The position numbers and the translations under genes were made by a program. Source: Chloroflexia bacterium (GTDB lineage Bacteria; Chloroflexota; Chloroflexia; Thermomicrobiales; CFX8). From it: a stretch of 39,837 nucleotides of DNA. The stretch spans positions 1 to 39,837 of the forward strand of contig JAUIIK010000036.1 of assembly GCA_030431755.1 (NCBI GenBank). The letters run 5' to 3'. How positions within the stretch are numbered: position 1 is the first letter of the stretch; each line of letters opens with the position of its first letter. Of the stretch, positions 1-39,837 are shown one piece after another. The notes under the pieces are model-generated. The model was given only the letters and a program-made list of their open reading frames with translations. It had not been told where the DNA came from and made no database searches.

Positions 1-1
1 G

Positions 2-1027
2 TACGCCGTTCTGCTACAGCACTGCCCGCTGGATCAGGGCGAGCGTATCGCCCAGCAAGCGCGGCGCATCTTGCGAAACTTTCCCTTCTACTGGGACGGC
101 GTCACCCACGAGATTATCGTCCAGTTCGGCGTCATCCCCGTGACGTCGGACAGCGGCAGCGTCAACCGGATTCTCCAGATCGCCGATATTGCCTGCCAGA
201 TGGCCGACACCGACGGGATCGACCTCGTCCACGTTCTCGACGTTGGGGATATCAACCGGGCGATGTCGAGCCGCCGCTGGGACCGCACCCGGCAGGTTGC
301 CCGCGCTTTCGACGAGGACCGCTTCCGGCTCTACGGTCAATCGATCCGTCCCCTGGTCGAAGGCGGCCCCTATGGCGAGCAGGTCGAGTTGCTCGTCCAT
401 ATGCTTGATGACATCGGCGACGTGGTCGGCCCCTACATCTTCCTGCCGGCTGCCCAGCGCCTGCACCTCTCGGGCAAGGTGGATCGCTGGGTCGTCCAGC
501 GCGTCTTCGAGATGCTCGACAACAACCACCTCGACGACATCGCTAGCTGGACGATCAACCTCTCCGAAGAATCGGTCCTCGATAGCAGCTTTGGGGCCTT
601 CGTCCGCGAGCAGATGCAGATCTGGAACCGCCCGGCGCAATCGATCTGTTTCGAGATCGACGAGTCGGTCGCCATCGAGCACATCGGCGCGACGCGCGCC
701 CTGATCGAGGAGCTGCGCACCATCGGCTACGCCTTCTCACTGAGCAGCTTCGGCGGCAGCCCGCACTCCTTCGCCTACCTGCGCAATCTGCCGGTCGACT
801 ATCTCAAGCTCGACGGCAGTCTGACGCGCGGCGTCGATGACGATTCGATCGACCGCGCGATCATCGACGGAGTCGTGAACGTTGCTCGCGTCATGGGCAT
901 CCGCACGGTTGCGACGATGGTCGAGGACGCGGACTCGCTGGATATGCTGCGGATACTCGGCGTCGATTACGTCCAGGGTTTCGCCGTCGCCGAGCCGCTG
1001 CCGATCCCGATGATCCCGCAGCCGTAG
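2..1027 (+). CDS. GGDEF-EAL domain protein, 5' end outside window, EAL site degenerate
   Basis: The reading frame is open from base 2, so this is the C-terminal part of a longer protein. The first ~75 visible residues match the end of a GGDEF domain (YAVLLQHCPLD, then a GVIPVTSD strand and ADIACQMADTDG helix); the GGDEF signature itself lies upstream of the window. An EAL domain follows. It keeps the Glu of the EAL motif (ELL, codon at 386), the Asn of INLS and the Glu of FEIDE, but the Asp-Asp pair of the DDFG loop reads SSFG (codons 743-748) and AEGVE reads ATMVE. Active EAL phosphodiesterases cleave cyclic di-GMP with metal held by these acids, so this one is probably inactive and may only bind the nucleotide or regulate a partner (inference). 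A TTG at 71 is internal and not a credible start. Confidence 0.88.
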   Translation, partial: YAVLLQHCPLDQGERIAQQARRILRNFPFYWDGVTHEIIVQFGVIPVTSDSGSVNRILQIADIACQMADTDGIDLVHVLDVGDINRAMSSRRWDRTRQVARAFDEDRFRLYGQSIRPLVEGGPYGEQVELLVHMLDDIGDVVGPYIFLPAAQRLHLSGKVDRWVVQRVFEMLDNNHLDDIASWTINLSEESVLDSSFGAFVREQMQIWNRPAQSICFEIDESVAIEHIGATRALIEELRTIGYAFSLSSFGGSPHSFAYLRNLPVDYLKLDGSLTRGVDDDSIDRAIIDGVVNVARVMGIRTVATMVEDADSLDMLRILGVDYVQGFAVAEPLPIPMIPQP

Positions 1028-1141
1028 CCAAACCCACACGCCCGTCCCGCTCCCAGCCGCCGATGCGGTGGGGCTGACCCGTGCGGAAATTCTGATCTCA
1101 GGCTAAGCTAAGCGCCGAACGGGGAAAGGGACACTGACGAT

Positions 1142-3862
1142 ATGAAACGCATCCGGCCAGGCATCGCCCTGGCGTTGATTCCTGTGCTGCTCCTTGCGCT
1201 TGGCGCGTTGCGCGCAACCGCGGTCGAGCCAGGCAATGAGCATTTCGAGCGCACCTGGGCACGCACTGATCTACCGGTCACGAACGGCGTCGAGCCCCGC
1301 ACCTGGATGTGGGGGCCGGAAGCCTTCACGTCGTTGCTCAGCGAGCCCTACGAGCAATCGCCGGGCAACGAGCGGACGGTGCAGTACTTCGACAAGAGCC
1401 GGATGGAGATCACCAACCCGGCCGGGGATGCGGCGAGTATCTGGTATGTCACCAACGGTCTCCTGGTTGTCGAGATGATGACCGGCAATCTCCAGCTTGG
1501 CGACAACAGCTTCGAACCACGCAGCCCGGCGGTCGTCAACGTCGCCGGCGACGCCGATGACCCCAACGGCCCGACCTACGCGGGCATGGCCGCGCTCCAG
1601 GTTGCGCCGCCACTGGCCGTCGGCACGACGATCACCCAGCGCGTTGATCGGGCCGGGACGGTCACATTCGACTCCGGCCTCACCAGCTACGGCGTTACCG
1701 TTGGCCACCTTGATTCAGTCACCAACCACAGCATCGCGACGCCCTTCTGGAATTTCATGAACTCAAGCGGCACGGTCTACACCAGTGGCCAGTATGTCGT
1801 TGATAACCTCTTTGCCAATGAGTACTTCGCGACCGGACGGCCGATCATCGAGCCCTACTGGGCGCTGGTGCGTGTTGGCGGGACAGAGCGCGAGGTGTTG
1901 ATCCAGTGCTTTGAGCGCCGCTGTTTGACCTACACGCCCGGTAACTCGCCCGGCTTCGTCACCGAGGCTGGCAACGTCGGCCAGCACTACTACGCCTGGC
2001 GCTACGGCACTGGCAGCCAGACGCCGACAGCAACCGCCACCTTGACGGCCAGCCCGACCGGGACGAGCCAGCCGAGCGAGACGGCATCGTCTTCGCCATC
2101 GATCACGCCATCGGTGAGCCCGACGATGACTGCCTCGATAACTGAGACTATCGCGCCGACCGTCACCGCGACGATGGAGCCGGAAGGCCCGTTTGCGCCG
2201 CTCCAGACCTGCGGCGGACCGCTGGAGCCGAATCAGCCCCAGGGCGTCGCCATCGGGCCGGATGGCAGCATCTACATCGCCGACACCGGCAACCATCAGA
2301 TCATCAAGCTCGCGTCGAACGGCACGCGCGTTGCCAGCTGGGGTGAACGCGGCAACGCTAACAACGAGTTCCTCAACCCGCGTGGTCTGACGACCGACGG
2401 CGACGGCAACGTCTACGTCGCCGACTACAACAACCACCGAGTTCAAGTCTTTGACTCCAATGGCAACTACTTGCGCCAGTGGGGCACAAGTGGCAGTGGC
2501 AACGGCGAGTTCGACCGACCCGCCGACATCGCCTACGGCTCCAACCTCATTTACGTCACCGACTACGGCAATGACCGCGTGCAGGTCTTCACGACACAGG
2601 GGCAGTACCTGCGCGGATGGGGCACGAGCGGCTCCGGCCAGGGGCAGTTCAACGGCCCGGTCGGCATCGCGACGGCGACCGACGGCTCAATCTACGTCGT
2701 TGACGAAGGCAACTACCGCGTGCAGTACTTCGACTCGACTGCCGCCTATGTTGGCCAATGGGGCGGGATTGGTCCAAATGACGGCCAGTTCTTCCTCCCG
2801 GCCGGGATCGCCATCGATCCGAACTTCGGCTATGCCTACGTCACCGACGCCGGGCGCAACGAGGTCCAGGTCTTCAACGCGCTCGGCGGGCACCTGCTGA
2901 CCTTCGGCGCGAGCGGCACGGGTGCTGGTGAGTTCAACAACCCGTCAGCCGTCGCCACCAACGGCACGAACAACATCTGGGTTGCCGACCGCGATAATAT
3001 GCGCCTCCAGCAGTGGGCTGAGAGCGGCCCCGGCATCGTCTACCAGGGCGAGTGGCTGGAGAACCAGGCCGGGCTCTTCGCGGACCCCCAGGATGTTGTC
3101 GTCGACCAGAATGGCTTTATCTTCATTGTCGACCGCGCCGCCAACCGGATTACGAAATACACCTCCGATTGCTCCTTCGACCGCGTCTGGGGTGGCTTCG
3201 GCGGCGGCAACAATGACTACTATTCGCCGGTCGAGGCGGCGATCAGCCCGGACAACCTCTTCTACGTCGTTGACCAGTTCAACGACCGCATCAAGGTGAC
3301 CTCGAACATTGGCACCTATGTGCGCGAATGGGGCCAGTACGGCACGGGCCAGGGCGAGTTCGACACGCCCTCCGACATCGCCTTCGACGCCAACGGCAAT
3401 GCCTACGTCGTCGACTCCGGGAACGACCGCGTCCAGGTCTTCTCCAATGTCGGCGTCTATCAGTTTGAGTGGGGCACGACCGGCAGCGGCGCGGGGCAGT
3501 TCAACGGCCCGCGCGAGATCATGGTTGCCAACAACCGGGTCTACGTGTCGGACCAGAATCAGCGCGTGCAGATCTTCGATCTGAGTGGCAACTACCTCGC
3601 CGCGCTGACTGCGCCGACCGACTACACCTGGTTCACTGTTGGCGACGTCGCGGCCGACGCCAATTACGTCTATGTCCTGAGCGGCAACGCCTACTATCTC
3701 TACGACGCCACCGGCGCCTATGTCGGGCGCTACACGCTGGAAGATGTCAATGGCGGTTTCGTCGCCGGCACTAGCCTGACCTTCGGGCCGGGCGGTGATA
3801 TGTATGTCGTTGACGACATCAACATCGGGCTTCACATCTTCGACGTCGACTTCAGCCAGTAG
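1142..3862 (+). CDS. Secreted NHL-repeat beta-propeller protein
   Basis: The ATG at 1142 follows a GGGGAAAGGG ribosome site. Residues 1-27 form a signal peptide (two basic residues, a Leu/Ala-rich core, then a RATA-VEP cleavage region). Residues ~30-295 are a surface module ending in CFERRCLTYTPGN and EAGNVGQHYYAWRYG, a pattern I associate with exported Chloroflexota proteins. Residues ~296-352 are a Thr/Ser/Pro-rich linker. Residues ~355-906 hold about ten clear NHL repeats of the form 'YVADxxNxRVQVF ... WGxxGxGxGxF' plus two weak ones at the C-terminus, enough for one large or two six-bladed propellers. NHL propellers bind proteins, peptides or carbohydrates; no catalytic motif is visible, so the substrate is unknown. 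Likely exported and exposed at the cell surface. Confidence 0.88.
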   Translation: MKRIRPGIALALIPVLLLALGALRATAVEPGNEHFERTWARTDLPVTNGVEPRTWMWGPEAFTSLLSEPYEQSPGNERTVQYFDKSRMEITNPAGDAASIWYVTNGLLVVEMMTGNLQLGDNSFEPRSPAVVNVAGDADDPNGPTYAGMAALQVAPPLAVGTTITQRVDRAGTVTFDSGLTSYGVTVGHLDSVTNHSIATPFWNFMNSSGTVYTSGQYVVDNLFANEYFATGRPIIEPYWALVRVGGTEREVLIQCFERRCLTYTPGNSPGFVTEAGNVGQHYYAWRYGTGSQTPTATATLTASPTGTSQPSETASSSPSITPSVSPTMTASITETIAPTVTATMEPEGPFAPLQTCGGPLEPNQPQGVAIGPDGSIYIADTGNHQIIKLASNGTRVASWGERGNANNEFLNPRGLTTDGDGNVYVADYNNHRVQVFDSNGNYLRQWGTSGSGNGEFDRPADIAYGSNLIYVTDYGNDRVQVFTTQGQYLRGWGTSGSGQGQFNGPVGIATATDGSIYVVDEGNYRVQYFDSTAAYVGQWGGIGPNDGQFFLPAGIAIDPNFGYAYVTDAGRNEVQVFNALGGHLLTFGASGTGAGEFNNPSAVATNGTNNIWVADRDNMRLQQWAESGPGIVYQGEWLENQAGLFADPQDVVVDQNGFIFIVDRAANRITKYTSDCSFDRVWGGFGGGNNDYYSPVEAAISPDNLFYVVDQFNDRIKVTSNIGTYVREWGQYGTGQGEFDTPSDIAFDANGNAYVVDSGNDRVQVFSNVGVYQFEWGTTGSGAGQFNGPREIMVANNRVYVSDQNQRVQIFDLSGNYLAALTAPTDYTWFTVGDVAADANYVYVLSGNAYYLYDATGAYVGRYTLEDVNGGFVAGTSLTFGPGGDMYVVDDINIGLHIFDVDFSQ

Positions 3863-3867
3863 AATCC

Positions 3868-3900
3868 GCGGGGCGCTCACCGGCAACGTGAGTGCCCCGC
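3868..3900 (+). terminator. Stem-loop after the NHL gene
   Basis: A 13-bp stem (one G-U pair) with a 7-nt loop starts five bases after the NHL stop codon. No T-run follows, so it is a weak candidate intrinsic terminator or an mRNA 3'-end stabiliser. Confidence 0.5.
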
Positions 3901-3967
3901 CCCATCGCGCCTATCTCGGCTAAGATGCGTGCTGCGACAGCAGCTACCGAGAGAGAGCGAAGACGGC

Positions 3968-5047
3968 ATGGTTGAGTTCGATACCGACTTTCCGAGAATC
4001 TCCGACGAGCATCTATCCCAGTTCGTCATCGATGTCTTCACCAGCTATGGAATGCGTCAGTGGGACGCCGAGATCTCGGCCGAGATCCTCGTGGCCTCCG
4101 ATCTGCGCGGCATCGACTCGCACGGCGTGCCGCGGATGGCCTTCTACGTCGACCGGCTCAAGCAGGGCGGCTTCAACCTCGAGGCGGAGCTGGAGGTTGT
4201 CAAGGAGTCGGCCGGCGCGATCCGCTTCAACGCCAACAATGGCTTCGGCCCGCCGATGGCCTACAAGGCGATGGAGCGCTGCCTCGAGAAGGCCCGCGAA
4301 GCCGGCGTCTGCATGGCGTCGGTCGGCCACTCGAACCACTACGGCATCGCCGGGTACTACGCGACGATGGCGCTCGACCACCCTGGCATGGCCGGCATCT
4401 CGATGACTAATGCGACCCCGTTGCTCGTCCCGACGCATGGCAAGGTCGCCCTGCTCTCGACAGCCCCGATCGCCGCCGCCTTCCCGGCCGGGAACGAAGC
4501 TCCGTTTGTCCTTGACGGCGCGACGACCGCCGTCGCCTGGGGCAAGGTCGAGATCGCCCGGCGCAACAAGAAGGCGATCCCTGCCGGCTGGGCGGTCGAC
4601 GAGGAAGGGCTGACGGTTACCGATCCCTTCGACGCTCGCGCCTTGATGCCGCTCGGCGGCGAGCGCGATACCAGCGGCCAGAAGGGCTATGGCCTGTCAC
4701 TGATGGTCGAATTCCTCTGCTCACAGCTCTCGGCCTCGCTCTGGTCGCGCGATGTGACCGGCTCGCGGGTTGAGGAGATCGTGCCCTCCGACACGAGCCA
4801 CGCCTTCATCGCAATCGACATCTCCGCCTTCCGCGATCTGGACGAGTACGCCGCCAGCGCCGACGAGCTGCTCGGCAGCCTGCGGGCGACTGCGCCGGTT
4901 GCCGGCCAGACGCGCGTCATGGTCCCCGGCGACCCCGAAGCCGAGGCCTACGCCGACCGCACCGAACGCGGCATCCCCGTCCACCCCGAGGTCGTCGACA
5001 CCCTCCGCGGCATCGGGACCGAAGCGGGCGTCGCGGTTCCGTTCTGA
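3968..5047 (+). CDS. Ldh family (malate/L-lactate-type) NAD(P)-dependent oxidoreductase
   Basis: This 359-residue protein has the hallmarks of the malate/L-sulfolactate/ureidoglycolate dehydrogenase family (Ldh_2 fold): DLRGIDSHGVPRM near residue 40, the NNGFGPP stretch, the catalytic-region SVGHSNHYGIAGYY, GISMTNATPLLVPTHG, and GYGLSLMVE toward the C-terminus. These soluble enzymes oxidise 2-hydroxyacids with NAD(P); the substrate cannot be read from sequence. I chose the ATG at 3968, preceded by GAGAGAG; a GTG at 3929 is possible but adds residues outside the family pattern. The last 11 codons plus the first base of the stop codon are the left copy of a perfect 34-bp direct repeat (5012-5045), so the 3' end of this gene appears to be an integration site. 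Confidence 0.9.
   Translation: MVEFDTDFPRISDEHLSQFVIDVFTSYGMRQWDAEISAEILVASDLRGIDSHGVPRMAFYVDRLKQGGFNLEAELEVVKESAGAIRFNANNGFGPPMAYKAMERCLEKAREAGVCMASVGHSNHYGIAGYYATMALDHPGMAGISMTNATPLLVPTHGKVALLSTAPIAAAFPAGNEAPFVLDGATTAVAWGKVEIARRNKKAIPAGWAVDEEGLTVTDPFDARALMPLGGERDTSGQKGYGLSLMVEFLCSQLSASLWSRDVTGSRVEEIVPSDTSHAFIAIDISAFRDLDEYAASADELLGSLRATAPVAGQTRVMVPGDPEAEAYADRTERGIPVHPEVVDTLRGIGTEAGVAVPF
5012..5045 (+). repeat. Left copy of 34-bp direct repeat (attachment-like) at the 3' end of the Ldh gene
   Basis: Identical over all 34 bases to 5954-5987. It encodes the last 11 residues of the dehydrogenase and ends one base into its TGA stop. Upstream of the core the two sites stay partly similar, and most differences are transitions. 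Confidence 0.85.
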
Positions 5048-5112
5048 GATGATATGCGGGTGTGAGATCGTATGGTTGTTCGACAAAGGTCCCGATTGGA
5101 TGTGTAGATACA

Positions 5113-5141
5113 TTGACTAAGATAGGTTCCAACATTAGAAT
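5113..5141 (+). promoter_or_regulatory. Strong sigma70-type promoter before the NYN gene
   Basis: TTGACT (5113-5118), a 17-bp spacer, then TAGAAT (5136-5141): each hexamer is one base off consensus. The expected start is near 5148, directly before two stable hairpins. The surrounding 60 bases (5101-5160) contain 24 G/C, against about 70% in the dehydrogenase gene. Confidence 0.75.
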
Positions 5142-5147
5142 TAGCGT

Positions 5148-5209
5148 ATATCGCCCGCACCGCTTCGGTGGTGCGGAAGGAGCCGTCCTTCGGGGCGGTT
5201 TCCGCTTTT
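5148..5209 (+). ncRNA. Structured leader or small RNA: two cUUCGg hairpins plus intrinsic terminator
   Basis: Hairpin 1 spans 5155-5176: a 9-bp stem with one G-U pair, closed by a C(UUCG)G tetraloop. Two bases later hairpin 2 spans 5179-5203: a 10-pair stem with one bulge, again closed by C(UUCG)G, followed by GC-TTTT (5206-5209). A near-consensus promoter ends at 5141, so a transcript of about 62 nt is predicted to stop just before the NYN start codon at 5217. It could be an attenuator leader, or an independent small RNA. The structure is read directly; the role is inference. Confidence 0.5.
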
Positions 5210-5216
5210 CTAGCCC

Positions 5217-5911
5217 ATGAAAGTCAACGTCTATATCGACGGCTTCAATTTCTACTATGGGGCCGTGAAAAAAATACGCAGTACAAGTGGCTCGATTTAC
5301 GCGAATTCTGCGAGCGTTCCCTGCCAGATCACGCTGTTCATCGCATCAAGTACTTCACTGCACAAGTAAATGCTCGACCAAACGATCCTGATCAACCAAT
5401 CAGGCAGCAGACTTACTGGCGAGCACTAGCGACGCTACACCGATTCTATATACACACTGGAAATTTCAGGGAGCGAAAGAAGGTGCTTCCTCTGCACTCA
5501 GATGATCCTCTTGCGCCGTCACCGCCACAACTGAGATTTGTCGAAGCTATGGTATCTGAAGAAAAGGGATCTGACGTCAATCTTGCAACCGAGCTGCTCA
5601 GCGACGGATTTCGCGGCGACTTCGAGGCAGCAGTGATTGTCTCCGACGATTCCGATCTCATTAGCCCGATCAAGGCAGTCCGACAACACCTGCAATTACA
5701 GGTGGCAGTACTGAACCCGCAACTGGAGTTCGATCCACTCACAGGTAAGAAACGACATAGAAAAGATCTTGCTCGTGCGGCTACAGCCGGCAAGCGTCAA
5801 ACTCAGTGGTTCTACGAGCACATCGATCGCAGCTTGCTCGCAGGCTGTCAGTTCCCTGACCCTGTCGTCGACAAACGCGGGCGTCCAATCCACAAGCCAT
5901 CTACTTGGTAG
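5217..5911 (+). CDS. NYN-domain (PIN-like) ribonuclease, reading frame broken in an A7 run
   Basis: The N-terminus MKVNVYIDGFNFYYGAVKK starts at ATG 5217 in one frame. The rest, from NTQYKWLDLREF onward, is in the -1 frame, and the two join at seven consecutive A (5268-5274). Together they form a complete NYN protein of about 231 residues: the first acidic residue in VYIDGFN, a second in EKGSDVNLA, a third pair in VSDDSDL, and the usual tail of the QFPDPV...KPSTW type. NYN domains are PIN-like metal-dependent RNases. The break may be a disabled gene, slippage on the A-run (ribosomal or transcriptional), or a homopolymer sequencing error. No clear Shine-Dalgarno site precedes the ATG; a terminator hairpin does. 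The gene is A+T-richer than its flanks and lies between two 34-bp direct repeats, which suggests transfer. Confidence 0.8.
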
Positions 5912-5923
5912 ATCTACTTCTGT

Positions 5924-5989
5924 TATGCCGCGCTTGTTAACACCTTTCACGGTATCGGGACCGAAGCGGGCGTCGCGGTTCCGTTCTAG
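5924..5989 (+). pseudogene. 3'-terminal fragment of an Ldh-family gene
   Basis: Read in the frame matching the intact gene, this stretch gives a diverged segment (ALVNTFHG versus EVVDTLRG in the full gene) followed by the identical 11 residues and a TAG stop. It looks like the displaced or element-borne end of a related dehydrogenase gene, as left by insertion at a gene's 3' end. No start or other part of such a gene is present. Confidence 0.6.
5954..5987 (+). repeat. Right copy of 34-bp direct repeat (attachment-like)
   Basis: Identical over 34 bases to 5012-5045. It closes the 0.94-kb NYN cassette. The next base begins a palindrome that precedes mntA. Confidence 0.85.
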
Positions 5990-6010
5990 GCGTATCATTT
6001 GGATGCGCCT
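5988..6010 (+). promoter_or_regulatory. Palindrome upstream of mntA-hepT, possible operator
   Basis: An 8-bp inverted repeat (AGGCGTAT / ATGCGCCT, one G-U if RNA) with a 7-base loop lies between the 34-bp repeat and the mntA start. Its position fits autoregulation by the toxin-antitoxin complex, but this is inference. Confidence 0.4.
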
Positions 6011-6027
6011 GTTGGAATGGAGTGATG

Positions 6028-6333
6028 ATGCTTGTTCAGAGTCGCATTGAAGTCGACGAGGATCAGCTAGCCGCCATATGCCGCAAGTTCCACGTACAGG
6101 AGTTGGCCCTGTTCGGGTCCGTGCTACGTGACGACTTCAGCGACGATAGTGATATTGACATTCTCGTTGAGTATGAGCCATGGGCTCGCATCGGACTATT
6201 TCATCACTTCAAGCTCGAAGAGGCCCTGGCACAGATACTGGGTCGCGATGTCGACCTAGTATCTAAAGGGGGACTCCGATCTATTCTGAAGGACGAGGTG
6301 TTGAGTACGGCTGAAGTTATCTATGCGACGTGA
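6028..6333 (+). CDS. mntA: MntA-type nucleotidyltransferase antitoxin
   Basis: A minimal nucleotidyltransferase (MNT) of about 101 residues. The GSX10DXD motif is complete at 6115-6159 (GSVLRDDFSDDSDID). In the characterised MntA-HepT systems this enzyme neutralises the HEPN RNase by adding AMP to a tyrosine. Three start codons are possible (GTG 6022, ATG 6025, ATG 6028); GGAG at 6019-6022 favours 6028 or 6025. It overlaps hepT by 11 bp, so the pair is translationally coupled. The gene is A+T-richer than the surrounding chromosome. Confidence 0.92.
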   Translation: MLVQSRIEVDEDQLAAICRKFHVQELALFGSVLRDDFSDDSDIDILVEYEPWARIGLFHHFKLEEALAQILGRDVDLVSKGGLRSILKDEVLSTAEVIYAT

Positions 6334-6679
6334 GGCTCTCTACCTATCCGACATCGTTGAAGCCGCTGATGAAATTGCCAAGTATCTCTCCGATACAGAC
6401 GAAACGTCATTTCTCACGAATACAATCAGGCAAAGCGCGGTTGCGTTCCAACTAGCAATCATTGGCGAAGCCGTGGCCAACCTGCCCGACGATCTCCGTA
6501 CGAGGTATCCCGATGTCGAATGGAGGGCTGCACGCGGCCTGCGGAATATCATCGTTCACAGCTATTTTGCGATCAATTGGACGATTATCTGGGAAACTGC
6601 GACGGCAGACGTGCCTCTCCTGCGAGAACAAATAACAGCGATTCTCGACAACGAGTTTCCTGAGATGCCATCGACGTAG
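6323..6679 (+). CDS. hepT: HepT-type HEPN RNase toxin (DUF86)
   Basis: A 118-residue helical HEPN protein of the DUF86/HepT family. The RX4HXY signature is intact (RNIIVHSY, about 6542-6565): Arg and His form the RNase site, and the Tyr is the residue modified by MntA in known systems. The upstream GEAVANLPDDLR helix region also fits the family. The ATG at 6323 lies inside the end of mntA, with no good ribosome site of its own, consistent with coupled translation. One 60-base stretch (6361-6420) has 27 G/C, well below neighbouring genes, so the pair was probably acquired. All key residues of both partners are present, so the system should be functional. Confidence 0.92.
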   Translation: MRREALYLSDIVEAADEIAKYLSDTDETSFLTNTIRQSAVAFQLAIIGEAVANLPDDLRTRYPDVEWRAARGLRNIIVHSYFAINWTIIWETATADVPLLREQITAILDNEFPEMPST

Positions 6680-6816
6680 CAGTTGAGGCTGGTGTCGTTG
6701 TTTGAACGCCTCTCGCGGGCCGGCAAGTGTAGCCTTGACGCGCTATACAGCCGTGGATTTCCAGGATCGGCTAGGATCAGTCGGGTCGATTCGCGGTCGG
6801 TGTGGAGGGGATGTGT

Positions 6817-9291
6817 GTGGCGGTGATACAGACGCCGGAGGAGCGCTTCGGGTTTGAGATGGGCAGCGCCCGGAAACTGGTGCGCTGGGCCGATATGCTC
6901 ACTTACTTCCAAGAGGTCGCAGGCGCCAGCGACCGGGTCCTCTACGAACAGCTCGGCACCGCCACCGACGGCCAACCGTTCGTGATGCTGACAATCTCCG
7001 CGCCGGAGAACCTCGCCAAGCTCGACCGCTACCGGGAGATCCAGCAGCGACTCGTCGATCCGCGCCACCTCGATGAGAGCGAGGCAGACGCGCTCATCGC
7101 AGAGGGGCGCACGATCGTCCTCGTCACCTGCGCGATCCACGCCACCGAAGTTGGCTCAGTGCAGATGTCGCCGGAGCTCGTCTACGAGCTGGCGACCCGC
7201 GATGATCCCGAGGTCGAACGCATTCTGCGTGAGACGATCCTCCTGCTCGTGCCGTCGCTCAACCCGGACGGCATGGAGCTCGTCGCCGACTGGTACGACC
7301 AGACACTCGGAACCTCCGCCGAAGGCTCTGCCCCGCCGACGCTCTACCACCCCTACACCGGTCACGACAACAACCGCGACTGGTTCATGCTGACCCAGGT
7401 CGAGAATCAGCTGGCCATCGACAAGATCCAGAACCCCTGGCGTCCACACATCGTCTTCGACCAGCACCAGATGATGGCCGACGGCCCGCGCTACGTCCTG
7501 CCGCCCTTCATCGACCCTTACGACCCCAACGTGCACCCGCTGCTGCGCCAGCAGGTCGCGCTGATGGGCCAGGCGATGGCGGCGGATCTGACGGCGGCCG
7601 GCAAGGCCGGGGTGGCCACCAACGTCATCTTCGATGCCTTCTCGCCCTCACGCGCATACCAGCACTACCACGGCGGGGTACGGATCCTCTCGGAGGCCGC
7701 CAGCGTCCGGATCGCGACGCCGATCGAATTGAAAGAATCCGACCTAAAGGAGGCTCGCGGCTTCGACCCGCTGATGTCGAGCTGGAATCACCCGGTTCCC
7801 TGGCGCGGCGGCGAGTGGACGTTGCGCGACATCGTCGAGTACAACCGCATCGCGACCTTCGCCCTGCTGAACAATGCCGCCGCCTACCGCGATCGCTGGG
7901 TACGGAACTTCTACTATGTGGCCAGAGACACCGTCGCGCTGGATGATCCGCACGCCTTCGTCATTCCTTCCGGCCAGGCGGACGACGTAACCGTCAGCGA
8001 GCTGCTCGATACACTGCGCAAAGGCGATATCGAGGTCTTTCGAGCTGAGGACGCCTTCACTGCCGACGGTGTCGAGTACCCTCGCGGGTCGCACGTCGTC
8101 TTCACAGGCCAGCCATTCGGCAGCTATGCCAAGACGCTGCTGGAACGCCAGAACTATCCGAACCTGCGCCAGTATCCCGGCGGACCGCCGAAGCCGCCCT
8201 ATGACATCACCGCCCATTCGCTGCCTCTACAGATGGGCGTCGAGACGGTCGAGATCGAGACGGAGTTCGAGGCGAATCTCGAGGAGGTCGGCGCGGTCCG
8301 GCCACCGGCAGGCGGGTTGCGCGGCAGCGGCGACGCCTACATTCTCGATCCGCGGGTCAACGCCAGCTCTCTGGCCGTCAACCAGATGCTCCAGCACGGG
8401 GCGGTCGTCTCCCGATACAGCGGGACGCTCGAAGAGACGGGCGTCTCGCCCGGCGCGTTCGTTGTCACCGGGATTGGGGCGCAGGAGGCGGAGGAGATCG
8501 CGGCCGCCTCGCGGGTTTCGGTCAACGCCGTCTCCCAGGCCAGTCTCCGGGAACCGTCGCAGCTGATCCGCGCTCCACGTGTCGGGCTCTACCGCTCCTA
8601 CCGCCCCACTGGCATCGACGAAGGCTGGACGCGCTTCATCCTCGAACAGTACGCATTCAACTTCCAGACTATCCGCAGCCAGGACATCCGCCAGGGTGAG
8701 CTATCTGACCATTTCGACGTTGTCATCCTGCCGCAGCAGTCGGCGCGAGATATCCTCGACGGCAATAGCGCCAGTGACTACCCATCGGACTATGCCGGCG
8801 GCATCGGCGAGATTGGCGCGGCGCGGTTGCGGCAGTTCGTGCACCGTGGCGGGACGCTGGTGACGCTCGATTCCGCCTGCGAACTGGCGATCAAATACCT
8901 CTACTTGCCGGTCACGAACGTCCTGGAAGGCGTCAAGTCGGAGGATTTCTACAACCCCGGTTCGTTGCTGCGGCTAATCCTCGACCCGCAGCATCCGGTC
9001 GCCTATGGCTACGACCGCGAGGCGGCGGCGATGTTCGTCAACTCGCCGGCCTTCGAGGTCGAGTCGAACGGCGGCAGCGCCCGCGTCGTCGGCCGCTATC
9101 CGCTTTCCAATCAATTGCTGGCCGGCTGGATGCTGGGACCGGAGCACATTCGCGGCCGCTCAGCGCTGGTTGATGTGCGGGTTGGCAATGGCCGGGTGAT
9201 CCTCTTCGGCTTCCGGCCGCAGTTCCGGGCGCAGGCGCGTGGAACCTACCGGCTGCTCTTCAATGCGCTCTACTGGTCGACCGTGAGCTGA
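6817..9291 (+). CDS. M14-family zinc carboxypeptidase-like protein with C-terminal GATase-like domain
   Basis: About 824 residues. The N-terminal half carries the M14 metallopeptidase site: HxxE in IHATEVG (His108, Glu111), [14 protein letters not shown] with the carboxylate-binding Arg187, the third zinc ligand in FDQHQM (His217), and a likely catalytic Glu in ILSEAASVR (~293). Residues ~585-720 ([16 protein letters not shown] ... [10 protein letters not shown] ... [10 protein letters not shown]) resemble a class I glutamine-amidotransferase-like fold without an obvious catalytic Cys-His pair. No signal peptide is seen, so it is probably cytosolic. GTG 6817 is preferred because GGAGGGG (6804-6810) abuts the alternative ATG 6811 and is six bases from the GTG. 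Likely role: peptide degradation. Confidence 0.85.
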
Positions 9292-9335
9292 GTGTAGCCG
9301 GGCGGCTGTGTTGCGAGAAGAAATGAAGCCGGAAC

Positions 9336-9372
9336 GGGGCGCGCTCTAATCGTGGGGGACTGTGCGCGCCCC
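9336..9372 (+). terminator. GC-rich stem-loop after the M14 gene
   Basis: A perfect 9-bp inverted repeat (GGGGCGCGC / GCGCGCCCC) with a 19-base loop lies 45 bp after the M14 stop codon. No T-run follows, so terminator function is uncertain. Confidence 0.35.
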
Positions 9373-9469
9373 AATCCGGGGAGGGAGAGCAGCGATAACC
9401 GGGGTGGGGGCCCGGACTATCGCGCGAAGGGGTAAGCGTTGTGCGTACCTGCCCGTGCGCGGCAGATTG

Positions 9470-9733
9470 TCAGGCGATCCTCTGCTCGGTTCGGACGAAG
9501 CCTTCCGCGCGGGACGCCAGGCCAGCCGGCAGCGGCTCCTGACCATCGCGCAGGAAGTCGATCAGCGCCTGTGGTTGGACCCGCCACTCGCCGGTGCGCT
9601 TGTCCTTGCGCCCGGCCAGGTGGCCCATCCGCAGCCAGTAGGCGACGGCCTGGGGATCGAATTCGAGGAACTCGGCGGCCTCTTGTAGCGAGTAGGTGCG
9701 AGGCTCGCGCAAACGCGGTCGGAAGAACAACAT
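9470..9733 (-). CDS. Excisionase-like (HTH_17/MerR-type) DNA-binding protein
   Basis: An 87-residue protein whose middle section, YSLQEAAEFLEF through WRVQPQALIDFL, is a winged helix-turn-helix of the excisionase/AlpA kind: a short helix-turn-helix, then a GHLAGRKDKRTGEWRV wing. The ATG at 9733 has a good ribosome site (GAGGTGAGG). Upstream is a convincing promoter flanked by two matching palindromes, so self-repression is likely. No integrase or phage gene adjoins it, so it may be a stand-alone regulator rather than a recombination directionality factor. Neighbours are the M14 peptidase (convergent) and the chromate transporter (same strand, upstream). Confidence 0.75.
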   Translation of the reverse strand: MLFFRPRLREPRTYSLQEAAEFLEFDPQAVAYWLRMGHLAGRKDKRTGEWRVQPQALIDFLRDGQEPLPAGLASRAEGFVRTEQRIA

Positions 9734-9784
9734 GTAACCTCACCTCTTGGCTCGTTCGAAGCGCAGACACACTGTACATTCAGC

Positions 9785-9796
9785 GTGTACGTACAC
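9785..9796. promoter_or_regulatory. Perfect 12-bp palindrome, operator candidate O1
   Basis: GTGTACGTACAC lies just downstream of the -10 box of the excisionase-like gene, over the expected transcription start. A near copy sits 55 bp away at 9840. Confidence 0.55.
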
Positions 9797-9798
9797 CT

Positions 9799-9827
9799 AG
9801 GATACCACGACAATATCCACCTGTCAT
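9799..9827 (-). promoter_or_regulatory. Promoter of the excisionase-like gene
   Basis: On the minus strand: ATGACA (9827-9822), a 17-bp spacer, TATCCT (9804-9799). It sits between the two palindromes and about 70 bp before the start codon. Confidence 0.5.
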
Positions 9828-9839
9828 CCCTCGTTGGAT

Positions 9840-9851
9840 GCGTACGTATGC
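9840..9851. promoter_or_regulatory. Imperfect palindrome, operator candidate O2
   Basis: GCGTACGTATGC shares the GTACGTA core with the palindrome at 9785-9796 and lies just upstream of the -35 box, 55 bp centre to centre. The pair brackets the promoter. Confidence 0.45.
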
Positions 9852-9953
9852 ACCTGCGAGCTATGTCGTGCGGCCAGATGTAAGGAGCCGAGGATTGCGC
9901 AGGGGCCGGCTGTGCGGCGGCGCTGACGAGCAGGTTGATCAACCAGGGGCGAT

Positions 9954-9972
9954 GACCGGCGGCTGGCCGGTC
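9954..9972 (-). terminator. Stem-loop after chrA
   Basis: A perfect 7-bp stem (GACCGGC / GCCGGTC) with a 5-base loop lies 10 bp past the chrA stop on the minus strand. There is no clear T-run. Confidence 0.4.
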
Positions 9973-9981
9973 GCGTCTATC

Positions 9982-11175
9982 TCAGGTCAGTCCCTGGTAG
10001 GTGAGCCCGACCACCGCGCCGCCGATGACCAGCCAGGCGGAGTTGACCTTGAAGCGGATTAGCGCGACGAGCGCCAGCGCCGCCAGCAGGATTGTGACGA
10101 TATCGACCAGCGCCGCCTCGGCCAGCTCGATCGTGACCGCGGCCATCAGGCCGAGCGCCGCCGCATTGACGCCATCGAGCAGCGCGCCGGTCCAGGCGCG
10201 GTCCCGGACCCGCATGACGACCGGGCGAATCAGCGCGACGAAGATGAATGCCGGGATGAAGATGCCGAGCGTCGCGAGGACCGCACCGGTGAAGCCGCCG
10301 CTGACGTAGCCGACGAACGTCGCCGTCGTGAATACCGGCCCCGGCGTGAACTGCCCGATCGCGACGCCGTCGATGAGCTGGTCCTCGGTCAACCAGCCGT
10401 AGTTGTTCACGAAATCGCCCTCGAGGAATGCCAGCAGAACGTAGCCGGAGCCGTAGAGCACCGCCCCGATCTTGAGGAAGGTCAGGAACAGTCGCGTTCC
10501 GCTATATGAAACCGGCGCATCTTCAGGGACGGCTAGCAGCGCCAGCGGCAGCTTGAGCAGGTAAAGCGGCAGCAGCGCCGCCGCGCCGCTGGCCAGCGTC
10601 TGGCGTCCGAAGATCAGCAACGCGCCGACGAGCGCGCCGCCGAAGAGCAGAATCAGCTCGTTGATGCCGACGAAGAAGAGCCCGGCCACCGCCGCGCCGA
10701 CGATCGCCATCAGGACCGCCGTCGCGCGGTCGGATACGCCGAGCGCGGTGTTGCCGAGCCCCCAGAGCGCCTGGGCGATGACCGCGATGATAACCGGCTT
10801 GATCCCGTAGAGCAGCCATTCCCCAGCGGTTGTCGTGCCATATTCGACGTAGAGAATCGTGAAGAAGAGGACCATCGCGAAGGCCGGCAGGATGAAGAGC
10901 GAGCCGGCTGCCAGCAGGCCGCGCCAACCGGCCCGTTCGTAGCCGGCGTGGATGACCATCTCGGTCGAGTTCGGACCGGGCACCAGGTTGGTCAACCCGA
11001 TCAGATCGAGGAAGTGCTGATCGGTCATCCACTTGCGCTTTTCGACGACCTCCTGCCGCAGCATCGCGATGTGCGCCGCTGGTCCGCCGAACGCCGTCAC
11101 GCCGAGCTTCAGCGCCAGCAGCGACACCTCGCGCAGATCGCCGTCCTGCGGCGCGCGCCTCCCGTCGGTCTCCAT
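9982..11175 (-). CDS. chrA: Chromate efflux transporter (CHR family)
   Basis: A 397-residue membrane protein with two CHR domains. The N-terminal half has LGVTAFGGPAAHIAML, the WMTD...LIGLTNLVPGPN segment and PGPNSTEM; the C-terminal half repeats the pattern with FLKIGAVLYGSGYVLLAFLEG and GQFTPGPVFTTATFVGY. Long-chain CHR proteins of this kind export chromate, driven by the membrane potential. About ten hydrophobic segments are visible. The ATG at 11175 follows a GGGGGAGGGG ribosome site. It is preceded by a spacer holding a large perfect inverted repeat (11351-11430). No chrB-like regulator is adjacent, so chromate as the actual substrate is inferred from family membership. Confidence 0.9.
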   Translation of the reverse strand: METDGRRAPQDGDLREVSLLALKLGVTAFGGPAAHIAMLRQEVVEKRKWMTDQHFLDLIGLTNLVPGPNSTEMVIHAGYERAGWRGLLAAGSLFILPAFAMVLFFTILYVEYGTTTAGEWLLYGIKPVIIAVIAQALWGLGNTALGVSDRATAVLMAIVGAAVAGLFFVGINELILLFGGALVGALLIFGRQTLASGAAALLPLYLLKLPLALLAVPEDAPVSYSGTRLFLTFLKIGAVLYGSGYVLLAFLEGDFVNNYGWLTEDQLIDGVAIGQFTPGPVFTTATFVGYVSGGFTGAVLATLGIFIPAFIFVALIRPVVMRVRDRAWTGALLDGVNAAALGLMAAVTIELAEAALVDIVTILLAALALVALIRFKVNSAWLVIGGAVVGLTYQGLT

Positions 11176-11350
11176 AGCCCCTCCCCCTCTCGTGCCTGAT
11201 ACCGTCTTAGCACGATTCGGTTAGCCGGGTGTTATGGGAGTACTTTGTCGCTGAACGGTGCCATCGGAGTCGGAATCCCGACGAAGCGGCCGTTGACGCG
11301 AGACCCAATTGCACAACCGGACCACCACTCGCCAAACGATCGCGGTTGCA

Positions 11351-11430
11351 ATCGTAGGGGTGGAGTTCATCTCCACCCTGTCTTGCCTTCGATCCCGCGG
11401 CCGGGTGGAGATGAACTCCACCCCTACGAT
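11351..11430. repeat. Perfect 28-bp inverted repeat, dispersed family X copy 1
   Basis: Arms 11351-11378 and 11403-11430 are exact reverse complements, separated by 24 bases. Each arm is itself a small hairpin (GGGTGGAG-TTCAT-CTCCACCC). Related copies occur at 23920-24001 (diverged arms) and as a half at about 13662-13690. It lies between the 3' end of the sugar-dehydrogenase lipoprotein gene and chrA, and could also stop transcription. Confidence 0.85.
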
Positions 11431-11464
11431 CCGCGAGGGGCCCCCAACCTCGATGCAGGTCGGT

Positions 11465-12898
11465 CTAGAAGGCGACGACGCGATAGAGGGAGCTGGATTC
11501 CAGGCTGACGACGTAGATCTCTCCCTGCTCGTCCTCGCCGAAGGAGGAGAAGAGCGCCCCGGCGCGCTGGAAGAAGAGCTGGCTCTCAGTGCCGGCGTCG
11601 GTCTGGCGGAGGCCCCAGAAGCGCCCGCTGCAGTAGTCCGCATAGACGTATGTGCCCCAGAGTCCAGGCTGTTGCGATCCGCGGTAGACATAACCGCCGG
11701 TGATCGCGCAGTTTCCGCCGGAGTGGTCGTACTCGGCGATTGGCAGGACCAGCCCGTCGGCGTTGCAGGGATCGCTCGGGTAACAGATCGAGCCTTCGAT
11801 GATCGGCCAGCCGTAGTTCTCGCCGCCTGCCGAACTTGCCGGCGCGAAACTCACCTCCTCGCGCTGCCCCTGACCGACGTCGGCGATGTAGAGATCGCCC
11901 GTCAGCCGGTCGAAGGAGTAGCGCCAGGGGTTGCGTAGGCCGATGGCCCAGGCTTCATTGCGCGCGTTCGGGTTGTCGATGTATGGATTCGAGGCCGGCA
12001 CGCCGTAAGGCTCCGCGCCGTCGATGTCGATCCGCAGCATCGAGCCCAGGAGCGTGCCGGGGTTCTGGGCGTTCTGGAACTGGTCGCCGGCCGCGCCGCC
12101 GTCGCCGAGGCCGATCCAGAGGTAACCGTCCGGCCCGAAGACGAGGTGCCCACCGTTGTGGTTCCCGGCCGGCTGCTCGACGAACAGGATCAGGGTCTCT
12201 GACGCTGGATCGGCGATGTTCGGCTCGCCCGTCACCGCGAACTCCGAGATGACGGTGTTGCCGTCACGATTCGTGTAATTGATGAAGAAGCGCCCATTGT
12301 TCGCATAGTCGGGATGGAAGGCCAGCCCGAGCAAACCCTGCTCGGTCGAATTCGACCCGACGCGGTCGGTGATGTCGAGGAAGGGCGTCTCGACCAGTGT
12401 GCCGTCAGCGTCCACAATCCGAACGCGTCCCGGCTGTTCCAGGACGAAGATGCGGTTTGAGCCGTCGCCGGCGTTGGCGATCCCGGCCGGTTCGACGAGG
12501 CCGCCGGTGACGAGCTCCAGGCCGACCGAGAGCTGGTCGAGCGGCAATGGTTGTGGCGCGGTGGTCGCGGTTGGGACTGGCGTCTCGGTCGGCGCCGCCG
12601 GGAGCGGCGTAACGGTTGCGGTCGACTCGCTGACGCTGCCGGTTGTCGGCGTTGGGCTCGCATCGCCGGTAGTAGTCTCGGTTGGGTTGGCCGGCGTCGC
12701 GCTAGGCTCGGCGGGAACTGGTGTTGCCGTTGCTGCAGTGCCTGTCTCGGCAGGTGTCGGTGTGGTGTCAGCGCCGGTGATCGGGGCGGTTGGCGCGGGC
12801 GTCGCGGTCGCCGGATCCTCCTCATCCCCAATGACGCAGGCGGCGAGGATGAGCGTGAGAACGACGGCGAACAGCGTTGTGCGAAGCAGCATTGGCAT
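11465..12898 (-). CDS. PQQ-dependent glucose/sorbosone dehydrogenase-like lipoprotein
   Basis: A 477-residue protein starting at ATG 12898 (GGAAAG upstream). Residues 1-20 form a lipoprotein signal peptide ending in LILAAC, so it should be anchored outside the membrane. A long Thr/Pro/Ala-rich linker runs to about residue 120. The rest is a GSDH six-bladed propeller: EQPGRVRIVD, TEQGLLGLAFHPDY, the catalytic-region NHNGGHLVFGPDG (His247), WIGLGDGG, GLRNPWRYSFD and ENYGWPIIEG. Family members oxidise sugars with PQQ and calcium; the individual substrate is unknown and some homologues are not enzymes. A ferredoxin gene diverges from it at 13020. Confidence 0.88.
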   Translation of the reverse strand: MPMLLRTTLFAVVLTLILAACVIGDEEDPATATPAPTAPITGADTTPTPAETGTAATATPVPAEPSATPANPTETTTGDASPTPTTGSVSESTATVTPLPAAPTETPVPTATTAPQPLPLDQLSVGLELVTGGLVEPAGIANAGDGSNRIFVLEQPGRVRIVDADGTLVETPFLDITDRVGSNSTEQGLLGLAFHPDYANNGRFFINYTNRDGNTVISEFAVTGEPNIADPASETLILFVEQPAGNHNGGHLVFGPDGYLWIGLGDGGAAGDQFQNAQNPGTLLGSMLRIDIDGAEPYGVPASNPYIDNPNARNEAWAIGLRNPWRYSFDRLTGDLYIADVGQGQREEVSFAPASSAGGENYGWPIIEGSICYPSDPCNADGLVLPIAEYDHSGGNCAITGGYVYRGSQQPGLWGTYVYADYCSGRFWGLRQTDAGTESQLFFQRAGALFSSFGEDEQGEIYVVSLESSSLYRVVAF

Positions 12899-13019
12899 CT
12901 TTCCATCGACCCGGGATTTCGCGGCGCGGCCCAACCGGCGGCGCTCGTCTAGGATACGTCAGGAAGCTGTGAACGGTTCAACGTGATAGCCTCTGGGGCG
13001 GCGAAAGGGGCTACGACGC

Positions 13020-13250
13020 ATGGGACACGATCACCGGCTGCGAGTGGAGGTCGACGAGGGCCGCTGCATCGGCGTCGCGAACTGCGAGGTATGTGCCCCG
13101 CAGCTCTTCCGGCTCAATCACTTCCGCATCGCCGAGGTGCTCGACCCCGCCTCAACCTCCCGCAAGGAGATCCTCGAAGCGGCGATGGATTGCCCGGTCG
13201 ATGCGATCATCGTCGAGACCGAGGACGGCAAGCTCCTCTGGCCCAAGTAG
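13020..13250 (+). CDS. Small ferredoxin (3Fe-4S/4Fe-4S type)
   Basis: A 76-residue soluble ferredoxin. The cluster ligands are CIGVANCEVC near the N-terminus (Cys at 17, 23 and 26) and CPVDAI near residue 60, with the APQLF segment usual for this group. The order C-x5-C-x2-C...CP allows a 4Fe-4S cluster; many relatives have a non-Cys at the third place and hold 3Fe-4S. Such proteins pass single electrons to cytochrome P450s and similar oxidases, but no P450 is in the window. ATG 13020 follows AAAGGGG. It is divergent from the sugar-dehydrogenase lipoprotein gene. Confidence 0.88.
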   Translation: MGHDHRLRVEVDEGRCIGVANCEVCAPQLFRLNHFRIAEVLDPASTSRKEILEAAMDCPVDAIIVETEDGKLLWPK

Positions 13251-13439
13251 CGGACTCCGGACGACCCGAACCGTGAGCAATCCGCCTAATTTCGCTAGCC
13301 CCAATCGCACAACGCTGGACCAGCGAGCGCGAACCGAGAGCCCATGACAGCGTAGGGCTGAGGCTTGTCCTCAGCTTTCATGCATCACGGTTGGTGCTGG
13401 GCAAGAGGATTGCGCCAGTTCTCTTCACCGCACGCCGCT

Positions 13440-13575
13440 AAGCAACGTCCATGACGCACGTCTCGTGCCGCGCTCCACGGAGGACTATTCCGGTCGCTAA
13501 ATCCGGGTTGTTCACCGTCTGCCGCACCGAGAGGTGGCACGCGCGTGGCAAGATCCCTCCTGCGTCGGGATGCCA
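13440..13575. repeat. Dispersed palindromic repeat, family Y copy (diverged)
   Basis: The stretch from about 13466 aligns with 37065-37160: shared blocks include GTGCCGCGCTCC, TCACCGTCT, AGGTGGCACGC and GATCCCT. It fills most of the 470-bp gap between the ferredoxin and SnoaL genes. No gene is supported in 13251-13721. Confidence 0.65.
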
Positions 13576-13661
13576 ATTGCGGTGCTGAATGCGCCGGACG
13601 AACACTGTCCGATGTCGCATCACGCAGCATATGGCTCGATGCGTTACTTCTGGCGCCTATC

Positions 13662-13690
13662 GTGACGGATGACCACCGCCCCTACGACCC
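13662..13690. repeat. Half copy of dispersed repeat family X
   Basis: GATGACCACCGCCCCTACGA matches the right arms at 11411-11430 and 23978-23998 in the order GA-TGA-C-CC-CCCCTA-GA. The left arm is missing. It lies just past the 3' end of the SnoaL gene. Confidence 0.5.
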
Positions 13691-13721
13691 GCTGGAACCG
13701 GCCAGCCTCGATGCCGCTCGT

Positions 13722-14120
13722 CTAGTCCGTTGGACGCGGGCTCGCGCCGGACGGCAGGTCGATGGTGAAGAGCCAGCGACCGTCGGGCTGGCGGCGGACA
13801 ACCTCGATACTGCGGCCACGGCTCTCGAACGGCTCGCCGTCGGCGCTGGCGCCGGTGAAGATCCAGTCGGCGCGAAGGACAGCCATATCGCCATTCTCGA
13901 CCACGTCGATCTCATAGCAGTCGAGCGTCGGGTTGGTTGCGACAAGCCGGGTCAGCTCGGCGCGAATTGCGCCGTGACCCCGCGCCACCTCGCCATCTTC
14001 GAGCACGAAGGCCGCGTCCGGCTCGTACATCGCGAGCGCGCCTTCGACATCGCCCCGGCTCAACGCTTCCGCGAAGAGCCGGTCGACATCGGCCGGGATA
14101 CGGGCTTCTACGGCTGCCAT
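13722..14120 (-). CDS. SnoaL-like / YybH-type NTF2-fold protein
   Basis: A 132-residue protein with the NTF2-like pattern of the SnoaL family: an N-terminal helix (DVDRLFAEALSRGDVEGALAMYEPDA), then FVLEDGEVARGHGAIRAELTRL, an ESRGRSIEVVRRQPDGRW strand pair and a C-terminal IDLPSG. Such small proteins act as isomerases, hydrolases or ligand-binding proteins, usually in the cytosol; no specific activity can be assigned. Its ATG at 14120 lies 13 bp inside the end of the M81 gene on the same strand, so the two are probably co-expressed. Confidence 0.8.
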   Translation of the reverse strand: MAAVEARIPADVDRLFAEALSRGDVEGALAMYEPDAAFVLEDGEVARGHGAIRAELTRLVATNPTLDCYEIDVVENGDMAVLRADWIFTGASADGEPFESRGRSIEVVRRQPDGRWLFTIDLPSGASPRPTD

Positions 14121-15595
14121 TCGACACCCTCATCCAGCGGCCAGATCGGGCGGTTGATGTTCTGGTAGTTGAAGTTCTGGACGTTCGATGTCGTCCAGCC
14201 GGGCGAGTCCGCCCGAATGACCGTCGCTGCCAGCGGCTCGAAGTAGGCGCGGAAGTGATTCTGTGACTTCAGGGCGATGATCTTCAGCCGCGATACGTCG
14301 ATGCCGTGCAACCGGAAGAGCTCGTCGTCGATGGTCTGCTGGCTCTCGGAGCCGACGATGACGTCGACGCCGTTGACGACCAGCCTGGCCATCTTGCCGA
14401 GATCCTGCTGGCTGCCCTGGCCCATCGACGATTGCGTGATGTAGCGGCCGTCGGTGCAGCACTTGACGTAGGCGCTGGCTTCGATTGGCGCGCCCATCAT
14501 CTCGGGGTCGGTCTTGCCGCCGATGCGCACGTCGATCGTCGCGCCCGGCCCGGCTTCGTGCGCCTGCGCCGCCGTCTCGGGGTCGTAGACGAAACCGAAG
14601 GCGGCTCCCTCCGGCGCGGCGTCGAGCAACGCCCGCAACAGGTGCGTGCTGTCGCCGGGCGAACCGCCGCCGGGGTTGTCCGAGACCTCGGCGATCACCA
14701 CTGGCGCGCCCTCGAAAGCCAGCGCCTGGGCTACCGCTTCCGTTGCGTCCGGCAGCGACGAGCGGAACTGCTCGCGCATCGCCCAGACCCGCGCCGCGAC
14801 GTCGTTTGCCGCCTCTTGGGCCAGTTCCTGATCGCCATCGGCGACGGCGATGACGCTGGTCGAGATGACCGGCACGTCGGTGTGCGGGTAGCCGTGGATG
14901 AAGGTGATGTCGAGTAGCCCGCGCTCCTCCCACGACCAGCACAGCTCATTGATCTCCCGCGCCGGGCCGTGGAAGCTGGTGATCGGCGAGGTCGCCATCG
15001 GCAGTACCGCCTTGGCCATCACCGGCGAGACCTCGCCCCGGATCGTCTTCGCCGCGAGCTCGACGGCTTCGTAGCCGCGCTCATAGCTGTCGACGTGGGG
15101 GTACTCGTGGACCGTCAGTAGCGCGGTAGCGCTCTCCAGCATCAGGTCGGTCGTGTGGCAGTGCAGGTCGAGCGTCGCGATCAGCGGCATGTCCGGCCCG
15201 ATCTGTTCGCGGACGGCTGCGAGGATCGTGCCCTCGATGTCATTGATGCCTTCGGCCGTGCCCGCGCCGTGGAGCGACAGACAGACCGCGTCGACGGGGT
15301 TGCCGCTGGGGCTGGCTGCCTCGATGGCGTCCTGGAGGTTGGCCAGCATCGTATCGAATGCTGCGCGCTCGATGGTCCCGGATGGATGCGCCCGCGCCGC
15401 GAAGGTCGGCACGATCTCAATGTTGTTGTCGGTCCCGGCCGCGATCATCCCGCCGAGGTAGCCACGGACACCGGTGTTCTTCTCGATGATCTCCTGCCCG
15501 ACGCTCCAGTTCTGGCGCTCGAACTCCGTCACCGGCGTCGGCGGCCCGAACATCGTGTTCGTCTCGTGGCTGATCTGGCCAATTGCTATCCGCAT
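14108..15595 (-). CDS. M81 family metallopeptidase (MlrC-like)
   Basis: A 495-residue protein, the usual length for the MlrC family. It begins MRIAIGQISHETNT, the standard N-terminus of this family, with AGAGG upstream, which fixes the start at 15595. Likely zinc ligands are in LSLHGAG, ATLDLHCHTT and HEYPHVDSYERG; GGGSPGDST and a C-terminal KSQNHFRAYFEP complete the pattern. MlrC was first described in degradation of linearised microcystin; most family members act on unknown peptides or amides. It lies downstream of an M20 peptidase and an aminotransferase on the same strand, though 341 bp with a palindromic repeat separate it from the M20 gene. Confidence 0.9.
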   Translation of the reverse strand: MRIAIGQISHETNTMFGPPTPVTEFERQNWSVGQEIIEKNTGVRGYLGGMIAAGTDNNIEIVPTFAARAHPSGTIERAAFDTMLANLQDAIEAASPSGNPVDAVCLSLHGAGTAEGINDIEGTILAAVREQIGPDMPLIATLDLHCHTTDLMLESATALLTVHEYPHVDSYERGYEAVELAAKTIRGEVSPVMAKAVLPMATSPITSFHGPAREINELCWSWEERGLLDITFIHGYPHTDVPVISTSVIAVADGDQELAQEAANDVAARVWAMREQFRSSLPDATEAVAQALAFEGAPVVIAEVSDNPGGGSPGDSTHLLRALLDAAPEGAAFGFVYDPETAAQAHEAGPGATIDVRIGGKTDPEMMGAPIEASAYVKCCTDGRYITQSSMGQGSQQDLGKMARLVVNGVDVIVGSESQQTIDDELFRLHGIDVSRLKIIALKSQNHFRAYFEPLAATVIRADSPGWTTSNVQNFNYQNINRPIWPLDEGVEWQP

Positions 15596-15710
15596 GTCAT
15601 CCGTCCTCTGTTCCCTCACCGGCAATCTGTTGGCGCCGGTATCGTAGTCCAATTCTCGACGGCGATGTGTCGGGCCAGCCCGGGCGCTCCGAGAGACTCG
15701 GCAACCATCG

Positions 15711-15825
15711 AGCTTGTCATTTCGACCCCTTCGACTACGCCCAGGGCAGGCTCTGGGAGAGACCTCAGCGTTGCGCAGCACTGGTGTTCGCCTGAGATCT
15801 TTCGCTCCGCTCGAAATGACAAGCT
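15711..15825. repeat. Dispersed palindromic repeat, family Z copy 1
   Basis: Perfect 15-bp terminal inverted repeats (15711-15725 and 15811-15825, AGCTTGTCATTTCGA type) enclose a partly complementary interior with CTCAG/CTGAG. It resembles the element at 33480-33675 in its TTCGACT-CGC segment. Apart from this, the 15596-15936 gap holds nothing I can assign. Confidence 0.75.
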
Positions 15826-15936
15826 TGATACCGGTTCGTTGCCGATGGAAGGAAGCGCAGTCAGGCGGTTGTTTTGTGTTGGTCCTGCCAACCGAGACGT
15901 AGCTACAAGTGTACGGAGCACTAGCGTGACTGCTGT

Positions 15937-17097
15937 TCATCCATCCAGGTCGGGCAGCCCGGCGATGATGCCGGCGAGGAGGGCGCTGCGGGTTGGCAGC
16001 GAATCGACAAGCACATATTCGTCGCGGCTGCAGCTGTTCGCGCCTTCTGGACCGAGTCCGTCGAGCGTCGGCAGGCCCATGCCGCCGGTGAAGCTGCCGT
16101 CCGAGCCGCCCTGTGACGACACGCCGTCTAGCTCGCGGCCCAATTCGCGGCCACAGGCGCGGGCCAGCTCCAGCATCCGCAGCGTGCCTGGGCCGGCTTC
16201 GTAGGCTGGTCGGGTGATGCCGCCCCGGAGCTGTGTCGTCGTGCCGGGAACATACTGGCGGGCAGCGATCTCCTCGACCTGTCCGAGCAGTTCGTCTCCG
16301 AGCCCGACGGTTGGCGCGCGCAGGTCGACGCTGACGGTTGCCCGGTCGGGAATAACCTGCCGGGCGCTGCCGCCGCTGATTGTGCCGACGTTGACCAACA
16401 CGCCGCGTGCGCGATCGGAGAGCGCGTTGAGCGCGACGACCTTCTGGGCGATCTCCTCGATGGCGCTGGCCGAGTGTTCATCGGCATAGACGGTGTGCGC
16501 CGTCTTGCCGGTCACATCGAGATAGATCGCGCCAACCATCGAGCGCTGGATGCAGAAATCGCCGCCGGCGCGGGCCGGCTCCATCACGATGGCCCAGTCG
16601 GCCTCGCCCGCCAGCTGCTCGATATGCCTGCGTCCGGTTGGACTGCCTAGCTCCTCGTCGCCGGTGATGAAGACGGTCGTCTGGGCCAGGCCGTCCCAAT
16701 CCAGTTGAGCGAGCGCCCGTAGAGCGTTCAGGAGGACGACCCAGCCGCCTTTCATGTCGAGCACGCCCGGACCATAGGCCCGGCCATCCTCCACACGAAA
16801 GGGATTCTCGGCGAGTGTCCCGGCCGGCCAGACGGTGTCGAGGTGAATCAGCGCCAGCAGGTGGCCCGTCCCGCTGCCTGTTCTCCGCGCGACAAGATGG
16901 TCGCCACACTCCGGCTCCGGCAGCCGCTCGACCTCGAAGCCCAGCGCCTCGAACGCGCCGGCGAGGATGCGCCCGACTGCGTTGACGCCGTCAACGTCGT
17001 AAGACCCACTCTCGATCGAAACGTAGCTGTTCAGTTCTTCGATCATCTCCGCCTGCTGTGGCTGGAGCCACTCCAGCGCCTCTGCTGTCACTCCCAT
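15937..17097 (-). CDS. M20 family metallopeptidase (carboxypeptidase G2-like), last metal ligand His replaced by Cys
   Basis: A 386-residue CPG2-like M20 hydrolase. Metal and catalytic residues: LIHLDTVWP (His85, Asp87), GPGVLDMKGG (Asp114), ITGDEELGS (Glu148/149), VMEPARAG (Glu173), and a lid-domain His201 in GKTAHT. The final ligand region normally reads G-x-x-H-x-x-DEY; here it is GANSCSRDEY, with Cys356 (codon 16032-16030, TGC) in place of His. Cys can bind zinc, so the enzyme may still work with changed metal preference (inference). Family members release C-terminal glutamate or other amino acids from peptides and folates. It lies 60 bp downstream of an aminotransferase gene on the same strand, a probable operon. 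Confidence 0.88.
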   Translation of the reverse strand: MGVTAEALEWLQPQQAEMIEELNSYVSIESGSYDVDGVNAVGRILAGAFEALGFEVERLPEPECGDHLVARRTGSGTGHLLALIHLDTVWPAGTLAENPFRVEDGRAYGPGVLDMKGGWVVLLNALRALAQLDWDGLAQTTVFITGDEELGSPTGRRHIEQLAGEADWAIVMEPARAGGDFCIQRSMVGAIYLDVTGKTAHTVYADEHSASAIEEIAQKVVALNALSDRARGVLVNVGTISGGSARQVIPDRATVSVDLRAPTVGLGDELLGQVEEIAARQYVPGTTTQLRGGITRPAYEAGPGTLRMLELARACGRELGRELDGVSSQGGSDGSFTGGMGLPTLDGLGPEGANSCSRDEYVLVDSLPTRSALLAGIIAGLPDLDG

Positions 17098-17156
17098 GCC
17101 GTGCCTCGCCTCTCAGTGCGGATTGATGCTGCCGGTCAGTGTAGGCGAATGTGGCG

Positions 17157-18356
17157 TTAGCTCGCGATGGCTGCCTGGTCCGCGCCAGTCTCTCGCAGGG
17201 CAGCCTCGAAGTGCGGCAGGCTGCGCTCGATCATGTCGTCGCTGGCGGTAAGTGAGAGCCGGAAGTGGCCCGGATAGTCGAAGAGCGAGCCCGGCAGGAC
17301 GAAGAGATCCCGGTCCGCCAGCAAGCCGGCGAAGGTCATGTCATCGGCAATCGGAGCGCGTGGTAGGAGATAGACCGCGCCCTCCGGCGACCGCACGTCG
17401 TAGCCGATACTCCCCAGCGTACTAACGAGGCGGTCGCGCTTGCGCTGGAGATGCTCGAGGTCGATGGTGAGCGGGTCGAGGTCTGGAAGGGCGTGCTGCA
17501 TGAGCGCGCTGGGCACGTTGAAGCCGCCGGCAAGCTGGGCCGCGAACAGCGCATCCCGCAACGCCTCGAGGTCCGGCATCTCCGGGTGGAGCGCCAGATA
17601 GCCGATACGCTGCCCCGGCGCCATCAGCTGTTTGCCCCAGGAGTAGACGACCAGCGTGTTGGCGTAGACCTCGGCCGGGCTGCTCGGACGGGCGCCGTCG
17701 AAGGTGAGCCGGGCAAAGACTTCGTCCGACACGATGTAGATAGGTCGCCCGTTGCAGCGCGCGGCTTCGCCGATGGCGTTCGCAAGCCGCCGCAGGGTTG
17801 CGGTTGTATAGATCCGTCCAGTCGGGTTGTTCGGCGAGTTGATGATGACCGCGCGGGTCGCCGCGCCGACGGCCGCGAGCACCCCGGCGACATCGATATC
17901 CAGCGTCGTGGCGTCGACCGGCGCCTTGACTGGCGTGAGACCCGCTGCGAGGAGCAGTGGCTCGTAGAAGCTCCAGGCCGGGGTGTTGACGATCACCTCT
18001 GCGCCAGGTTGCCCGATGAGCCGGAAGGCCAGCGCGAGCGCGCCGAATGCGCCGTTCGTCATTGCGATGTCATCTGGCTTGAATGGGACACCGGTGCGTT
18101 CATGCAGCGTGCGGGCCGAGAGCTCCCGGGCCGGTTCTTCGCTGCCTTTGTAGCCGAACCAATCCTTTGTTAGCGGATCGCTCCAGTACTTCAGCGCCGC
18201 CGTCACGCCGGGCAGCGGCATCTCTTGCGGACTTGCGAGCATGAAGTCCATGATGTCGCGGTCGCCGCGCCGAGCCGCCCAGGTGGACTCGGCCAGGAAG
18301 CGGCTCAGCGGCGGGAGTTCCCTGGAGCGTGTGGTGGTCGGGTCGTTGTCGTTCAT
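17157..18356 (-). CDS. Pyridoxal-phosphate aminotransferase, class I/II
   Basis: A fold-type I aminotransferase of about 399 residues from ATG 18356; an upstream ATG at 18407 is possible and neither start has a strong ribosome site. Motifs: FGYKGSEEPARELS near the N-terminus, MTNGAFGALALAF, NTPAWSFYEP, the cofactor-binding NSPNNPTGRIY and SDEVFARLTF, and the Schiff-base lysine in YSWGKQLMAPGQRIGY. A C-terminal FRLSLT carries the Arg that binds the substrate carboxylate. It transfers the amino group of an amino acid to a 2-oxo acid in the cytosol; the substrate is unknown. An M20 peptidase follows 60 bp downstream, which suggests peptide-derived amino acids. Confidence 0.88.
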   Translation of the reverse strand: MNDNDPTTTRSRELPPLSRFLAESTWAARRGDRDIMDFMLASPQEMPLPGVTAALKYWSDPLTKDWFGYKGSEEPARELSARTLHERTGVPFKPDDIAMTNGAFGALALAFRLIGQPGAEVIVNTPAWSFYEPLLLAAGLTPVKAPVDATTLDIDVAGVLAAVGAATRAVIINSPNNPTGRIYTTATLRRLANAIGEAARCNGRPIYIVSDEVFARLTFDGARPSSPAEVYANTLVVYSWGKQLMAPGQRIGYLALHPEMPDLEALRDALFAAQLAGGFNVPSALMQHALPDLDPLTIDLEHLQRKRDRLVSTLGSIGYDVRSPEGAVYLLPRAPIADDMTFAGLLADRDLFVLPGSLFDYPGHFRLSLTASDDMIERSLPHFEAALRETGADQAAIAS

Positions 18357-18552
18357 AGCGGTGTGTCCAGTCGTAGACGCGGGTCCATTGTGCTTCGTCT
18401 CACACATGGCAGTCTAAGGATGGGGCCGCGCCTCACCATCGGCGGAATTGCCCAAATCAGGCGCGCCGGGACACGCAGAGCGCGAGTAGAACTACTCAAT
18501 GCGTGACAGGCGCATGACGCGGGGCTGTTTGTTCGGGGCATGCGCCCGACAA

Positions 18553-18582
18553 CCGACGGACCTGACCATTCAGGTAGGTCGG
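18553..18582. promoter_or_regulatory. Hairpin in the leader between the aminotransferase and protease genes
   Basis: ACCTGA-CCAT-TCAGGT forms a perfect 6-bp stem, extended past a 2x2 internal loop by CCGAC/GTCGG. It lies in the divergent spacer, 72 bp before the first protease start. The role is unknown; possibly an operator or mRNA leader element. Confidence 0.4.
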
Positions 18583-18654
18583 CCCCTGCCCGGCTAGCCA
18601 GTGTTCAACTTGCGCTACAGGTCCGAGAATTACGGCATCGAAAGGAGCATCTTG

Positions 18655-19566
18655 ATGGCTAATGAAGTAAACGCACTTACTGAACTATCCACGGCGCTCG
18701 CAGACGCCGTTGAGACCGTCGCCGCCTCAACGGTGACGGTCAAGGCCCGGCGGCGGATTCCCGCCACCGGGATTATCTGGTCGTCCGAAGGCCTGATCCT
18801 GACGTCGAACCATGTCGTCGAACGCGATGACGAGATCACCGTCGTCCTGCCAGGTGGCGAGGAGCTGCCGGCGGAGTTGGTGGGCCGCGATCCGGGCAGC
18901 GACGTTGCTGCCCTGCGGGTCGACACCGAGGTCGACCTGGTTGCCGCGCCGAAAGCGGCTGCGAATGCCCGGCCCGGTCAGTTTGCGCTGGCGCTGGGAC
19001 GACCCTATGGCGATATCCCACAGGTTGCCTTCGGTGGCGTCAGCGTCGCCGGCCAGACCCTGCGCGCCCGCGGCGGCGCTGAGATCGAGGGCGCTGTGCG
19101 TCCTGACCTGACGATGTATCCCGGCTTCTCCGGCGGGCCGCTGGTCAACGCGGCAGGTGAGGTGGTCGGGATGAACACGTCGGCGCTAAGCCGTGGCTTG
19201 CCGGTCACGATCCCCCATGCGGTGCTCGACCGGATCGCCGGCGTCCTGTTGGAGAAGGGCCGCATCGCGCGCGGGTATCTTGGCGTCGCCCTCCAGCCCG
19301 TCCGCATCCCAGCCAGCCTGCAGGCGAAGCTTGTCGGCGACCAGGACGAAGGGCTGCTGATAATCGGGATCGAGCCGGATAGCCCGGCTGAGACCGGCGG
19401 CCTGCTCCTGGGCGACACGCTCGTGAGCTTCGGCGGCCAGGAGGTCCACGATCCCCGGCAAGTTCATGCCCTGCTCGGTCCCGAGAGCGTCGGCGTCGAG
19501 TTGGCCGTGCAGCTCCTGCGGGCTGGGGAAGTCGTCGAGGCGACTGTCACGCCGGGTGAGCGTTAG
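18655..19566 (+). CDS. Trypsin-like serine protease with PDZ domain (S1C/HtrA family), no signal peptide
   Basis: A 303-residue protein starting at ATG 18655 behind a strong AAAGGAG site; the in-frame upstream extension to 18601 lacks support. The catalytic triad is complete: His53 (LTSNHVVER), Asp83 (GSDVAALRV) and Ser159 (PGFSGGPLV). Residues ~205-300 form a PDZ domain (GYLGVALQPV ... GIEPDSPAETGGLLLGDTLVSFGG). Unlike typical HtrA/DegP there is no signal peptide or N-terminal membrane segment, so it should stay in the cytosol. A second S1C protease begins 13 bp downstream, so they form an operon. Probable role: protein quality control; substrates unknown. Confidence 0.9.
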   Translation: MANEVNALTELSTALADAVETVAASTVTVKARRRIPATGIIWSSEGLILTSNHVVERDDEITVVLPGGEELPAELVGRDPGSDVAALRVDTEVDLVAAPKAAANARPGQFALALGRPYGDIPQVAFGGVSVAGQTLRARGGAEIEGAVRPDLTMYPGFSGGPLVNAAGEVVGMNTSALSRGLPVTIPHAVLDRIAGVLLEKGRIARGYLGVALQPVRIPASLQAKLVGDQDEGLLIIGIEPDSPAETGGLLLGDTLVSFGGQEVHDPRQVHALLGPESVGVELAVQLLRAGEVVEATVTPGER

Positions 19567-19579
19567 AGAGGGGCAAAGC

Positions 19580-20416
19580 ATGTCAACGATGACTGCGCTG
19601 CCGTTTGTTGGTGACGTAGCGACAGACCTCGCGCACGACGCGCTGCGGCATGTCGTCCAGGTGGTTGATGGTGGGCGCGGAGGCGGCTCCGGCGTGGTCG
19701 TTGGCCGGCGCGGGCTCATCGTCACCAATGCTCACGTCGTCCGCGGGCGCTCCGCCGAGGTGACGCTGCACGATGGGGCCGCGCAGGGTGGCCGCGTCGT
19801 AGCTCGTGACGACAGCCTCGACCTGGCTGCTATTCGAGTGGAACGGGATGATCTGGAACCGGCGGCGTGGGGTGACTCTCGCACACTGCGGCCCGGTCAG
19901 CTTGTCCTCGCGGTCGGTCATCCACTGGGCCTGACCGATGTCGTGACGCTCGGGATCATCAACCGTTTGCCGGACCCGACGGCGCAGCGAGAGCTGATCG
20001 CCAGCAACATCACCCTCGACCGGGGGAACTCCGGCGGGCCCCTGATGGACGCCGCCGGTCGCCTGGTAGGGATCAATGCGATGGTTGCCGGCCCAGGGCT
20101 TGGACTCTCGATTCCGTCTCAGACCGTCCGGCGCTTTCTCGCTCAGCAGGTCGACCCGCGTCCGCACATTGGGGTCACAGTACAGCCAGTTGATACCGGC
20201 TTGATCGTGACCGGTGTCCAACCCGAAAGCCCGGCCGAGGCGGCTGGCCTCATGCCCGGCGACATTTTCAGCGAGGTGAACACGAAGCCGGTCGTCGGCT
20301 ACGCGAGCCTGCTCGATGGCTTGATCGACGCCGGTATCGGCGGAAGACTCGCGCTCGACATCAAGCGTGCGGGTAAGCCTCTCTCCCGCGTCATTCATGT
20401 AGTCGCGCGAGCATAG
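19580..20416 (+). CDS. Second trypsin-like serine protease with PDZ domain (S1C/HtrA family)
   Basis: A 278-residue protein with ATG 19580 behind GAGAGGGGC. Triad: His52 (IVTNAHVVRG), Asp81 (LDLAAIRVE) and Ser151 (DRGNSGGPLM). The PDZ domain (IGVTVQPVD ... GVQPESPAEAAGLMPGDIFSEVN) follows at ~190-275. Like its neighbour it lacks a signal peptide or membrane anchor, so both are probably cytosolic. The two are only moderately alike (GSGVVVGRRGLIVTN here versus ATGIIWSSEGLILTS there), so this is an old duplication or paired recruitment rather than a recent copy; they may act as one mixed oligomer, as HtrA proteins assemble as trimers (inference). Its end faces the ZIP transporter gene. Confidence 0.9.
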   Translation: MSTMTALPFVGDVATDLAHDALRHVVQVVDGGRGGGSGVVVGRRGLIVTNAHVVRGRSAEVTLHDGAAQGGRVVARDDSLDLAAIRVERDDLEPAAWGDSRTLRPGQLVLAVGHPLGLTDVVTLGIINRLPDPTAQRELIASNITLDRGNSGGPLMDAAGRLVGINAMVAGPGLGLSIPSQTVRRFLAQQVDPRPHIGVTVQPVDTGLIVTGVQPESPAEAAGLMPGDIFSEVNTKPVVGYASLLDGLIDAGIGGRLALDIKRAGKPLSRVIHVVARA

Positions 20417-20505
20417 CCACATCACAGTATGGACCGGGACTGGAGAGCGCCGGTTCCGGCCCGTTGCCAACATAGTCCGGGCCACAGCGGCCGTGGCTGC
20501 TTGAG

Positions 20506-21330
20506 TTAGCCGAGTGCGACGTCCAGCGTCATCATGACCATGAATCCAAAAATCGTGCCGAGTGTCGCGAGGTCGCCGTTGTCGCGGGAATGCGAGCGGG
20601 GAATCAACTCCTCGACGACGACGTAGAGCATCGCCCCGGCGGCGAAGGCCAGTGCCCAGGGCAGGATCGGGCTGATGAGCACGACGGCGGCCGCGCCGAT
20701 GACCGCCGCGACCGGTTCGACGGCTGCCGAGAGCTGCCCGTACCAGAGCGAGCGAGCCCGTGAGAAACCTTCGCCCCGCAGTGGCAGAGCGACCGAGATG
20801 CCCTCTGGGAAGTTCTGCAGACCGATGCCGATTGCCAGCGCAGTCGCTGCGCCGAAGGCGGCCGATGTGTCGACATCCGGCGCAACATCGGCAATCGCGC
20901 CGAAGGCGACACCGACGGCGAGTCCTTCCGGAATGTTGTGAATCGTGATTGCCATGACCAGCAGCGTTGTCTGCCGCCAGGTTGAGTGGACGCCTTCGGC
21001 CTCTGCGCCGCGCTGCAAGGGATGGATATGCGGCAGGATCTGGTCGATGCCCCAGAGGGCCGCTGCGCCGATGGCCAGCCCGCCCGCCGCCGGCAACCAG
21101 GCCGGGAGCGAACCGCCTTCGGAGAGATCGATAGCCGGTATCAGCAGCGACCAGACGCTGGCCGCGATCATGACGCCGGCCGCGAACCCGAGCATCGTAT
21201 CGAGAAAGCGGTAGCTGGGCCTCCGCACAAAGAGCACGATCGTCGCGCCCAGCGCCGTGATGAGCCAGGTAAAGCCGCCTGCCACGGCCGCCTGGATGAG
21301 TGGGTCCAACTCCTGAAGCCAGTCAAGCAT
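20506..21330 (-). CDS. ZIP family divalent metal transporter
   Basis: A 274-residue membrane protein with about eight hydrophobic segments. The signature metal-binding helices are present: ITIHNIPEGLAVG (residues 131-140) and LQNFPEGISVALP (172-183), the pattern of the ZupT/GufA branch. A short His-containing loop (LPHIHPLQRGAEAEG) lies between helices 3 and 4, as is common in ZIP proteins. They import zinc, iron or other divalent metals across the inner membrane; specificity cannot be read. The ATG at 21330 lacks a strong ribosome site. It converges with the protease pair and is not obviously part of an operon. Confidence 0.9.
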   Translation of the reverse strand: MLDWLQELDPLIQAAVAGGFTWLITALGATIVLFVRRPSYRFLDTMLGFAAGVMIAASVWSLLIPAIDLSEGGSLPAWLPAAGGLAIGAAALWGIDQILPHIHPLQRGAEAEGVHSTWRQTTLLVMAITIHNIPEGLAVGVAFGAIADVAPDVDTSAAFGAATALAIGIGLQNFPEGISVALPLRGEGFSRARSLWYGQLSAAVEPVAAVIGAAAVVLISPILPWALAFAAGAMLYVVVEELIPRSHSRDNGDLATLGTIFGFMVMMTLDVALG

Positions 21331-21444
21331 CTATCGCAATAGCCCAAATCGAGATATGTGACGCGCCGGCGCACGAGTCTAGCGCAGCGCACATGCGCCT
21401 GGTCGCCCACCAGGGTGCTGCACGTCGGGCGCTGACGTCAGGCG

Positions 21445-21885
21445 TTAGTAGCTCTTGAGTTGCGCGAGGTGGTCGGCGTCGTGGTCGGCGATGGCTTCGA
21501 CGGTGTCGGTGATCGACCGCTGCCCGTGCAGCTCGTGGGTGCCTGCGCGGTCCCAGTCGCCCAGCGTCATGCTCATGAGCATCGAGACGATCTGCCCACG
21601 CACGTCGCTGAAGCTAGCGAGATTCTCTTCCACAGAATTCTCCAGCAGCGCACTGGTGCGTGCGTCGGCGGCCGGCCCGAATTCCGGCAGGAACGGTTCG
21701 GTCTCATTGAGCAGCAGGTTCAGGCGAGCCAGCCAGAATTCGTCGCCGGTTGCGATGTGGGCAACGATCCGGGCCGCGTCCCACTCGCCCGGTGGCGGAT
21801 CGCCGGCGGCCTCGACGGCGGCGCGCAGGTCGACCGGAAAGCTGGCGAGCTCGTCGATCAGCTCGCGGTAGTTGTCAAGCGCCAT
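21445..21885 (-). CDS. DinB-superfamily protein (YfiT/DinB_2-like)
   Basis: A 146-residue four-helix protein. The three metal-ligand positions of the DinB fold can be placed: His in ARIVAHIATGDEFW and the pair in IADHDADHLAQL at the C-terminus. DinB proteins are often metal-dependent thiol transferases or hydrolases; no specific partner is known here. The ATG at 21885 overlaps the end of the upstream VOC gene by 11 bp, so the two are translated together. Confidence 0.82.
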   Translation of the reverse strand: MALDNYRELIDELASFPVDLRAAVEAAGDPPPGEWDAARIVAHIATGDEFWLARLNLLLNETEPFLPEFGPAADARTSALLENSVEENLASFSDVRGQIVSMLMSMTLGDWDRAGTHELHGQRSITDTVEAIADHDADHLAQLKSY

Positions 21886-22762
21886 GATGGCCCGCGAGGA
21901 TCGCTGCGTCGGCGGCAGTCATCAGCTGCCAGACCAACCCGAAGGGATCGACGAACTGGAAGGCCCGCTGGCCGTCCTCACGCACGGTGAAGGATTGGAA
22001 GAGCGCCTTGCCCCGGATCTGCGCCAGCACCTCCGGCGAGACGACGACGCTCACGTGATCGATACGATTCTCGTAGATTGGATGCGCCAGGCCGGCGTCG
22101 ATGAGGACCAGCGCGACCGGCCCGTTTTCGAGCCGCACGATCTCCGGAAAGGGACCCTCTAACGTGCTGCGGGACCAGTCGAAGGTTTCGTCGACCTGTT
22201 CCCAACGACCCTCTTCGCGGTAGGCGCGGTAGACGACGTCCATGCCAAAGAAGCTGTTGTAGAAGCGCTCGGCGCGGGCGAGGTCGTGGACCTTGAGGGC
22301 GACGTGGTCGAAGCCCTCCATCTTGATCGCGCTCTCGGCGCTGACCAGCGCGGGACCATCAGACATTCTTCCTCCGAACGGCACTTCGAAAATGGTGTTG
22401 CCGGCGCGGCTCCCGGCGTACTGCGGCGGCGGGGCCGGTGGCGGGACGCTCTCCGTCCCCAGATGCGCTTCCAATGCCTGCCGCAACGAACGCGGATCGT
22501 AGGCGCTCAGTCGGTAGCGTTCGCCATCGGCAATGTTGACGAAGACGGGCGGGTTTTCGTCGAGCGTGTCGTACCAGCCATAGAGCTCATCAATGACATT
22601 CAATGACTCCGCGATGACCGAGATGTCGCCCATCGCCTGGGATGCTTCGAGTCCCTCGACATTGCGGGCTACGATGATCTCGGCGTCTTCGACACGCTCG
22701 ACCACGGCGAGCGCTCCCGGCGCGCTTGCCCGCGGCACTTCGAGAATGAAGCGAATTGTCAT
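21875..22762 (-). CDS. VOC (glyoxalase-fold) protein with an unrecognised N-terminal domain
   Basis: A 295-residue protein. Residues ~150-285 are a vicinal-oxygen-chelate domain: FDHVALKVHDLARAERFYNSFFGMDVVY, then IDHVSVVVSPE and the C-terminal FQFVDPFGLVWQLM. VOC enzymes use a divalent metal held by His and Glu. Residues 1-100 (from MTIRFILEVPRA to LRQALEAHLG) are a separate alpha/beta region that I do not recognise, joined by a Pro-rich linker (VPPPAPPPQ). The frame is open throughout, so it is a fusion, although an internal ATG before SDGPALV could yield the VOC domain alone. It overlaps the DinB gene, which suggests a shared job such as thiol-dependent detoxification (inference). Confidence 0.78.
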   Translation of the reverse strand: MTIRFILEVPRASAPGALAVVERVEDAEIIVARNVEGLEASQAMGDISVIAESLNVIDELYGWYDTLDENPPVFVNIADGERYRLSAYDPRSLRQALEAHLGTESVPPPAPPPQYAGSRAGNTIFEVPFGGRMSDGPALVSAESAIKMEGFDHVALKVHDLARAERFYNSFFGMDVVYRAYREEGRWEQVDETFDWSRSTLEGPFPEIVRLENGPVALVLIDAGLAHPIYENRIDHVSVVVSPEVLAQIRGKALFQSFTVREDGQRAFQFVDPFGLVWQLMTAADAAILAGHHGA

Positions 22763-22811
22763 ACCTGGGGCGCTCCCCTTCCCTCCGGGCTGATTGTAGC
22801 ATCGGCGCTCG

Positions 22812-23900
22812 CTAGGGATTCGGGACGATCAGGACACCCTCAGGGGTCGTTACGTAGATGTCATTGCCGCCCGCGGCGAACTGAATGTCGAGCACGCGCG
22901 CATCAAGCGGTACCCGCGAATAGGCATCCCAGGTCAGGCCGGCGTCCTGCGAGATATAGAGCCCGCGCACCGTCCCGGCCAGGATGCGCTGGGTATTGAG
23001 CGGGTGGAAGCGCACGGCCAGCACGCCGAGCGTCGGCTGCGGCTCTTCCGACTCCTCCGGCGGCAGCGAATCGAGCGATTCGACGGTGACGTCTTCGAGA
23101 CCGGCGCGCGAGCGCGTCCACGTCTCGCCGTTGTCGACCGAGAGCGCGATGCCCTCCATGCCGCCGACGACGATACGGTCGGGCCGGGCGTCGAGGTCGA
23201 AGACCGCGCCGGTCTCGATAAGCACCTTGTCGAGCTCCGGGTCTTCCGGCACGGTGACGTTGATCTCGCGCAGCCTGCCCCGGCCGGTTATCGAGACCTC
23301 CAGCACCAGCAGGCGTTCGTCAACAACGACCGCGTCAACGACGGTGTGGTCCCGCGAGCGGTAGTAGGCGCGCCAGCTCTCACCGGCGTCGGTTGAGATC
23401 GCCAGCCCGCAGTCGGAGCCGTAGATCACGTCGCCGAGGGCCGGGTCGATGGCCATGGGACGAATATTGTCGCCGCCGGGTATCGCGCGCCAGGTGTTGC
23501 CGCCGTCGGTGCTCTTGCTGAAGGTAATCGGGTCCGCCTCAATCTCGTCGGAGCAGGCCGGGTGGTTCCCGCGCAGCAGCCGCTCCGGCCGGGCCGGGTC
23601 GACCAGAATCGCCCGCTCGTCGGCTGCCGTGTTCGTCGGAACCCAGTCGTTGCTCTCGCGCCGGTAGAGCCAGCTGTCGGTCAGCGCGTAGCGGGCCGGG
23701 CCATCGCTTGAGGGCACGTAGACAGTGCGGACCGGGTCGTCCTCGATCCGCAGCAGATCGCCGGAGGGCGTATGCGTCGGCGTGCCGTGCGGGGCCGCCG
23801 TCTCGGTCGCGATGCGCCGCTCGGAGGCTTCGCACCCGGCCAGCACCAGCACGACGGCCAATGTCGCCGCCGCCAGGCGTATCCGCCAATGCGTGTTGAA
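22812..23900 (-). CDS. Asp-box (BNR/sialidase-like) beta-propeller lipoprotein; no start codon found
   Basis: The protein has a lipoprotein signal (WRIRLAAATLAVVLVLAGC), a short Thr/Pro linker and a propeller with at least four Asp-boxes: STDGGNTWRA, STDAGESWRAY, SVDNGETWTRS and SQDAGLTWDAY. It therefore belongs with secreted sialidase/Ycf48-like propellers, exposed on the cell surface; no sialidase Arg triad is evident, so enzyme activity is doubtful. Oddly, the frame has no ATG, GTG or TTG in a suitable place before the signal peptide. Upstream the frame runs into a palindromic repeat (23920-24001) and then into the coding region of the next gene. The 5' end given is the approximate start of homology, and the repeat may have removed or displaced the true start. 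Confidence 0.72.
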   Translation of the reverse strand, partial: FNTHWRIRLAAATLAVVLVLAGCEASERRIATETAAPHGTPTHTPSGDLLRIEDDPVRTVYVPSSDGPARYALTDSWLYRRESNDWVPTNTAADERAILVDPARPERLLRGNHPACSDEIEADPITFSKSTDGGNTWRAIPGGDNIRPMAIDPALGDVIYGSDCGLAISTDAGESWRAYYRSRDHTVVDAVVVDERLLVLEVSITGRGRLREINVTVPEDPELDKVLIETGAVFDLDARPDRIVVGGMEGIALSVDNGETWTRSRAGLEDVTVESLDSLPPEESEEPQPTLGVLAVRFHPLNTQRILAGTVRGLYISQDAGLTWDAYSRVPLDARVLDIQFAAGGNDIYVTTPEGVLIVPNP

Positions 23901-23919
23901 ACAGGCCGCTGGTTGAGCC

Positions 23920-24001
23920 TCGTAGTGGTGGAGTTCATCTCCACCCGGCTCAGGGGATGTATGCGTAGGCCGGCGGGGACGAGCACCGCCCCTATGATTC
24001 C
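23920..24001. repeat. Dispersed repeat family X, copy with diverged arms
   Basis: The left arm, TAGTGGTGGAGTTCATCTCC plus flanks (about 23920-23947), matches 11351-11378 closely. The right arm (about 23975-24001) is a diverged reverse complement ending GCACCGCCCCTATGATTCCG. It occupies the expected 5' end of the Asp-box lipoprotein gene. Confidence 0.65.
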
Positions 24002-24048
24002 GTACACCGTCGGTGAACGGTAGGCGGTCCAGCGTTTTACGTGAAGAT

Positions 24049-24768
24049 CTAATCCGCCGCAATGATCGTGGTCCTCGCATCGACGGTAGTGGTTGCGCTG
24101 TAGTGGTTGACGCGCCACTCCACGCCGGCGACGGTCGTTGGTTGCTGGATGATGAACTCCGCTTTGTCGAACGACTTGTAGGCGATGAATGCGGGCGCAA
24201 AGCCATCGACGAGCGCCTGCGTGTCATGCTCCATGTGCGGCCAAGGCAGCGGTCCGGTGTCGACCTGGAATAGCCCCAGATCATGGTTCACGTTGATGGT
24301 CTTGAGCGGATAGTCCAGCGTCGCATGATAGCCCGCTCCGCCGACATCGAATTCTGTTCTCGCTGCCAGCGGTACGCCGGCCAGCACGGCGTCAACAATG
24401 TCTGTCACGCGATTGAGCGCGCGAGGCCTCGCCAGCGGCGTTGCGTTGATCTCGACGCTGGCGAACAGCTGTTCAATCGGCCCGCTCTCAGGTTGGTTGT
24501 CCTCCGCCAGGGCAAAGAGGCGGTAGATGGCGTAGTCGCGCTCAGAGAAGACGCCGGAGAAGTCGTAGTTTGGCTGCTTGAACAAAGGTCCGTGGCCATA
24601 AGTGTCCTCGGCTTTGCATGCTGCGATCAACACATACCGATGACGTTCGCTGGAGGGGGCGACGAGCGTGCAGCGCGCTTCGATCTGTATCCGGGCCGTA
24701 TTGCCATGATCGCGGGTCGTAAAGGTTAGAAACGAGCGGTTGAAGTCGAGCATGTCGAGCGCACTCAC
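24049..24768 (-). CDS. Conserved-looking hypothetical protein
   Basis: A 239-residue protein that I do not recognise. GTG 24768 is preceded by a good GGGAGGGG site, which supports it as a real gene; an ATG at 24753 is an alternative. There is no signal peptide or membrane segment. It is rich in beta-prone stretches (FLTFTTRDH, ARIQIEARCTLVAP, EFIIQQPTTVAGVEWRVNHYS) and may be a beta-sandwich. Codon use matches the neighbours. It is on the same strand as, and upstream of, the Asp-box lipoprotein. No function is proposed. Confidence 0.65.
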   Translation of the reverse strand: MSALDMLDFNRSFLTFTTRDHGNTARIQIEARCTLVAPSSERHRYVLIAACKAEDTYGHGPLFKQPNYDFSGVFSERDYAIYRLFALAEDNQPESGPIEQLFASVEINATPLARPRALNRVTDIVDAVLAGVPLAARTEFDVGGAGYHATLDYPLKTINVNHDLGLFQVDTGPLPWPHMEHDTQALVDGFAPAFIAYKSFDKAEFIIQQPTTVAGVEWRVNHYSATTTVDARTTIIAAD

Positions 24769-24825
24769 GTAGGCTGCCCCTCCCGGCTGGATCGTGACAC
24801 ACCAGTATAGGACGGGCGGAGGCTC

Positions 24826-26088
24826 TCAGGCGCTCTGCAGCTCCGTCCGGGCCATTGCAATCGCGGCCCGTAGCTCGGCGTCGCTGCGCTTGCGGAAGCC
24901 GCTCGGCTCCGCTTCGCCTTGCGCCGCGTGGTGGCGTTGGAGGGCAAGCTGGCTGGTGAGCCGTGAGAAGCGGTGCTGGCGCAGCCAGGCTCTGACACCG
25001 CGCGAGAAGAGCGCGTTCCAGTGGGCACGGCGGCGCAGGCCGGGATCGGTCAACATGACGTACTCATCCGGCGAGATCGTGCCCTCGTGGACCTCCTCCT
25101 CGAGCTGTACCCGGAGGATCGCCAGCTGCTTGCGCCAGCTGAGGAAGGCGATGACCAGCACAGCAACGACCGGCGGCACGACGAGGCCGAAGAAGAGCAC
25201 GCCGAGCAGGATCAACACCCCGCCCGCGCTGATCTCCATGTAGCTCGCGATGGCCGCCGAACCGTTCCAGGCGGCGTGGAGCCCCATCGCCAGCCCCAGA
25301 CCGGCGAAGGGCGCAACGAAGCGCCAGCCGCCCCGGCCATACTGGCTGCGTGCCCAACCGATGCCCGCGCCGGTGCAGGCAGTGAAGATGGCGTGCGAGA
25401 AACCGCCGATGCCGGCTCGGATGAAGAACCCGACCAGCAGCCCGGCCAGCCCGCCTTCGATAAAGAACGATCCGAAATAGAGGATATTCTCGGTCATTGC
25501 GAAGCCGAGGCCGACGAGCGCGCCGTAGATGATTCCATCGAGCATGTTGTCGAGCTCGTGGCGGAAAGCCAGCAGGAGGACGAGCAGCGCTGCCCCTTTG
25601 GTGCTCTCCTCGAAGACCGGCGCGCCGACGACGAGCCCGAAGAGGTTAGCCGCCTCCTCGCCCCAGGTGACGAACACGACACCACTCGCGACGAGTCCGA
25701 AGACGACGGTGAAGATGACGGCGACGATCGCTCCCCAGAGAAAAGCCCCAAGCAGCGTGTACCACGGCTCGGACTCGAAACGATCCAGCAGCAAGACCAG
25801 CAGGCTGTACGTCACCGCCGGGATGATCGCCGCGACCGTCGCGAACGCGAGCGCAACGGGGTTCGGGACGCTGGCGATAAGCAGCAGCCCGACACAGATG
25901 ACCATGCAGCTGAATATGGCCAGACCGCCGAATGCCAGCAGCGCGATGACCAGCCCGCGGTTGGCAGCCGGCGGTGCGGCGGCTACCGCTTGCGCGCCCT
26001 GACGCCGGCCGCAGGCAACACAGAAGCCGCCCCCGGCGGGGATGGGCTGGCCACAGAAATAGCAGCGGTGGACTGGTCTCTGGCTCAA
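24826..26088 (-). CDS. PrsW-family intramembrane protease with N-terminal zinc ribbon
   Basis: A 420-residue membrane protein. Residues 9-26 are a CxxC...CxxC zinc ribbon (CYFCGQ ... CVACG). About eight transmembrane segments follow, with all PrsW/Abi-like motifs: APVFEESTKG (Glu160, Glu161, Lys164), FAMTENILYF (Glu200), GFSHAIFTACTG (His232) and a later HAAWNG. PrsW enzymes cut anti-sigma factors or other membrane proteins within the membrane. The C-terminal ~90 residues are cytosolic, basic and helical. The start appears to be TTG 26088, with GGAAG eight bases upstream; the nearby ATG is out of frame. No sigma/anti-sigma pair is adjacent, so the target is unknown. Confidence 0.88.
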   Translation of the reverse strand: MSQRPVHRCYFCGQPIPAGGGFCVACGRRQGAQAVAAAPPAANRGLVIALLAFGGLAIFSCMVICVGLLLIASVPNPVALAFATVAAIIPAVTYSLLVLLLDRFESEPWYTLLGAFLWGAIVAVIFTVVFGLVASGVVFVTWGEEAANLFGLVVGAPVFEESTKGAALLVLLLAFRHELDNMLDGIIYGALVGLGFAMTENILYFGSFFIEGGLAGLLVGFFIRAGIGGFSHAIFTACTGAGIGWARSQYGRGGWRFVAPFAGLGLAMGLHAAWNGSAAIASYMEISAGGVLILLGVLFFGLVVPPVVAVLVIAFLSWRKQLAILRVQLEEEVHEGTISPDEYVMLTDPGLRRRAHWNALFSRGVRAWLRQHRFSRLTSQLALQRHHAAQGEAEPSGFRKRSDAELRAAIAMARTELQSA

Positions 26089-26184
26089 ACGACCATCTTC
26101 CAGCGGCTTCTCATCTCAACGATGCCAGTCTACGACGCCTCGCAGACCGCCCGCTGTTGCACGTGAAAATCTGGTGCTATTGGC

Positions 26185-27513
26185 TTAGCCGCTGAAGGTC
26201 TCGCTGCGGCTAGCTGCGCGGATGAAGGCGATGTACTCGTCGCGGGTCATCTCCGCGTCGTAGCTGTCGATGATCTCCCGCGCCCGCGCCGCGCCATCCG
26301 TCAGCAGGTCGATGACGCAGCTCGCCATCAGCTTGGCCGGCCAGATGTAGGCCAGGTCGTCGTCGATGATGCGCCAGTCGCTGCCGTGGACTGTGCCGGC
26401 GAATCCGGCCATGTTCGGCTCGACCACCGGCATGATCGCCGAGAGGTCGCCCAGGTCAGTTGACCACGAGCCATGCCCGGCAGCCTCCCAGGCGCTCTCC
26501 GGGAAGTGCTCCAGGAAGTTTGCCTTGAAGACCTCTGACAGGCCATCGTCGTTGCGTAGCGGCAGATAGCCCGGCAGGCTGGTGATCTCGACCTCCGCGC
26601 CCAGTGCCAGCGCCCCGGCCCGCAGCGCCCGGTCGACCTTCGCGTCGGCATCGACAATCGCGTCGAGCGTCCGGCCGCGAATCATCGTCTCCAGCCGGAC
26701 ATCGTTGGGGATGACGTTCACCAGATCGCCGCCGCGCGTCAGAATCGGGTGAATGCGGACGCTCTGATCGTCCTTGAAGGTCTCGCGCTGGGCGTTGATC
26801 GCTTCGAGGGCGAGGTTGGCGGCATAGAGCGCGTTGATGCCGTTGTGCGGCGCGCCGCCAGCGTGGGCCGCCCTGCCGACAAACCGCGCCTGCTTGCCGA
26901 CAAAGCCGTTCGAGGAGGTGTTGAGGCTACAGACCGTGCCGTCATCGAACGCCCCGGCGTGGACCATCAGCGCCATGTCGACGTCATCGAAGGCGCCGAG
27001 CTTGACCAGCTCGCTCTTGCCGCCGAGGAACTCGGTCTTTCCGGCTGCCCGCAGCGCCAGCCGTTCCTCAAGCTCGACGTATTCCTCGGCCGGGACGGCG
27101 AAGAAGGTCACGGAACCTGTCAGCTCATCGAGTACGCCAGAGCGCACCAGCCCGGTCGCAACGCCGAGCATCGCCGTGATCTGGGCGTTGTGGCCGCAGC
27201 AGTGTGCTGCCCCGGTCTCGGGATCGGCGTCCGGGTGGTCGGCCACCAGCACCGAATCCAGCTCGCCGATGATCGCGATGTTCGGCCCATTGCCACCACG
27301 GCCCTGCACCGTCGCCTTGACCCCGGTTAACGCCAGCTCTTCGTGGAACCCCAGCCCGAGCCGCCCGAACTCCCGCGCCACGACCCCGGCCGTCCGACGC
27401 TCCTTGAAGCCCAGCTCCGGGTGCTGGAAGATATCCCAGCCCACCTCGACCAGACTCCCGGCGGCATCGTCAATCGTGCCGTGCGCGCGTTGTTTCAGAT
27501 GTTCGTTGGCCAT
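26185..27513 (-). CDS. M20 family amidohydrolase (AbgB/HmrA-like, M20D)
   Basis: A 442-residue amidohydrolase. Features: FQHPELGFKERRTAG, IIGELDSV, the metal-binding GAAHCCGHNAQITAMLG (Cys and His), the general-base region FFAVPAEEYVE, and the dimerisation-domain GRAAHAGGAPHNGINAL; near the end, HGSWSTDLGDLSAIMPVVEP and a final metal-ligand region GTVHGSDW. This is the usual order for p-aminobenzoyl-glutamate hydrolase B and related aminoacyl amidases. It acts in the cytosol on an N-acyl amino acid or dipeptide. ATG 27513 has GAGGGAG seven bases upstream. It stands alone, with a 209-bp palindromic element in its upstream gap. Confidence 0.9.
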   Translation of the reverse strand: MANEHLKQRAHGTIDDAAGSLVEVGWDIFQHPELGFKERRTAGVVAREFGRLGLGFHEELALTGVKATVQGRGGNGPNIAIIGELDSVLVADHPDADPETGAAHCCGHNAQITAMLGVATGLVRSGVLDELTGSVTFFAVPAEEYVELEERLALRAAGKTEFLGGKSELVKLGAFDDVDMALMVHAGAFDDGTVCSLNTSSNGFVGKQARFVGRAAHAGGAPHNGINALYAANLALEAINAQRETFKDDQSVRIHPILTRGGDLVNVIPNDVRLETMIRGRTLDAIVDADAKVDRALRAGALALGAEVEITSLPGYLPLRNDDGLSEVFKANFLEHFPESAWEAAGHGSWSTDLGDLSAIMPVVEPNMAGFAGTVHGSDWRIIDDDLAYIWPAKLMASCVIDLLTDGAARAREIIDSYDAEMTRDEYIAFIRAASRSETFSG

Positions 27514-27580
27514 TGTTCGCTCCCTCTTCGTGACCGCATTCTAGAGTAGGGAGTACCCATACTTGTATGCCCCTGTCTTC

Positions 27581-27789
27581 ATGGCTGTCATCCCGATCGG
27601 AGGCTTTGCGACGTGGAGGGATCCCAATGTCGAACATCCGGCCGGGCTCGACACCGTACAAAGCTCTTGTCAATCTGGCGAATTAAGCAGGGTTGCAATG
27701 AGCAGCGCTTTGTCACTCTATGGATTCCAAGGCAGCGCCGCGTTGGGATCCCTCCACGTCGCAAAGCCTCCGGTCGGGATGACAGCCAT
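27581..27789. repeat. 209-bp palindromic element, family Y-related, with 47-bp terminal inverted repeats
   Basis: Arms 27581-27627 and 27743-27789 match at 46 of 47 positions. The outer ends read ATGGCTGTCATCCCGA, like the TGGTCATCCCGA ends of the copies at 37156-37190 and 39797-39837. The 115-bp centre codes for nothing. It is a MITE/REP-like element, and nothing else is seen in the 27514-27890 gap. Confidence 0.85.
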
Positions 27790-27890
27790 TGGGATCATGA
27801 TTCCATGAGATGAAGACACTCCCAGTCCCGGCAAAAAAGGGGCGTTGGGCCGATGTGGAGCGAGTAGCCATTACAAGGTCACGGGGGCGC

Positions 27891-28994
27891 TTAGGCGTTG
27901 CCGTTGCCCCACACCTCCCGCGCCGTCTCGGCGACGAGACGGAGTTTGGCTGCTTGCTCGGCGGGGGTGAGGTTGTTGCCTTCCTCGGTTGAAGCGAAGC
28001 CGCATTGTGGGCTGAGGGCGAGGCGGTCGAGCGGGACGAACTGTGAGGCTTCCTCGATGCGGCGCTTCAGGAGATCTGCGCTCTCCAGCTCGGGCTTCTT
28101 TGTCGTCACCAGTCCGAGGACGACGGTGCGGTCTTCCGGCACATGCTGGAGCGGCTCGAAGCCGCCGGAGCGGGCGTCGTCATACTCCAGCAGGAAGTGG
28201 CTGAAGTTAGTGCGCTGGAAGACCTGCGCGGCGATCGGGTCGTAGCCGCCGCTGGCGTAGTAGCGGCTCTGGTTGTTGCCCCGGCAGAGGTGGATGCCGA
28301 AGTCGATGCCTGGATGGTCGCCGATGACGGCGTTGTCGAGCTCGATGCAGCGGTCGAGCAGCGTGTCCGGGTCGTTGCCGCGCTGGCGGTAGCCCGCGCG
28401 GATTTCAGGATCGAGCAGGGCGGCGTACTGCGGCGCGTCGATCTGGATATAGGTGCAACCGAGCCGGATGAGCTCGCGGACCTCGGCGCGCAGGATGTCG
28501 ACGACATCGGCCAGGTAGGCGTCGATGGTCGGGTATGCGCTGCTTGACTTCTCGGGATCGTAGTAGGCCGCCGCCTGCTGGGCGCTGATGAGCGTGACCT
28601 TTGTCGCTGTGTCGCCGGCACGGGCGCGCAGGTAGCTGAACTCCTCGCTACAGAGATGGCGTTGCGGCTTGAGTTTGCCGGTGACGACCGGGCGCGGAAA
28701 GACGATCTCGTCGCCCTCGTCGTCCTTGAAGGGGATGGCCCAGCCGCCGAGCCTATCGAAGCCTTCGACGGCGTCGATCAGGTGGCCGAAGAAGGCGTAG
28801 CGGCGCATCTCGCCGTCGGTGATGACATCCAGCCCGGCGTCGACTTGCAGCGCGATGGCCTCGTCGATGGCGCGGTCTTCGACCTGTTTGAACTCTGCAT
28901 CGCTAAGCGTGCCCGCTTCGAGTTGCGCGCGCGCCTCCTTGAGGTAGTCCGGCCGCAGCAGGCTGCCAATGACGTCGGCTCGATAGGTAGTCAT
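27891..28994 (-). CDS. Cobalamin-independent methionine synthase II-like protein (MetE C-terminal domain)
   Basis: A 367-residue TIM barrel matching only the catalytic C-terminal half of MetE. The zinc ligands are complete: His235 and Cys237 (GIHLCRGNN), Glu270 (FLLEYDD) and Cys331 (SPQCGFAS). N-terminal IGSLLRP, DVITDGEMRR and IQIDAPQYA are also typical. ATG 28994 follows GGAGGA; a longer frame to 29042 is not needed. Stand-alone proteins of this family include archaeal-type methionine synthases, which use a corrinoid protein or another methyl donor, and alkyl/coenzyme M-type transferases, so the donor and acceptor are open. It acts in the cytosol. There is no obvious operon partner. Confidence 0.88.
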   Translation of the reverse strand: MTTYRADVIGSLLRPDYLKEARAQLEAGTLSDAEFKQVEDRAIDEAIALQVDAGLDVITDGEMRRYAFFGHLIDAVEGFDRLGGWAIPFKDDEGDEIVFPRPVVTGKLKPQRHLCSEEFSYLRARAGDTATKVTLISAQQAAAYYDPEKSSSAYPTIDAYLADVVDILRAEVRELIRLGCTYIQIDAPQYAALLDPEIRAGYRQRGNDPDTLLDRCIELDNAVIGDHPGIDFGIHLCRGNNQSRYYASGGYDPIAAQVFQRTNFSHFLLEYDDARSGGFEPLQHVPEDRTVVLGLVTTKKPELESADLLKRRIEEASQFVPLDRLALSPQCGFASTEEGNNLTPAEQAAKLRLVAETAREVWGNGNA

Positions 28995-29086
28995 GTATGG
29001 ATAGTCCTCCCGCGCTGGCTGTCTGGTTGTCTGTGCTCCCATTGTAGGCCGGGCGCGGGCACCGAGGATGACGCGGCGGTTAAAGG

Positions 29087-29119
29087 GACAGGCCCCCGGT
29101 GCGGGGCCGGGAGCCTGTC
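29087..29119 (-). terminator. Stem-loop downstream of the secreted repeat protein gene
   Basis: GACAGGC/GCCTGTC (7 bp) encloses an inner CCCGG/CCGGG stem. On the minus strand it lies 52 bp after the stop at 29171 and is followed by CCCTTTAA, a short T-run. A moderate intrinsic terminator candidate. Confidence 0.5.
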
Positions 29120-29170
29120 AGTGTGCTGACCCCCCAGGGGAGAGGGTCACATGCGGGATGGAGTAGGGGT

Positions 29171-31015
29171 CTACTCCAGGTTGGTGTTGTCTACGACAAG
29201 CGTTGTCGTGGTAGATCCGGTTACGCCAGAGAAGTTGACCTCTACCGGCGCGTCGTTGATCGGTCCACCGATAACAACAACGCTTCCGCTATTGCTGATC
29301 GAAGGCAGCGCGTTGAGCGCCGTCTCGATTTCGGCAGCCGTCGCGTCGAAGTCCAACGGCCCGGTCGTCGAGTTCGTTGTGCCATCGAAGTAGCTGAGCG
29401 TGAATGTTCCGCCACTGGTGCGCGCATCGGCTGTCAGCGTCTGCACCGCGCCGGAACCTTCGGTGACCGTCTCGACGTCATAGAAGACGAGGTTGCCCGT
29501 GACGTTGACGGTGACCGTCATTTCTGGCACGTCCGCTCCAGCAAACTGCTGGACGAACTCAAAGATCATCTCGTGCCCCGGGTTGATGCCAAACGCGAAG
29601 TCATCTCCAGTGACGAGGATGTCACCCGCGTTGACGTTGGACAGGTTCTCAAGCGCAGTCTGGACCTGTGCCTTCGTCGCATCGCCCGGAATCGGCGCCG
29701 TGGTCTGGCCGTCAAAGGTGATGGTGATCGTTCCCGCAGACGGGTTGCACTGGAACGAGCACTGCGTGATCGTCTGCACCTCGTTGGTGAGCACCGTATT
29801 GGTGATCGCGGCAGAGATCGTGCCCGGCAGGTCGACGTTGTTGACGATGTGTAGTTCGTTGTCGTTGATCTCGACAAGCTCACAGCTCGGGCTCACCGAT
29901 CCGGTGCCATCGGCACAGACAACATAGAAGCCTTCGGTGAGATCTGTGGTATCGAAGCGACCCGTTGCGTCAACCGGTCCGGACGCGACCAGGCCGCCGT
30001 AAGTTGCCGGATTGTCCGGATCGGAGCCTGCGGTCGCGTTGTAGATCTCGACGAAACCATCAGGCATGACCTGATTCAGTCCAGGGCTGGCTGCAGCGGT
30101 GCCGTCGATGACTGTGCTGTCGAATCCGCCAGTGAAGCTCGCCACCGGAACAAAGACGATCTCGTCCGTGATGTCCTGGGCACCGAGTGCATTGACAAAC
30201 TCGACACGGTAGACCGTGGTGTCGTCCAGCGGTTCACCTGGAACTGTCACCCAGGGCTTATCTGGATTGACGGACGTTACGATGACGTTTCCAGCGCCGA
30301 TCGTGGACAGAGATTCAAGCGCGGCTTGAATCGCAGCCGGGCTTGTCTCGTCCTCATCTGCACAACTGAAACTCGGGAAACCAGTCGATTCGCCGCCGAA
30401 CTCGATCTGGAACGGGCAATCCTGAAAACCGAAAGAGGTGTTCTCAAGTCGGCTCAGTTGCCGGATCTCATTCTGCGGCCCGCCGCCGGGAATGACGTCG
30501 CACTCCTCTGGGTTCAAGTTGTCCTCGACGCAGGCGTACTTGGTGATGTCGCCGCGCAGGTCGATGAAGCCGATGGTGTACTGGCCTGCCGCGCAACCGT
30601 CGGCCGCCGTTGTGTGATACAGCCGGCCGGTATAGGGGTTCACGCAGGCGAAGAACGACGAAAGCCCGTCGATCTCAACGTAGACGCTGCCCATCCCGGC
30701 GCAGGTATTGTTGTAGAGATCGTCGGACATAATCCCGGTGTACAACGAATAGCAGTAGTCAAACGGCAACGAGGCCGAGACCTGGATCAGCATCTCACCC
30801 GTGCTGCAGGCAGCGCCGCGCGCGAGACTAAGCTGGTTCGTGTAGAGATTCTTGCAAATGTAGTCACCGCTGATGACGGTCTGTTGGACCGCGCGCGGCG
30901 CGTCTTCTTCGACGCTCGCGCTGGTCTCCGCGGCAACTGCCCCGGCAAAGACGCTGGAGAGAACCAGCATCAGCGTGGCCAGCGCGGCCACATAGGTTCT
31001 TGGACGACGTACCAT
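29171..31015 (-). CDS. Secreted multi-repeat protein of unknown function
   Basis: A 614-residue protein with a signal peptide (MVRRPRTYVAALATLMLVLSS... ending AGAVAAE). Residues ~50-185 are Cys-rich, with short repeats of the type YICKN-YTNQLSLA and FACVNPYTGRLYH. Three copies of an adhesin-like repeat follow, marked by AAIQAALESLSTIGAGNVIV, AQVQTALENLSNVNAGDILV and AEIETALNALPSISNSGSVV; such repeats occur in large surface proteins of many bacteria. An intervening domain (EIYNATAGSDPDNPATYGG) may be a carboxypeptidase-regulatory-like fold. It is probably displayed or released at the cell surface, with Cys pairs suggesting disulphides. The gene is divergent from the CysRS-like gene; an upstream promoter is not certain. 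Confidence 0.75.
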   Translation of the reverse strand: MVRRPRTYVAALATLMLVLSSVFAGAVAAETSASVEEDAPRAVQQTVISGDYICKNLYTNQLSLARGAACSTGEMLIQVSASLPFDYCYSLYTGIMSDDLYNNTCAGMGSVYVEIDGLSSFFACVNPYTGRLYHTTAADGCAAGQYTIGFIDLRGDITKYACVEDNLNPEECDVIPGGGPQNEIRQLSRLENTSFGFQDCPFQIEFGGESTGFPSFSCADEDETSPAAIQAALESLSTIGAGNVIVTSVNPDKPWVTVPGEPLDDTTVYRVEFVNALGAQDITDEIVFVPVASFTGGFDSTVIDGTAAASPGLNQVMPDGFVEIYNATAGSDPDNPATYGGLVASGPVDATGRFDTTDLTEGFYVVCADGTGSVSPSCELVEINDNELHIVNNVDLPGTISAAITNTVLTNEVQTITQCSFQCNPSAGTITITFDGQTTAPIPGDATKAQVQTALENLSNVNAGDILVTGDDFAFGINPGHEMIFEFVQQFAGADVPEMTVTVNVTGNLVFYDVETVTEGSGAVQTLTADARTSGGTFTLSYFDGTTNSTTGPLDFDATAAEIETALNALPSISNSGSVVVIGGPINDAPVEVNFSGVTGSTTTTLVVDNTNLE

Positions 31016-31310
31016 GTTGTTTGGGTGATCCCTTCACTGATCAGATCAAAACACCAGGCCCCGCCCTGGCTTCTTTAACCCTAGTAAACTGGTTGGATTC
31101 ACGTATAGAACAATTCGACAAGTGCTTGGTACAAAACTAGCCTGATGCCGGGATTTTGCGATTCTCGCAGTCAGAATGAGTATGTATGTACTCGCACCGC
31201 CCTGCAAGACCGCCGACAACACGCGGCAATGTCGCGGGAGCGCGCGGATTGTGCTAACGTCCGCGCGGCAGGATTCACCTGATATCGAATAGAAGCTGAG
31301 GTACTCGCGA
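31016..31310. other. Divergent intergenic region, no gene
   Basis: This 295-bp spacer between two divergent genes is A+T-richer than the genes. It holds a CCAGG/CCTGG hairpin at 31054-31069, which in the minus-strand leader is followed by TGTTTTGAT and could be an attenuator. I found no T-box motif before the CysRS-like gene and no confident promoter. Confidence 0.4.
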
Positions 31311-32516
31311 GTGAAGCTATACGACACCCTGAGCGCGGAAAAGCGCGACTTCGAGCCGACCGACGGCAAGACCGTCAAGATGTATGTCTGTGGCGTGACG
31401 CCCTATGACGTCGGCCACATCGGCCACTGTATGACCTACCTGACCTTCGACGTTCTCAACCGTTATTGCCAGTATCTCGGTTGGCGCGTGAAGTACGTCC
31501 AGAATGTCACCGATATCGACGACGACATCGTTCGCAAGGCCGGCGAGGTCGGCAGCGAGTGGGACCAGCTCGGCGACCGCTACACGCGGCACTTCGTCGA
31601 GGATCTCTCGGCGCTCAACGTGCTTTGGCCGCAGGTCTTCCCGCGCGCCAGCGAAGAGATCGACATGATCATCGATATCAACGAGAAGCTGATCGCCGAG
31701 GGCTATGCCTACGAGGCCGACGGCAACGTCTACTTCCGCGTCGCCGCCGACGAGGACTACGGCGCGCTCGGCAAGTACACCAACCAGCAGATGGTCGACT
31801 TCTCCCGCGAGCGTGGCGCGGACCCGGACGACCCGCGCAAGGAGAACCCGCTCGACTTCATCATGTGGCAGGCCTGGCAACCGGGCGAGCCCTTCTGGGA
31901 GAGTCCCTGGGGGCGCGGCCGGCCTGGCTGGCACATCGAATGCACCGCCATGTCGATGCGCTACCTCGGTGAGACGATCGACATTCACGGCGGTGGCAGC
32001 GACCTGATCTACCCGCACCACGAGTGCGAGATCGCCCAGGCCCAGCACTTCTCAGGCTCCGAGCCCTTCACCCGCTTCTGGATGCACATCGGCATGGTCG
32101 AGTACCAGGGCGAGAAGATGAGCAAGTCCCTCGGCAATCTCGTCCTGGCCCGTGACGTGCTGCACTACCACACACCGGACGCCCTGCGGCTCTACCTGCA
32201 CAGCCATCACTACCGCACACCCTGGGAGTACATCGATGGCGGCCCGGCGCTCTACGAGGGTCTGGCCAGCCTCCTTAAGGAAGCCGTCCACGTCTCCAAC
32301 CCCGGCGGAGATAACGCCGTCGATCCCGCGCCCTACACCGAGCGTATGCGAGCCGCCCTCGACGATGACCTCAACACGCCCGACGCCGTCGTCGTGCTGG
32401 AGGACATGGCCACCGCCATTGTCCGTGCCTCCGGCAACAACGGCGAGTTCACCGAAGCGCAAGAAGAGCTCCGCACCCTGGCCCGCCTGCTCGGCGTCAT
32501 GGCCTGGCGCGGGTGA
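31311..32516 (+). CDS. cysS: Cysteinyl-tRNA synthetase-like ligase (CysRS or MshC-type)
   Basis: A 401-residue class I ligase starting at GTG 31311 (AGCTGAGG upstream). Zinc ligands for cysteine recognition: Cys27 (YVCGVTPYD), Cys211 (GWHIECTAMS) and His/Glu in YPHHECE. ATP motifs HIGH (36-39) and KMSKS (269-273) are intact, so it should activate cysteine. It is short: bacterial CysRS is usually about 460-490 residues, and here the C-terminal anticodon-binding tail is largely missing. Several residues match the mycothiol ligase MshC better (CGVTPYD, GH-TYLTFD, GGGSDLIYPHHE, SLGNLV), others CysRS (EIAQAQ, LDDDLNTPDA). It could be the housekeeping enzyme or a cysteine ligase acting on a small molecule. 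A pantothenate-kinase-like gene follows. Confidence 0.75.
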   Translation: MKLYDTLSAEKRDFEPTDGKTVKMYVCGVTPYDVGHIGHCMTYLTFDVLNRYCQYLGWRVKYVQNVTDIDDDIVRKAGEVGSEWDQLGDRYTRHFVEDLSALNVLWPQVFPRASEEIDMIIDINEKLIAEGYAYEADGNVYFRVAADEDYGALGKYTNQQMVDFSRERGADPDDPRKENPLDFIMWQAWQPGEPFWESPWGRGRPGWHIECTAMSMRYLGETIDIHGGGSDLIYPHHECEIAQAQHFSGSEPFTRFWMHIGMVEYQGEKMSKSLGNLVLARDVLHYHTPDALRLYLHSHHYRTPWEYIDGGPALYEGLASLLKEAVHVSNPGGDNAVDPAPYTERMRAALDDDLNTPDAVVVLEDMATAIVRASGNNGEFTEAQEELRTLARLLGVMAWRG

Positions 32517-32520
32517 GAGA

Positions 32521-32609
32521 GTTTGTAGGTTGTAGTGCGTAGTACGTAGTTAACAGCCAGGTTCAGGACGCTGGCTTTCCTACAAACTACAACCTGCAAA
32601 CTACGTACT
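32521..32609. repeat. Palindromic spacer between the CysRS-like gene and coaX
   Basis: GTTTGTAGGTTGTAG (32521-32535) pairs with 32587-32601 at 14 of 15 positions, and AGTACGTAGT (32541-32550) recurs inverted at 32600-32609. An inner AGCCAG/CTGGCT stem (32555-32576), followed by TTCC, may end transcription of the upstream gene. Confidence 0.55.
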
Positions 32610-32623
32610 GCCCGAAGGGCAAC

Positions 32624-33400
32624 ATGCTGCTAGCCATTGACATCGGCAATTCCAATATCAAGTTCGGGGTCCACGCTGGGGGCAAGTGGGCGCACTTCTG
32701 GCCGGTTGAGACGGTGCGGAACCGGATGCCAGACGAGTATGCCGTGCTGCTGCGCTCGTTCTTCGCCGAGGCCGGGATCACGGCCGGCGATGTCAGTAGC
32801 GCGATCATGAGTAGCGTCGTGCCCCAGCTGACGACCGGGATGCTGGATATGCTGGAACGGCAGCTCGGCGCGCGGCCATTGCTATTGAGCAACAAGCTCG
32901 ACACCGGCCTGGAGATCACGACCGATCAACCGGATTCCGTCGGCACCGACCTGCTTGCCAACGCCATCGCCGGCTACGACCGGTTCCAGGCCAACTGCAT
33001 CGTCGTCAACTTCGGAACGGCAACGACCCTGACTGCGGTCGCCGCTGGCCCGCAGGGCATCGGCCAACTTCGCGGCGTCGCTATCGCAGCCGGTCTGGCC
33101 GTGACTGCCAACGCCCTGGTCGGGGGCGCGGCCCAGCTATCGCACGTCGAGCTTGCCCCGCCGCCCTCGGTCATCGGCACCAACACGCGCCACGCGATGC
33201 AGTCCGGCCTTGTCCTCGGTCATGCCGCGATGATCGAGGGCTTGATCGACCGCATGCGCGCCGAACTTCGCAATGCCCAGGTCATTGCAACCGGAGGCCT
33301 TGCCCAGATCATCGCCAATGTCACCACCAGCATCGACGTGACCGACCCGATGCTCACCCTCGAAGGCCTCCGCCTCGTCGCCGAACGTAATGCTGGATAG
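32624..33400 (+). CDS. coaX: Type III pantothenate kinase homologue with altered active site
   Basis: A 258-residue protein of CoaX length and order: the ASKHA phosphate motif DIGNSNIKFG (6-15), SVVPQLT, DSVGTDLLANAIAGYDRF (105-121), IVVNFGTATT (126-135), VIGTNTRHAMQSG (183-195), ATGGLAQII and a closing LTLEGLRLV. Type III enzymes phosphorylate pantothenate, the first step of coenzyme A synthesis. Here the VGxDR motif reads VGTDL (Asp109 kept, Arg replaced by Leu110), the cation-binding Asp of VDFGTAT is Asn129, TTFD is TTLT, and GGxIxPG is RGVAIAAG. Activity may be lost or changed. ATG 32624 follows GAAGGG. coaBC lies close by on the opposite strand, which supports a CoA link. Confidence 0.82.
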   Translation: MLLAIDIGNSNIKFGVHAGGKWAHFWPVETVRNRMPDEYAVLLRSFFAEAGITAGDVSSAIMSSVVPQLTTGMLDMLERQLGARPLLLSNKLDTGLEITTDQPDSVGTDLLANAIAGYDRFQANCIVVNFGTATTLTAVAAGPQGIGQLRGVAIAAGLAVTANALVGGAAQLSHVELAPPPSVIGTNTRHAMQSGLVLGHAAMIEGLIDRMRAELRNAQVIATGGLAQIIANVTTSIDVTDPMLTLEGLRLVAERNAG

Positions 33401-33479
33401 ACGTCCTCGCGTCGCCATTCGACGCGCTCTTTCCTACCGCCACACTCATATCCCGCATGTATACGCAGCCCACCATCAC

Positions 33480-33675
33480 GTCACCTTGAGCGGAGCGGCA
33501 GCGGAGTCGAATGGGTCCAACTCATCACGAGCACCCGGACTCTGGTGCTGCGATGCTCGTTCCAATCGACCAACCTTCGACACGTCGCATTGGCCAAGCC
33601 ATCGTCACGGGCGGGTTCCCATGCAGGTTGACCCTTGGACCCGTTCGACTCCGCGAAGCCTCCGCTCAGGCTGAC
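33480..33675. repeat. 196-bp palindromic element, dispersed family Z copy 2
   Basis: Imperfect 41-bp terminal inverted repeats (33480-33520 and 33635-33675), reading GTCA--CTTGAGCGGAG on the left with a GAGTCGAA-GGGTCCAA inner end. The right arm's TTCGACTCCGC is similar to the left arm at 15731. No gene is supported in 33401-33718. Confidence 0.75.
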
Positions 33676-33718
33676 ATACGGGTAGGGCATGGGTTTCTAT
33701 CGAGCGGTACGACGTATG

Positions 33719-34975
33719 TCACCCATCCAGCAGCGCCGCCACGCGGTCGATGACGATCTCGCCGATGCGGGCTTTGCTGGTCAGGTCGATCTCGGTCTGC
33801 TGTCCCTCGCGGTCGAGGAGGATGACGCGATTGGTCTCGGCGCGGAAGCCGGCGTCGGGCGCGGAGACATCGTTGGCGACGATCAGGTCCATGCCCTTGC
33901 GCTCCAGCTTCGAGGCGGCGCTCTTAATCAGGTCGTTCGTCTCCGCTGCGAAGCCGACGACGACGCGCGGCCTGCCGACTTCCTCGCGCAACGCCTTGAC
34001 CGTCATCAGGATGTCCGGGTTGCGGGCGAGGTCGATGGTCATGCCCGCGTCTGGATCGTCGGACTTCTTGATCTTCTGGTCCGCTGCTGTTGCTGGCCGG
34101 TAGTCGGCTACCGCCGCCGCCATCACCAGCGCGTCGGGCGATGAAGCAGTGATGCGGCTGGTTACGGCGTCGAGCAGCTCGCGGGCGCTCGCGACATCGA
34201 CTCGCTCCGCGCCGACCGGCGTAGCGAGATCCCGCGCCATCGTGACCAGCGTCACCCGCGCGCCGCGGTCGAGCGCGGCCTGGGCAATGCTATGCCCCTG
34301 GCGGCCGCTCGAGTGGTTGGTGACGTAGCGGACGGGATCGAGTGCCTCACGCGTAGCCCCGGCAGAAATAAGGAAGTGCTTGCCGGCCAATTCTCCGTCC
34401 CGGCCGAGCGCCAGCCGGAGGTGGCCGATCAATTGCGGTGTTTCCGGGAGCCGCCCGCGGCCGGTCAGTCCGGAGGCGAAGCGGCCCGTCTCCGGCTCGA
34501 TCAGGTATGCGCCGCGGCTCTGGAGCACTTCGAGATTGGCCTGGGTGGCCGGATGCTCATACATCCCGCCATCCATCGCCGGGGCAACGACGAGCGGGCA
34601 GCGGGCCGACAGGCAGGTGACGCTGAGCAGGTCGTCGCTGCGCCCTTGCGCCAGCCGGGCCAGCGTATCGGCTGTCGCCGGCGCGATCATGATGGCGTCG
34701 GCGGCTTCGCCCAGCCCGACGTGTGCGATGTGCGTCGGCAAGCCCTGTCCGGCAGGCGCTGCCCACATATCGGTGTAGACAGCCCGACCGGTCACCGCCT
34801 GAAAGGTCAGCGGTGTAACGAACTCCCGCGCGGCATCGGTCATAATGACGTCGACCGTTGCGCCGGCCTGCGTCAGCTTGCTGGCGAGGTCGACGGCCTT
34901 GTAGACGGCGATGCTGCCGGTGACGCCCAGGACGATCCGTTTGCCATCGAGCGCCGTGATGCGGTTTTGGGACAT
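33719..34975 (-). CDS. coaBC: Bifunctional phosphopantothenoylcysteine decarboxylase / phosphopantothenate-cysteine ligase
   Basis: A 418-residue CoaBC of normal length. The N-terminal flavoprotein half (CoaC) has LGVTGSIAVYKAVDL, the catalytic His in THIAHVGLGE, the PAMDGGMYEHPATQ substrate clamp and RFASGLTGRGRLPE. The usual clamp is PAMN and the usual loop ACG, so Asn is Asp and Cys is Ser here; similar variants are known outside proteobacteria, to my knowledge. The C-terminal half (CoaB) has AGATREALDPVRYVTNHSSG, AAAVADYRPA with the following KIKK lysine, and GFAAETN. It makes 4'-phosphopantetheine from 4'-phosphopantothenate, cysteine and a nucleotide triphosphate in the cytosol. ATG 34975 has only a weak ribosome site (AGAAAG). 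Confidence 0.93.
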   Translation of the reverse strand: MSQNRITALDGKRIVLGVTGSIAVYKAVDLASKLTQAGATVDVIMTDAAREFVTPLTFQAVTGRAVYTDMWAAPAGQGLPTHIAHVGLGEAADAIMIAPATADTLARLAQGRSDDLLSVTCLSARCPLVVAPAMDGGMYEHPATQANLEVLQSRGAYLIEPETGRFASGLTGRGRLPETPQLIGHLRLALGRDGELAGKHFLISAGATREALDPVRYVTNHSSGRQGHSIAQAALDRGARVTLVTMARDLATPVGAERVDVASARELLDAVTSRITASSPDALVMAAAVADYRPATAADQKIKKSDDPDAGMTIDLARNPDILMTVKALREEVGRPRVVVGFAAETNDLIKSAASKLERKGMDLIVANDVSAPDAGFRAETNRVILLDREGQQTEIDLTSKARIGEIVIDRVAALLDG

Positions 34976-35124
34976 TTGGTTTGTTCTTTCTGTCGTGCCA
35001 TCCTCGTAGGCTGGACCTTAGCGTAGACCCGCCGGGTGCGGCTGAAAAGAGGACCGAAACCAATCACGCCCAGCCGCGTTGTTACCTGGGGCCGCGAGAA
35101 CGCACAATCGGGGAGTTGTACAGC

Positions 35125-36894
35125 TTGATTCGCCCACTCCGCACACTACTCGTTATCGCCATCGCAGCGACGTCGCTCGCGGCATTCCAGCCTGCTGCCG
35201 CACAGCAGGAGTCCAATGGGTCGATGTACTTCGCCGAGACCGGTTTCTGGGTCGATCCAGAGTTCGCCGACTTCTGGCGCACCCGTGGCGGTCTTGACAC
35301 CTTCGGCTACCCCATCTCGCGCGTCTTCTATGAAGGCGGCCTACACCGCCAGTACTTTGAGCGCGCAATCTTCGAGCACCACGACGACAAGCCCTTCCCG
35401 ATCAATGTCCTGCCGGTGCGTCTGGGCGCGTCGCTGACGATCGCGCAGCGCCAGGGTGGTGACGAGCCTTTCCGCTATCTGCGCGACGGCAACCCGCCGT
35501 CGACCGCGGCGCTCTACTTCGCGGAGACTGGCCACTACCTCGATGGCGTCTTCCGGGAGTATTGGGAAGAAAATGGCGGCATCGTTACCTTCGGCTATCC
35601 GCTCTCCGAGCCCTTCGAGGAAGCAGACATCTATACCGGCGACCTCCAGTTGGTGCAGTATTTCGAGCGCACCCGCATGGAGTATCACCCCGACCTGCCG
35701 GAGGAGTATCAGATCCTACTCGGCCACCTCGGCATCCAGGAGCTCCAGAGCCACCGCGTCCCGGCGGAGGCGCTCGAACCACAGCAGCCGACCGTTGTCG
35801 ACCGCGATGCGCCGGTCATCGGCCCGACTGCGCTCTACCCCGAGAACCGGCTGGCCTGCGGCCTGAACATGGCCTTCTGGGCGCACGCCGACCAGGACGA
35901 GCTAAACCGCGAGCACCTCGACTTGCTGGTCGATAGCGGCTGTACCTGGGTGCGGCTCCAATTCACCTGGGATGGGCTCCAGCCTAACCAGGACTCCGAC
36001 GTCGAGTTCTACGTCTGGCCCTACGTCCACATCGCAAATATCGCCAAGGAACGCGGCCTCCAGGTGCTGGTCAATATCGCCCATGCGCCGGCCTGGGCGC
36101 GGCCCGCCGACCCGACGCTCCCCGGCGACCCGACGGCCTTCGCCGAGTTCATGCGTGAGCTACTGCCCTATTTCGACGGCAAGGTCGATGCCTGGCAGCT
36201 CTGGAACGAGCCGAATCTGATCGACTACCAGGGCCGCGTCATCGACCCGGCCGGCTACCTCAAGATGATCCGCGAGGCCGCCCCGGCCATGCGCGCGGTC
36301 GACCCGGACGCCCGGATTGTCTCGCCCGGCATGGCGGCGCACAGCCTGATGATCGAGCGCCTGGCGCTGGACGACGACTGGTACTTTGAGGCGCTCTTTA
36401 CGATGAACGACCGCGAGGCCGCCCAGTACTTTGACGTCATTGCCGTCCACGCCTACGGCGCCGGCAACTCGCCGGACAACTACTGGGCCAGCAACCCGGC
36501 CGACAACCCCGGCTGGGCCAACGCGCCGGAGTTCTACTTCCGCCACGTCGAGGAGTACCAGCGGATTCTGGCGGGGCTGGGGTTGGACGATAAGCCGGTC
36601 TGGTTCACCGAGATGGGCTGGCCGACGCCGAACGAGTCGGAGGACTATGCCTACGGCGAGTGGATGACCGAGGAGCTCCAGGCCGAGTACCTCGAACGGG
36701 CTTTCGAGATCGTCCGCACCGAGTGGCCCTGGGTCGAGATGGTCTTTGTCTGGCATCTCAACGCCGCGCCCTATGCCGGCATCGACAGCAAGTTCGCCGG
36801 TTTCTCGATCACCGACGAGCACGCCAACCCGCGCCCGGCCTACCGCGCGATCCAGGATTTCGTCTTCTCGGGCTTCTCGGAGACGGTCCAGTAG
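35125..36894 (+). CDS. Secreted glycoside hydrolase of clan GH-A (GH39/GH5-like)
   Basis: A 589-residue protein. I place the start at TTG 35125 (GGGGAG nine bases upstream), giving a signal peptide (IRPLRTLLVIAIAATSLAAF then PAAAQQ). Residues ~30-200 hold two copies of a surface module: YFAETGFWVDPEFADFWRT...FGYPIS...RQYFERA and YFAETGHYLDGVFREYWEE...FGYPLS...VQYFERT. A TIM barrel follows, with the acid/base Glu362 in WQLWNEPN and the nucleophile candidate Glu496 in VWFTEMGWPT, plus VRLQFTWDGLQP and FVWHLNAAP near the ends. Such enzymes cleave beta-glycosidic bonds outside the cell; the sugar is unknown. The module is related in style to the N-terminal part of the NHL protein at 1142. Confidence 0.85.
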   Translation: MIRPLRTLLVIAIAATSLAAFQPAAAQQESNGSMYFAETGFWVDPEFADFWRTRGGLDTFGYPISRVFYEGGLHRQYFERAIFEHHDDKPFPINVLPVRLGASLTIAQRQGGDEPFRYLRDGNPPSTAALYFAETGHYLDGVFREYWEENGGIVTFGYPLSEPFEEADIYTGDLQLVQYFERTRMEYHPDLPEEYQILLGHLGIQELQSHRVPAEALEPQQPTVVDRDAPVIGPTALYPENRLACGLNMAFWAHADQDELNREHLDLLVDSGCTWVRLQFTWDGLQPNQDSDVEFYVWPYVHIANIAKERGLQVLVNIAHAPAWARPADPTLPGDPTAFAEFMRELLPYFDGKVDAWQLWNEPNLIDYQGRVIDPAGYLKMIREAAPAMRAVDPDARIVSPGMAAHSLMIERLALDDDWYFEALFTMNDREAAQYFDVIAVHAYGAGNSPDNYWASNPADNPGWANAPEFYFRHVEEYQRILAGLGLDDKPVWFTEMGWPTPNESEDYAYGEWMTEELQAEYLERAFEIVRTEWPWVEMVFVWHLNAAPYAGIDSKFAGFSITDEHANPRPAYRAIQDFVFSGFSETVQ

Positions 36895-36989
36895 CGCTGC
36901 ACGGTTGAGGCCGGGCCGCCGTTTATACATCAATTTAGGCTTTGGACAGATGGACTGTGTCGACGCGCTCCACCGTGCGCCGCCAACCG

Positions 36990-37190
36990 GCATCCATGAC
37001 GCAGATCCCGCTCCGAACCTGGCATCCCGAGGAAGGCTGTGCGCCCGAGGGCTCTCCGACCGACAGTGCCGCGCTCCGTGGAAGCCTGTCCCGGTTACTC
37101 CAGCGCGGTCGATCACCGTCTCCTGCGCCGATAGGTGGCACGCTCGCGACACGATCCCTCGGGCGCACAGCCTTGCTCGGGATGACCATG
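36990..37190. repeat. Palindromic element, dispersed family Y reference copy
   Basis: 29-bp inverted repeats (37023-37051 and 37156-37184, 28 of 29 matching; ends CATCCCGAG...CGAGGG) enclose a centre that aligns with 13466-13560. The right end and its flank (about 37171-37205) recur inverted at the window end. The 36895-37264 gap holds no supported gene. Confidence 0.8.
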
Positions 37191-37264
37191 ATGTTGCTGT
37201 GGAGTCTCCTGCGGGGGCTGTAGGCTAGCGGATCACGAACCCCAGCCGGCGCGACTTTCCAACT

Positions 37265-38140
37265 TCATGCGTTCAGAGGGCTGGGCACGTCGCTGTCGGA
37301 CGGTTGCTCCGTAGTTGGTTGTAGCGCCGTCTCACGGTTGAGCCACCAACCGACGAGCCAGACGCCGATGCCGATCACCATCAGCCCGAAGGTCTGCACC
37401 CGGAGTTGGGCGATCAGGTTGTCATAAGTGCGGGAGACGATGACCCGGCCGGTCTCGTCGTCGATGGCCAGCACCGCCGTTGAGCCGGCTGTCCAGGTGA
37501 TGAGAATCAGGATGAACGCGCCGATTGCCAGCGCGCCCCCAAGCCACTTCAGGTAGCTATTGCGTGCCGGGCTGTGCCATGCCTTCGTCAGGACGAGCGC
37601 GACCAGGCCGGCGCTGGCGAGTCCGAGCAGCAACGCGATCCAGTCGAGCGCCAGGATGTAGTTCTGGATCGGCGGCAGATCGTCTTCCTCCATGATCACG
37701 ATCTCATCCGGTATCTGGCTCGCGTCGATGCGCGTTTCACCATCCGGCGCGAGGAAGTTGATGACATTCACGACGAGATCCCGGATCGGCTCCAGGTTGA
37801 TCGCGACGCGCTCGCCGCTGTGATGGATCAGCAGCTGGAAGATCAGGCGGGCGATGCGCTCAATCGACGACCCGATAATTGACGTCCCGAGAATGCCGGA
37901 GATCACCTCGGACGCCGGCCCGCGCACGAAATTCCGCACAATTGGCCGGTCCGCCAGCGCGACATCGACGATACGCTCGGCGATCGCCAGCCGGACATCC
38001 TCGGCTGAGAGTGAATTGGAAGAGATGTCGACAAATGTCTCCTCCTCCAGAACCGACGTCCGCATCCAGAACCCGACCGACGCGAGCAGGAAAAGGAACG
38101 TGGCAACGATTGTGAGGGCAATCGAAAGGTTGCGTGACAT
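37265..38140 (-). CDS. Membrane protein of unknown function
   Basis: A 291-residue protein with one N-terminal transmembrane helix (LSIALTIVATFLFLLASVGFW), an exported domain of ~125 residues (TSVLEEETFVDISSN... to EEDDLPPIQ), then three transmembrane segments (~165-185, 200-220, 250-270) and a short cytosolic tail. The pattern resembles actinobacterial and Chloroflexota membrane proteins with a 'VLDTExFV' opening; I cannot name a function. ATG 38140 follows a very good AAAGGAGG site. An HdeD-family gene ends 32 bp upstream on the same strand, so the two form an operon, perhaps in envelope stress (inference). Confidence 0.78.
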   Translation of the reverse strand: MSRNLSIALTIVATFLFLLASVGFWMRTSVLEEETFVDISSNSLSAEDVRLAIAERIVDVALADRPIVRNFVRGPASEVISGILGTSIIGSSIERIARLIFQLLIHHSGERVAINLEPIRDLVVNVINFLAPDGETRIDASQIPDEIVIMEEDDLPPIQNYILALDWIALLLGLASAGLVALVLTKAWHSPARNSYLKWLGGALAIGAFILILITWTAGSTAVLAIDDETGRVIVSRTYDNLIAQLRVQTFGLMVIGIGVWLVGWWLNRETALQPTTEQPSDSDVPSPLNA

Positions 38141-38172
38141 CGGGCGTGCCTCCTTTGCGGCGGCGTTGCGTC

Positions 38173-38751
38173 TTAGCTCGGATGCTCAGTCAGGGTGTCG
38201 TCGTAGTACGCGAGTTCGCGTAACCGGAGCGCGAAGATGGCCATCGACGCGCCGATCACGAACAGGAAGATCCCGAAGAGCACGGCAATTGAGGCGGCCG
38301 CGCGTATGGGGAACGTCATGAAGATGACCCCAATAGAGATGGAAAGCAATCCGGCCAGGCCGAGCAACCAGGCATGGGCGATCTCAGCCCGCAGGCTCAG
38401 GGCGGCGGCAAGCTGGCTAGCCCCCAGAACGACGACCCAGACGGCGATGATGAAGAGCAGCGTGCCGACGGTAATCCGTGGAAAGAAGAAGGCGACTAGG
38501 CCGATCAGTATGCCGATACCGGCCTCCAAGAGCGCTAGCCAGCGCTGATTTGCGGAGACCTCGCCCGATAGAATGTCGAAGAGCGTCAGCACGCCGCGCA
38601 GAAAGGCAAGCGCCCCGACGAGCATGACGAGCGCCATGACCGTCGCCCCCGGCCAGAGCATTGCCAGTAGGCCGAACGCGGCCGTGACAACCCCTCTGAC
38701 GGCCAGTAGTTTCCAGGAACGAATATAGGTCTCGGCGTCGAGCTCGAACAT
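38173..38751 (-). CDS. HdeD/DUF308 family membrane protein
   Basis: A 192-residue protein with six predicted transmembrane segments arranged as three hairpins, the HdeD (DUF308) pattern: RGVVTAAFGLLAMLWPGATV, RGVLTLFDILSG, GIGILIGLVAFFFPRITV, LGLAGLLSISIGVIFMTFP and a final GIFLFVIGASM. In E. coli HdeD contributes to acid resistance at high cell density; roles in other phyla are largely unproven. The ribosome site is weak. It is upstream of, and only 32 bp from, the following membrane-protein gene. Confidence 0.85.
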   Translation of the reverse strand: MFELDAETYIRSWKLLAVRGVVTAAFGLLAMLWPGATVMALVMLVGALAFLRGVLTLFDILSGEVSANQRWLALLEAGIGILIGLVAFFFPRITVGTLLFIIAVWVVVLGASQLAAALSLRAEIAHAWLLGLAGLLSISIGVIFMTFPIRAAASIAVLFGIFLFVIGASMAIFALRLRELAYYDDTLTEHPS

Positions 38752-38955
38752 CTACCCGGCCATTCGAACACCCGCAACATGCCCTCAAGGCGTCTCAGTC
38801 TGGTATCTGACGCCAGCATAGCCTGTGGACATGCATTATGAACAGACCCGGCGTAATTCTGGCTGCCCCAGCCACGCTACGCGGTGTCGCGGCGGCGGCC
38901 AGCAAACGCTCTATACTGCCGGACACCAAGCTGATTGTTGCGGGAAGGCAGCGAA

Positions 38956-39633
38956 ATGAGTGTCACGATTAACCCCCGGCCGGCGACGGCGGTCACCACT
39001 GAGCAGATTGACCAGCTACGCGCGATACCGCCGGCGACGATTGGGCATATGCTGGACTTCGGGTTCATGGCGAACGAGCTACGGCCGATCGGTGTCGGTC
39101 GGGGCTTCACGCTCTGCGGCCCGGCTGTGACGGTGCGGACGTCTGCCCTCGATAGCGCCGTCGTGCACCACGCCATCGACATTGCCGAGCCGGGTGATGT
39201 GCTGGTCATCGACCGCAACGGCGACCAGAAGCACGCCTGCTGGGGCGAGCTGACCTCACTGGCGGCCAAGCTGCGCGGCCTGGCCGGGACGCTGGTCGAC
39301 GGCCCGGCGACGGATATTCCGGAGATCTGGGAGATGGAGTACTTGACCTTCTGCCGGGGCGTCGCACCGATTACCAGCCGCTCGACCGGCGCTTCCGGCG
39401 AGATCAACACCACGATCCAGTGTGGCGGCGTGCCGGTCTCGCCCGGCGACATAATCCTGGCGGACGACAACGGCGTCATGGTCATCCCGCCGGAACGCGT
39501 CGCGGAGATCATCGAGCATTGCGGCCCGCGTGTGGACTACGAAGCCCAAATCCGCCGTCGCCTGCTGGCCGGCGAGAAGCTCGGCGAGATCACCGGCGCG
39601 AGCGAGCGGTTGCTCGCTAACCTCAGAGGGTAG
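38956..39633 (+). CDS. RraA-like / HMG-aldolase-fold protein
   Basis: A 225-residue protein of the RraA/4-hydroxy-4-methyl-2-oxoglutarate aldolase fold, sometimes mis-annotated as dimethylmenaquinone methyltransferase. Motifs: CGPAVTVR (54-61), PGDVLVIDRNGDQKHACWGEL (79-99), GLAGTLVDGPATDIPEI (108-124) and VSPGDIILADDNGVMVIP near the C-terminus. True aldolases carry an Arg-Asp pair after the DG; here it reads Thr119-Asp120, so the pyruvate-binding Arg is missing and the reaction is uncertain. ATG 38956 has GAAGG eight bases upstream. Cytosolic. It stands alone, with a dispersed repeat downstream. Confidence 0.82.
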   Translation: MSVTINPRPATAVTTEQIDQLRAIPPATIGHMLDFGFMANELRPIGVGRGFTLCGPAVTVRTSALDSAVVHHAIDIAEPGDVLVIDRNGDQKHACWGELTSLAAKLRGLAGTLVDGPATDIPEIWEMEYLTFCRGVAPITSRSTGASGEINTTIQCGGVPVSPGDIILADDNGVMVIPPERVAEIIEHCGPRVDYEAQIRRRLLAGEKLGEITGASERLLANLRG

Positions 39634-39733
39634 GCATTGGAGTCTTCTCCGCGCCGTCAGCCTGCTTCGCCATGCAGGAACGACAGAGAGAGGCAGGCCA
39701 AGCTCTATTGACGTTGGCCGCTCACGCTCCATG

Positions 39734-39777
39734 CGCCAGATTGAGCCGTTTGCCTGCCGTGCGCCCAAGATCTGGCG
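39734..39777. repeat. 8-bp inverted repeat after the RraA-like gene
   Basis: CGCCAGAT (39734-39741) and ATCTGGCG (39770-39777) are separated by 28 bases. It could be a weak terminator or part of the repeat that follows. Confidence 0.3.
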
Positions 39778-39796
39778 GCACCCAGCGCCATGCAGT

Positions 39797-39837
39797 AGAC
39801 GCCACAGCAACACCATGGTCATCCCGAGCAAGGCTTT
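39797..39837. repeat. Dispersed family Y copy, cut by the window end
   Basis: From CCACAGCAACACCATGGTCA onward this matches the reverse complement of about 37171-37205 with one base difference near the start. The copy runs off the window. Confidence 0.7.

Follow-up and report, generated by a model that had tools for sequence, protein, structure and literature searches.

A two-hairpin RNA linked to NYN-domain RNase genes: a candidate RNA-antitoxin module flanked by repeats of its target

In excerpts of a published survey (PMC5086642), a type III toxin-antitoxin locus is defined as a ToxN homologue in combination with a terminator and RNA repeats. According to the same excerpts, the RNA repeats measure 36 nt in ToxI Pa, 34 nt in ToxI Bt and 35 nt in antiQ, the surveyed loci were found as structural homologues of ToxN, and pseudo-ToxI is a phage-borne antidote for ToxIN. 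The AbiF-RCd22 system, as outlined in excerpts of its description (PMC12373285), is composed of a promoter, an RNA with two stem-loop motifs (RF03085), a terminator and the ORF of an Abi_2 toxin, and the RNA antitoxin neutralises the toxin both in cis and in trans. Several of the Hma-embedded candidates (HECs) have been tested, HEC-06 being named in the excerpted source (PMC12988326).

The locus described here lies in a contig of a Chloroflexia bacterium, and the window, the whole stretch of DNA that was analysed, comprises 39,837 nucleotides. Positions 5046–5953 would form a mobile module of two components, an endoribonuclease with the NYN fold and a short RNA of two hairpins, the latter probably being a separate transcription unit. 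By analogy with type III toxin-antitoxin systems and AbiF, we infer that the RNA restrains the NYN protein, most likely as an antitoxin that binds the RNase. The enzyme would be toxic and the unit would behave as an addiction cassette, an abortive-infection cassette or both, with inhibition, toxicity and phage defence as the presumed activities of the RNA–NYN pair. Such a unit, itself encoding no recombinase, would enter genomes in a way that leaves tens of base pairs of the target on both sides. We hold this reading, a mobile RNA-antitoxin/NYN-RNase module with target sequence ending on both sides, to be fairly probable. A broader reading, in which a bacteria-wide class of RNA–protein toxin-antitoxin or immune systems is built on the NYN fold as a unit of about 0.9 kb, with an RNA–NYN particle acting in a target-duplicating insertion, appears to us a long shot.

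The repeated target is the 3' end of an Ldh_2 malate/L-lactate dehydrogenase gene (3968–5047, forward strand; PF02615, E = 7.4e-112). Positions 5012–5045 and 5954–5987 are identical at 34 of 34 bases, with the starts of the two copies 942 bp apart, and this perfect direct repeat, reported in the initial annotation, is well beyond chance: the longest exact repeat after shuffling of the flanks was 12 bases (20 shuffles), and the local alignment score of the flanks was 76, as compared with a maximum of 24 in 500 shuffles. As had been noted, the left copy stops at the first base of the Ldh TGA, whereas the right copy lies in a diverged Ldh-like end and continues into TAG. The repeat is embedded in a 60-nt match of 85% identity, in which the 26-bp upstream extension (5928–5953 on the right side) is less alike, with 17 of 26 bases identical and transitions accounting for seven of the nine differences (manual count). 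The C-terminal readings of the two ends are LVNTFHGIGTEAGVAVPF followed by a stop for the right copy and VVDTLRGIGTEAGVAVPF followed by a stop for the other. These comparisons indicate, at the level of sequence, that the right copy corresponds to an Ldh 3' coding end that has diverged, in line with the earlier proposal that it comes from a diverged allele of the gene end. Allowing up to three mismatches, the 34-mer occurs only as these two copies in the 5.1-Mb assembly (272 contigs), which excludes, for this genome, a wider multi-copy sequence.

The longest ORF between the repeats is that of the NYN gene, and the second longest in the ORF list comprises 115 codons on the other strand. The NYN-domain RNase gene (5217–5911, forward strand) opens with an ATG at 5217 but is not a single intact frame, since the reading frame shifts in a run of seven A (A7, 5268–5274); its matches to PF01936 (28.7 bits) and to the PADLOC model HEC-09 (E = 3e-28) both fall on the downstream frame (ORF 5168–5911). 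Decay, phase variation or an error of assembly may account for the frame change, and intact homologues exist elsewhere. HEC-09, a model that covers the protein only, was matched by the window ORF and by the five homologues scanned, which agrees with the earlier description of a compact defence-type cassette that lies at the end of a gene and brings no recombinase with it.

PF01936 scored above its cut-off in six proteins; NCBIfam yielded no model for the five proteins searched. In an alignment of 64 sequences, D114, D124, D139 and D141 are invariant and D8 is nearly so. The structure of the intact homologue L213, predicted from this alignment with a pLDDT of 96.7, matches the folds of VPA0982 (E = 8.9e-9) and of the NYN domain in MARF1 (E = 1.1e-5); the TM-scores lie around 0.5–0.7, and the rmsd values are large. 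VPA0982 was also the best match in a sequence search against solved structures (E = 0.0054), the remaining matches being weaker and unrelated. These results indicate that the NYN protein has a PIN-like fold with conserved acidic residues, for which RNase activity is predicted.

The two-hairpin RNA (5151–5211, forward strand) sits directly 5' of the NYN ORF, and the same hairpins precede most homologues. It consists of hairpin H1 (5155–5176) and a terminator-like hairpin, H2 (5179–5202), and is preceded by promoter-like boxes, TTGACT-17-TAGAAT (5113–5141, forward strand), which match at 10 of 12 positions and may be its promoter, about one such site being expected by chance in the scanned region. 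Rfam gave no match for the window's RNA; on 11 homologous loci it gave a single tRNA, together with two matches below threshold, both to families unrelated to this RNA. A covariance model, R1, was built from a first set of 86 NYN loci, a few of which are the same place twice; a motif search in these loci led to 65 distinct upstream regions, seven of which were excluded from the RNA alignment as lacking the usual hairpin pair. The 29 training RNAs are half of the 58 sequences cut around predicted hairpins, and only nested pairs were modelled.

In the 29-sequence alignment, 17 of the 18 pairs show changes on both sides, and the covariation was 0.534, as compared with 0.232 for shuffled sequences and at most 0.164 with the partners slid. 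Because the training RNAs had been preselected around predicted hairpins, the fairer tests are those of R1 on controls and on a second set, the named loci. R1 matches the window, which itself supplied a member of the 29-sequence training set, with 52.1 bits (E = 1.5e-10), and none of 26 control stretches, which include two overlapping pairs, fell below E = 0.01 (best, 0.045). The 66 matches taken from 66 of the 80 named loci gave a covariation of 0.602, against 0.212 when shuffled, in an alignment fitted to R1; two of these 66 RNAs reach a likeness of 95% or more to a training sequence, with 0.72 as the median best likeness. The segment 5135–5216 is very stable (energy z = -4.23 against shuffles), but its minimum-energy fold, taken alone, forms an outer helix around H1 and not the consensus H2. 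These results show that the two-hairpin RNAs are a family of real structured RNAs.

The named loci are the 80 that ranked highest among 553 relatives when NYN similarity was the sole criterion; five of them are places of the first set and none is a training locus. An adjacent RNA match below E = 0.01 was found in 75 of the 80, across many phyla. Two of the other five have weak matches that are rightly placed, and one is cut at a contig end. In the first set, R1 matched below E = 0.01 anywhere in the locus in 79 of 86 loci (L037 with E = 0.0081), leaving seven without a match at this level. Most loci carry one two-hairpin unit rather than a tandem array, as does the window, and two RNA copies lie near one NYN gene in 13 of the 86 loci, among them L049, L053, L054, L057, L086, L094, L096 and L107. 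At the named loci, the RNA is upstream on the same strand in 58, downstream on the opposite strand in 15 and upstream on the opposite strand in two. These results show that the RNA and the NYN gene are linked in two main arrangements.

The upstream arrangement would suit a cis-acting leader or attenuator that only sets the expression of the NYN gene, which would then be a single-gene defence nuclease: the RNA immediately precedes the ORF, in the same orientation, in the window as well as in 58 of the 80 named loci, and the second hairpin of the window is terminator-like. However, the RNA is not merely a leader, because in 15 of the 80 it lies downstream of the NYN gene on the opposite strand and is directed at the NYN stop, and the same layout is found in a Mycobacterium prophage (L295), a Paenarthrobacter plasmid (L296) and the first-set locus L062. 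We therefore regard the leader explanation as unlikely. By record title, 14 of the 15 opposite-strand loci belong to actinobacterial groups and one is labelled only 'bacterium', and promoter-like boxes were seen by eye before the opposite-strand RNAs. In a tree of the 80 NYN proteins, the opposite-strand label changes four times, as compared with 14.7 times when shuffled, the other label lumping the upstream loci with the few that lack a match or have an upstream opposite-strand RNA. A single origin of the opposite-strand layout is possible.

NYN matches were obtained in 448 plasmid and three phage records, many of the plasmid matches being distant, and eight plasmid loci and one phage locus were inspected. 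Among the loci searched with R1, a match adjoins the NYN gene in a 3.5-kb Serratia plasmid (L292), in a Leptospira plasmid (L294), in the plasmid L296 and in the prophage L295. The 4.6-kb E. coli plasmid L293 carries 3.5 copies of a 33-nt hairpin repeat, a T-tailed terminator-like hairpin and then the NYN gene, an order that corresponds to a type III toxin-antitoxin locus; R1 left this repeat RNA unmatched, its only match on the plasmid (E = 0.11) lying elsewhere, so that the RNA is placed in the same family by layout. Hairpins and a terminator-like hairpin were seen by eye before the NYN gene in L297–L300. Two of these, the small E. coli and Klebsiella plasmids L297 and L298, have a longer region upstream of the NYN gene, in which a T-tailed hairpin and an imperfect repeat around GCGATTAAGTTACGC were recognised by eye.

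Among 400 genomes of the phylum, the NYN gene was found in 85 and the RNA, at E = 0.001, in at least 67, a lower bound under strict filters. An RNA match at E = 0.1 was found in 19 of 61 relatives, several being too weak to trust. Forty RNA places without an adjacent NYN match, picked by eye, were then compared with controls. NYN remnants follow the RNA in eight of the 40 (score above 53, the second-highest of 80 controls, one control reaching 134), and L172, L201 and L208 show, by eye, a few NYN-like residues after the RNA in addition to these eight. No NYN remnant was found by alignment in 32 of the 40 places, and none by eye either in 29. The frame change of the window together with the eight remnant loci forms a pattern of RNA kept and toxin lost, and in the window a frameshift has probably cost the module its toxin, with the RNA retained.

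This pattern bears on another role for the RNA, as a working partner, either guide or cofactor, that the NYN protein requires for activity rather than an inhibitor. The tight linkage in both orientations and the membership of the protein in the defence-candidate family HEC-09 are what such a partner would lead one to expect. Nevertheless, no variable guide segment is apparent in the two short conserved hairpins, and the RNA persists where the NYN gene is broken, a persistence more readily understood for an antidote. The chance that the RNA is a guide or cofactor appears small to us, and we retain the antitoxin reading.

The RNA may also serve other purposes, since some of the NYN-less copies precede genes that resemble hisF or hflX, or still other genes. 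In the ORF readings, the RNA stands before a hisF-like gene in L190, L192 and L199 and before an hflX-like gene in L191, L193 and L198, these RNAs thus preceding the same genes in related genomes. In L183–L185, L188 and L205, the NYN-less RNA is followed by a short sequence common to these loci. By analogy with pseudo-ToxI, these RNAs could be phage-borne antidotes; L183 has a weak portal-protein match (E = 1e-5), and L184 and L188 match phage families of unknown function. A phage origin of the orphan RNAs in general was not adopted, the weak portal-protein match in L183 being the only one of its kind. At L116, a strong RNA match (994–1053) lies upstream of a DarT/DarG-like toxin-antitoxin pair (by eye), in a genome (G021) with no NYN match.

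As compared with the type III systems ToxIN, CptIN, TenpIN and AbiQ, the window and the upstream-RNA loci share the layout of a structured RNA and a terminator-like hairpin ahead of an endoribonuclease-type gene. The 33-nt RNA repeat of L293 is close to the 34–36 nt of the known repeats quoted in the survey excerpts, and RNA–NYN units occur on plasmids and in a prophage. In contrast, the predicted toxin is NYN/PIN-like (by Pfam, and by the model that matches VPA0982 and MARF1) and not a homologue with the ToxN fold, and most loci have two plain hairpins, modelled as nested pairs, which may be encoded on the opposite strand. Because the toxin fold differs from that of ToxN, the unit is said to work like a type III system and is not filed in a known type III family. 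The likeness to AbiF-RCd22, as far as the excerpts describe it, extends to promoter-like boxes, an RNA with two stem-loops, a terminator-like hairpin and a predicted toxin ORF, whereas the protein family is another and the two-hairpin RNA has no Rfam match. PADLOC HEC-09 represents the same protein family, in a model without the RNA.

Literature searches, in which subscription journals and preprints were mostly outside the coverage, returned no paper for 'NYN' with 'type III toxin-antitoxin' and, among the matches listed, no title or abstract in which an antitoxin RNA is coupled to an NYN nuclease. Current annotation treats the genes of this NYN family as solitary 'NYN domain-containing' proteins or as a solitary defence candidate. 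Should the RNA be an antidote, only one half of a system that occurs in many phyla, and on at least some small Serratia and E. coli plasmids, has so far been recognised, and tests of the protein alone would miss its partner.

Flanking repeats were also sought at the other cassettes. In the first set, 62 of the 65 upstream regions had flanks long enough for the test; six of the 62 have exact flanking repeats of 21–44 bp (44, 38, 34, 28, 27 and 21 bp), and the shuffles (20 per locus) never gave more than 16. An alignment score of at least 37 was reached at 9 of the 62 loci, which represent fewer independent events since L078 and L079 come from one genus, as compared with 6 of 1550 mismatched pairs. 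In the two best mismatched pairs, L032/L037 and L060/L063, a gene end was matched across two loci, and these may be shared sites. The same score was reached at 15 of 77 named loci, again fewer independent events (L279 is the place of L063, and L263, L267 and L270 are close relatives), and by 3 of 1540 mismatched pairs. In the best control, a virtual cassette shifted along the same contigs, target sequence stood on both sides, different at each site, in 15 of 75 real cases and in 3 of 131 shifted ones (Fisher p = 2.8e-5). Most cassettes have no flanking repeat (53 of 62 in the first set and 62 of 77 named loci). A protein-level repeat test was discarded as too noisy, stops having been scored as X. 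These results show that flanking target repeats are general for this cassette type, and they make the movement of recombinase-free defence units directly testable.

The targets read as the 3' ends of oxidoreductase, acetyltransferase, HsdS and HisA genes, as gene starts (L228, L273 and L267) or as non-coding DNA (L243, 140 bp at 91%). Because both the targets and the repeats differ between cassettes, they point to a duplicated target or a recombined allele and not to one att core. The initial annotation had taken the Ldh 3' end for a dedicated att site, and a site-specific integrative element with this end as attB and an integrase acting in trans would explain why the repeat covers the terminus of the gene and finishes one base into the stop codon. 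This suggestion is largely contradicted by the comparison, in which NYN cassettes of the same type sit at unrelated targets with unrelated repeats of their own, apparent gene starts included, and the 34-mer is found nowhere else in the genome; we consider it extremely unlikely. The insertion at Ldh would have left the perfect 34-bp repeat and the diverged 26-bp extension either by duplication of the target at insertion or by recombination between alleles.

Differences between the repeat copies fall mostly at third codon positions in L037 (7 of 8), L063 (11 of 14) and L064 (5 of 7; in total 23 of 29), a bias that fits allele recombination as well as target duplication. For the flanks only, and compatibly with the RNA–NYN reading, a circle may have integrated in Campbell fashion by homologous recombination within a short stretch over which two otherwise diverged alleles are identical. 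Perfect blocks of 27–44 bp at five loci, some of them beside such diverged alleles (L037, L063 and L064), are in keeping with this route, whereas the repeat of L243 lies in apparent non-coding DNA and the coding repeats of L267 (6 of 14) and L228 (4 of 9) have no third-position bias. This route is a possibility to be taken seriously, if on the doubtful side. Restriction-modification units are said, in work by Nobusato and colleagues in 2000 and by Furuta and colleagues in 2010, to insert with long target duplication; the likeness would be that of a selfish defence-type unit flanked by long target repeats, and the difference that the RNA–RNase unit is much smaller.

Ldh homologues are present in 51 of 61 genomes and NYN matches in 10 of the 61, the window's own genome being counted in both; no NYN match was found in the four same-family genomes searched. 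The gene-end repeat test was applied to 19 Ldh loci of relatives, corresponding to 18 places (L004 lies inside L044), with 60 shuffles each. No second Ldh 3'-end copy downstream stood out in these 18 places; L017, with a score of 27, was one point above its 60 shuffles, and the other loci were not above theirs. As to the empty site with a single repeat copy that had been suggested for related genomes, the relatives' Ldh loci have one copy of the gene end, but the nearest full-length Ldh is only 71% identical and has a different neighbour. Because an asparaginase-like gene stands 3' of Ldh in two same-family genomes (ORFs read by eye), gene order, too, changes at the 3' side of Ldh.

The cassette had been described as 0.94 kb of A+T-richer DNA with one gene. 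The low G+C is confirmed, falling to about 0.51–0.54 between about 5.0 and 6.7 kb, but the description has to be amended, since the NYN frame is broken at the A7 run, the structured RNA had been overlooked, and the A+T-richer stretch reaches beyond the right repeat and across a HEPN/MNT pair. A third Ldh-like copy spotted by eye past the HEPN gene (near 6683–6705) was rejected, with a score of 15 against a shuffle mean of 16. The HEPN/MNT pair itself (6025–6679) is toxin-antitoxin-like (NTP_transf_2 and HepT-like), lies directly 3' of the right repeat within the same A+T-richer stretch, and has an MNT component that matches PADLOC PDC-S09.

Follow-up and report, generated by a model that had tools for sequence, protein, structure and literature searches.

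A twin-hairpin RNA paired with HEC-09-type NYN ribonuclease genes: a candidate RNA-regulated module

The window analysed here, a stretch of 39,837 nucleotides from a Chloroflexia bacterium, carries a promoter and two short hairpins directly in front of a gene for a NYN-type ribonuclease. The question raised by this locus is whether the hairpins form an RNA that regulates the nuclease, and if so in trans or as the leader of its mRNA, or whether hairpins and gene are neighbours by chance.

The locus and its nuclease

An earlier note on this DNA had described a promoter of the form TTGACT-N17-TAGAAT, two adjacent hairpins with UUCG loops, a U tract, and then the start codon of the NYN gene lacking a ribosome binding site. 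All of these elements are present as claimed, the promoter exactly where the note had put it, and ATG 5217 does start a NYN protein; what had escaped notice is that the frame of this gene is broken at a run of adenines. The elements of the locus are the following:

4986-5045, + strand: left copy of the direct repeat (60 nt, Ldh_2 3' end), 85% identical to that on the right, with 34 nt matching exactly
5113-5141, + strand: sigma-70-type promoter TTGACT-N17-TAGAAT, 10 of 12 consensus matches
5151-5210, + strand: twin-hairpin RNA (covariance model R1, 50.7 bits, the window copy being itself among the 40 training sequences)
5155-5176, + strand: hairpin 1 of the RNA, UUCG loop
5179-5202, + strand: hairpin 2 of the RNA, UUCG loop
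5206-5209, + strand: U tract 3' of hairpin 2
5217-5911, + strand: NYN (HEC-09-like) nuclease gene, probably a pseudogene, from profile matches and frame analysis
5268-5274, + strand: A7 run (AAAAAAA), site of the NYN frame break
5928-5987, + strand: right direct repeat, displaced Ldh_2 3' end, with the C-terminus GIGTEAGVAVPF and its stop in frame

The −10 element stops 9 nt ahead of the start of the RNA model, a spacing that is equal in the relatives, and 3' of the hairpins the sequence CGCTTTTC leads to the NYN ATG at 5217, before which no Shine-Dalgarno motif was found. Scans of the window by consensus gave results at chance level both for promoters (1 found, 1.2 expected) and for terminators (2 found, 3.0 expected). 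The RNA, which folds better than shuffled sequences (z = −3.35) and is the only sequence in the entire genome of 5.1 Mb that R1 matches at E ≤ 0.01, is considered non-random because it is conserved, consensus matching alone not being significant.

The NYN protein begins, with the N-terminus MKVNVYIDGFNFYYGAVK, in the frame of 5217 and continues in that of 5168-5911. Since the protein is read in one frame in 68 of 74 homologous loci, a programmed −1 frameshift at the A7 run is less likely than decay or a sequencing error, and the window copy is probably a decayed gene. The promoter and the hairpins are intact; the RNA is without the GC-GC clamp and the stem 2 bulge of the family consensus, which is a further sign of drift.

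The NYN protein matches the PADLOC profile HEC-09 (PDLC04163), with E-values from 1e-27 to 1e-87 (2.8e-27 for the window fragment, 9.3e-87 for the homologue at locus L095), as well as PHROG 7929, of unknown function, and Pfam NYN, while no NCBIfam model matches it. An AlphaFold model (pLDDT 95.5) matched the NYN structures 2qip/VPA0982 and the NYN domain of MARF1, and the acidic residues D8, D114, D139 and D141 are invariant in an alignment of 15 NYN sequences; the predicted MARF1-type fold bears out the earlier remark that NYN is not the ToxN fold. HEC stands for Hma-embedded candidate, and antiviral activity of other HECs is reported in PMC12988326 and PMC11411939, which cite Payne et al. 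2024. The match to this defence candidate is among the points in favour of the reading proposed below. No Hma (helicase-methylase-ATPase) locus was found around the window NYN gene, whose neighbours are Ldh_2, MntA/HepT-like and Peptidase_M14 genes.

Conservation of the RNA and its linkage to NYN

Relatives of the NYN protein are numerous in 400 genomes of the phylum, the best of them at 45-54% identity, and the promoter with its twin hairpin recurs upstream of them. From 40 aligned leaders the covariance model R1 was built. The query made from the alignment was successful in genome contigs, where a search with the single sequence had given no match, and Rfam, at gathering as well as lax thresholds, gave no match for the window RNA or the 33 relatives scanned, including for the abiF motif RF03085. 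The consensus comprises a C/UUCG/G hairpin 1, a GC-GC clamp, a bulge of one nucleotide in stem 2, and a U-rich stretch thereafter; over its ~60 nt nearly all positions are paired or conserved, with no variable guide-like region. The statement of the earlier note that tandem repeats are lacking holds for the window but not for the relatives, about 15 of which (e.g., L047, L066, L085, L058) carry two whole copies of the RNA in tandem.

The 40-leader alignment showed compensatory changes at 18 of 19 pairs, with 100 cells changed on both sides, where shuffled alignments gave 29.0 ± 4.3 and slid ones at most 34. A MAFFT alignment of 51 RNAs from many phyla (those of NYN-selected loci and some from viral contigs), made without the R1 structure, showed double changes at 18 of 20 pairs and 177 double-change cells against 44.7 ± 5.2 after shuffling, figures that include a partly built-in structural fit since the sequences were chosen by R1, whereas the linkage to NYN is free of such bias. 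From this second alignment RNAalifold recovered both hairpins unaided.

The linkage was evaluated on 80 named loci, picked by the NYN protein alone in a collection separate from that used to train R1. A match to R1 was found in 77 of them and adjoins NYN in 76, so that, on the earlier question of whether the hairpins are conserved before homologous NYN genes, the answer is that they are. To judge from the record titles, the loci span ~16 phyla, among them Chloroflexota, Actinomycetota, Acidobacteriota, Armatimonadota, Gemmatimonadota, Planctomycetota, Verrucomicrobiota, Pseudomonadota, Myxococcota and Spirochaetota. A clear RNA was not seen at some NYN relatives (L053, L264, L265 and several viral contigs). 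Over 55 whole genomes R1 gave 102 matches, 76 of them no more than 400 nt from NYN, against a chance expectation of ~0.0008 per match; a match was present in 37 of 38 genomes with NYN and in 1 of 17 without, and in this single genome a NYN remnant lies 3' of the RNA. The pairing of RNA and NYN in genomes is thus directly observed, and the strong covariation together with the 76 linked loci argues that the two belong to one module. The other 26 RNAs are solo, at least 6 of them beside NYN remnants; such RNAs may have a role of their own. Conversely, 5 of 61 NYN matches are without RNA. Several of these are truncated or broken, or have an RNA that is weak or lies at a distance. That RNA without NYN is commoner than NYN without RNA is as expected if NYN is harmful when the RNA is missing.

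A twin-hairpin RNA that is related but divergent, with another loop, accompanies the canonical HEC-09 clade; it was found beside NYN genes of Chloroflexota and Thermus and in viral contigs. Strong matches to R2, a model of these divergent RNAs, were mostly training copies with a few solo RNAs, and those with E around 1e-3 were put down to chance. Solo RNAs of the R2 type lie near position 1501 in L321, L322, L323, L325 and L326, and no NYN gene was recognised within 1.5 kb of them.

Gene order, loss of NYN and mobility

Of the 76 loci, 58 have the RNA as a leader, ahead of NYN and read in its direction; in 15, of which 14 are titled Actinomycetota, it follows NYN on the other strand (convergent), and in 3, all from Acidobacteriota, the two are divergent; an arrangement other than the leader was also observed in L101, L092 and L099. 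In the leader form, U residues follow hairpin 2 and the gap from RNA to start codon is ~14 nt. Averaged over the named loci and a small number of viral, plasmid and phylum ones, the promoter matches were 9.3 of 12 for leader, 8.3 for convergent and 11 for divergent RNAs, against 7.2, 6.6 and 6.7, respectively, in shuffled sequences.

An orthologous site compared in four genomes carries promoter, RNA and NYN in one of them; the other three have lost NYN and kept the RNA. In these three genomes 48 of 50 RNA positions are invariant (96%), against 58% and 29% identity in the flanking intergenic DNA and ~90% in the neighbour genes. The conserved promoter and solo RNA stand near position 2000 in L108, L109 and L111, and the genomes carry NYN copies elsewhere, on which these RNAs perhaps act as immunity RNAs.

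Direct repeats of the Ldh_2 3' end bracket the module in the window, and the displaced right copy, which still encodes the same C-terminus, marks it as an insertion. The two copies are spaced by 942 nt; repeats of the 3' end of the upstream gene are similarly spaced in L142 (2202-2312/3142-3252, 940 nt) and L143 (2211-2316/3133-3238, 922 nt), giving cassettes of nearly constant size, ~0.92-0.94 kb. Exact repeats of at least 16 nt flank 7 of 42 modules, compared with 2 of 1722 mismatched pairs, and the GC content of the window module is 0.51 versus 0.67 for Ldh_2. No integrase is present in the cassettes. The module therefore seems, from its sequence context, to travel as a compact cassette without an integrase of its own, as though it inserts at the ends of genes and brings a replacement tail along.

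Just downstream of the cassette in the window (6022-6679), AT-rich genes for a MntA-like nucleotidyltransferase and a HepT-like RNase form a pair resembling a type VII toxin-antitoxin. A natural 3.5 kb E. coli plasmid, pCPF6.4 (L260), carries a twin-hairpin leader at 1266-1321, 15 nt before NYN, with GC clamp and bulge and a fold z-score of −5.1. Further twin hairpins, downstream on the minus strand of the E. coli plasmids L260-L262, were discarded as the RNA partner, and only the L260 leader was kept; the discarded ones resemble the ColE1 RNA I/II region.

Proposed function and comparison with known systems

The reading that we favour, with a probability of about 0.6, is a two-part module in which a ~60-nt twin-hairpin RNA, transcribed from its own promoter, is a trans-acting inhibitor of the adjacent HEC-09-type NYN RNase. 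The RNA would be produced in excess; hairpin 2 would be a weak transcription stop and, in the leader arrangement, part of the transcripts would be read through into NYN. The RNA would bind NYN in trans and keep it inactive or cap its active site until it is lost or outpaced, for instance when a phage shuts down host transcription, and the freed NYN would then cut RNA and stop growth or phage production. By analogy with known systems NYN is most likely inhibited by the RNA; expression of the RNA, its binding and the toxicity of NYN are presumed, and the phage trigger is suggested by likeness to RCd22 and AvcI. Several lines of evidence speak for an inhibitor in trans: the convergent and divergent RNAs retain a promoter of their own, the RNA survives the loss of NYN with 48 of 50 positions invariant, and it occurs in tandem copies in relatives, which recalls type III antitoxins. 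The computed evidence would nevertheless fit an activating cofactor or a substrate RNA as well as an inhibitor. The RNA-regulated NYN RNase in a new arrangement, which had been one of two proposals of the earlier note, is the best reading, the inhibition itself being an extrapolation.

A broader alternative, which we consider doubtful, is that of a new class of RNA-protein immune module spread over ~16 phyla as a mobile cassette of ~0.93 kb, in which the RNA would be a sensor or required partner and solo RNAs would protect against NYN located elsewhere. The chief rival, also rather unlikely, is an RNA-protein effector in which the RNA does not inhibit NYN but is needed by it as a guide, activator, sensor or scaffold. 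Tight linkage and conserved structure fit such an effector equally well, a CRISPR-associated NYN that trims crRNAs indicates that NYN enzymes handle structured RNAs (PMC11346440), and solo RNAs lacking a NYN in cis could serve copies elsewhere in the same genome; but an RNA of ~60 nt, almost wholly paired or conserved, leaves no variable guide-like region, solo NYN is less frequent than solo RNA, the opposite of what a merely accessory RNA would give, and tandem copies suit titration.

It is distinctly improbable that the RNA is a cis-acting leader, either an attenuator or a feedback device in which NYN would cleave its own 5' leader to limit expression. The 58 loci in leader arrangement, with U residues after hairpin 2 and the ~14 nt gap to the start, are what such a leader would look like, and RCd22 also acts in cis (PMC12373285). 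Yet attenuation, which the earlier note had offered as its simpler option, fails as the general function: it cannot explain the 15 convergent RNAs, mostly of Actinomycetota, and the 3 divergent ones, which have a promoter of their own, nor the RNAs that stay conserved at sites from which NYN has been lost. For RNAs in the leader form, cis control could be no more than an additional role. Finally, an ordinary terminator or repetitive hairpin element lying by chance before a pseudogene is hardly credible, because, even if the promoter and terminator scores of the window are at chance level and its NYN is frameshifted, the window genome has a single R1 match, the RNA tracks NYN genome-wide, and both covariation and promoter conservation are evident.

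The RNA-NYN module is widespread and apparently undescribed: no paper linking NYN or HEC-09 to an adjacent RNA was found in the literature, in a search that scarcely covered preprints, so that one may have been missed. If the module is as we propose, an RNA half is added to a nuclease family known hitherto only as a single-protein defence candidate, and this partner could explain how a harmful RNase is safely carried on plasmids, prophages and chromosomes. If the RNA is an inhibitor, RNA-controlled toxins would extend to the NYN/PIN-like fold, found also in animal RNases such as MARF1. The plasmid pCPF6.4, as a recognisable natural copy, offers a convenient E. coli system.

Among known systems, HEC-09 (PDLC04163) is matched by the NYN protein, and its canonical clade has the related RNA described above; PADLOC lists the protein alone, the RNA partner being apparently undescribed. 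The CRISPR-associated NYN ribonuclease (PMC11346440) is likewise an RNase tied to structured RNA and defence, but it sits in type III CRISPR loci, trims crRNA and has no dedicated twin-hairpin RNA. The DUF3800 RNA motifs (RF02968 and others) are similar in being structured RNA families named after a neighbour gene of unknown function; by contrast, DUF3800-IX is multi-branched, with other structure and sequence, and DUF3800 is not NYN. A DUF3800-IX RNA (RF02968, 54 bits) lies at 4058-4119 in L095, ~450 nt downstream of the HEC-09-type NYN, in a stretch where no DUF3800 gene was recognised by eye; with its different, multi-branched fold and its different sequence, this RNA was rejected as the NYN partner.

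A functional parallel is AbiF/RCd22 (RF03085; PMC12373285), in which a small RNA has a housekeeping promoter, a terminator and read-through into a nuclease-like gene. RCd22 binds and neutralises AbiF and is active in cis and in trans (PMC12373285), and AvcI, which restrains AvcD, is a further precedent for an RNA holding an enzyme (PMC10511110). The protein family of AbiF (Abi_2/AbiD/F) differs from NYN, and the RNAs are unlike, with no Rfam match here. Type III toxin-antitoxins (ToxIN, CptIN, TenpIN; AvcID, PMC10511110) share the occurrence on plasmids and viral contigs and a structured RNA that has a promoter of its own and a weak terminator and is placed directly before the gene of a (here proposed) harmful enzyme; the tandem RNA copies of some loci are a partial likeness. 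An RNA gene with promoter and terminator next to the putative toxin gene is found in the window (5113-5210) and at 76 of 80 loci, although side and strand vary; tandem repeats, absent from the window, amount to two whole copies in about 15 relatives; and the fold of the AlphaFold model is NYN rather than ToxN. Because the toxin fold differs, the module is not a classical type III member, to which it is likened by arrangement, with a putative neutralisation; its RNA is a twin hairpin, usually in a single copy, and the order of RNA and NYN may be convergent or divergent rather than always that of an upstream RNA on the same strand. As these loci show, such RNAs need not be upstream of the gene of the putative toxin.
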